A DNA stretch of 34,430 bases, taken from positions 1 through 34,430 of the forward strand of contig NZ_MUMH01000114.1 of assembly GCF_002155965.1 (NCBI RefSeq), in the 5' to 3' direction. Positions 1-34,430 of this stretch are shown piece by piece (the first letter of the stretch is position 1; each line of letters opens with the position of its first letter). The position numbers and the translations under genes are program-made. The stretch comes from Allokutzneria sp. NRRL B-24872 (GTDB lineage: Bacteria > Actinomycetota > Actinomycetes > Mycobacteriales > Pseudonocardiaceae). A model generated the notes under the pieces. That model worked only from the letters and a program-made list of their open reading frames with translations, did not search any database and had not been told where the DNA came from.

Positions 1-1
1 G

Positions 2-517
2 GCGGTCGCCGCCTTCGTCGCCCTCGTGGCGGTCCTGCTGTGGCCGGCCGGTGTCGCGGCCGAACCAGCGCCCGTGGTCTCGGCTCCTGTTGCGCCACAA
101 CAGAAAACGACTCAGCTCGTGGTGAGCGTCGTCGGCCGGGTCGGCAAACCCGGCCTGGTGTCGCTGCCGGAGGGCGCGCGGATCGCCGACGCCGTGCAGG
201 CGGCGGGCGGAGTGCTGCCCGACGCCGACCCCGCGACGGTCAACCTCGCCAGGAAGGTCAGCGACGGCGAGCAGATCGTCGTCGGCGCACCCGCGCCGCC
301 GGGCGAGAGCGGCCCGTCGGAGAACGCGAAGATCAGCCTCAACACGGCCACCGTCCAGCAGCTCGACGGCCTGCCGGGCGTGGGGCAGGTGACCGCGCAG
401 CGGATCGTGCAGTGGCGCACCAAGCACGGAAGGTTCGCTTCGGTGGACCAACTCCGCGAGGTGGACGGCATCGGCAGCTCGCGTCTGGCGAAGCTCCGCG
501 AACTGGTGACGCTGTGA
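2..517 (+). CDS. comEA: ComEA-like DNA-binding protein, 5'-truncated by window edge
   Basis: This is the C-terminal part of a ComEA-family competence protein, which binds double-stranded DNA at the outer face of the membrane and hands it to the ComEC channel. The frame is open to the window edge and the first residues are hydrophobic (AVAAFVALVAVLLWPAG), so a membrane anchor is being entered; the GTG at 26 is probably not the true start. An SLBB-like segment follows (VSVVGRVGKPGLVSLPEG), then a low-complexity linker and a helix-hairpin-helix pair with LPGVGQVTAQRIVQWR and a terminal VDGIGSSRLAKL hairpin, the ComEA hallmark. The stop codon overlaps the GTG start of comEC by four bases (514-517), so the two are translationally coupled. 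Whether this lineage takes up DNA cannot be judged from sequence. Confidence 0.9.
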   Translation, partial: AVAAFVALVAVLLWPAGVAAEPAPVVSAPVAPQQKTTQLVVSVVGRVGKPGLVSLPEGARIADAVQAAGGVLPDADPATVNLARKVSDGEQIVVGAPAPPGESGPSENAKISLNTATVQQLDGLPGVGQVTAQRIVQWRTKHGRFASVDQLREVDGIGSSRLAKLRELVTL

Positions 518-2850
518 TCCCGGCACAGCTGGACATCCGGCTCGTGCCCGCCGCGGTCGCGGTCTGGGCGGTGGCACTGGTCGGACTGCATCTCGGCTGG
601 TTCGCCACAGTGCTGTGCGGAGTGCTGGCGGTGGCTTTCGCGCTCCTCGCGGTGTGGCGGGGAACGGGTGTGTGGGCCAACGGCCTGCTCGCGGCGAGCG
701 TCCTCGCGGGCGCGGCTGCGGTGGTCGTCACCAGCCATGCCCTGCCTGCCGCGACGCACCCGCTGCGCGAGCTGGCCAGCAAGGGCGCGACCGCGACGAT
801 CCGAGCGACACTGTCCGAAGACCCAAGACCTTTGCGCACCAAGGGGTACGCCGGACGGCCCGCCGGAGCGGACCAGGTGGCGGTCCGCGCGCGGTTGAGC
901 GAGGACCCGGGCGGCTCTGTGTTGCTGCTGGCTCCGGCGGATGCGTGGTCCAAGCTATTGCCGGAGCAGGAGGTCACGGCGACTGGAGCGCTGATCATGC
1001 CGCGCGGTGGGGACTTCACGGTGGCGGTGTTGCGCGTTCGCGGACCACCGATCGCTGTCGGTCTCGCGCCGAGTTGGCAGACCGCCGCTGATGGCGTGCG
1101 CACCGGTCTCCGTGACGCTGCCAAGGTGCTTTCCCCGGAACTCGCGGGATTGCTTCCGGCGTTGGTGGTCGGTGACACCGGCGGACTGTCGCCACGCGTC
1201 GTGGAGGAGTTCCGGTTGTCCGGGCTGGCCCACTTGTTGGCCGTGAGTGGAGCGAATCTCGCGATCGTGTGTGGCGCCGTCCTGTTGCTCTTCCGGTTGT
1301 TGACGGCGGGGCCACGGCTGGCGGGCCTGGCGGCGGTGTTGGCTCTGGTCGGTTTCGTGGTGCTCGCGCGACCCGAACCCAGTGTGTTGCGCGCGGCGGT
1401 GATGGGCGGCGTGACTCTGCTGGCATTGGTGTTGGGGCGCAAGGGTTCTGCGCTTCCCGCGCTCGCCGGTTCCGTGATCGCGTTGCTGCTGTTCGACCCT
1501 GGCCTGGCCACTACCGCGGGTTTCGCGTTGTCAGTGCTGGCGACCGCGGCACTGGTGATCCTCGCGCCGAGGTGGGCTGGGGCTCTGCGCGATCGTGGAG
1601 TGCCAGTGGGTTTGGCTGAGGCCATCGCGGTTCCGGCGGCGGCGCAGCTCGCCACTGCTCCGGTGATCGCGGCGCTGTCCGGAGAGATCAGCCTGGTGGC
1701 GATTCCGGCCAACCTGCTCGCGGCTCCGGTGGTGGCTCCCGCGACGGTGTTCGGAGTGCTCGCCGCGTTGGTCTCGACCGTGCACGAGGGCACCGCGGAG
1801 CTCCTGGTCCACCTCGCGGGGCCGGAGGTGTGGTGGCTGGTCACCGTGGGCAGGTATGCCGCCGCGGTGCCGGACAGCGGCGTTCCGTGGCCGTCCGGTG
1901 TGCTCGGCGGACTGCTGCTCGCCGCGCTGCTCGTCGTGGTCGTGATGCTGCTGCGGAGTCGTCGGTTCCGGATCGTGGTGGTGCTCGGCGTGGTTGTGCT
2001 GGTGTTGACCGCGGTTCCGGTGAAGCTGCTCAAGCCGCAGTGGCCCGTCGACGGCTGGGCATCGGTGGCCTGTGACGTCGGGCAGGGCGACGCCGTGGTG
2101 CTGGCGGTCGCTGAGCCGGGGCGTGCGGTCCTGGTCGACACCGGGCCAGAACCGTTGGCGGTCAACGCTTGTCTGGATCGGCTGGGCGTGGACCGCGTGC
2201 CAGTGGTGGTGCTGAGCCACCTGCACGCCGACCACATCGGCGGGCTCGCGGCGGTGCTCGCGGAAAGATCTGTGGGCGCGGTCGCTGTTGGGCCGCTGAG
2301 AGAACCCGCGTGGGCGATGAAGGAGGTGCGTGACACCGCCGCGGCGGCGGGAGTGCCGCTGATCGAACTGGGTCGCGGTCAACGGCTGGAGTGGCCGGGA
2401 TTGGTGCTGGAGGTGTTGGCACCGCTGCGGTCTCCAGCACCGCGGACCTCGGCGGCGCCGCTGCCGGGAACAGCGGTCAACGACGCTTCACTGGTGCTGC
2501 GGGCGCACACGCCAGCTGGGCGGATGTTGCTGACCGGCGACATCGAACTGGCCACGCAGGCGGAGCTTCTCGCGTCCACAGTGGACATCAGCGCGGACGT
2601 GCTCAAGGTGCCGCACCACGGGTCTCGCTACAGCCTGCCCCGGTTCCTCGGGGCGGTGCGACCCCGAGTCGCGTTGATCTGCGTGGGCGCGGGCAACGAC
2701 TACGGCCACCCGAGCCCACTGGTCCTGCAATCGCTCGCCGGGGTGCGCGTCCTGCGCACCGACCTGGACGGTGACATCGCCGTTCTGGCCACCCGCGATG
2801 GTCTGGCGACCGCACGGAGAGGAGAACCACGGCCACCGCCCAGGCGGTGA
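514..2850 (+). CDS. comEC: ComEC/Rec2 DNA internalization channel
   Basis: A 778-residue polytopic membrane protein of the ComEC/Rec2 family, thought to form the channel through which single-stranded DNA enters the cytoplasm. The N-terminus (MIPAQLDIRLVPAAVAVW) has several hydrophobic segments to about residue 90, followed by the Competence domain with many membrane helices (about residues 200-490). The C-terminal third is a metallo-beta-lactamase-like domain: DVGQGD near residue 515, the metal-binding HLHADH at 569-574, and a downstream HHGS near 700. This three-part layout and length are usual for the family. The GTG at 514 is chosen because it overlaps the comEA stop and the recognisable protein begins there, although the frame is open further upstream. 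It ends 18 bases from the end of the convergent threonine-synthase-like gene. Confidence 0.93.
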   Translation: MIPAQLDIRLVPAAVAVWAVALVGLHLGWFATVLCGVLAVAFALLAVWRGTGVWANGLLAASVLAGAAAVVVTSHALPAATHPLRELASKGATATIRATLSEDPRPLRTKGYAGRPAGADQVAVRARLSEDPGGSVLLLAPADAWSKLLPEQEVTATGALIMPRGGDFTVAVLRVRGPPIAVGLAPSWQTAADGVRTGLRDAAKVLSPELAGLLPALVVGDTGGLSPRVVEEFRLSGLAHLLAVSGANLAIVCGAVLLLFRLLTAGPRLAGLAAVLALVGFVVLARPEPSVLRAAVMGGVTLLALVLGRKGSALPALAGSVIALLLFDPGLATTAGFALSVLATAALVILAPRWAGALRDRGVPVGLAEAIAVPAAAQLATAPVIAALSGEISLVAIPANLLAAPVVAPATVFGVLAALVSTVHEGTAELLVHLAGPEVWWLVTVGRYAAAVPDSGVPWPSGVLGGLLLAALLVVVVMLLRSRRFRIVVVLGVVVLVLTAVPVKLLKPQWPVDGWASVACDVGQGDAVVLAVAEPGRAVLVDTGPEPLAVNACLDRLGVDRVPVVVLSHLHADHIGGLAAVLAERSVGAVAVGPLREPAWAMKEVRDTAAAAGVPLIELGRGQRLEWPGLVLEVLAPLRSPAPRTSAAPLPGTAVNDASLVLRAHTPAGRMLLTGDIELATQAELLASTVDISADVLKVPHHGSRYSLPRFLGAVRPRVALICVGAGNDYGHPSPLVLQSLAGVRVLRTDLDGDIAVLATRDGLATARRGEPRPPPRR

Positions 2851-2868
2851 GCGCTTGTCAGTGACCTG

Positions 2869-4131
2869 TCAGAGGCCGAGCGCCTCGCGGACGGCGGCGC
2901 TCGACGGCGGCACGGTGGCGCGCGGGCCGATCTTGTCCTCCACCGCGTCGAGGGTCTTCAGGCCGTCGCCGGTGATCAGCAGGACGGTCTCGGCGTCCGG
3001 GTCGAGCTGGCCGGACTCGATGAGCTTCTTCGCCGTCGCGACGGTCACGCCGCCCGCGGTCTCGGCGAAGATGCCCTCGGTGCGGGCCAGCAGGCGGATC
3101 GCGTCGACGACCTCCTCGTCGCTGACGTGCTCCACCGAACCGCCGGTGCGGCGCACGGTGTCCAGCACGTAGGGACCGTCGGCGGGAGCGCCGATCGCCA
3201 GCGAACGGGCGATCGTGTCCGGCTTCACCGGCTGGATCACGTCGTGGCCCGCCTGGAACGCGGTGGCCACGGGGGAGCAGCCGGTGGCCTGGGCGCCGAA
3301 GACCCGGTACGGGGTCGGCTCCACCAGGTCCAGCTCGCCCAGCTCGCGGAAGGCCTTGTCCACCTTGGTCAGCTGCGAGCCCGAGGCGACCGGGACGACG
3401 ATCTGCTGCGGCAGGCGCCAGCCGAGCTGCTCGGCGACCTCGTAGCCGAGGGTCTTGGAGCCCTCCGCGTAGTACGGGCGGACGTTGACGTTGACGAACG
3501 CCCAGTCCTCGTGGTCGGCGGCCAGCTCGGTGGCCAGCCGGTTCACGTCGTCGTAGTTGCCGTCGACGGCGATCAGCGCGCCGTCGTACACGGCGGTGGT
3601 GAGCACCTTCGCGCGTTCGAGAGAGGAGGGGATCAGCACGACCGACTCCCAGCCCGCCCGCGCCGCCGCCGCGGCGACGGCGTTGGCCAGGTTGCCGGTG
3701 GAGGGGCAGGCCAGCACGGTGAACCCGAGCTGGCGCGCGGCGGCGAGCGCCACCGCGACCACGCGGTCCTTGAACGAGTGCGTGGGGTTGCCGGTGTCGT
3801 CCTTCACCCACAGCTTGCGCACGCCGAGCGCGGCGGCCAGGCGGTCGGCCTTGACCAGCCGGGTCAGCCCCGGGTCGGTGTTGGGGTGCTCCTGGACGTC
3901 CGAGGGCACCGGAAGGAGGTTGCGGTAGCGCCAGATGGAGCGGGGCCCCGCCTCGATCTCCGCGCGGGTGATCTTGCCGAAGTCGTAGCCGACCTCAAGG
4001 GGGCCGAAACACTCCGAACACGCGAACTCCGCGGCGAGCGGTACCTCGTTGCCACATTCGCGGCACACCAGGGCGCGGGCCGGGCCGAGGTCGAACTGGT
4101 GGGCGCTGCGGCGCGCCTCGATGGTCGTCAT
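2869..4131 (-). CDS. threonine synthase family PLP enzyme under a SAM riboswitch (ThrC, or MetM-type homocysteine synthase)
   Basis: A 420-residue fold-type II PLP enzyme of the threonine synthase family. The pyridoxal lysine is in THSFKDR (Lys121). An N-terminal C-x2-C...C-x2-C motif (Cys23, 26, 38, 41) resembles a zinc knuckle found in longer ThrC homologues. The ATG at 4131 has GGAG about ten bases upstream; the alternative ATG at 4147-4149 lies inside the riboswitch P1 stem and has no Shine-Dalgarno, so it is rejected. The gene stands alone, with no hom or thrB nearby. An S-box riboswitch directly precedes it (4145-4273), which is unexpected for threonine synthesis. A ThrC-like enzyme reported in Streptomyces (MetM) makes homocysteine from O-phosphohomoserine with a sulfur-carrier protein, and SAM control would fit that role. 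No carrier gene is adjacent. The family is certain; the reaction is not, so no symbol is given. Confidence 0.9.
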   Translation of the reverse strand: MTTIEARRSAHQFDLGPARALVCRECGNEVPLAAEFACSECFGPLEVGYDFGKITRAEIEAGPRSIWRYRNLLPVPSDVQEHPNTDPGLTRLVKADRLAAALGVRKLWVKDDTGNPTHSFKDRVVAVALAAARQLGFTVLACPSTGNLANAVAAAAARAGWESVVLIPSSLERAKVLTTAVYDGALIAVDGNYDDVNRLATELAADHEDWAFVNVNVRPYYAEGSKTLGYEVAEQLGWRLPQQIVVPVASGSQLTKVDKAFRELGELDLVEPTPYRVFGAQATGCSPVATAFQAGHDVIQPVKPDTIARSLAIGAPADGPYVLDTVRRTGGSVEHVSDEEVVDAIRLLARTEGIFAETAGGVTVATAKKLIESGQLDPDAETVLLITGDGLKTLDAVEDKIGPRATVPPSSAAVREALGL

Positions 4132-4144
4132 CGCGAGGTCTCTC

Positions 4145-4273
4145 CTCATCTTTCCCGCTCGTGCGGGCCGGATTTGGCACCGTGATCGCCGTTGGCCTCG
4201 CGGAGAGTCCGCTTGCCGTCAGCGTCGGTTGCCGGGGTGTCGTAGGGCCGATCCCTCTACCCCTCTGGATGAG
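4145..4273 (-). ncRNA. S-box (SAM-I/SAM-IV type) riboswitch upstream of the threonine-synthase-like gene
   Basis: Read on the minus strand, the leader carries the S-box core in order: P1 5' strand CTCATC (4273-4268), CAGAGGGGTAGAGGGAT, GGCCC, CCCCGGCAACC, then GGTGCCAAATCC, a small CCCGC/GCGGG hairpin, and AAAGATGAG, whose GATGAG (4150-4145) closes P1. These match conserved SAM-I family segments; the extra hairpin after AATCC favours SAM-I over SAM-IV, but I cannot exclude either by eye. The 3' strand of P1 overlaps the AGGAG Shine-Dalgarno (4146-4142) of the downstream gene, so ligand-stabilised P1 could block ribosome binding directly. No separate intrinsic terminator is visible between P1 and the start codon, so translational control is inferred. 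Confidence 0.92.
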
Positions 4274-4414
4274 CTCTTCAGTTGTGTGGCGGCGCGCATC
4301 GGCGGCCGTCCGGTGGTCACGCTACGGCACCGTCCCACGGGAGAGCCACCGTTGCCCATGATGCGGGACGTGCGCGGCGGCCGTGCCGTCCGACCCTCGT
4401 GCGAGGATGGCGCG

Positions 4415-5395
4415 GTGAGTGCTCCCGCCGCAGCGCCAGCCCCGTTGCACCTGGTCATCGGAGAGGAAGAGCTCCTCGTCGAGCGGTCCGTGCGGGCCGC
4501 CCTCGACGCCGCGAGGCAGGCCGATCCGGAGGCCGAGCTGCGCCGGGTCCGGGTGACCGATCTCACCCCTCCCGAGCTAGCCGAGCTGCTCAGCCCCTCG
4601 CTGTTCGCGGAGGGCAGGGTGATCGTGCTCGAGGCGGCCCAGGACGCGGGCAAGGAGATCGCCGAGGCGGTGCTCTCCTACATCCGCGACCCCGCCGAGG
4701 GCGTGACCCTGGTCCTCACGCACACCGGGGGCGGGCGCGGCAAGCTCGCCAAGGAGCTGCCCGCAGCGCTGCGCAAGGCGGGGGCGGCGGTCGCGGAGTG
4801 CGCCAAGCTGACCAAGGCCAGCGACCGGGAATCCTTTGTGCGCAACGAGGTTCGGCGCGCGGGCGGCAAGATCGACGGGCCAGGGCTCGCGGCGCTGATG
4901 GAGACGGTCGGCAACGACCTGCGTGAGTTGGCGGCGGCGGCATCGCAGCTCGTCGCGGACACCGGCGGCAAGGTCGACGAGCAGGCGGTGCGCCGCTACC
5001 ACCGCGGCCGCGCGGAGGTGGCCGGTTTCGCCGTGGCGGAGAAGGCCGTCACCGGTGACCGCACCGCCGCGCTGGAATCGTTGCGCTGGGCGTTGCAGCT
5101 CGGGGTTCCGCACGTGCTGCTGGCCGACGCGCTGGCCGACGCGGTGCGCACGATCGCCAGGGTTGCCGGGGTGGGGCGGGCGGACCCGTTCCAGCTCGCG
5201 GGTCAGCTCGGCATGCCGCCGTGGAAGGTCAAGAAGGCGCTCGGCCAGGCGCAGGGCTGGTCCCCTGAGGGCCTCGCCGAGGCGATGGGCTTGGTCGCCA
5301 CGCTCAACGCGGAGGTGAAGGGCATGGCCGCCAGCGCCGACTACGCGGTGGAGCGCGCCGTGCTCAAGGTGGCCGCCGCGCGCAACCGGCGCTGA
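4415..5395 (+). CDS. holA: DNA polymerase III subunit delta
   Basis: A 326-residue clamp-loader delta subunit, which opens the beta sliding clamp during replication. The protein opens with LHLVIGEEELLVERSVRAAL, the typical start of the HolA N-terminal AAA-like domain, and ends with the helical C-terminal domain carrying GMPPWKVKKALGQAQGW, well conserved in actinobacterial HolA. Length matches the family (about 320-340). The GTG at 4415 is chosen because GAGG lies about eight bases upstream and the homologous region begins there; the frame is open far upstream but without resemblance to the family. holA usually follows comEC directly in actinobacteria; here the riboswitch-controlled minus-strand gene is inserted between them. 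Confidence 0.93.
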   Translation: MSAPAAAPAPLHLVIGEEELLVERSVRAALDAARQADPEAELRRVRVTDLTPPELAELLSPSLFAEGRVIVLEAAQDAGKEIAEAVLSYIRDPAEGVTLVLTHTGGGRGKLAKELPAALRKAGAAVAECAKLTKASDRESFVRNEVRRAGGKIDGPGLAALMETVGNDLRELAAAASQLVADTGGKVDEQAVRRYHRGRAEVAGFAVAEKAVTGDRTAALESLRWALQLGVPHVLLADALADAVRTIARVAGVGRADPFQLAGQLGMPPWKVKKALGQAQGWSPEGLAEAMGLVATLNAEVKGMAASADYAVERAVLKVAAARNRR

Positions 5396-5438
5396 AGCGG
5401 GACGTACAGGACGCAACGGACACATCCGGCGACCGGTC

Positions 5439-5479
5439 GCGGGGGCTCCTCCGCCAGCGGCACGCCGAGGAACCCCCGC
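5439..5479. terminator. bidirectional hairpin terminator between holA and the first SSI gene
   Basis: GCGGGGG (5439-5445) pairs with CCCCCGC (5473-5479), and the stem extends inward through CTCCTC/GAGGAA with one mismatch. It lies between two convergent stop codons. There is no long U tract, as is common in high-GC actinobacteria. Confidence 0.5.
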
Positions 5480-5508
5480 TTGTTCCGCTCTGCTGGGAAA
5501 ACGCCAGC

Positions 5509-5913
5509 TCAGAAGCGGAAAACCGAGCCGGTCGCCGCCAGTGCCAGGCAGCTGTTGGCGTAGCTGGCCCGGTGGCTCACCGCCTGCCCGCGCCAGAAAC
5601 CGGTCGCGCGCACAGTGCGAGGTGCATATTCCTTCGTGCACCGTGGAACAGGAACGGCATTCAATCGGGTGAAGTTTCCGGCGACCTTCGCCAGTTGAGA
5701 GCACGCGGCGGCGGCGAGCGGGTGGTTACCGCCCGTGGGGTCGCATCGCAGAGTCACCCTCCTGGCGGGGGTGGCCCGGTGCTCGTCGACCACGGACAGT
5801 GCGAGAACCGAGGGCGTGTTCCCGTCGGTTCCGGCAACTGCCGGAGCCGGGGCGAGACAGAACACGACCGCGCCGGCGACCAGGAGCGAGCCGGGCAAAC
5901 GGTTGCGGAGCAT
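5509..5913 (-). CDS. secreted subtilisin inhibitor-like (SSI, I16 family) protein, P1 Lys
   Basis: A 134-residue secreted protein of the Streptomyces subtilisin inhibitor family. A Sec signal peptide (MLRNRLPGSLLVAGAVVFCL, cleavage probably after AVAG or nearby) precedes the mature domain. SSI marks are VTLRCDPTGGNHP, CTKEYAP, ATGFWRG and the terminal VFRF. Four mature cysteines (57, 71, 92, 122) reproduce the SSI spacing for two disulfides. The residue aligned with the SSI P1 position (Met73 in the founding member) is Lys94, which predicts inhibition of trypsin-like proteases. GGAAAGGG lies about seven bases before the ATG. It is followed upstream by a diverged paralogue in the same orientation, 153 bases away, so each may have its own promoter. 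Confidence 0.87.
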   Translation of the reverse strand: MLRNRLPGSLLVAGAVVFCLAPAPAVAGTDGNTPSVLALSVVDEHRATPARRVTLRCDPTGGNHPLAAAACSQLAKVAGNFTRLNAVPVPRCTKEYAPRTVRATGFWRGQAVSHRASYANSCLALAATGSVFRF

Positions 5914-5935
5914 TGTGAACCCTTTCCGTGATCTG

Positions 5936-5962
5936 AAGATATTTCTTCGGAATTCATGTCAA
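5936..5962 (-). promoter_or_regulatory. candidate promoter of the P1-Lys SSI gene
   Basis: On the minus strand TTGACA (5962-5957) is followed after 15 bases by TATCTT (5941-5936), then the ribosome binding site and start of the SSI gene at 5913. The spacing is short for a housekeeping sigma factor, so this is tentative. Confidence 0.35.
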
Positions 5963-6066
5963 TACAGCCTACGAGTGACGACCTTGACGGTTGCGTGAAC
6001 TGCGCGTGACTGAATATGTGATTGTCGCGGCAACAACCTCGTCGCACCCGGCCTGGTGAGAACTCG

Positions 6067-6477
6067 TCAGAATCGGAATAAGGGTCCGGTCTTTGCGGTC
6101 AACACACATCTGTTGGGAAATGTGACGCGCTCGCGGATCTGGCGGCCGAGCCACGTTCCGATCGCCGTGGTGGTCACCGGGGCGTAGATCAGCGGGCAGC
6201 TCGCGTCGCGGTCGAGGTGGAGCGCGGCGATGCTCCCACCGGTCCGCGCCAGCGCCGCGCAGCTGGCCACGGGCGCGGGATGGCCGCCGCCGTCCGGCGA
6301 ACAGGTCAGCGGGACCCGCCGCGCGGACGGCGCGGGGACCTCGCCGGGAGTGCTGGTGAGCACGAGCGCGGCGGCGGGCGGCGCGCTCGGGGGGATCGCC
6401 CCTGCCGGCGTCGCCAGCGCCGCGAGCAGCGCGGTCACCGCGATCGGAACGAACCTGAGCGGTCGGTTCCAGGACAT
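6067..6477 (-). CDS. secreted subtilisin inhibitor-like (SSI, I16 family) protein, P1 Leu
   Basis: A 136-residue paralogue of the neighbouring SSI protein. The signal peptide is MSWNRPLRFVPIAVTALLAA with cleavage probably near ATPAGA. The mature part has VPLTCSPDGGGHP, SCPLIYAP, GTWLGR and the terminal LFRF, with cysteines at 59, 73, 94 and 124 in SSI spacing. The P1-equivalent residue is Leu96, predicting subtilisin- or chymotrypsin-like targets, unlike the Lys of its neighbour. A longer frame starts at 6537, but the ATG at 6477 has GGAAAGGGAAG upstream and begins exactly at the signal peptide. In Streptomyces such proteins restrain the producer's own secreted proteases; that role is inferred here. 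Confidence 0.87.
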   Translation of the reverse strand: MSWNRPLRFVPIAVTALLAALATPAGAIPPSAPPAAALVLTSTPGEVPAPSARRVPLTCSPDGGGHPAPVASCAALARTGGSIAALHLDRDASCPLIYAPVTTTAIGTWLGRQIRERVTFPNRCVLTAKTGPLFRF

Positions 6478-6816
6478 GGACTTCCCTTTCCTCGAAATAT
6501 GTTCGGATATATCTCGGGTCACCTGTGGGTGTCCCACTCCGAATACGCGGGCGGCTTCCGGTCGCGCTCAGTGAGCGTCCTCACAGACGGGGGAAGCAGG
6601 GGTCGATCCCTCCAATGGCGGTATGCGCCCTGCTGTCCGAGGGAACCATGTTTTCCTGCGCAACGAAGCCTTGCCAAAGGACCGTTCTTGCGGTGGTATC
6701 TAAGGCGGTCGAGGGGGCTTCGGGTTGCGCCTCGTGAAGACCTAGGTGCTTCGAAGGGAATTTGGCCGGATAACTCGTTCAGACGCGCTTGTCGGTCCCG
6801 CCGATAATTCCTGTCG
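6478..6816. other. 339-base intergenic region between divergent SSI and sigma-factor genes
   Basis: No gene is supported here. The left end is the P1-Leu SSI leader, with an AT-rich stretch (GATATATC on the minus strand) that may be its -10 region. A 13-base palindrome, CGCTCA-G-TGAGCG, lies at 6565-6577. The right end carries GATAAT at 6803-6808, eight bases before the sigma-factor ATG, as expected for a leaderless start. The middle (about 6590-6780) has short self-complementary pieces but nothing I can assign to a known RNA family. Confidence 0.4.
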
Positions 6817-7389
6817 ATGCTAGGAGTCGTGTTGTTGACCAATCAGAAGGCCGGGGCGCTGCTCGACGGCTGCGCGCGGTCACGAAGCGAGGAGTTCTGG
6901 CGGGAATGCGTCGACCTGCGCCCCGCGCTGATCAGGATCGCGGTCAGGGCCGGTGCCGGTGAGGCGGCGGAGGACCTCGTGCACGAGGCCTTCATCAGGG
7001 CCATGGAGTTCCCGGCCCTGGACCCGCAACGGGTGATGCCCTTTCTGGTGGCCGTGGTGAAGCGGTTGTGCGTCGACGAGGCCCGCAGGAGCACCACCGC
7101 GCGTCAGGTCGCCACGCACGCCAGGCTGCTACCGTTGGACGTGACAGATCCGGCCGAGTCGATCAGCGATCAGGCCGAGGCGGAGTGGCTCGTCGCGCAC
7201 TGCGGCAAGCTCAGTCGGCGCGAACGTTATGTCCTGCTCTGGCTTTCCCACGGTCTCCCGCACGACGAGATCTCACGAAGGCTGGGCACGACCCGACGCG
7301 CGACCGAGTGCATCGCCAGCCGCGCGCGCTGCCGGGTCCGTCAGTGGATGGCTCGCCGTTCGCCCGTCAACAGGGTGTTCGGCTGCTGA
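6817..7389 (+). CDS. orphan sigma-70 family (ECF-like) sigma factor
   Basis: A 190-residue sigma factor with only regions 2 and 4. Region 2 covers about residues 35-90 (EAAEDLVHEAFIRAMEF, then FLVAVVKRLCVDEARR); region 4 covers about 130-180 (LSRRERYVLLWLSHGLPHDE, then RRLGTTRRATECIASRAR). This is ECF architecture, redirecting RNA polymerase to a specific regulon. No anti-sigma factor or sensor kinase lies next to it, so its control is unknown; the secreted SSI pair upstream and divergent is a possible target. The start is ambiguous. The ATG at 6817 lies eight bases after a GATAAT box and would give a leaderless mRNA; AGGAG at 6822-6826 would instead place the start at TTG 6835. A strong hairpin follows the stop immediately. 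Confidence 0.82.
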   Translation: MLGVVLLTNQKAGALLDGCARSRSEEFWRECVDLRPALIRIAVRAGAGEAAEDLVHEAFIRAMEFPALDPQRVMPFLVAVVKRLCVDEARRSTTARQVATHARLLPLDVTDPAESISDQAEAEWLVAHCGKLSRRERYVLLWLSHGLPHDEISRRLGTTRRATECIASRARCRVRQWMARRSPVNRVFGC

Positions 7390-7432
7390 AAGGGCCTAGG
7401 TACGGGGAGCAGGGCCCCGTACCTAGGCCCTT
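7390..7432 (+). terminator. long perfect hairpin after the sigma-factor gene
   Basis: An 18-base arm (7390-7407, AAGGGCCTAGGTACGGGG) is perfectly complementary to 7415-7432 around a seven-base loop. It begins at the last base of the sigma-factor stop codon. The arms end in AAGGG/CCCTT, so it can act on both strands. Its length and perfection also resemble dispersed intergenic palindromes of actinomycete genomes. Confidence 0.8.
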
Positions 7433-7488
7433 CTCCTTGTCCGGGCCGGAAAACCGCCGGAGAACCGCGACCGGTGCCGCACAGACGA

Positions 7489-7523
7489 AGAACGCCGCCC
7501 CGCTGGTCGCGGGGCGGCGTTCT
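7489..7523 (-). terminator. rpsT terminator hairpin
   Basis: AGAACGCCGCCCCGC (7489-7503) pairs perfectly with GCGGGGCGGCGTTCT (7509-7523) around a five-base loop, 31 bases past the rpsT stop. On the minus strand it is followed by a pyrimidine-rich CTTCGTCTG. Confidence 0.75.
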
Positions 7524-7554
7524 CGTGTCCGTGGGACCTGAGCGGGTGATCCGA

Positions 7555-7815
7555 TCAGATCTTGTTGGCGCGCAGGGCCATCGCCGACTTCTTGTTGGCG
7601 GCCTGGTTCGCGTGGATGACGCCCTTGCTGGCGGCCTTGTCCAGCTTCTTGCTGGCCTCGGCGAGCAGCGTGGCGGCCTTGTCCTTGTCCCCGGCCTCGG
7701 CGGCCTCGCGGAACTTGCGGATGGCCGTCTTGAGGGCCGACTTCACGGACTTGTTCCGCAGGCGCGCCTTCTCGTTGGTCTTGATGCGCTTGACCTGCGA
7801 CTTGATGTTGGCCAT
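7555..7815 (-). CDS. rpsT: 30S ribosomal protein S20
   Basis: An 86-residue protein beginning [20 protein letters not shown] and ending [13 protein letters not shown], the standard S20 sequence, which binds 16S rRNA in the body of the 30S subunit. It is rich in Lys, Arg and Ala and forms a helical bundle. The ATG at 7815 is chosen over an in-frame start at 7896 because S20 always starts at MANIK and GAGGG lies eight bases upstream. In actinobacteria rpsT is normally found between holA and lepA; here the SSI/sigma insertion separates it from holA and about 7.3 kb of accessory genes separate it from lepA. Confidence 0.97.
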
Positions 7816-7980
7816 GGCTGGACCCTCTTCCGTTCGAGTGGGGTGGTGCACCGCGCTTGATCGGCACTCGCCCGAACTCGGCGAGTTCTCCTCCACGACG
7901 GAACGCCGCGCGGCACAACGCCCGGAATCCTAACAACCGGGCGTCGTGCCTCCCACAACGAGCCTCCCGAACGGCTCGGG

Positions 7981-10236
7981 TCAGCGCACCGCGAAGGGGG
8001 CTCGCTGGTCCTCCACGACCACGTCGTAGCCGGTTCTCGGAACCTCTCTCCGGCCAGCTCCGTCGACATCGCCGCTGGTCAGGGCCAGTTGGTCGGCGGA
8101 GAACTCCACGTCGACGGCCCGCTGCGCGCCCGCGGCCAGCTCCACGCGGGCCCAGCCGACCAGTCGCTTGTCCGGAACCTGGAGCGGCGCCACGGGCTGG
8201 TGCACGTAGACCGGGACGACCGCCGTGCCCGCGCGCGAGCCGGTGTTGCGCACGGTGAAGCCGACCTTGACCTTGGCGTCTGCCCGGACCGTCGGGGGCA
8301 CGCTCGGCGCTCCGACCGCGAAGCTCGTGTACGACAGGCCGTGCCCGAACGCGTAGGCCGGGTCGTACTTCGAGCTCTCGCCGCCGTTGGTGCCGGGCAG
8401 TTGGTCGTAGGACATCGGCTGGTCGCCGATGCGCTTCGGCCACGACACCGGGAGCTTGCCGCTGGGATTGGCCGTGCCGAACAACACATCCGCGACGGCA
8501 GTGCCGCCCTGTGTGCCGGGCAGCCACCCCGCGAGCAACGCATCCGCGTTGGCGACCGAACCGAGCACCTGCGGGCGGCCGGTGAGCAGAACGACGGTCA
8601 CCGGCTTGCCCGTCGCGCGCACGGCGTCGACCAAGCTCTGCTGAGCCGCGGTGAGCGCGGGTTCCTCGGTGTCGGCGGGTCCCTCAGCGCCGGGCTTCTC
8701 GCCGAGCACCACGACGACCGCCTTGGCGTCCTTGGCCTGCGCGACCGCGTCGGCCTGGTTGGGAGCGTGCGTGACCGTGGCGCCCGGAGCCGCCGCGCGG
8801 ATGCCCTCCAGCACGGTGACCGCCTCCGGCACAGGCCCCTGTTCCGGGACGCCCTGCCAATCGACGGTCCAGCCGCCGAGCTGCCGCCGCACGTCGTCGG
8901 CGGTGTCGCCGGTCACGACGATCTTGCCGTCCTTGGCCAGTGGCAAGGCGGACTTCTCGTTGCGCAGCAACACCATCGACTCGATCGCGGCCTTGCGGGC
9001 GAGGTCGAGGCCGACGCCGTTGACGCGCTCGTCGGCCACGGCCGGGTCCACGTAGGGCCGCTCGAACAGGCCGAGCTCGAACTTCAGCCGCAGGACGCGC
9101 CGCACGGCCTCGTCGACGCGGCGCTCGCTGACCCGCCCGTCACGGACCACCTGGCGCAGCCCCGAGGTGAACTCCCCGGCGGCGGAGGGCTCCATCGCCA
9201 TGTCCACGCCCGCGTTCACCGCCATCGCGATCGCCGAGGGGTAGTCGGCGGCGGCCTTGTGCTTGGTGACCAGCGAGCGGATGTCCTGCCAGTCGGTGAT
9301 CGCCACGCCGGTGAAGCCGAGCCGGTTCCGCAGTTGCTCGGTGAGCATGTACTTCGACGCGTGCACCGGAACGCCGTTGACCGAGCCGGAGTTGATCATC
9401 ACTGTGCGCACGCCCGCGCGGAACTGCGCGGTGAACGGCGGCAGCACCTGGTCCTGGAGCGTGCGCACCGGGAGGAACGCGGGCGCGCGGTCGTGGCCGC
9501 CCTTGGGCTCGGAGTACCCGGCGAAGTGCTTCGCGGTCGCGGCGAGCCGAGCGGTCTTGCCGTCATCGGCCTGCATGCCCCGAACCGCTGACGCCGCAAG
9601 GGTTCCCGCCAGGTGCGGGTCCTCGCTGTAGGTCTCGTAGTAGCGGCCCCACCGGGTGTCCCTCGCGATATCGGAGACCGGGGCGAAGTTCCAGAACACG
9701 CCGGTCGCGCGCATCGCCTGCCCGGTCGCCGCGCCCGCGCGCTCGATCAGCTCGGGGTTCCAGGTCGCGCCGAGGCCGATCTGGTGCGGGAACATCGTTG
9801 CGGTCACCACGTTGCTGTGCCCGTGCACGCCGTCGGCGCCGTAGAGCACGGGGATCTTGAGCCGGTTGTTGTCCAGCGCGTACTTCTGGATGGCGTTGGT
9901 CATCTCCGCCCATGCCTTCGGGCTGGGGTCCGGGGCCGGGACGTCGCCGCCGCCGGAGAGGATCGAGCCGACCTTGGCGTCCACGAGCACCGGCTTCATG
10001 CAGTCCTCGCGCAGCGGTCCCGGAACCGCGTCGCAGTCGCCCCGGAGCTTGCCGACCCGGATCTGGGTCATCTGGCCGATCTTCTCCTCCAACGTCATCC
10101 GGCCGAGCAGGGCGTGCACCCTGGCCTCCACCGGCAGCCCGGCGTTGAGGTGGTCGGCCGGTTGCGCAGCCGTGGTGAGCGGGAGGGTGAGCGCGGCCGT
10201 GACGGCCAGCGCGGCAGTTCTTCGAGCGGTGGGCAC
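7981..10236 (-). CDS. secreted GH3 beta-glucosidase
   Basis: A 751-residue glycoside hydrolase family 3 enzyme, probably releasing glucose from cello-oligosaccharides or other beta-glucosides outside the membrane. The GTG at 10236, with GGAGGAG upstream, starts a Sec signal peptide (MPTARRTAALAVTAALTLPL). The N-terminal (beta/alpha)8 domain carries MTLEEKIGQM, LYGADGVHGH, FAPVSDIARDTRWGR, KHFAGY and the nucleophile Asp (about 315) in GVAITDWQD. The second domain has VVVVLGEKPGAEGPADTEE, where the acid/base Glu is expected. The C-terminal fibronectin-III-like domain follows (KVGFTVRNTGSRAGTAVVPV). The layout and length match ExoP/BglX-like GH3 enzymes. A CebR-like palindrome lies about 90 bases upstream (10325-10338), suggesting cellobiose-responsive repression. 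An in-frame GTG at 10278 is less likely because it would put residues before the signal peptide. Confidence 0.92.
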   Translation of the reverse strand: MPTARRTAALAVTAALTLPLTTAAQPADHLNAGLPVEARVHALLGRMTLEEKIGQMTQIRVGKLRGDCDAVPGPLREDCMKPVLVDAKVGSILSGGGDVPAPDPSPKAWAEMTNAIQKYALDNNRLKIPVLYGADGVHGHSNVVTATMFPHQIGLGATWNPELIERAGAATGQAMRATGVFWNFAPVSDIARDTRWGRYYETYSEDPHLAGTLAASAVRGMQADDGKTARLAATAKHFAGYSEPKGGHDRAPAFLPVRTLQDQVLPPFTAQFRAGVRTVMINSGSVNGVPVHASKYMLTEQLRNRLGFTGVAITDWQDIRSLVTKHKAAADYPSAIAMAVNAGVDMAMEPSAAGEFTSGLRQVVRDGRVSERRVDEAVRRVLRLKFELGLFERPYVDPAVADERVNGVGLDLARKAAIESMVLLRNEKSALPLAKDGKIVVTGDTADDVRRQLGGWTVDWQGVPEQGPVPEAVTVLEGIRAAAPGATVTHAPNQADAVAQAKDAKAVVVVLGEKPGAEGPADTEEPALTAAQQSLVDAVRATGKPVTVVLLTGRPQVLGSVANADALLAGWLPGTQGGTAVADVLFGTANPSGKLPVSWPKRIGDQPMSYDQLPGTNGGESSKYDPAYAFGHGLSYTSFAVGAPSVPPTVRADAKVKVGFTVRNTGSRAGTAVVPVYVHQPVAPLQVPDKRLVGWARVELAAGAQRAVDVEFSADQLALTSGDVDGAGRREVPRTGYDVVVEDQRAPFAVR

Positions 10237-10324
10237 GTGCTCCTCCAACGAGAGGGTGTGCGGCAGCAGCACCCTCACATTCGGCGGTGAGCTTGGTCAC
10301 CAACAGCTGCCGTTCGGAGCAATG

Positions 10325-10338
10325 TGAGAGCGCTTTCC
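10325..10338. promoter_or_regulatory. CebR-like LacI-family operator
   Basis: TGAGAGCGCTTTCC is a near-palindrome around a perfect AGCGCT core and resembles the known Streptomyces CebR operator TGGGAGCGCTCCCA (10 of 14 bases). It lies between the divergent GH3 beta-glucosidase and TauE/SafE genes, as expected for cellobiose-responsive control of the glucosidase. Confidence 0.55.
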
Positions 10339-10387
10339 TCCTGGTAAGCGTTGTTTTGTTGCACGGGTGCCTGCCTAACGTTCGCCG

Positions 10388-11194
10388 GTGTTCACAACCC
10401 TGGACCTGCCCGGCTTCGCCGGTGTCTCCGTCGCCGCGCTGGCCTTCCTGTGCACCGCCGCCTTCCTCGCCGGTGCCATCGACGCGATCGTCGGCGGGGG
10501 CGGTCTCGTCCAACTGCCCGCGATGCTCCTGGTGATGCCGGGCGGCGCTCCGATCCACTCGCTCGCCACGAGCAAGCTCTCCTCGTTCGTCGGCACGGCG
10601 GCCGCCGTTGGCACCTACGTCCGCCGCACGAAGATCGACTGGCGGAGCACCGCGCCGACGGCGGTGCTCGCGTTCGGCGGTTCCGTCGCTGGAGCGGCGT
10701 TCGCCGACATGCTGCCGCCGGGCGTGCTGAACGTGGTCGTCCTGTGCGCGCTGGTCGGGGTCGGCCTCTACACCTGGCGCAGGCCGGGCTTCGGCGCCGA
10801 GGACGCGGAACGGCTCTCCCGCGTGCGCCAACTGATGGTGATGCTGGGCGGCGGCGTGGTGATCGGCTTCTGGGACGGGCTCGCCGGACCCGGGACCGGC
10901 TCGTTCCTGGTGTTCCTGTTGGTGGGCCTGGTCGGCTTCGCGTTCGTGCGCGCGTCGGCCACGGCCAAGGTGATCAACACCGCGACCAACCTCGGCGGGC
11001 TCTGCTACTTCGTGCCCGCCGGGCAGGTGCTGTGGGGGATCGGCCTGTCGATGGCGCTGTGCAACCTCGCGGGCTCCGTACTCGGCGCGCGGATGGCCGT
11101 GCGCCGGGGCTCGGAGTTCGTCCGCAAGGTGTTCCTGACCGTTGTCGCGGCCCTGGTGCTCAGCCTGGGCTGGAAGGTCGTGCTGGGAGCGTGA
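10388..11194 (+). CDS. TauE/SafE family membrane permease
   Basis: A 268-residue protein of the TauE/SafE (DUF81) family, proposed exporters of sulfite or sulfonates. It shows the inverted-repeat layout of the family: an N-terminal half with AFLAGAIDAIVGGGGLVQLP and a C-terminal half with GFWDGLAGPGTGSFLVF, with about eight hydrophobic segments. The usual length is 240-270. The GTG at 10388 lies six bases after TAACGT (10376-10381), consistent with a leaderless transcript; no Shine-Dalgarno is seen. Its stop at 11192-11194 directly abuts the stop of the convergent esterase gene. No sulfur gene is next to it, so the substrate is unknown. Confidence 0.85.
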   Translation: MFTTLDLPGFAGVSVAALAFLCTAAFLAGAIDAIVGGGGLVQLPAMLLVMPGGAPIHSLATSKLSSFVGTAAAVGTYVRRTKIDWRSTAPTAVLAFGGSVAGAAFADMLPPGVLNVVVLCALVGVGLYTWRRPGFGAEDAERLSRVRQLMVMLGGGVVIGFWDGLAGPGTGSFLVFLLVGLVGFAFVRASATAKVINTATNLGGLCYFVPAGQVLWGIGLSMALCNLAGSVLGARMAVRRGSEFVRKVFLTVVAALVLSLGWKVVLGA

Positions 11195-11962
11195 TCAGCA
11201 CTGCGGGCGGAAGCCGGGGTCGGCGACACCGCCGCGCTGCAACGCGTTGATCACCCACTGCGTGGCGGGCCGGGAGTGCGGGATCAGCAGGTGCTCGGTG
11301 AAGTGCCCGGGGCAGGTGTCCTGGAGCACGACGTTGGTCACGCGGTCGCGGGGGCCGGACAGGGCCTGGCTCTGGTACGGCGTCACGATCAGTTCGTAGC
11401 GCGTGGCGATGGTCGTGTACTTCACCGAGCCAACGAGGTCGCCGCCGTCGTTGAGCGAGCGCAGGAACGACGATCCGGCCGACTGGTCCTCGCACGCCGG
11501 GCAGAAGGTCACGCCGAGCAGCTTCGCCAGCGGCTGGGTGGTGCCGTGGTTGGACGGCGCGATGCCGATCACCGAGTTCACCTTCGCCGAGCCGCCGAGG
11601 TACTTCAGGTACTGGCGCGGCATCATGCCGCCCTGGCTGTAGCCGACGATGTCCACTTTGGACGCTCCGGTGGCCGCGAGCACCTGGTCCACGTAGGCGG
11701 CCAGTTCGCGGGCGGACTGGGCGATCGGGTTCAGCCCGCCGTTGCCGTAGTCGAGGGCGTAATGGCACCACCCGCCTCGGCTCAGTTCGGGTGCCAGGAC
11801 GTCCCACGTGCTCCCGGACTTCTTGAAGGTCCCGTGCAGCAGGATGACCGGTCGCTTGCTGGATTGGCACGCGGCGGGCGCCGCGGTGGCGGTACCCGCC
11901 GCGAGAACCGTCGTGGCTGTGGCGAGAAGGGCGGCGCAGAGCAGGGCGCGCAGCAGTCGCAT
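11195..11962 (-). CDS. secreted alpha/beta-hydrolase (lipase/esterase)
   Basis: A 255-residue secreted alpha/beta-hydrolase of the class 2 lipase/acetyltransferase-like group. A Sec signal peptide (MRLLRALLCAALLATATTVL, cleavage near ATAAPA) is followed by RPVILLHGTF (oxyanion-hole HG), the nucleophile Ser109 in GYSQGG, and a C-terminal HSRPATQWVINAL in which the catalytic His is expected. FCPACEDQ and further cysteines probably form disulfides. GGGGAG lies before the ATG. It is a clear paralogue of the next gene at 12066-12818, in the same orientation and 103 bases away. The substrate cannot be stated; small acyl esters or triacylglycerols are typical. Confidence 0.85.
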   Translation of the reverse strand: MRLLRALLCAALLATATTVLAAGTATAAPAACQSSKRPVILLHGTFKKSGSTWDVLAPELSRGGWCHYALDYGNGGLNPIAQSARELAAYVDQVLAATGASKVDIVGYSQGGMMPRQYLKYLGGSAKVNSVIGIAPSNHGTTQPLAKLLGVTFCPACEDQSAGSSFLRSLNDGGDLVGSVKYTTIATRYELIVTPYQSQALSGPRDRVTNVVLQDTCPGHFTEHLLIPHSRPATQWVINALQRGGVADPGFRPQC

Positions 11963-12065
11963 GTCGTCTCCCCGTTGAGACTTGCGGTGAACTCGCGAGT
12001 AACTTCAGGGAAATGTAAGCGAGGTCACTTTTTCCTGTCACTCCGCCGATCGGCCGCCGTGCTGC

Positions 12066-12818
12066 TCAGCAGGGTGTGAACGCCGGGTCCGCCAGCCCGT
12101 TGTTGCGCAGCGCGTTGACGACCCACTTCACGGTGGTCCACGCGTGCGTCATCTGGCCGTGGCCGGTGAAGTCCAGCGGGCAGCGGTCCTGAACGACCAC
12201 ATTGGACACTCGGTCGGCCGGGCCGGTCAGCGCCTGGGTGGCCAGGCCCAGCAGGCCGTCGTGCTCGGAGGCGATGGTCGTGTAGCGGAGCGCCCCGACC
12301 AGGTCGCCGCCCTCGTTGAGCGCCTTCATGAACGGCGAGCCAGCCACCTGGTCGACGCAGGCGGGGCAGTCCTTGGCCAACCAGTCCGGCATGTCACCGG
12401 GCGGCAGGCCGTGGTTCGGCGGCGCGATGCCGATCAGCGAACCGGCTTTGGCGGCACCACCGAGGTTCTTCGCGTAGTACCGCGCGAGAACCGCGCCCTG
12501 GCTGTAGCCGACGAGGTCGACGGTGGCCGCGCCGGTCCTGCGGAGCACCTCGTCGACGAAGGCGGACACCTCGCCCGCCGATTGCGCGACCGGGCGCTTG
12601 CCCCTGCCGCCGTAGTCGAGCGCGTGGGCGCAGCGGCCGTCCTTCTTGAGCGCGTCGGTCAGTTCCCTCCAGGTGCTCTTGCTGTCGCTGAAGGTGCCGT
12701 GCAGCAACACGACCGGCCGCGCGGACGACGTGCACGCCGTGTCGGAGGTCGACGCGGCGGCCGTTGGTGTCCACGCGGCCGGGAGCAGGACGAGCAGGGC
12801 GGCGAGAAGTGGCTTCAC
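12066..12818 (-). CDS. secreted alpha/beta-hydrolase (lipase/esterase), paralogue
   Basis: A 250-residue paralogue of the preceding esterase, collinear along its whole length. The signal peptide is MKPLLAALLVLLPAAWTPTA (GTG start, GGGAGAG upstream). RPVVLLHGTF gives the oxyanion hole, Ser106 in GYSQGA is the nucleophile, and the C-terminal GQMTHAWTTVKWVVNALRNN supplies the catalytic His. The DCPACVDQ cysteines are conserved with its neighbour. The lid-like segment differs (GLPPGDMPDWLAKD against TTQPLAKLLGVTF), so substrate range may have diverged. A promoter-like pair, TTGGCG and TAGGTT, lies upstream. It was probably produced by tandem duplication. Confidence 0.85.
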   Translation of the reverse strand: MKPLLAALLVLLPAAWTPTAAASTSDTACTSSARPVVLLHGTFSDSKSTWRELTDALKKDGRCAHALDYGGRGKRPVAQSAGEVSAFVDEVLRRTGAATVDLVGYSQGAVLARYYAKNLGGAAKAGSLIGIAPPNHGLPPGDMPDWLAKDCPACVDQVAGSPFMKALNEGGDLVGALRYTTIASEHDGLLGLATQALTGPADRVSNVVVQDRCPLDFTGHGQMTHAWTTVKWVVNALRNNGLADPAFTPC

Positions 12819-12847
12819 GAGTTCTCTCCCGAGGTTGGAGAATTCGG

Positions 12848-12877
12848 AACCTAGGGCCAGAAACCCTTCTGCGCCAA
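12848..12877 (-). promoter_or_regulatory. candidate promoter of the second esterase gene
   Basis: On the minus strand TTGGCG (12877-12872) and TAGGTT (12853-12848) are separated by 18 bases, ending 29 bases before the GTG start. This is plausible for a housekeeping sigma factor. Confidence 0.35.
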
Positions 12878-12911
12878 AGCAAGGAGCCGTTCTCGTGTTC
12901 TCGCTAAACGG

Positions 12912-13121
12912 CTACTCGGTCTCGGGTGGGTGTTTGGGCGGGCGCCCCCGGCGGGCGGGCTTCGCTGCCTTGTCCGGCATTCGCCCCGCCTCGGTGAGCG
13001 CCCGCCGGAGCAGGAACTCGATCTGCGCGTTGGCGCTGCGCAGCTCGTCGTTGGCCCATTTCGTGAGCGCGTCGTGCACCGCCGGGTCCAGCCGGAGCAG
13101 GACGCTCTTGCGTTCAGCCAC
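12912..13121 (-). CDS. small ribbon-helix-helix (Arc-like) DNA-binding protein
   Basis: A 69-residue basic protein. Residues 1-45 (MAERKSVLLRLDPAVHDALT, then ELRSANAQIEFLLRRAL) fit a ribbon-helix-helix fold: a beta strand alternating basic and hydrophobic residues, then two helices with the RSANAQIE turn typical of Arc/MetJ-type repressors. The tail (KPARRGRPPKHP) resembles an AT-hook. It starts with GTG nine bases after the SPFH gene stop, with a weak AGGA, so the two form an operon. Pairs of an SPFH membrane protein and an Arc-like protein recur in actinomycetes, but I know no established function. It may autorepress the operon through the TGATATCA palindrome upstream of the SPFH gene. Confidence 0.8.
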   Translation of the reverse strand: MAERKSVLLRLDPAVHDALTKWANDELRSANAQIEFLLRRALTEAGRMPDKAAKPARRGRPPKHPPETE

Positions 13122-13130
13122 GACGACGTC

Positions 13131-14057
13131 CTAGTGGTAGAGCGACCCGGTGTTCACGATGGGCTGGGTCGAGCGGTCACCGCAGAGCACCACGAGCAGG
13201 TTGCTGACCATGGCCGCCTTGCGCTCCTCGTCGAGGTCGACGACATCGCGCTCGGCCAGCCGGTCCAGCGCCAGCTCGACCATGCCGACCGCGCCCTCCA
13301 CGATCCGCTGGCGCGCCGCCACCATCGCGCTCGCCTGCTGCCGCTGGAGCATCGAGTGCGCGATCTCCGGCGCGTAGGCGAGGTGGGTGATCCGCGACTC
13401 GATCACGTTCACGCCTGCGGAGGTGACGCGCGCGGCGACCTCGGCGGAGAGCCGCTCGGTGATCTCGTCGGCGTTCTCGCGCAGCGACAGCCCGGTCTCG
13501 CCGTGGTTGTCGTAGGGGTAGCTGGTGGCGATGTGGCGCACCGCGGTCTCGGTCTGCACCTGGACGAAGTCGACGAAGTTGTCCACCTCGAACATGGCCT
13601 GCGCGGTGTCGTTGACCTGCCACACGACCACCGCGGCGATCTCCACCGGGTTGCCGTCGGCGTCGTTGACCTTCAGCGCCGTGGTCTCGTGGTTGCGAAT
13701 CCTGGTCGACACCGGGGTCTTGGTGGAGATCGGGTTCACCCACTGCAGGCCGTCGGAGCGGATCGTTCCCGTGTAGCGGCCGAGCACCTGGAGCACCCGC
13801 GCCTGGCCCGGGGCGACCATGACCAGCCCGGCCATCAGGACGGCGGCGACGATCGCGGTGCCGATGCCGGTGAAGAGGAACGCGGAGGTGCCGGTCTTGG
13901 CGGCGAGCACGACCTGTGCGGCGCCCGCGAGCAGCAGCACGAAGCCCGCCAGGAACATCGGCACGCCCGGCAGGCGGTTGCCGTCCGTCTCGCGGATCTT
14001 CGGCGTCGGCCTGCTCGCGGCGATCTCGGACGGCGTGTGGACGAGTTGGTCGGACAT
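13131..14057 (-). CDS. SPFH/band 7 domain membrane protein
   Basis: A 308-residue SPFH (stomatin/prohibitin/flotillin) protein. Two closely spaced membrane segments (about residues 34-55 and 61-83) are followed by the SPFH domain: [20 protein letters not shown], then [27 protein letters not shown]-like strands, and a helical region [20 protein letters not shown]. Such proteins scaffold membrane microdomains and often control membrane-bound proteases or transporters. GGGGAGG lies before the ATG at 14057. It is the first gene of a two-gene operon with a ribbon-helix-helix protein, nine bases downstream. A perfect 8-base palindrome overlaps the likely promoter (14088-14095). Confidence 0.88.
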
Positions 14058-14087
14058 GCGGCCTCCCCTGGGCGCTGCCTAGCAAAG

Positions 14088-14095
14088 TGATATCA
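14088..14095. promoter_or_regulatory. TGATATCA palindrome in the SPFH-RHH operon promoter
   Basis: A perfect palindrome, 30 bases upstream of the SPFH ATG, in an AT-rich patch unlike its surroundings; on the minus strand it follows TATAAAT. A half-site spacing of this kind suits a ribbon-helix-helix dimer. This is an inference with no direct support beyond position. Confidence 0.4.
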
Positions 14096-14106
14096 GATTT
14101 ATAGCA

Positions 14107-14388
14107 GGTGAGCTCGGCGCGCGCCAGTGGTCGGCCTCGGCCGTGATCTACCTGCCGTTCGCCGTCGTGATCGCGCTCGACGGTCCGCCGCTCGGCTTCG
14201 CCGCAGTGCTCGGGATGGGGCTCAGTTCCGTGCTGCACACCGGCTATTTCCTGTTGCTGCAACACGGTTGTTCGATCGGCGTGATGAGTGCTGGCTACAC
14301 GGTGTGGGACGCCTACGCGGTGACCCGCCGCTCGCAGGTGCGGCTGTCGTGGCGGCTGCACTGGCGCGCGGTGCTCGCGTTCGCCTAG
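14107..14388 (+). pseudogene. remnant of an EamA/DMT-type transporter gene
   Basis: The frame encodes GELGARQWSASAVIYLPFAV, then LGMGLSSVLHTGYFLLLQHG, then AGYTVWDAYAVTRRS and a stop. These blocks resemble successive but non-adjacent parts of EamA-family transporters: the first half ends with an LLQ-G motif normally followed by a VVYPLARG-like stretch, while YTVWDAYAV belongs to the second half. The middle is missing and no start codon with a ribosome binding site exists; the only convenient start (GTG 14143) falls inside the first membrane helix. I read it as a gene truncated at the 5' end with an internal deletion. Its stop overlaps the stop of the convergent methyltransferase. An intact small membrane protein is the alternative, but is less likely. 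Confidence 0.55.
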
Positions 14389-14948
14389 GGCTTGCGGGCG
14401 AGGAGTTCGAAGCGCCGCGCGGAGAACGGGCGCAACGAGCCGAGTCGCATGATCACCTCGGCGAAACCGGCGTTGCTGGCGAGCAGTCTCAGGTCGAGCG
14501 GCTTGCAGCGCAGCCTCGACCGGCGCACGGACAGCAGCAGCGAGCCGCCGGGGCGCAGCACGCGGTGCAGCTCGGCGAAGCCCGCGGCGATGTCGGGCCA
14601 CAGGTGCACGGTGTCGGTGGAGATCGCCACGTCGACGCAGCGGTCGCCGAGGCCGGTGCGCTCGGCGGTCCCGGGGCGCAGCCGCACCTGCCCGTCGCTG
14701 ACCAGCTCCGGGCAGCGCGCGGCGCACCCGCGCAGCGCCTCCGGCGACGGGTCGACCCCGATCGCCACGCCCCTCGGCACGAGCTCGCCCGCCGCGCGCA
14801 GGCCGGTCCCCGTCCCCGCGCCCAGCACGAGCACCGCGTCACCGGGCCGCAACCGAGCGTGTTCGACCAGGCGGCGCTCCGCCCGCGCCGTCCTCGGTTC
14901 GAACAGGGCGGACAGGGTGCCGGGTTCGCTGGTCGCCACGCTGTTCAT
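14385..14948 (-). CDS. class I SAM-dependent methyltransferase
   Basis: A 187-residue Methyltransf_11-like protein. Motif I is DAVLVLGAGTGTGLRAAG near residues 37-54, followed by an acidic turn at the end of strand 2 (GVAIGVDPSPEAL), motif II-like DRCVDVAISTDTVHLWPD and post-motif FAELHRVLRPGGSLLLSVRR. The substrate is not recognisable. In-frame starts exist at 14984 and beyond, but codons between 14984 and 14948 have poor G/C third-position bias (CCT CAG TCA CCA GGC GCT) while those after ATG 14948 follow the genome pattern, so 14948 is preferred. No strong Shine-Dalgarno is seen. It is divergent from lepA and shares a short intergenic region with it. Confidence 0.8.
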   Translation of the reverse strand: MNSVATSEPGTLSALFEPRTARAERRLVEHARLRPGDAVLVLGAGTGTGLRAAGELVPRGVAIGVDPSPEALRGCAARCPELVSDGQVRLRPGTAERTGLGDRCVDVAISTDTVHLWPDIAAGFAELHRVLRPGGSLLLSVRRSRLRCKPLDLRLLASNAGFAEVIMRLGSLRPFSARRFELLARKP

Positions 14949-15142
14949 GGGCCCAAGCCAAGCGCCTGGTGACTGAGGCCGCATCAGGGTTGTCCCGGAC
15001 GTGTGCCGGGCATCGTCACCGACATGGGACCATGGGGTGTCACCCATAGCCAGCGAGGACTCCGAGTGAAGCGAACGAACTCCCTGCGCGGTTCCGAGAG
15101 CGCAGCTGCCCTGACGACCGCCGAGCACTGCGAGGTCGCCGC

Positions 15143-16987
<1,845 letters not shown>

Positions 16988-17128
16988 TGCTCTGGTCGGG
17001 TTCGGCAAGAAGCGCATGCTGTGTTGGTCTTTGGCCGCGTCGAGGTGCCGCAGGAGGCGTTCGTGGCTGCGCTGTCCACCGATGAGGCGGGCGACAAGAA
17101 GTCCAAGAAGTAGTTCTGCCGCAAGGAG

Positions 17129-17163
17129 AACCGCCCTCGACCCCGGCTGGGGCGGGGGCGGTT
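17129..17163. terminator. bidirectional terminator after lepA
   Basis: AACCGCCC (17129-17136) pairs with GGGCGGTT (17156-17163), extended inward by CCCC/GGGG, followed by TGCTTT on the plus strand. It lies beyond the duplicated lepA end and just before the stop of the convergent PH-like gene. Confidence 0.65.
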
Positions 17164-17168
17164 TGCTT

Positions 17169-17582
17169 TCAGGCCCGGGTGTCGAGCAGGGCCACCGCGC
17201 GGTCGTAGGTGGTGCGGTCGGAGTGCGGCCGGTAGCGGATGGGCGTGGGGAAAGGGTTGCCGCGCAACGGTTCCAACCACAGGACGGTGCGACGGGTGCG
17301 CAGCGCGCGGAGCCCGTCCGGCCTGCTGGTGACGGCGTGCAGCTCCGCCCAGCGCAGCGTCCGCGTGCTCAGGACGCGGCGCACGCGCACACCGCGGTCG
17401 CTGACGTAGACGCCGCGGCGGCCGTGGCGCAGCGCGAGGACGGCGCACGGCAGCAGCACAACGGCGGTCGGGACCTCGTTGTCCCACAACAGGAACGCGA
17501 TGACCAGCGCGATCGCGCCGAAGCTGGTGGCGCCGAGGACCCTTGCCGGGACCGAGGGGCGCACGCTCCTCCACATGAACAT
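17169..17582 (-). CDS. small bacterial PH-like domain membrane protein
   Basis: A 137-residue protein with two N-terminal membrane segments (about residues 14-50, VLGATSFGAIALVIAFLLW and VPTAVVLLPCAVLAL) and a cytoplasmic beta-rich domain: GVYVSDRGVRVRRVLSTRTL followed by WAELHAVTSRP and TVLWLEPL. This pattern of strand, WxE turn and strand is that of the actinobacterial PH-like (DUF2581/bPH) membrane proteins, whose function is unknown. The start is ambiguous between ATG 17582 and ATG 17576, both without a clear Shine-Dalgarno. Confidence 0.7.
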   Translation of the reverse strand: MFMWRSVRPSVPARVLGATSFGAIALVIAFLLWDNEVPTAVVLLPCAVLALRHGRRGVYVSDRGVRVRRVLSTRTLRWAELHAVTSRPDGLRALRTRRTVLWLEPLRGNPFPTPIRYRPHSDRTTYDRAVALLDTRA

Positions 17583-17637
17583 GCGGCGAGGATGCGCCGT
17601 GCCCGGCCGCGCCGAACAGGTCCACTCGGCGAACCCG

Positions 17638-18093
17638 TCAGGCGGAGTTCGCGGCCTCGTACTCGGCGAGCAGTCGCAGCGCGGCGGCGTACTTGAGCCG
17701 CAGGCGCTCCCGGGTCGGCTCGTCGAGCTGGTTCAGCCGGAGCGGCCCGCTGTTGTCGGCGATGTCGGCGCGCTTGACCACGAGGGCGATCGGGTCGGCG
17801 GCGGCGCGGGCGAGGTAGTCGGCCATCGGCTCGCCCGGCAGGTGGCTCAGCGCGATGACGGCGGTGACCACGCCCTCGGGGCAGCCCGCCGCGCGCAGGT
17901 CGTCGGCGGTGAAGGGGGTGTCCTCGATGACGTCGTGCAGCACGGCGGCCATCCGGTGCGCGGTGCCCTCGACGTTGTCCATCACCCGCAGCGGGTGCTT
18001 GATGTAGGGCTGCCCGGCCTTGTCGAGCTGCCCTTCGTGGGCGCGGGTGGCGAGCGCGATCGCGGTGTCCAGGGTGAACGAGGGTTCGGTCAC
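17638..18093 (-). CDS. HD-domain phosphohydrolase, small alarmone hydrolase-like
   Basis: A 151-residue single-domain HD protein. It has the signature of the SpoT/MESH1 hydrolase domain: ATRAHEGQLDKAGQPYIKHP (His33), then the HD pair His53-Asp54 in VLHDVIEDTPFTADDL, and a later KRADIADN. No synthetase, TGS or ACT domain follows, so it resembles small alarmone hydrolases that degrade (p)ppGpp, or the related MESH1 enzymes that also act on NADPH. The metal ligand pattern is intact as far as I can see. GTG start with GGAGG five bases upstream. It lies next to the long leader of the conservon but in the opposite orientation. Confidence 0.78.
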   Translation of the reverse strand: MTEPSFTLDTAIALATRAHEGQLDKAGQPYIKHPLRVMDNVEGTAHRMAAVLHDVIEDTPFTADDLRAAGCPEGVVTAVIALSHLPGEPMADYLARAAADPIALVVKRADIADNSGPLRLNQLDEPTRERLRLKYAAALRLLAEYEAANSA

Positions 18094-18777
18094 GGTGCCT
18101 CCGGGGGAGCGGGTCGCACGATCTGGTGACGTGCGGTCCGACCAGTCTCCTCCCGGCCGTTTTTGTCAGACCCCCCGGTCATGGTGTGGGGCGCGCCGAG
18201 AGTGACGGCGGCGGCCGGCCCCCGACAGTCCGGTCGCCGCCGTCGTAGTGGATGAAGGCCGTCCCCGGACCTCCGCGCGCGTGCATGCAAACGCTGCGAA
18301 CAGGGTGGAGGGTGTGCCTTGCGTGGGAGACGGCGAGGAGCCGCGTTGGGTTGCCCCGGCGCCCGTGATTGCCCAAACGATCACGCGAACGGCCTAGTGG
18401 GAAGGGGGATCGCGCTGATTCGGGCGGGTCCGGGGAGCGGCTTCGCTGAACCGGGTGGACCGTCATGATTTCGGGTGATTTCCCGCCAGTCCACCTGCGT
18501 GAATTGGCACCATTTCGCCCAGCCGGAAAGGCGAGAAGTATTCGAAGATCGCCCGCGTGCTGCGCCGGGAAACGCCGACGTCGCAGCGTGGGGGCGGATT
18601 CACCGCATTGTGCGGCGAATCGACTGTTGATGATCTTGGAGATGCACCCGATAGGGTAGGCCGACCGGTGATCACCCGAAAACACGCGGTCTCACTGGCG
18701 ATCCACTGCCTCCGTGCGCTTTGCGGTGCTGTTGTCTGAGTCGTTGTCCTGAGTCGCTGTCGACCCGTGAGGATCTG
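18094..18777. other. 684-base gene-free region upstream of the conservon
   Basis: No open frame here has normal codon bias or resembles a known protein. It holds the divergent promoters of the HD gene and the conservon. Visible structure: GGTGGAC (18454-18460) complementary to GTCCACC (18489-18495), and a 25-base imperfect inverted repeat with GATTCACCGCA pairing TGCGGCGAATC at 18597-18621. A TTGATGATCTTGGAG...GATAGGGT stretch near 18626-18657 could be a promoter. A 13-base tandem repeat lies at 18736-18761. A small RNA cannot be excluded. Confidence 0.45.
18736..18761 (+). repeat. 13-base tandem repeat before the conservon
   Basis: CTGAGTCGTTGTC (18736-18748) is repeated as CTGAGTCGCTGTC (18749-18761), 12 of 13 identical, ending 16 bases before the cvnA-like ATG. 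It may be a regulator binding site in the leader or chance. Confidence 0.6.
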
Positions 18778-20067
18778 ATGGGGCAAGAAGTACTTGCGGC
18801 CGCGTTATGGGTCGCGGTGGCGTTCGGGCTCGTCGTGGTCGTCCTGCTGGCCCGCCAGCACGGCATCGCCAACCGCTTGCGCGTGCGCAACACCGAGCTG
18901 GAGGCCACGGCCCGCGCCCGGGTCGAGGAGGAGGCGCACCTCGTCTCCACCCGCCTGCCCGCGCTGGCGGCGACGGCCGACCACCGGCAGGAGGAGGTGC
19001 CCGGCCCGCTGCACCCCGCGGTCGCCGGAGCGCACCAGGTGGTGCTGGAGCTGTTCGCCGAGTCCATGCGCCAGGCCAAGGACCGGGGCGAGCAGTCGGC
19101 GCGCACCGCCGTCAAGGCGATGATGCGCGCGGTGCAGAGCCTCGCCAACGAGCAGCAGCTGGCGATCTCGGCGATGCAGGAGGAGCACGACAACCCCACC
19201 GTGCTCGGCGGCCTGATGACCATCGACCACATGAACTCCCAGCTCGGTCGGCGCGCGCAGGCCACGGCCGTGCTCTGCGGGTCGTGGCCGGGCCAGCAGC
19301 GCTCCGCCTCCTCGATCAGCGACGTGGTCCGCGGCGCCACCTCGCGCATCCGCGACTACCTCCGCGTCCAGGTCTCCACCCAGGTCGACGTCGCCGTGGT
19401 CAGCCGCGCGGTCGAGCCGGTCGTGCTCACCGTCGCCGAACTGCTGGACAACGGCGCGCGGCACTCGCCGCCGATCGCCTCGGTGCAGGTCAACTTCCAG
19501 CAGGCGCACAACGGCCTGGCGATCGTCATCGACGACGCGGGCGTCGGCATGAACAACGACGAGCTGCGGCACGCCGCCGAGCAGCTCTCCGGCCGCGCGG
19601 GCCAGGACATCAACCGCCTCGGCGACCCGCCCCAGGTCGGCTTCGCGGTGATCGGCCTGCTCGCCGCGCGCTACGGCTTCTCCGTCTCCGTCGACACCCG
19701 TTCGCCCTACGGCGGCGTGCGCGCGGTGATCTTCCTGCCGACCGCGCTGCTGACCAGGGTTCCGCTGCCGGAGCCCGTGGTGAAGCGCCCCGAGGCGCGC
19801 GAGACCCACGCCACCGTGCTGCCGCACCCCAGCTCGCCCCGCCACGGCCGCCAGGAGGAGCCCGGCACCGAGCAGGAGCAGGAGCGCACCGCTGGCGGGC
19901 TGCCCAAGCGCCGCCGCCGCGAGGCCCCGCCCGAGGTCGCGGCCCAGACAACACCGTTGCCGATCCGCCCGGCGTCCAGGACCACGTCCGGACTGGGAGC
20001 CTGGCAGCGCGGTACCCGTTCCGGGCGTGCCGTGCCGCCCGTCGCTGAGGGGAGCCCCCAGGAATGA
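18778..20067 (+). CDS. conservon sensor histidine-kinase-like ATPase (CvnA type)
   Basis: A 429-residue membrane-anchored kinase-like protein, first gene of a conservon. A single N-terminal membrane helix (about residues 5-25, LAAALWVAVAFGLVVVVLLA) is followed by a coiled region, a DHp-like segment (MTIDHMNSQLGRRAQATAVL) and an HATPase domain with N-box VAELLDNGARHSPP and G1-box IDDAGVGMN. The tail from about residue 345 is charged and proline-rich. In Streptomyces, CvnA forms a membrane complex with CvnB, CvnC and the GTPase CvnD, likened to a GPCR-like switch affecting differentiation and antibiotic production. ATG 18778 has GAGGA five bases upstream; the in-frame start at 18721 is not supported. 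It overlaps the next gene by four bases (ATGA). Confidence 0.92.
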   Translation: MGQEVLAAALWVAVAFGLVVVVLLARQHGIANRLRVRNTELEATARARVEEEAHLVSTRLPALAATADHRQEEVPGPLHPAVAGAHQVVLELFAESMRQAKDRGEQSARTAVKAMMRAVQSLANEQQLAISAMQEEHDNPTVLGGLMTIDHMNSQLGRRAQATAVLCGSWPGQQRSASSISDVVRGATSRIRDYLRVQVSTQVDVAVVSRAVEPVVLTVAELLDNGARHSPPIASVQVNFQQAHNGLAIVIDDAGVGMNNDELRHAAEQLSGRAGQDINRLGDPPQVGFAVIGLLAARYGFSVSVDTRSPYGGVRAVIFLPTALLTRVPLPEPVVKRPEARETHATVLPHPSSPRHGRQEEPGTEQEQERTAGGLPKRRRREAPPEVAAQTTPLPIRPASRTTSGLGAWQRGTRSGRAVPPVAEGSPQE

Positions 20068-20477
20068 CCGAACCGACGAACAACAAGCTGGGCTGGATGC
20101 TCGACAACGCGTTGCAGATGCCGGAGACACTGCACGCGATCCTGCTCTCCGCCGACGGGCTGCTGATGGCCCACTCGCAGACGATCAGCAGGGACGACGC
20201 CGACCGGCACGCCGCGGCCATGTCGGGCCTGCAGGCGCTGGCCCGCAGCACCGCGGAGTTCTGCGGCGGCGAGATCAGCGGCTGGCAGCAGACGGTCAAC
20301 GAGTTCGCGGGCGGCTACGTCTTCCTCGTCGCGGCGGGACCGGGCGCCTACCTTGCGGTCTCGGCCACCGACCGGGTCGACATGGAGGCCGTGTCCTTCC
20401 GGTTGCAGGAGCTGGTGCAGCGGCTCGGCAAGGAGCTGACAAGCCCTCCGCGACAGGGCATCGGTAGCCGGGCATGA
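20064..20477 (+). CDS. roadblock/LC7 domain protein (CvnB type)
   Basis: A 137-residue roadblock/LC7 protein, small dimeric modules that often regulate partner GTPases. The core runs from LGWMLDNALQMPETLHAILL through SADGLLMAHS to YVFLVAAGPGAYLAV, the standard Cvn version. It overlaps the ATPase gene (ATGA at 20064-20067) and the DUF742 gene (ATGA at 20474-20477), so expression is coupled. It probably acts as scaffold or GTPase-activating partner of the CvnD-like protein. Confidence 0.92.
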   Translation: MTEPTNNKLGWMLDNALQMPETLHAILLSADGLLMAHSQTISRDDADRHAAAMSGLQALARSTAEFCGGEISGWQQTVNEFAGGYVFLVAAGPGAYLAVSATDRVDMEAVSFRLQELVQRLGKELTSPPRQGIGSRA

Positions 20478-20827
20478 CCCCGGACCGCCGGGAACGGGCG
20501 TTGGTGCGGCCGCACGTGGTGACCGGCGGCCGCGCTCACCCGACCCGCAACACCTTCGACCTGGTCACCCTGGTGTCGGTGGTCAAGGACCAGCTCGCCG
20601 GGCTGAGCCCGGAGAAGCGCCGCGCCATGCAGCTGTGCAGCGGCGGCGCGCTCTCGGTCGCCGAGGCCGCCGCGCACCTCGGTCTGCCGGTCAGCGTCAC
20701 CAAGGTGCTGCTGTCCGACCTCGTCGACAGCGGGCACCTCGCCGTCACCTCCGAGTCCCCGGCGCGCGGCGGTCCCGACCTCAAGCTGCTCAAGGATGTG
20801 CTCGATGGCCTTCGCGCGCTCGTCTGA
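20474..20827 (+). CDS. DUF742 protein (CvnC type)
   Basis: A 117-residue DUF742 protein, the third constant member of conservons. It begins with RALVRPHVVTGGRAHPTRNT and contains a winged-helix-like core (LSVAEAAAHLGLPVSVTKVL, then LSDLVDSGHLAV), the usual DUF742 signature. Its function is unknown; it interacts with CvnA and CvnB in the best studied case. Its last 23 bases overlap the start of the GTPase gene. Confidence 0.92.
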   Translation: MTPDRRERALVRPHVVTGGRAHPTRNTFDLVTLVSVVKDQLAGLSPEKRRAMQLCSGGALSVAEAAAHLGLPVSVTKVLLSDLVDSGHLAVTSESPARGGPDLKLLKDVLDGLRALV

Positions 20828-21419
20828 GGGCAGCTCGTCCGGCGGGATCTACGTCCGCAACACCGTGCGCACCTCGGTGAAGCTGCTCGTCGTCGGGCAC
20901 TTCGCGGTCGGCAAGACCACCTTCGTCGGCACCCTCTCCGAGATCCGCCCGCTGCGGACCGAGGAGACGATGACGCAGGCGGGCGAGCACGTCGACGACC
21001 TCACCGGCGCCAGGGGCAAGAGCACCACGACCGTGGCCATGGACTTCGGCAGGCTCACGCTGAACGACCAGCTGGTGCTCTACCTGTTCGGCGCGCCCGG
21101 CCAGCACCGCTTCAAGCAGCTGTGGAAGGACATCGCCACCGGGGCCCTCGGCGCGCTGGTGCTGGCCGACACCCGCAGGCTCGACGCCTCCTTCGACATC
21201 ATGGGCCTGCTGGAGGAGCTGGGGCTGCCCTACGCGGTCGCGGTCAACGACTTCGACGACGCGCCGAAGTTTCCGGAGCACGAGCTGCGCGAGGCGCTCG
21301 ACCTGCTCCCGGAGACCCCGCTCGTCACCTGCGACGCCCGCGACCGGGTGTCGTCGACCCACGCACTGATCGCGCTCGTGGAACACCTCCTCCGTCGTCC
21401 GGTACGGGAGTACGCGTGA
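20805..21419 (+). CDS. conservon small GTPase (CvnD type)
   Basis: A 204-residue Ras-like/ATP-GTP-binding protein. The P-loop is VVGHFAVGKTT (Lys37), switch II has GAPGQHRF (in place of DxxGQ) and the base-recognition motif is NDFD rather than NKxD, as seen in CvnD/MglA-like proteins. ATG 20805 is preferred to ATG 20796 because AAGG then lies eight bases upstream. The stop overlaps the GTG of the first P450 (GTGA at 21416-21419), placing the P450s in the same operon. In Streptomyces the GTPase is the output of the complex. Confidence 0.92.
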   Translation: MAFARSSEGSSSGGIYVRNTVRTSVKLLVVGHFAVGKTTFVGTLSEIRPLRTEETMTQAGEHVDDLTGARGKSTTTVAMDFGRLTLNDQLVLYLFGAPGQHRFKQLWKDIATGALGALVLADTRRLDASFDIMGLLEELGLPYAVAVNDFDDAPKFPEHELREALDLLPETPLVTCDARDRVSSTHALIALVEHLLRRPVREYA

Positions 21420-22765
21420 ACTCAGCACCCGCAGGCAACGACCTCGGCACGGGCGGCTGCCCCGTCACCGGGCACCGGACGCCGTTGTACGGACCGGAGT
21501 TCACCGCGAACCCGGCCCGCGTCTACGAGCGGTTGCGGGCCAACGGGCAGATCGCGCCGGTCGAGCTGGCGCCGGGGGTGCCCGCCACGCTGGTGGTCGG
21601 CTACGAGGCCGCACTGGAGGTGCTGCGCAATCCCGGCGACTTCCCCAGGGACGGCCGCCGCTGGGCGGAGACGGTGCCGGAGGACTGCCCGGTGCTGCCG
21701 GTGATGTCCTACCGGCCGAACTGCCTGATGACCGACGGCTCCGAGCACGCGCGCTTCCGCGGGGTGATCACCGACAGCGTGGCGCGGGTGGACCCGAACA
21801 AGGTCCGCGCGCACGTCGAGGCCACCGCGGACATGCTGATCAACCAGTTCGCCCAGCGCGGTTCGGCCGACCTGCTCACCGAGTACGCCGTGGCGCTGCC
21901 GCTGTGGGTGTTCACCTTCCTGCACGGCTGCCCCAAGGACGTCGGCGAGCGCATGGTCACCGGCATGCGCGACATCGTGGACATGCGCGATCCGGAGCAG
22001 GCGAACGAGCGGCTGACCACCGCGCTGCTGGAGCTGATCGCGCTCAAGCGGGCCGAACCCGCGCAGGACATGGCGTCCTGGATGATGGCGCACCCCGCCG
22101 CGCTGACCGACGAGGAGATCCTGCACCAGCTGTTCCTGATGCTGGGCGCGGGAACCGAGCCCGAGGCGAACCTGATCGCCAACGCGCTGCGGCTGCTGCT
22201 CTCCGACCACCGCTTCGCCGGGTACGTGGCCGGGGGCAGCATGCGGATCGAGGACGCGCTCGACGAGGTGCTGTGGACCGATCCGCCGGTGGCCAACCTC
22301 TCCGCCAGCTACCCGGAGCGCGAGGTGCTGCTGGCCGGGCGGCGGCTGCCCGCGCACCAGCCCGTGGTGATCAGCTACGCGGCGGCGAACACCGATCCGG
22401 AGTTCGGCGAGGAGCACCGCTCCGGCAACCGCGCGCACCTGGCGTGGGGCGCCGGTCCGCACGCGTGCCCGGTGCAGGGGCAGGCGCGGATGGTCGCCTC
22501 GATCGCGATCGAGAAGCTGCTGGACCGGTTGCCCGACCTGGCGCTCGGCGTCCCGGTCGAGGACCTGCCGTGGCGGGAGTCGCCGTTCCTGCGCGCGCTG
22601 TCCGGGCTGCCGGTCACCTTCACCGCTGTGCGCCCGGTCGAGACGGCGCCGGAGACCACCCAGCTGCCCGCCGTCCGCGCACCGGCACGGCACGCGGCCC
22701 CGCTGCCCACCGCGGTCGGGCAGCGCTGGCGGCACGCGATCATCCGGTGGTGGCGCGGGCAGTGA
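21416..22765 (+). CDS. conservon cytochrome P450 lacking ExxR (CYP157-like), copy 1
   Basis: A 449-residue P450-fold protein. The heme-thiolate Cys351 is in WGAGPHACPVQGQAR, so heme binding is expected. However the K-helix has EVLW (Glu284, Trp287) instead of ExxR, and the I-helix has GAGTEPEANLI (244-254), in which the usual threonine of AGxxT is Pro. Loss of ExxR is known for the conservon-associated CYP157 family of Streptomyces, which this matches. The catalytic domain ends near residue 405, followed by a linker and the tail WRHAIIRWWRGQ. It is translationally coupled to the GTPase gene. The role in the conservon is unknown: heme sensing, structural, or an atypical oxygenase. Confidence 0.9.
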   Translation: MNSAPAGNDLGTGGCPVTGHRTPLYGPEFTANPARVYERLRANGQIAPVELAPGVPATLVVGYEAALEVLRNPGDFPRDGRRWAETVPEDCPVLPVMSYRPNCLMTDGSEHARFRGVITDSVARVDPNKVRAHVEATADMLINQFAQRGSADLLTEYAVALPLWVFTFLHGCPKDVGERMVTGMRDIVDMRDPEQANERLTTALLELIALKRAEPAQDMASWMMAHPAALTDEEILHQLFLMLGAGTEPEANLIANALRLLLSDHRFAGYVAGGSMRIEDALDEVLWTDPPVANLSASYPEREVLLAGRRLPAHQPVVISYAAANTDPEFGEEHRSGNRAHLAWGAGPHACPVQGQARMVASIAIEKLLDRLPDLALGVPVEDLPWRESPFLRALSGLPVTFTAVRPVETAPETTQLPAVRAPARHAAPLPTAVGQRWRHAIIRWWRGQ

Positions 22766-22820
22766 CCCCGGGCCGAACAGCAGATCCCAGCAGGCATCGC
22801 AGGAGATCAGGAGTGCGCGC

Positions 22821-24176
22821 GTGAGCTCTCATTCCCCCGACGACACCCAGGACCGGCCGGGCTGCCCCTTCTCCGGGGACCGGGAGCCGCTGTACGGGCC
22901 GGAGTTCACCGCCGACCCGAACGCGGTCTACGAGCGCCTGCGCGAGCGGGGCCAGACCGCGCCGGTCGAGCTGGCGCCGGGGGTGAACGCCACGCTCGTG
23001 CTGGGCTACGACGCGGCACTGGAGGTGCTGCGCAGCCCCGGCACGTTCATCAGGGACGGCAGGCGGTGGCAGGCCACGATGCCGCCGGACTCCCCGGTGC
23101 TGCCGGTCATGGGCTACCGGCCGACCTGCCTGATGAGCGACGGCGACGCGCACGCGCGGCTGCGCCGGGTGATCAGCGACGCCTACGCCAGGGTCGACCC
23201 GAACATGATCAGGGCGCACGTCGAGGCCACCGCCGAGATGCTGATCGGCCGCTTCGCCGCCAAGGGCGAGGTGAACCTGCTCGCCGACTACGCGCTCGCG
23301 CTGCCGCTGTGGGTGTTCAACTACCTGCACGGCTGCTCGACCGAGCTGGGCGACCGGCTGGTCAGCGGGATGAGCCGGGTGGTGGACGTGGTCGAGGCCG
23401 AGCAGGCCAACGTCGACCTGACGCGCGCGCTGACCGAGCTGGTGGCGCTGAAGCGGCGCGAGCCCGGCCAGGACGTGACCTCGTGGATGATGCAGCACCC
23501 GGCGCGGCTGTCCGACGACGAGATGCTGCACCAGCTGTTCATCATCCTGGGCGCGGTGACCCAGCACCAGGCGAACCTGACCTCGAACGCGCTGCGGCTG
23601 CTGCTCTCCGACGACCGCTTCGCCGGTGACCTGGCCGGGGGCAGCATGCAGATCGAGGACGCCCTCGACGAGGTGCTGTGGACCGATCCGCCGATGACCA
23701 ACCTCTCGGTCACCTTCCCCACGCACCAGGTGAACGTGGGCGGGGCGATGCTGCCCGCCGACCAGCCGGTGCTGATCGGCTACGCCGCCGCGAACACCGA
23801 CCCGACCGTCCACGGTGGACACCGCGCGGGCAACCGGGCGCACCTGTCGTGGGGAGCCGGACCGCATGCCTGCCCCGTGCAGGGGACCGCGCGGCTGATC
23901 GCCTCGATCGCGATCGAGAAGCTGCTGGACCGGCTGCCCGACCTGCGCCTCGCGGTGCCCACGGAGGACCTGACGTGGCGACCGAGCCCGTTCTTCCGGT
24001 CGCTGACCGCGCTGCCGGTCAAATTCACGCCGGTGCGCGCTGACTCCGCGGGCACGGTCTCCGTCCCGTCGTGGGCTCGCCTGACGCCCAGTTCCGTGCC
24101 GCAGCCCCCGCCGCCGCAGGCTCCGCCGCCCCAGGGCTGGCGGCACGCGCTGGCCAGGTGGTGGCGCGGCCAGTAG
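22821..24176 (+). CDS. conservon cytochrome P450 lacking ExxR (CYP157-like), copy 2
   Basis: A 451-residue paralogue of the preceding P450, collinear without gaps through at least residue 360. Cys351 in WGAGPHACPVQGTAR is kept; the K-helix again reads EVLW (284-287). The I-helix is further changed to GAVTQHQANLT, losing both the glycine and the acid-threonine pair. After a proline-rich linker (PSSVPQPPPPQAPPPQ) it ends WRHALARWWRGQ, nearly the same tail as copy 1 although the linkers are unrelated. GTG start with GGAG upstream, 55 bases after copy 1. In Streptomyces, CYP157 genes often sit beside a normal CYP154; here both copies are ExxR-less. Confidence 0.9.
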   Translation: MSSHSPDDTQDRPGCPFSGDREPLYGPEFTADPNAVYERLRERGQTAPVELAPGVNATLVLGYDAALEVLRSPGTFIRDGRRWQATMPPDSPVLPVMGYRPTCLMSDGDAHARLRRVISDAYARVDPNMIRAHVEATAEMLIGRFAAKGEVNLLADYALALPLWVFNYLHGCSTELGDRLVSGMSRVVDVVEAEQANVDLTRALTELVALKRREPGQDVTSWMMQHPARLSDDEMLHQLFIILGAVTQHQANLTSNALRLLLSDDRFAGDLAGGSMQIEDALDEVLWTDPPMTNLSVTFPTHQVNVGGAMLPADQPVLIGYAAANTDPTVHGGHRAGNRAHLSWGAGPHACPVQGTARLIASIAIEKLLDRLPDLRLAVPTEDLTWRPSPFFRSLTALPVKFTPVRADSAGTVSVPSWARLTPSSVPQPPPPQAPPPQGWRHALARWWRGQ

Positions 24177-24235
24177 CTGTGGCGTGCGCGGCATTCGCCC
24201 ACCCGGGGCGGTGACCGGAGTCTAGGGTCCGAAGG

Positions 24236-25294
24236 ATGTTGGCGGACTTGCGCGTGCCGGTCATCGCGGCGCCCATGGCGGGCTGGGTGTCCACTCCGGA
24301 GCTGGTCACAGCGGTCGGTTCGGCGGGCGGCCTCGGCTTCCTCGCGGCCGGCTACCTGCCTGCGGAGTCAGTCGCCGGGCACATCGCCAGAACGCGGGAA
24401 CTGGGGCCGCATCCCTTTGGCGTCAACCTCTTCGTGCCCGGCCCGGAGAGCGAGGCGGACCTGCGCCCCTACCGGGAGTCGCTGCGCGCCGACGCCGCGC
24501 GGTACGAGGTGACCCTCGACGAGCCGCGCTGGGACGACGACGACTACGCGGCCAAGCTCGACCTGGTCGTCCGGGAGCGGGTGCCGGTGGTGTCCTTCAC
24601 CTTCGGCTGCCCGGAGCCCGCGACCGTGCGGCGCTTGCGGGACAACGGGATTCAGGTCGTCGTCACCGTGACCACCCCTGCGGAGGCCTGCATCGCGGTC
24701 GACGCTGGAGCCGATGCGCTGTGCGTGCAGGGAGCCGACGCCGGAGCGCATCGCGGGCTCTTCACCGACGACGGCTCAGCGGACGGTGGGCCGAGCTACG
24801 GGTTGCTCACCGCTCTGCGCTTGGTCCTGGAAGCCGTGGACGTGCCCGTGATCGCCACCGGCGGCCTGATGCACGGCGCGGACGTCGCGGCGGTGTTGAC
24901 GGCTGGAGCCGTTGCGGCGCAACTGGGAACGGCCTTCCTGCGCTGTCCGGAAGCCGGGACCGCGTTGGCCTACCGCGCGGTGCTCGCGGAGGGGAACAGG
25001 CCGACGGAGTTCACCCGGGCCTTCACCGGCCGCCCCGCGCGCGGGCTGGTCAACCGCTTCATGACCGAGCACGACGCGGACGCGCCTTCGGCCTACCCGC
25101 AGCTGCACCACCTGACGAAGCCGGTGCGGGCCGCGGCGAACCGGGCCGGGGACGTGGAGGCGATGTCGCTGTGGGCGGGGCAGGGCTACTCGCTCGGCCG
25201 GGAGCTGTCCGCCGCGGAGTTGGTGGCCCTCCTGGACGGCGAGGCCCGGGACGCGTTGTCCCGGGCTCGCCGTCGGTACCGCGATCAGTCCTGA
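24236..25294 (+). CDS. nitronate monooxygenase-like FMN enzyme
   Basis: A 352-residue TIM-barrel flavoprotein of the nitronate monooxygenase family, which oxidises alkyl nitronates. Family marks: VIAAPMAGWVSTPELVTAVG, LGFLAAGYLPAE, VSFTFGCPEP, VQGADAGAHRG and PVIATGGLMHGADVAAVLTAGAVAAQLGTAFL (phosphate-binding loop). It differs from the usual QGxEAGGH by having DAGAH. TAGGGT at 24223-24228 lies seven bases before the ATG, so the mRNA is probably leaderless. The physiological substrate is unknown; detoxification of propionate 3-nitronate is typical. Its end overlaps the convergent permease gene by ten bases. Confidence 0.87.
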   Translation: MLADLRVPVIAAPMAGWVSTPELVTAVGSAGGLGFLAAGYLPAESVAGHIARTRELGPHPFGVNLFVPGPESEADLRPYRESLRADAARYEVTLDEPRWDDDDYAAKLDLVVRERVPVVSFTFGCPEPATVRRLRDNGIQVVVTVTTPAEACIAVDAGADALCVQGADAGAHRGLFTDDGSADGGPSYGLLTALRLVLEAVDVPVIATGGLMHGADVAAVLTAGAVAAQLGTAFLRCPEAGTALAYRAVLAEGNRPTEFTRAFTGRPARGLVNRFMTEHDADAPSAYPQLHHLTKPVRAAANRAGDVEAMSLWAGQGYSLGRELSAAELVALLDGEARDALSRARRRYRDQS

Positions 25295-26721
25295 GTGGAC
25301 TTGTTGAGCTCGGACTTGCGGTAGGAGTACGCGAAGTAGATCACCAGGCCGATGCCGAACCAGGCCGCGAAGCGCAGCCAGGTCTCCCACTGCAGGAAGG
25401 TGATCAGCCAGATCGAGAACGCGATGCCGATCAGCGGCACCACCGGCATGCCGGGGCAGCGGAAGCTGCGCGGCAGGTCGGGCTGGCGGTAGCGGAGCAC
25501 GATGACGGCGATGCACACCACCACGAAGGCCAGCAGGATGCCGATGTTGGTCAGCTCGGCGGCCTCGTTGATGTTGAGGAAGCCCGCGATGAACGCCGAG
25601 GCGACACCGACGATCCAGGTGATCCTGGTCGGCACCTTGCGCACCGGGTGGGTCTTGGCGAACCACTTGGGCAGCAGCCCGTCGCGGCTCATCGAGTACC
25701 CGACCCTGGTCACGCCCATCATGAAGGTGAACATCACCGTCAGGATGCCCAGGATCGCCCCGACCGCGATGATCGTGCCGATCAGCGGGAGGCCGACCTG
25801 CGCGAAGGCGTCGGCGAACGCCGCCTCACCGTCGATCTTGGCGAACGGGATCATGCCGGTGAGCACCAGACAGGCCAGCACGTAGAGCACCATCGAGATG
25901 GCCAGCGAGTAGATGATCGCCTTGGGCATGTGCTTCTGCGAGTCCTTGGACTCCTCGGCCGCCGTGCTCATCGCGTCGTAGCCGAAGACCGCGAAGAACA
26001 CCGTCGCCGCGCCGGTCACCGCTCCGGTGAAGCCGAACGGGAAGAAGTCGGTGTAGTTGCCGGTGTCGATGTAGAAGAAGCCGACCGCGATCACCAGGAC
26101 CACCACGCCGACCTTGAGCCACACCAGCGCGGTCTCGAAGCGGGCCGCGTTCTTCATGCCCAGCGTGAGAATCCACGCGATCAGCAGGCACAGCAGCACG
26201 GCGAAGAGGTTCACCGAGTACGTGCCGGCGGCGACGCCCTCCGGCTCGGTGCCCGGCGCGCCGAGCATCCACTGCGGCAGGTCGATGTTCAGGAAGCCCA
26301 GCAGCTTCGTGAAGTAGCCGGAGATGCCGATGGCCACCACCGCCACGATCGCGGTGTACTCCAGCAACAGGTCCCAGCCGATGAACCAGCCGACGATCTC
26401 GCCGAGCACCGCGTAGCCGTAGGTGTATGCCGAACCCGCCTTGGGGATCAGCCCGGCGAACTCCGCGTAGGCGAAGGCCGCCGCGGCGCTGGCCACGCCC
26501 GCGATCAGGAACGAGATGAGCACCGCCGGACCCGCGGTCTTGTTCGCGACGGCCCCGGCGAGGGAGAAGATCCCCGCGCCGATGATGCCGCCGACGCCGA
26601 TCGCGGTGAGCTGCCAGAGCCCGAGGGAACGCGACAGCTCGCCCTCGTGCTCCGAGGCGATCTGTTCCACCGGCTTGCGTCGGAACACACTCCGACCTCC
26701 CCGGGGGCCTGCTGTAGTCAT
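25285..26721 (-). CDS. APC superfamily amino-acid permease (CAT-like)
   Basis: A 478-residue transporter with about twelve membrane segments, of the amino acid-polyamine-organocation superfamily, nearest the cationic amino-acid transporter (YfnA/CAT) group. TM1 carries GVGGIIGAGIFSLAGA, TM3 region PKAGSAYTYGYAVLGEIVGW, TM6 FFAVFGYDAMSTAAEES, all typical. It imports amino acids by proton coupling; the specific substrate is not readable. The ATG at 26721 is chosen because GGAGGGAG lies five bases upstream; an in-frame ATG at 26736 sits within that site. It is divergent from the MOSC gene. Confidence 0.9.
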   Translation of the reverse strand: MTTAGPRGGRSVFRRKPVEQIASEHEGELSRSLGLWQLTAIGVGGIIGAGIFSLAGAVANKTAGPAVLISFLIAGVASAAAAFAYAEFAGLIPKAGSAYTYGYAVLGEIVGWFIGWDLLLEYTAIVAVVAIGISGYFTKLLGFLNIDLPQWMLGAPGTEPEGVAAGTYSVNLFAVLLCLLIAWILTLGMKNAARFETALVWLKVGVVVLVIAVGFFYIDTGNYTDFFPFGFTGAVTGAATVFFAVFGYDAMSTAAEESKDSQKHMPKAIIYSLAISMVLYVLACLVLTGMIPFAKIDGEAAFADAFAQVGLPLIGTIIAVGAILGILTVMFTFMMGVTRVGYSMSRDGLLPKWFAKTHPVRKVPTRITWIVGVASAFIAGFLNINEAAELTNIGILLAFVVVCIAVIVLRYRQPDLPRSFRCPGMPVVPLIGIAFSIWLITFLQWETWLRFAAWFGIGLVIYFAYSYRKSELNKSTQD

Positions 26722-26813
26722 GCCTTCTCCCTCCATGCGCAGCGTTGCGCATCACAGATCCAGGCGCGAAAAGTAGTTGAACAGCTCGGGAAGTACAGCG
26801 CTACGTTCATCAC

Positions 26814-27479
26814 ATGAAGCTGGGGCGTGTCGAGTCAGTGAACCTCGCGGTGGTCAGCACCGCCGCGTGGACGGGTCGCAAGAAGAAGTCCGGGATGGAC
26901 AAACGGCCGACCGAGGGGCCGACGATGTTCACCGCCGAGGGCGTCGCCGGGGACACCGTCGTCGACCTCGCGGTGCACGGGGCGTGGTTCCAGGCGGCTT
27001 ACGCCTACCAGCTGGAGGACCTGGCGTACTGGTCCGAGCGCCTGGGCAAGGACCTGGTCCCCGGCAACGCGGGGGAGAACCTGACGCTGTCCGGCTTCGA
27101 CGCCAGCGCCGCGATCATCGGGGAGCGGTGGCGGGTCGGCGGGGCCGTGCTGCGGGTGACCGGGCCGCGCTCGCCCTGCGTGGTGTTCGCGGGCTTCTGG
27201 GACCACCCTAAGCTGATCAAGGAGTTCACCGAGGTCGGCCGGCCGGGGCCGTACCTCGCGGTGGAGCAGGCCGGGGAGGTCAGTGCGGGCGACTCCGTCG
27301 AACTGCTGGACCGCCCGGACCACGACGTGTCGGTGGCGACGCTGTTCGCCTTCACCCACGGCGCCCGCGAGCTGGCCGAGCGCATCCCGCCCGTCGTGCC
27401 GCACCTGCCGGACCGGTGGGCCGAGCGCGCGGAGAAGCTGGTGACCGTGGCACAGGGCGGAACAGTCGCCCAGAGCTGA
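26814..27479 (+). CDS. MOSC domain protein (YiiM-like)
   Basis: A 221-residue MOSC (molybdenum cofactor sulfurase C-terminal) protein, resembling YiiM, which handles 6-hydroxylaminopurine-type or thiol-linked substrates with Moco. Conserved features: GDTVVDLAVHGAWFQAAYAY, GNAGENLTLSGFD and the cysteine in GPRSPCVVFAGFW that would bind sulfur or molybdenum. No Shine-Dalgarno is seen; TACGTT ends six bases before the ATG, suggesting a leaderless transcript. The next gene begins 14 bases after its stop, so the two probably share an mRNA. Confidence 0.85.
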   Translation: MKLGRVESVNLAVVSTAAWTGRKKKSGMDKRPTEGPTMFTAEGVAGDTVVDLAVHGAWFQAAYAYQLEDLAYWSERLGKDLVPGNAGENLTLSGFDASAAIIGERWRVGGAVLRVTGPRSPCVVFAGFWDHPKLIKEFTEVGRPGPYLAVEQAGEVSAGDSVELLDRPDHDVSVATLFAFTHGARELAERIPPVVPHLPDRWAERAEKLVTVAQGGTVAQS

Positions 27480-27493
27480 GCGTTGCCGCTGGC

Positions 27494-28099
27494 ATGCGAG
27501 TTGAGGTGTGGTCCGACATCGTCTGCCCCTGGTGCTACATCGGCAAGCGCCGGCTCGAACAGGCGCTGGAGCTCTGGCGCGCCGAGGGCGGTGAGGACGT
27601 CGACGTGCGCTGGCGGCCGTTCCAGCTCGACCCGGAGGCCAGCAGCGACGGCCGCCCGCTCGACGAGGCCATGGCGGAGAAGTTCGGCGGGGCGGAGCAG
27701 GCCGCGCGGATGATGGCCGGGGTCACCGCGACAGCGGCGGAGGTCGGGCTGGCGTACCGCCTCGACCGCGCGGTCCGGGCGAACACCCTCGACGCGCACC
27801 GCGTGCTCGCCCTCGCCGCGGAGGCGGGAGTGCAGGACGCGGTCCAGGAACGGCTCTTCCGCGGCTACTTCGTGGAGGGCGCCAACCTCGGTGACCGGGC
27901 CACGCTGACGGCTCTGGCGGCCGATGCGGGGCTGCCGGGCGTGGACCTCTCCGGCTCGGCCGACGCCGTGCGGGCGGAGCTGGCGGAGGGGATCGCGATC
28001 GGCGTGCGCTCGGTGCCGACGTTCGTGGTGGGCCGTCGAGGAGTCGCGGGCGCCCAACCCGCCGAGGTGCTGCTGGACCTGCTGCGCGGCGGTGTCTGA
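27494..28099 (+). CDS. FrnE/DsbA-family thioredoxin-fold oxidoreductase
   Basis: A 201-residue cytoplasmic DsbA-like protein of the FrnE group. It begins MRVEVWSDIVCPWCYIGKRR with the redox motif Cys11-Pro-Trp-Cys14, has the inserted helical domain, and ends with IAIGVRSVPTFVVGRRGVAG containing the cis-Pro loop (SVPTF). FrnE proteins act as disulfide isomerases in oxidative stress responses. No signal peptide is present. ATG 27494 is chosen at the start of the thioredoxin fold; longer frames begin inside the MOSC gene. Close spacing to the MOSC gene suggests an operon for thiol or oxidant handling. Confidence 0.9.
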   Translation: MRVEVWSDIVCPWCYIGKRRLEQALELWRAEGGEDVDVRWRPFQLDPEASSDGRPLDEAMAEKFGGAEQAARMMAGVTATAAEVGLAYRLDRAVRANTLDAHRVLALAAEAGVQDAVQERLFRGYFVEGANLGDRATLTALAADAGLPGVDLSGSADAVRAELAEGIAIGVRSVPTFVVGRRGVAGAQPAEVLLDLLRGGV

Positions 28100-28109
28100 A
28101 CGAGCGAAG

Positions 28110-28146
28110 GCCCGGCGGTTGACCTCCCCCGAGGTGGCCGCCGGGC
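28110..28146. terminator. bidirectional terminator between frnE-like and luxR-like genes
   Basis: GCCCGGCGG (28110-28118) pairs with CCGCCGGGC (28138-28146), and GACCTC pairs with GAGGTG-like bases inside, around a short C-rich loop. It lies between convergent genes. Confidence 0.65.
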
Positions 28147-28168
28147 CGACACGTGCGCCCTGCTGTTG

Positions 28169-28834
28169 TTACATCGCGCTCGGCTCGAGCACGGAGCGGT
28201 TGGTGACCAGGCCCATGCGGTATGCCTGGACGACCGCTTCGGTGCGGTTGGCCGCCTGCAGCTTGCGCCGGATGCTGAGCACGTGCGTGCCCACGGTGGC
28301 GCTGGAGATGTGCAGGTAGGCCGCGATCCTGGAGTTCGACATGCCCTCCGCCAGCAGGCGGAGCACTTCGGTCTCCCGATCGGTGAGCTCCTCCTCCGGC
28401 CGCTGGTTGCTCGGCGAGAGGAGGTGGATGATCTCCTGGCTGTACTGGCGCAGCATGCGCGGCGAGATGAACAACTCGCCGCTGGCCGCCGCGGACACCG
28501 CGCACAGCACGTCCCAGGCCCCTACGGGCTCGGTCAGCACCGCGTTGACCCTGCGGCGCAGGGTGCGGGCCACGTCGTCCTCGCTCGCGCAGACCACGAT
28601 GACGGGGACGGACCTGCCGTCCCGTTCGCGGTGCCGGTCGAAAGCCTCCCAGTGACCGGCGATCGCGTCGTGGTCGACGAGCCAGACGTCGACGTCAGAA
28701 CGGGGCGACTGTGCCAGAGCCGCTGCCGCGTCGTACCAGACGTCGACGATGTTCAGACCGTAGAGATCGCCGTTGAGCGTGTAGATCCACGACGCCGCGG
28801 GTCTGTCTCCGGTGATGTAGCCGACTCGCATCAT
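28169..28834 (-). CDS. LuxR/NarL-type regulator with atypical receiver domain
   Basis: A 221-residue response-regulator-like protein. The C-terminal LuxR HTH is clear (LTDRETEVLRLLAEGMSNSR, then ISSATVGTHVLSIRRKLQAA). The N-terminal domain aligns with a receiver, with Asp54 in DVWLVDHD at the phosphoacceptor position, but the paired acidic residues near the N-terminus are missing (MMRVGYITGDRPA) and the conserved lysine is replaced (AVLTEPVG). It is therefore probably not controlled by ordinary phosphorylation. No histidine kinase is adjacent. GTGGGGG lies about eight bases before the first of two adjacent ATGs. A seven-base-pair hairpin is found about 75 bases upstream (28908-28927). Confidence 0.85.
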   Translation of the reverse strand: MMRVGYITGDRPAASWIYTLNGDLYGLNIVDVWYDAAAALAQSPRSDVDVWLVDHDAIAGHWEAFDRHRERDGRSVPVIVVCASEDDVARTLRRRVNAVLTEPVGAWDVLCAVSAAASGELFISPRMLRQYSQEIIHLLSPSNQRPEEELTDRETEVLRLLAEGMSNSRIAAYLHISSATVGTHVLSIRRKLQAANRTEAVVQAYRMGLVTNRSVLEPSAM

Positions 28835-29058
28835 GCGGAAGCCCCCACTTCCTCGATTACTTCAGCGCGCCGGACCGGAACGAGGATGTGTCCGTGTGAA
28901 ACGCGACGGACCGCCCCCATGCGGTCCAGCAGTGGTTTTTGTTACGGGCACCCTTGTTTCTCATGACGTGCACCCCGTGAGGGGCAGCGCGAGTCTAGCC
29001 GTTTCTGCGGAAACCCAACGGGCTTCATAGACGTTTCAACCGCGCGGTAACACCGCCG
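28835..29058. other. intergenic region upstream of the luxR-like gene
   Basis: No gene is seen. It contains the hairpin GGACCGC (28908-28914)/GCGGTCC (28921-28927) and a relatively AT-rich patch (TTTTTGTTAC, 28937-28946; TTGTTTCTCATGACG further on) that is likely to hold the luxR-like promoter. It also includes the 3' end of the MDR transcript unit. Confidence 0.4.
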
Positions 29059-30024
29059 TCAACGGGTGAAGACGATCTTGCCGGCGGTGTCCCCGCCGAG
29101 CATCGCCTCGAAGCCCTCCCGCGCCCGCTCCATCGGCAGCTCGGCGCCGATGCTCGGCCGCAGCCCGGCCACGTCCATGAAGGAGATCAGGTCGGCCAGC
29201 TCGGCGCGGGTGCCCATGGTCGAGCCCACGACGCGCAGTTGCAGGAAGAACAGCCGCTGGAGGTCGGCGGGCGGGTTGCCGCCGGTGGTGGAGCCGGAGC
29301 AGACGATCACGCCGCCGGGCTTGAGGCTGCGCATCGAGTGGTTCCAGGTGGCCTCGCCGACCGTCTCGAAGACGCCGTCCACCTTCTCCGGCAGCCGCGC
29401 CCCGGACTCGAAGGTCGCGTGCGCGCCCAGCTCGGCGGCCAGCGCGCGCTTGGCCTCGCTGCGCCCGGTCGCCCACACCCGCAGCCCGGCCGCGCGCCCG
29501 AGCTGGATGAGCGCGGTGGCCACCCCGCCGGATGCGCCCTGCACGAGCATCGTCTGGCCGGGCCGCAGCTCGGACTTCACGAACAGCATCCGGTAGGCCG
29601 TCAGCCACGCCGTGCTCAGGCAGGCGGCGTCGGCGAAGCCCATCGACGCGGGCTTGGGCAGCACGTTGGCCCTCGGCACCACCACGGTCTCGGCGAAGGC
29701 GCCCTGGTGCACCTCGGTGAGCAGGCTGCGCCTGGGGTCCAGGGTCTCCTCGCCGGTCCACCCGGGCGAGGTGATCACGGAGTGCACCACCACCTCGGAG
29801 CCGTCCGCGAGCACCCCGGCGGCGTCGCAGCCGAGGATCATCGGGAAGCGCTCCGCCTTGATGCCGACCCCGCGCAGCGTCCACAGGTCGTGCATGTTCA
29901 GGCTGGCCGCGCGCACCGTGACCGCCACCCAGCCGTCCGGGACCTGCGGTTCGGGGCGCTCGCCGACCACCAGGCCGGCAAGGGGGTCGTCGGGGTGCGG
30001 GGCGTCGGCGTACACGGCGAACAT
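29059..30024 (-). CDS. MDR-family (quinone oxidoreductase-like) dehydrogenase
   Basis: A 321-residue medium-chain dehydrogenase/reductase without the structural zinc cysteine cluster, so nearest the zinc-independent quinone oxidoreductase group. The catalytic-domain core VTVRAASLNMHDLWTLRG and GCDAAGVL precede the Rossmann fold with the NAD(P) loop GASGGVATALIQLGRAAG. It ends GDTAGKIVFTR, typical of the family. The substrate is unknown. TAGGTT on the minus strand lies seven bases before the ATG, consistent with a leaderless mRNA. Confidence 0.87.
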   Translation of the reverse strand: MFAVYADAPHPDDPLAGLVVGERPEPQVPDGWVAVTVRAASLNMHDLWTLRGVGIKAERFPMILGCDAAGVLADGSEVVVHSVITSPGWTGEETLDPRRSLLTEVHQGAFAETVVVPRANVLPKPASMGFADAACLSTAWLTAYRMLFVKSELRPGQTMLVQGASGGVATALIQLGRAAGLRVWATGRSEAKRALAAELGAHATFESGARLPEKVDGVFETVGEATWNHSMRSLKPGGVIVCSGSTTGGNPPADLQRLFFLQLRVVGSTMGTRAELADLISFMDVAGLRPSIGAELPMERAREGFEAMLGGDTAGKIVFTR

Positions 30025-30101
30025 GGTCGAAACCTAGCGCCGCGGCTCCGATGGTGCCCGTGACGCCGATCACTCCACGTGCTGGGCGTATGGTTCTCCC
30101 C

Positions 30102-30299
30102 GTGTTTGACTGGCTGGTCTCCTGGTGGGACGGCGTGGAGTTCTGGGTGGTCGGGCTCTGGTTCCCGTTCCAGTTCGTCCTCGTCATGGCCGTGCTGCTG
30201 CCGGTCTGCTGGGGTGTCGCGCTCGGCATCGACCGCTCGGTCGACCGCGTCTCCGCCGCGCTGGGCGCCGCCCGCCGCCAGCGGGAGGACCGCGCATGA
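30102..30299 (+). CDS. small membrane protein coupled to the RNase gene
   Basis: A 65-residue protein, MFDWLVSWWDGVEFWVVGLW..., with an aromatic-rich N-terminus, one strong membrane helix (about residues 14-40) and a basic C-terminus (RVSAALGAARRQREDRA). I do not recognise a named family. The GTG at 30102 lies seven bases after TATGGT, so a leaderless transcript is likely. It overlaps the RNase gene by four bases (ATGA at 30296-30299), so the two are coupled; an accessory or immunity role is possible but unproven. An ATG at 30090 lies within the putative -10 box. Confidence 0.75.
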   Translation: MFDWLVSWWDGVEFWVVGLWFPFQFVLVMAVLLPVCWGVALGIDRSVDRVSAALGAARRQREDRA

Positions 30300-30739
30300 G
30301 CCCCCGCAGGCGGATCACCGCCGCTCTGGTCGGGCTCGTCGCGCTGGTCGTGCTCGGGTGGTTGGGCAAGGACCTGTTCTCCGGCTCGGACCCCGCATCG
30401 GGTGGTGGGTGCGTCGCGGCGTCGCAGTCCAAGGTCGCGGGCGCGGCCAGCGGGCTGAAGGTGTGCCCGTTGAGCGGGCTGCCGAAGGAGACCGCGACCA
30501 CCTGGGACGCGATCCGCGCCGGGGGCCCGTACAAGTACCCGAAGAACGACAACGTGGACTTCTTCAACCGCGAGGGCGTCCTGCCGGGCAAGGCCAAGGG
30601 CTACTACCGCGAGTTCACCGTCGTCACGCCGGGCGAGAGCACCAGGGGCGCCCGCCGGTTGGTCACCGGGCAGACCGGTGAGGTCTACTACACCGCCGAC
30701 CACTACAAGAGCTTTGTCGTCGTCGACACGTCCCGATGA
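30296..30739 (+). CDS. exported guanyl-specific ribonuclease (RNase Sa/barnase family)
   Basis: A 147-residue ribonuclease of the microbial N1/T1/Sa family, which cleaves RNA after guanosine. An N-terminal hydrophobic segment (residues 7-25, ITAALVGLVALVVLGWLG) could be a signal peptide or anchor. The catalytic domain starts near residue 60: LPKETATTWDAIRAGG, GYYREFTVVTPG, STRGARRLVTG, YYTADHYKSF. By alignment with RNase Sa, catalytic residues are Glu106, Arg117, Arg121 and His136, all present. Two cysteines (39, 57) precede the domain. GGAGG lies before the ATG. The inhibitor gene follows 22 bases later, as expected for a toxic secreted nuclease. Confidence 0.93.
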   Translation: MSPRRRITAALVGLVALVVLGWLGKDLFSGSDPASGGGCVAASQSKVAGAASGLKVCPLSGLPKETATTWDAIRAGGPYKYPKNDNVDFFNREGVLPGKAKGYYREFTVVTPGESTRGARRLVTGQTGEVYYTADHYKSFVVVDTSR

Positions 30740-30761
30740 CTGTTTCCAGCGAGGTGAGGCA

Positions 30762-31052
30762 ATGACCACCAGGCACGTGGTCGACGGCTCTACCGTCAAC
30801 TCCAAGAGCACGGCGATCGACGCGATCGCCAAAGCCATGTCGTTCCCGTCCTACTTCGGACGGAACCTCGACGCGCTCTACGACTGCCTGGTCGACCTCT
30901 CCTGGCTCCCGGTCGGAAACCACGTGCTGGTGTGGACCGACCACCACGTCCTCGCCGAGGAGGACCCGGACGCCTACGGCCGGGTGCGCGACGTGCTGGA
31001 GGACGCGGCGGAGGCCAACCCGAGGCTCGTGCTGCGGCTCACCGCGAACTGA
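30762..31052 (+). CDS. barstar-family ribonuclease inhibitor
   Basis: A 96-residue barstar-like protein that binds and blocks the adjacent RNase in the cytoplasm before export. The motif MSFPSYFGRNLDALYDCLVD is the barstar core, in which the aspartate of DALYDCL corresponds to the residue inserted into the nuclease active site. No signal peptide, as expected. ATG 30762 has GAGGTGAGG upstream. Its 3' end overlaps the convergent GntR gene by 14 bases. Confidence 0.92.
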   Translation: MTTRHVVDGSTVNSKSTAIDAIAKAMSFPSYFGRNLDALYDCLVDLSWLPVGNHVLVWTDHHVLAEEDPDAYGRVRDVLEDAAEANPRLVLRLTAN

Positions 31053-31398
31053 GCTCCACGCGGACCATCTCCAGCACTTCCGCCTCGGCCAGGCCCAGCC
31101 GCCGCGCGGTCGTGACCAGTTCCCTGGTGAGCCGGATCAGCTCGGCGCGCTGGTCGGTCGCACCGTCGGCGACCACCGCGCCCCGTCCGCGCCGCAGCTC
31201 GATCAGGCCCTCGTCGCGCAGTTGCTGGTAGCCGCGCAGGACCGTGTGCAGGTTGATGCCGAGCGACTCCGCCAGCTCGCGCGCTGGCGGCAGCCGGTCG
31301 CCCGCCTTGACCGCGCCGTCGGCGATCCCGCCGCGCACCGACGCGGCGACCTGGTCGCCGAGCGGCACGGAGGAGGACGGGTCGATCCTGATCAACAT
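31039..31398 (-). CDS. GntR-family (YtrA-type) repressor
   Basis: A 119-residue short GntR regulator. A winged-helix domain occupies residues 10-75 (PLGDQVAASVRGGIADGAVK, then LPPARELAESLGINLHTVLR and GLIELRRGRGAVV), followed by a short helical tail of about 40 residues, the YtrA layout. It is the last gene of a three-gene minus-strand operon with two membrane proteins, two bases after the DUF1648 gene. Such regulators typically repress their own operon and respond to envelope stress; the perfect palindrome at 33233-33250 is the likely operator. Confidence 0.9.
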   Translation of the reverse strand: MLIRIDPSSSVPLGDQVAASVRGGIADGAVKAGDRLPPARELAESLGINLHTVLRGYQQLRDEGLIELRRGRGAVVADGATDQRAELIRLTRELVTTARRLGLAEAEVLEMVRVELSSR

Positions 31399-31400
31399 GG

Positions 31401-32366
31401 TCAGTCCCCGGTTCTCGCCCGCTCGGCGAGCGAGTTCAGCAGTGCGGCCGCGGTGTGCGCGTCGTCGACGGTGACGACGAACTCCGAGCCGTTGGTCAGC
31501 TCGACCACGATCGCATCCCCCGCGCGCAGCACGACGCCCGAGGCCGCTCCGTTGAACCGATAGCCCCAGCCGCCGAAGTCCCTGAACGGCCGGATCTTCT
31601 TGACGTGCACGACCGCGATCTCCACCAGCGCGATCCGCTTGCGCGGCCAGCTGATCAGCGACGGCCGCACCGTCATGCCCGTGCCGTTCACGATCACCCT
31701 GACCGAGGCAGAGAGGAACAGCAGCAGCGCGGGCAGGATCGCGATCATCGCGGGCCAGGCGAGCGTGGCGCCGAGGCCCGCGCCGACGAAGAACAGCACT
31801 CCGCCGCCGAGCAGGCACAGCGGCGTCGTGATCGTCTGGCTCCAGCTCGCGCGCTCGGTCGCGGCCAGCGGGATGCGCGGGGCGTCCTCCGGCAACGGCT
31901 CCGTGCGCTCGGGCGCGGGGACGTGCCCGGCCAGCACGTAGCCCAGTGCGCCCGCGATCGGGGCGGCGACCAGCACCAGCAGCAGGGTCCACCACGACAG
32001 CACCACCGTCGAGGCGTCGGTCGCGTCGGCGTTGCCCCACAGGATCTGCATGTGCATCAGGCCGAAGAGGGCGCTCAACGCGAAGCTGCACGTGACCGCG
32101 AAGCGCTGGCCGTGCGGGTTGCGCCGCATCGCCACGACCATGACGACGAGCGCGATCCCCAGAACGCCGATCAGCGGGCCGGTCTTCAGCAGGAATCCGT
32201 CCTTGGCCATGAACCCGTCGGCGTCGCCGCTGGGGCCGAAGTGCGTGGCTAGCCGGTCGGGCAGTCGGTCGGCGAGTGCGGACCACATCAGCCACGTGGC
32301 GCCCAGCGCGAGCAGCGGAGCCGCGAGGGCCAGCAGGAGCCTGCGAGCGAACTTCGGCGAGTGCAT
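31401..32366 (-). CDS. DUF1648 / PH-like domain membrane protein
   Basis: A 321-residue polytopic membrane protein. The N-terminal DUF1648 segment (LPDRLATHFGPSGDADGFMA, residues 34-53) is shared with SdpI-type immunity proteins. Further membrane segments follow, then a C-terminal soluble beta-rich domain from about residue 215 (WPRKRIALVEIAVVHVKKIR, then NGSEFVVTVDDAHTAAALLN). That C-terminal part is clearly related to the neighbouring 279-residue protein. GAGGTAGG lies before the ATG; four bases separate it from the upstream gene. Function unknown; the GntR partner suggests response to cell-envelope stress. Confidence 0.8.
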   Translation of the reverse strand: MHSPKFARRLLLALAAPLLALGATWLMWSALADRLPDRLATHFGPSGDADGFMAKDGFLLKTGPLIGVLGIALVVMVVAMRRNPHGQRFAVTCSFALSALFGLMHMQILWGNADATDASTVVLSWWTLLLVLVAAPIAGALGYVLAGHVPAPERTEPLPEDAPRIPLAATERASWSQTITTPLCLLGGGVLFFVGAGLGATLAWPAMIAILPALLLFLSASVRVIVNGTGMTVRPSLISWPRKRIALVEIAVVHVKKIRPFRDFGGWGYRFNGAASGVVLRAGDAIVVELTNGSEFVVTVDDAHTAAALLNSLAERARTGD

Positions 32367-32370
32367 TGGC

Positions 32371-33210
32371 CTACCTCGCTTCGGCGCGTGCGGCGAGCGT
32401 GTTCAGCAGTGCGGCCGCGGTGTGCGCGTCGTTGACGCTGATGGTGTACTCCGTGCCGTTTTTCTGTTTCACGACAAGGGTTTCCCCGGTGCGCAGGTAC
32501 ATCGCGAACGTGTCGCCCGCTCGGCGCACCGTCGCGGACTCGATCTGCTCCAGCCGGATTCGCTTGCGGGGCCAGCGCAGCAGCGTCGGCCACACCGACA
32601 AACCGTTGATGTCGACCCTGATCCGGAAGGACACCAGGAACGCGAGCGCGAGGGAGGGCAGGATCAGCGCGGGCAGTACCGACCAGGCACGACTGGAGAA
32701 CACCAGGTACGCGAACAGGATTCCGGGCACGAGGACGAAGGCCAGCGCGGGCCACTTCATGGTGGAGGTCCTGCTCCACGTCGCGACCTCGCCCGGCTCC
32801 AGGTCGATGCGCGCGGACCTGTCCGCGTCGTCGAACTCGACCTCGCGCCCGATGAGGACAACCAGTGCTGTCAAGGCGATCGCGACCACCAACCCCACCG
32901 CCAGCTTCGCCAAGAACGGGAGCGGGTCGCCCGCGAGGTACAGGGCGTAGCCGCTCCCGACGACTCCCGTGCCGATGGCGGAGTAGCTCGGCGCCCAGCG
33001 GGAGTTGGTCGAGGTGCCGCGGAAGGCCCAGACCTCGAAGGCGCCGAACGCGGCGGCGAGGCCCAGCTTGAACCCCAGTGTGCCCACGTCGGCCGCGTTC
33101 AGCGGCACGTCGGTGAACAGCCACTGGACGAGCACCAGCAGTGCGAACGCGGCGAGCGGGACGCCAACGGCGAGCGTCATGTGGCGGCGGTTCGTCGTCG
33201 GTTGCTGCAT
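32371..33210 (-). CDS. PH-like domain membrane protein, paralogue
   Basis: A 279-residue membrane protein, first gene of the GntR operon. About six membrane segments are visible, and the C-terminal domain (WPRKRIRLEQIESATVRRAG, then NGTEYTISVNDAHTAAALLN) matches that of the downstream DUF1648 protein, but the N-terminal DUF1648 motif is absent. The ATG at 33210 is chosen because AAGGGG lies nine bases upstream; a GTG at 33219 is embedded in that site. No known function. Confidence 0.78.
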   Translation of the reverse strand: MQQPTTNRRHMTLAVGVPLAAFALLVLVQWLFTDVPLNAADVGTLGFKLGLAAAFGAFEVWAFRGTSTNSRWAPSYSAIGTGVVGSGYALYLAGDPLPFLAKLAVGLVVAIALTALVVLIGREVEFDDADRSARIDLEPGEVATWSRTSTMKWPALAFVLVPGILFAYLVFSSRAWSVLPALILPSLALAFLVSFRIRVDINGLSVWPTLLRWPRKRIRLEQIESATVRRAGDTFAMYLRTGETLVVKQKNGTEYTISVNDAHTAAALLNTLAARAEAR

Positions 33211-33232
33211 CAAGATCACCCCTTGTTTGCAT

Positions 33233-33250
33233 ACAACTATAACAAGTTGT
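33233..33250. promoter_or_regulatory. perfect 18-base palindromic operator of the GntR operon
   Basis: ACAACT-ATAACA-AGTTGT: six-base perfect arms with a six-base spacer, 23 bases upstream of the first operon gene. The patch is markedly AT-rich and includes TATAGT on the minus strand, a possible -10 box. Position and symmetry suit binding by the YtrA-type repressor encoded at the end of the operon. Confidence 0.65.
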
Positions 33251-33260
33251 CCAGGGGTGC

Positions 33261-33287
33261 GCGCGGGGACCGAGTCGGCCCCCGCGC
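33261..33287 (-). terminator. terminator of the enoyl-CoA hydratase gene
   Basis: GCGCGGGG (33261-33268) pairs perfectly with CCCCGCGC (33280-33287); CCGA and TCGG can extend the helix within the loop. It lies seven bases past the hydratase stop on the minus strand and precedes the GntR operon promoter. Confidence 0.6.
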
Positions 33288-33293
33288 TGCGCC

Positions 33294-34064
33294 TCAGTCC
33301 TGGGGCACCCAGGAGGCGGGGCGTTTCTGCAGGAAGGAGGCGATTCCCTCCTGGCCCTCTTCGCCAGCGAAGTGCTTGGCGGAGAGCTCCAGCATCGCGG
33401 CGAAGTCGTCGGCCATGCTCACCGGGTGCCTGCGCAGCATCTGCTTGGTGGCGGCCAGCGCCTGCGGAGCGCCGAGTGCGAGCATGCCGGTGTAGCGGCG
33501 CACCTCCTCGTCCAGCCGGTCGGCCGGGACCGCGGAATTGATCAGCCCGATCTGCGCGGCCCTGACCGCGTCGAACTTCTCGCCGGTCAGGAACAGCTCG
33601 TGCGCGGCCCTTGGCAGCAGCCTCGGCAGCACGGTCACCGAGATCACGGCGGGCACCACGCCGATGCGGACCTCGGTGAAGGCGAAGCTCGCGTCCTCGG
33701 CCGCGACCGCGATGTCAGCGGCGGCGATGAGGCCGACCCCGCCCGCGCGCGCCGGGCCCGCGAGCTTGGCCACCACGGGGGTCGGGCTCTCCCAGATGAG
33801 CTGCAGCAGCTCAGGGAACTCGTTGACGCCCTGGTCGGAGGAGCCCGCGCCCTTGGACTCCTTGAGGTCCATGCCCGAGCAGAACACCGTGCCGGTGTGG
33901 TCCAGCACGATCACCCGGGCTTCGGAGGCCTCGATCGCGGTCGTCAGGTGCGCGCGCAGCTCGCGGCGCAGCTGAGCCGACAGCGCGTTGCGGTTGTGCG
34001 GGGAGTCCAGCGTGATCGTCGCGACCCCGCGCTCGACGGAGAGGTGCACCAGCTCGTCAGCCAT
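33294..34064 (-). CDS. enoyl-CoA hydratase/isomerase family protein
   Basis: A 256-residue crotonase-fold protein. The oxyanion-hole motifs are VFCSGMDLKE and LAGPARAGGVGLIAAADIAV. Glutamates aligned with the two catalytic residues of mitochondrial enoyl-CoA hydratase appear in TEVRIGVVP and AHELFLTG, so hydratase activity is plausible, though the usual GAGGTQRL block is replaced by AVISVTVLPRL. It may act in fatty-acid or branched-chain amino-acid breakdown; no pathway genes are adjacent. ATG 34064 is preferred to 34073 because TAGAGT lies seven bases upstream, as in leaderless transcripts. Confidence 0.87.
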   Translation of the reverse strand: MADELVHLSVERGVATITLDSPHNRNALSAQLRRELRAHLTTAIEASEARVIVLDHTGTVFCSGMDLKESKGAGSSDQGVNEFPELLQLIWESPTPVVAKLAGPARAGGVGLIAAADIAVAAEDASFAFTEVRIGVVPAVISVTVLPRLLPRAAHELFLTGEKFDAVRAAQIGLINSAVPADRLDEEVRRYTGMLALGAPQALAATKQMLRRHPVSMADDFAAMLELSAKHFAGEEGQEGIASFLQKRPASWVPQD

Positions 34065-34100
34065 GCCCCGCACTCTAAGCCGCGTCCCGCACGCCGACCG

Positions 34101-34244
34101 GTTCGCTGGTCTTCAAGACCCACCAACCCCCGGCCACACGGTCTCCAACGACAGCAAACCCCGACCGCATCGAGGGTTTGAGGCGGTTAACGATGATCGA
34201 CAAGGGCGTTCGCCGGTCTTGAAGACCACCCAGCCCCCCGGCCA
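34101..34244 (+). repeat. pair of imperfect ~36-base direct repeats
   Basis: 34101-34136 and 34208-34244 share GTTCGC/TGGTCTT...AAGACC...CCCGGCCA with a few substitutions and one indel. The cores GGTCTTCAAGACC and GGTCTTGAAGACC are near-palindromes and are exact reverse complements of each other, so the pair can be read as direct or inverted. No coding frame explains them. Confidence 0.7.
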
Positions 34245-34290
34245 CCGCGGCCAGGAGCACGCGCACCCCACCCCTCTCCCGCCAACGTCC

Positions 34291-34358
34291 CGTTTGGTGC
34301 GTCTAACGCACTGAACGACCCGTTCAGTGCGTTGAGCGCACTGAACGGGTCGTTCAGT
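34291..34358. repeat. alternating palindromic array of five related units
   Basis: Five short units alternate in orientation with two- or three-base spacers: CGTTTGGTGCGT (34291-34302), AACGCACTGAACG (34305-34317), CGTTCAGTGCGTT (34321-34333), CGCACTGAACG (about 34337-34347) and CGTTCAGT (34351-34358). Units 2 and 3 form a perfect 13-base-pair hairpin with a three-base loop; units 4 and 5 another, and units 3 and 4 can also pair. It may be a terminator for the partial gene to its right or a dispersed intergenic element. Confidence 0.8.
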
Positions 34359-34430
34359 CACGGCGTACCGGGACTCGGAGCAGGTCCGGTACGTCGGTGA
34401 GGAGCTGGCCGCGCTCGGCCTGTGCACCAC
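34354..34430 (-). CDS. possible 3' end of a gene cut by the window edge
   Basis: On the minus strand a frame with good G/C third-position bias encodes GAQAERGQLLTDVPDLLRVP and a few further residues before a TGA at 34354-34356, within the palindromic array, which would then serve as its terminator. An opposite-strand frame (YRDSEQVRYVGEELAALGL) has even stronger codon bias but no start codon. About 24 residues are too few to assign a family or even settle the strand. Confidence 0.3.
   Translation of the reverse strand, partial: GAQAERGQLLTDVPDLLRVPVRRD

Follow-up and report, generated by a model that had tools for sequence, protein, structure and literature searches.

Why should a SAM riboswitch stand in front of a gene that looks like a threonine synthase? 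This question is raised by the window analysed here (34,430 nucleotides, the entire contig C18 of the 8.19 Mb genome of Allokutzneria sp. NRRL B-24872), in which the initial annotation had described such an element on the minus strand, upstream of a thrC-like gene, and had regarded the combination as unusual. We consider it very probable that the gene is of the metM type and has a SAM-I riboswitch in its leader, that the enzyme makes homocysteine and that binding of SAM lowers translation of the gene.

By its sequence model the element is a SAM-I riboswitch aptamer, which presumably binds SAM. The Rfam model RF00162 (SAM) matches the minus strand end to end (model positions 1-108) with 77 bits against a gathering score of 44.4, and it is the sole Rfam match in the whole window that reaches its gathering score; no other Rfam family is reported between 4000 and 4420 up to an E-value of 1. 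The S-box core runs in the order that had been described, with every position correct to the base: CTCATC as the 5′ strand of P1, GGCCC, CCCCGGCAACC, GGTGCCAAATCC and GATGAG as the 3′ strand of P1 (Table 1). We considered and rejected a SAM-IV element (RF00634) at this place. SAM-I alone is reported in 4000-4420, where overlapping matches within an Rfam clan are collapsed to the best one so that SAM-IV has no score of its own, and the only SAM-IV match of the genome at an E-value threshold of 0.001 lies on contig C125. An alignment of 82 matches (77 distinct rows), which includes the other SAM-I element of the genome (L118) and follows a model that was itself derived from 11 of the aligned leaders, holds standard pairs in 98.7% of its pair cells and two-sided changes at 13 of 26 pairs, a number that none of 500 shuffles attains. 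Taken by itself, the window leader has a better fold than 198 of its 200 shuffled versions (z -2.7). A putative pseudoknot between the loop and J3/4, for which we presumed the bases involved, is complementary in 81 of 81 leaders, yet invariant.

Table 1. Features of the riboswitch and its gene in the window
Feature	Position	Strand	Basis
SAM-I (S-box) riboswitch aptamer, full length	4143..4275	-	RF00162, 77 bits vs 44.4
P1 5′ strand CUCAUC	4268..4273	-	sequence; found in 80/81 leaders
P1 3′ strand GAUGAG	4145..4150	-	sequence; helix 1 paired in 99.8% of alignment cells
Shine-Dalgarno GAGGAG	4142..4147	-	anti-Shine-Dalgarno duplex scan; three-base overlap with P1
CCUC element between Shine-Dalgarno and start, candidate switching element	4135..4138	-	conservation; function inferred
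ThrC-family PLP enzyme, 420 aa, most likely MetM-type homocysteine synthase	2869..4131	-	TIGR00260, 271.6 bits; 69-75% identity to 30 metO-linked orthologues

The encoded protein passes the thrC model TIGR00260 (271.6 bits, cut-off 167.1) and scores below the cut-offs of all five further models listed for threonine synthase, reaching 277.7 against 303 for NF006050. These scores do not decide the identity of the gene, because the genome's own ThrC behaves likewise: it too stays under the five other cut-offs, and we discarded the NCBIfam threonine synthase models as a discriminator. This second thrC match above the cut-off (292.7 bits, contig C426) lies between one gene that passes the lysA model and another that passes the rho model, and hom-like and thrB-like frames were recognised by eye on either side of it, which gives the order lysA-hom-thrC-thrB-rho. 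The window protein is 34.6% identical to it over 356 columns. The window gene itself is an orthologue of threonine-synthase-like genes linked to metO and is not the thrC copy of that amino-acid cluster; downstream of it lies a gene in convergent orientation whose product has Competence and Lactamase_B domains. Among the best 80 of at least 570 orthologues, the closest relative is an Allokutzneria protein (99% identity), and the protein is 69-75% identical to the partners of 30 directly following sulfur-carrier genes. Of 81 aligned proteins, 58-60 retain, position by position, an N-terminal motif of four cysteines (window 4009-4065, codons C23 to C41), for which the others mostly have S, E, S and D.

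Homocysteine is reportedly made from O-phosphohomoserine by a MetM/MetO route, which Hasebe and colleagues are said to have described in AEM in 2024, with MetO, in its thiocarboxylated form, presumably the sulfur donor of MetM. PMC12172450 treats MetM as a homocysteine synthase found in Streptomyces and states that a SAM riboswitch precedes metM of S. albulus and that metO belongs to the sulfur-carrier family. The window gene resembles that system in its threonine-synthase-like protein, in the SAM riboswitch upstream and in the carrier gene found directly downstream in many of its relatives, but metO adjoins neither the window gene nor any of 46 closer loci. Its enzyme most likely converts O-phosphohomoserine into homocysteine.

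Should the gene instead encode a second threonine synthase, SAM control would balance how much O-phosphohomoserine goes to threonine and how much to methionine. The score for TIGR00260 agrees with this idea, and so does a homologue from a cyanobacterium, which shares 51.6% identity with S. albulus MetM, is encoded beside a metO-like gene and is described in PMC12172450 as primarily a threonine synthase on O-phosphohomoserine in vitro; in another place, that paper says that threonine is formed weakly in vitro. The five models missed do not separate the readings, but a further ThrC is encoded in the lysA-hom-thrC-thrB-rho cluster, a sulfur-carrier gene directly follows the orthologue at 30 of the 34 loci outside the window's relatives, and it would make little metabolic sense for high SAM to shut down threonine synthesis. 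We regard a second threonine synthase as improbable. Given the orthology to metO-linked genes and the separate ThrC, the claim that the riboswitch controls a threonine synthase is not upheld; the gene is probably of the metM type, and the "threonine synthase" reading probably wrong.

Nor is an S-box at this place exceptional. For Streptomyces lividans TK24, a table in PMC8079986, whose cis elements were checked with RNA-seq data, has RF00162 before SLIV_16930-SLIV_16925, which are labelled threonine biosynthesis; going by this description alone, we infer that the two genes are metM and metO. This entry and the work on MetM together explain what had seemed puzzling. The S. lividans element heads two genes, whereas no carrier gene follows the gene in the window.

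The pairing of SAM-I with metM is general. An aptamer precedes the window gene and 80 of 80 orthologues, the best 80 of at least 570 confirmed ones and hence a set that favours close relatives; the search model for the leaders was built from 11 sequences, the window and 10 of these 80 loci. All 23 of those 80 leaders that were run against Rfam pass the gathering score. Across the family genomes, the best orthologue has a SAM-I element 11-104 bases before the matched start in 60 of 60 cases, covering 46 genera. Two weaker extra matches are without such an element: one in genome G072 (66% identity, 763 bases off) and one in G049 (38%), for which no SAM-I stands on the same contig and strand among the sites entered. 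The G072 locus (C260, L157:2287-4363) has SAM-I, then a gene for a GNAT-domain acetyltransferase and then the 66% identical MetM paralogue. Most of the 60 genomes have two SAM-I matches; G028 has six (L159 and other contigs), five of them above the cut-off.

How would the riboswitch act on this gene? Homocysteine, the precursor of methionine and SAM, would be made by the enzyme from O-phosphohomoserine. When SAM is plentiful, the aptamer would be occupied and P1 stabilised; a stable P1 would hold the start of the Shine-Dalgarno sequence in its 3′ strand and exclude the 30S subunit, so that less enzyme would be made. When SAM is low, P1 would open and the gene would be translated. The direction of the effect is assumed from metabolism, and the arrangement as a whole resembles ordinary feedback control and nothing unexpected. 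In favour of this explanation, the other SAM-I element of the genome precedes a MetN-like gene (best NCBIfam match MetN, under the cut-off) with a NIL domain.

The geometry of the leader fits such control. The ribosome site starts within the 3′ strand of P1: two bases of the core AGGAG (4146-4142), namely 4146-4145, belong to both, as the initial annotation had pointed out. The start ATG (4131-4129) follows ten bases past AGGAG; an in-frame ATG at 4149, inside P1, where the listed frame begins, is a less likely start. Leaving the L118 element aside, the distance from P1 to the start is 8-19 bases in 79 of 81 leaders; the other two, L048 and L079, have no in-frame start 8-20 bases past P1 and were dropped from the set of 79 used below. 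The best Shine-Dalgarno sequence overlaps P1 by at least one base in 60 of these 79 leaders (three bases in 26 leaders, two bases in 3, a single base in 31). The closeness of P1 and Shine-Dalgarno is thus conserved among the orthologues, whereas their overlap is not found everywhere: 19 of 79 leaders lack it, which counts against the mechanism set out above. A ribosome site within P1 of SAM-I is already on record in PMC2258182, and the direct-translation form treated there is like the window element in its full-length aptamer and in having its ribosome site in the 3′ part of P1.

Control could also be exerted by transcription termination or by Rho instead of translation. No terminator-like site was found in 4060-4560, and the 8-19 bases between P1 and the start in 79 of 81 leaders leave little room for one. 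A promoter scan, limited to the sigma-70 consensus, gave no match. SAM-I elements of Bacillota mostly act by termination, and this is what speaks for termination here; we hold control by termination or Rho to be improbable and keep to control of translation.

It had also been claimed that the overlap makes a separate expression platform unnecessary. This is unproven, since a conserved CCUC (4138-4135), placed after the Shine-Dalgarno sequence and ahead of the start codon, is complementary to GAGG (4147-4144) at the P1 end. A small expression platform at this site is possible. In the SAM-free state CCUC would pair with GAGG and exclude the full P1, and SAM would shift the balance; this can hold together with our preferred explanation. 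CCTC occurs in 66 of 79 linkers (mean 2.6 and maximum 8 in shuffles) and in 38 of the 49 distinct ones, and a helix of at least four pairs between linker and P1 end can form in 69 of 79 (mean 14.9 and maximum 24 in shuffles). In folds that lack P1, computed free of ligand, the P1 end pairs with the linker at a mean probability above 0.5 in 51 of 79 leaders. Against this stands that the loci are related and the counts are not independent, that CCTC also lies within 14 bases of the predicted start in 28 of 125 other predicted genes with a Shine-Dalgarno-like site, and that the window hairpin itself masks part of the Shine-Dalgarno sequence. Moreover, 50 of the 79 leaders pair the 5′ strand of P1 with the start region in their P1-free fold, and ligand and pseudoknot are outside the folding model. 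On balance, such a platform appears rather doubtful.

The same folding bears on the simpler assumption that an open P1 means an active gene. In a two-state comparison free of ligand and pseudoknot, the P1 state is lower in only 16 of 79 leaders and the median favours the absence of P1 by 1.6 kcal/mol; this and the pairing of the start region in 50 of 79 P1-free states argue against that assumption. The Shine-Dalgarno region is more open without P1 in 51 of 79 leaders (means 0.51 and 0.44, ligand-free folding). The minimum fold of the window leader pairs the 5′ strand of P1 with the start codon, but it models neither SAM nor pseudoknot and is not taken as proof. We also dismissed a P3 partner of CCUC, GCGAGG, which inspection by eye had shown for the window and a few relatives but which others lack. 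The CCUC element behind the Shine-Dalgarno sequence may be new: the aptamer of the direct-translation form is alike, but a conserved CCUC is not mentioned in the relevant part of PMC2258182.

Other elements of the genome were noted in passing. The second SAM-I element (C368, L118:3600-3300) lies upstream of a MetN-like ATPase gene, and the first ATG past it opens a frame of 37 residues, rich in arginine and containing three cysteines; this frame stops ahead of the start listed for metN and may be a leader peptide. The single SAM-IV element (C125, L111:1501-1615) lies beside a class-V aminotransferase gene of the cysteine-desulfurase type; in S. lividans, too, a SAM-IV element precedes a cysteine desulfurase gene, according to the cis-element table of PMC8079986. 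Elsewhere in the window (18721-24176), the translations point to genes for a kinase-like ATPase, a roadblock-like protein, a DUF742-like protein and a GTPase, followed by two tandem P450 genes. This stretch resembles a conservon cluster.

If the gene is metM, where is its sulfur carrier? Within the best 80 of at least 570 orthologues, a ThiS-like carrier gene starts no more than 100 bases past the gene end at 30 loci, and these carriers end in PAVAGG, three with one residue more. MetO-like proteins of L062, L072 and L081 end in GGC, so that the diglycine is not terminal. All 30 loci are among the 34 outside the window's relatives, the exceptions being L053, L075, L078 and L080. A MetO-like match is missing from 50 of the 80 loci, including all 46 closer relatives, within the downstream stretch examined, which was shorter than 3 kb for L004, L018, L026, L040, L078 and L080. 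These 46 loci (L003-L047 and L049) comprise two Actinopolyspora (Actinopolysporales), one Actinomycetes MAG (L028) and otherwise Pseudonocardiales, the placement in the latter order being our assumption.

CysM, CysO and Mec form the cysteine system of actinomycetes, in which CysM is the known partner of CysO. Sixteen genomes behind 16 of the 46 loci all have their best MetO-like carrier beside cysM and mec homologues, at 53-61% identity in 15 and 51% in Actinopolyspora. Eight genomes from the other group have, without exception, their best carrier adjoining metM; each has a second carrier of 50-58%, which lies beside cysM and mec homologues in all six examined of the eight, and two have a third. 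The window's own genome holds four ThiS-family matches, on C443 (beside a cysteine synthase gene), C438 (between thiamine-type genes), C40 and C447. On C443, genes for a cysteine synthase, a ThiS-family carrier and a JAB-domain protein stand side by side, which resembles the CysM-CysO-Mec system; the use of CysO by MetM, in contrast to that system, is hypothetical. The own CysO-like carrier (L114:4505-4783) ends in GGAR, with a diglycine that is not terminal, and the product of the neighbouring JAB-domain gene could trim this end. A second, weaker carrier, perhaps of the C40 type, was also considered as a stand-in for MetO and set aside, as matches of 34-45% were found in only 5 of the 16 relatives' genomes.

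CysO is the best candidate for the sulfur donor of MetM in the window's relatives. We go further with some reserve, giving it slightly less than an even chance: in Pseudonocardiaceae and their kin, MetM would have lost its private carrier and would share CysO with CysM, with SAM-I on metM alone setting the share of sulfur that goes to methionine. The missing MetO may be new. Borrowed carriers are cited for BexX of an Amycolatopsis in parts of PMC11323500 and PMC4784017; for MetM with CysO, no report was found in the open-licence literature.

Other routes to homocysteine have to be weighed as well. The window's own genome encodes PF01053 enzymes and a MetX-like protein of 413 bits, below the cut-off of 500 of the MetX model, a threshold that no control genome clears; since both are present, MetM is not the only possible route of this genome. 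At an E-value of 1e-80, MetX is seen in 33 of 60 family genomes and not in the other 27, all of which have MetM. At 1e-20 it is absent from 4 of 16 relatives' genomes and from 5 of 8 of the other group. MetA was found in one of the 24 genomes searched for it, a smaller set than the 60. Four of the 16 genomes without a linked carrier that were searched for both show neither MetX nor MetA, and in such relatives MetM could be the main route to homocysteine.

With these results an apparent oddity is removed: SAM-controlled "threonine synthase" genes of actinomycetes probably belong to methionine synthesis, and their label should be changed. At the same time a testable question on sulfur traffic is raised, as MetM of the window's relatives seems to work with no carrier gene linked to it. 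If CysO indeed takes this part, a single carrier would supply both cysteine and methionine synthesis.
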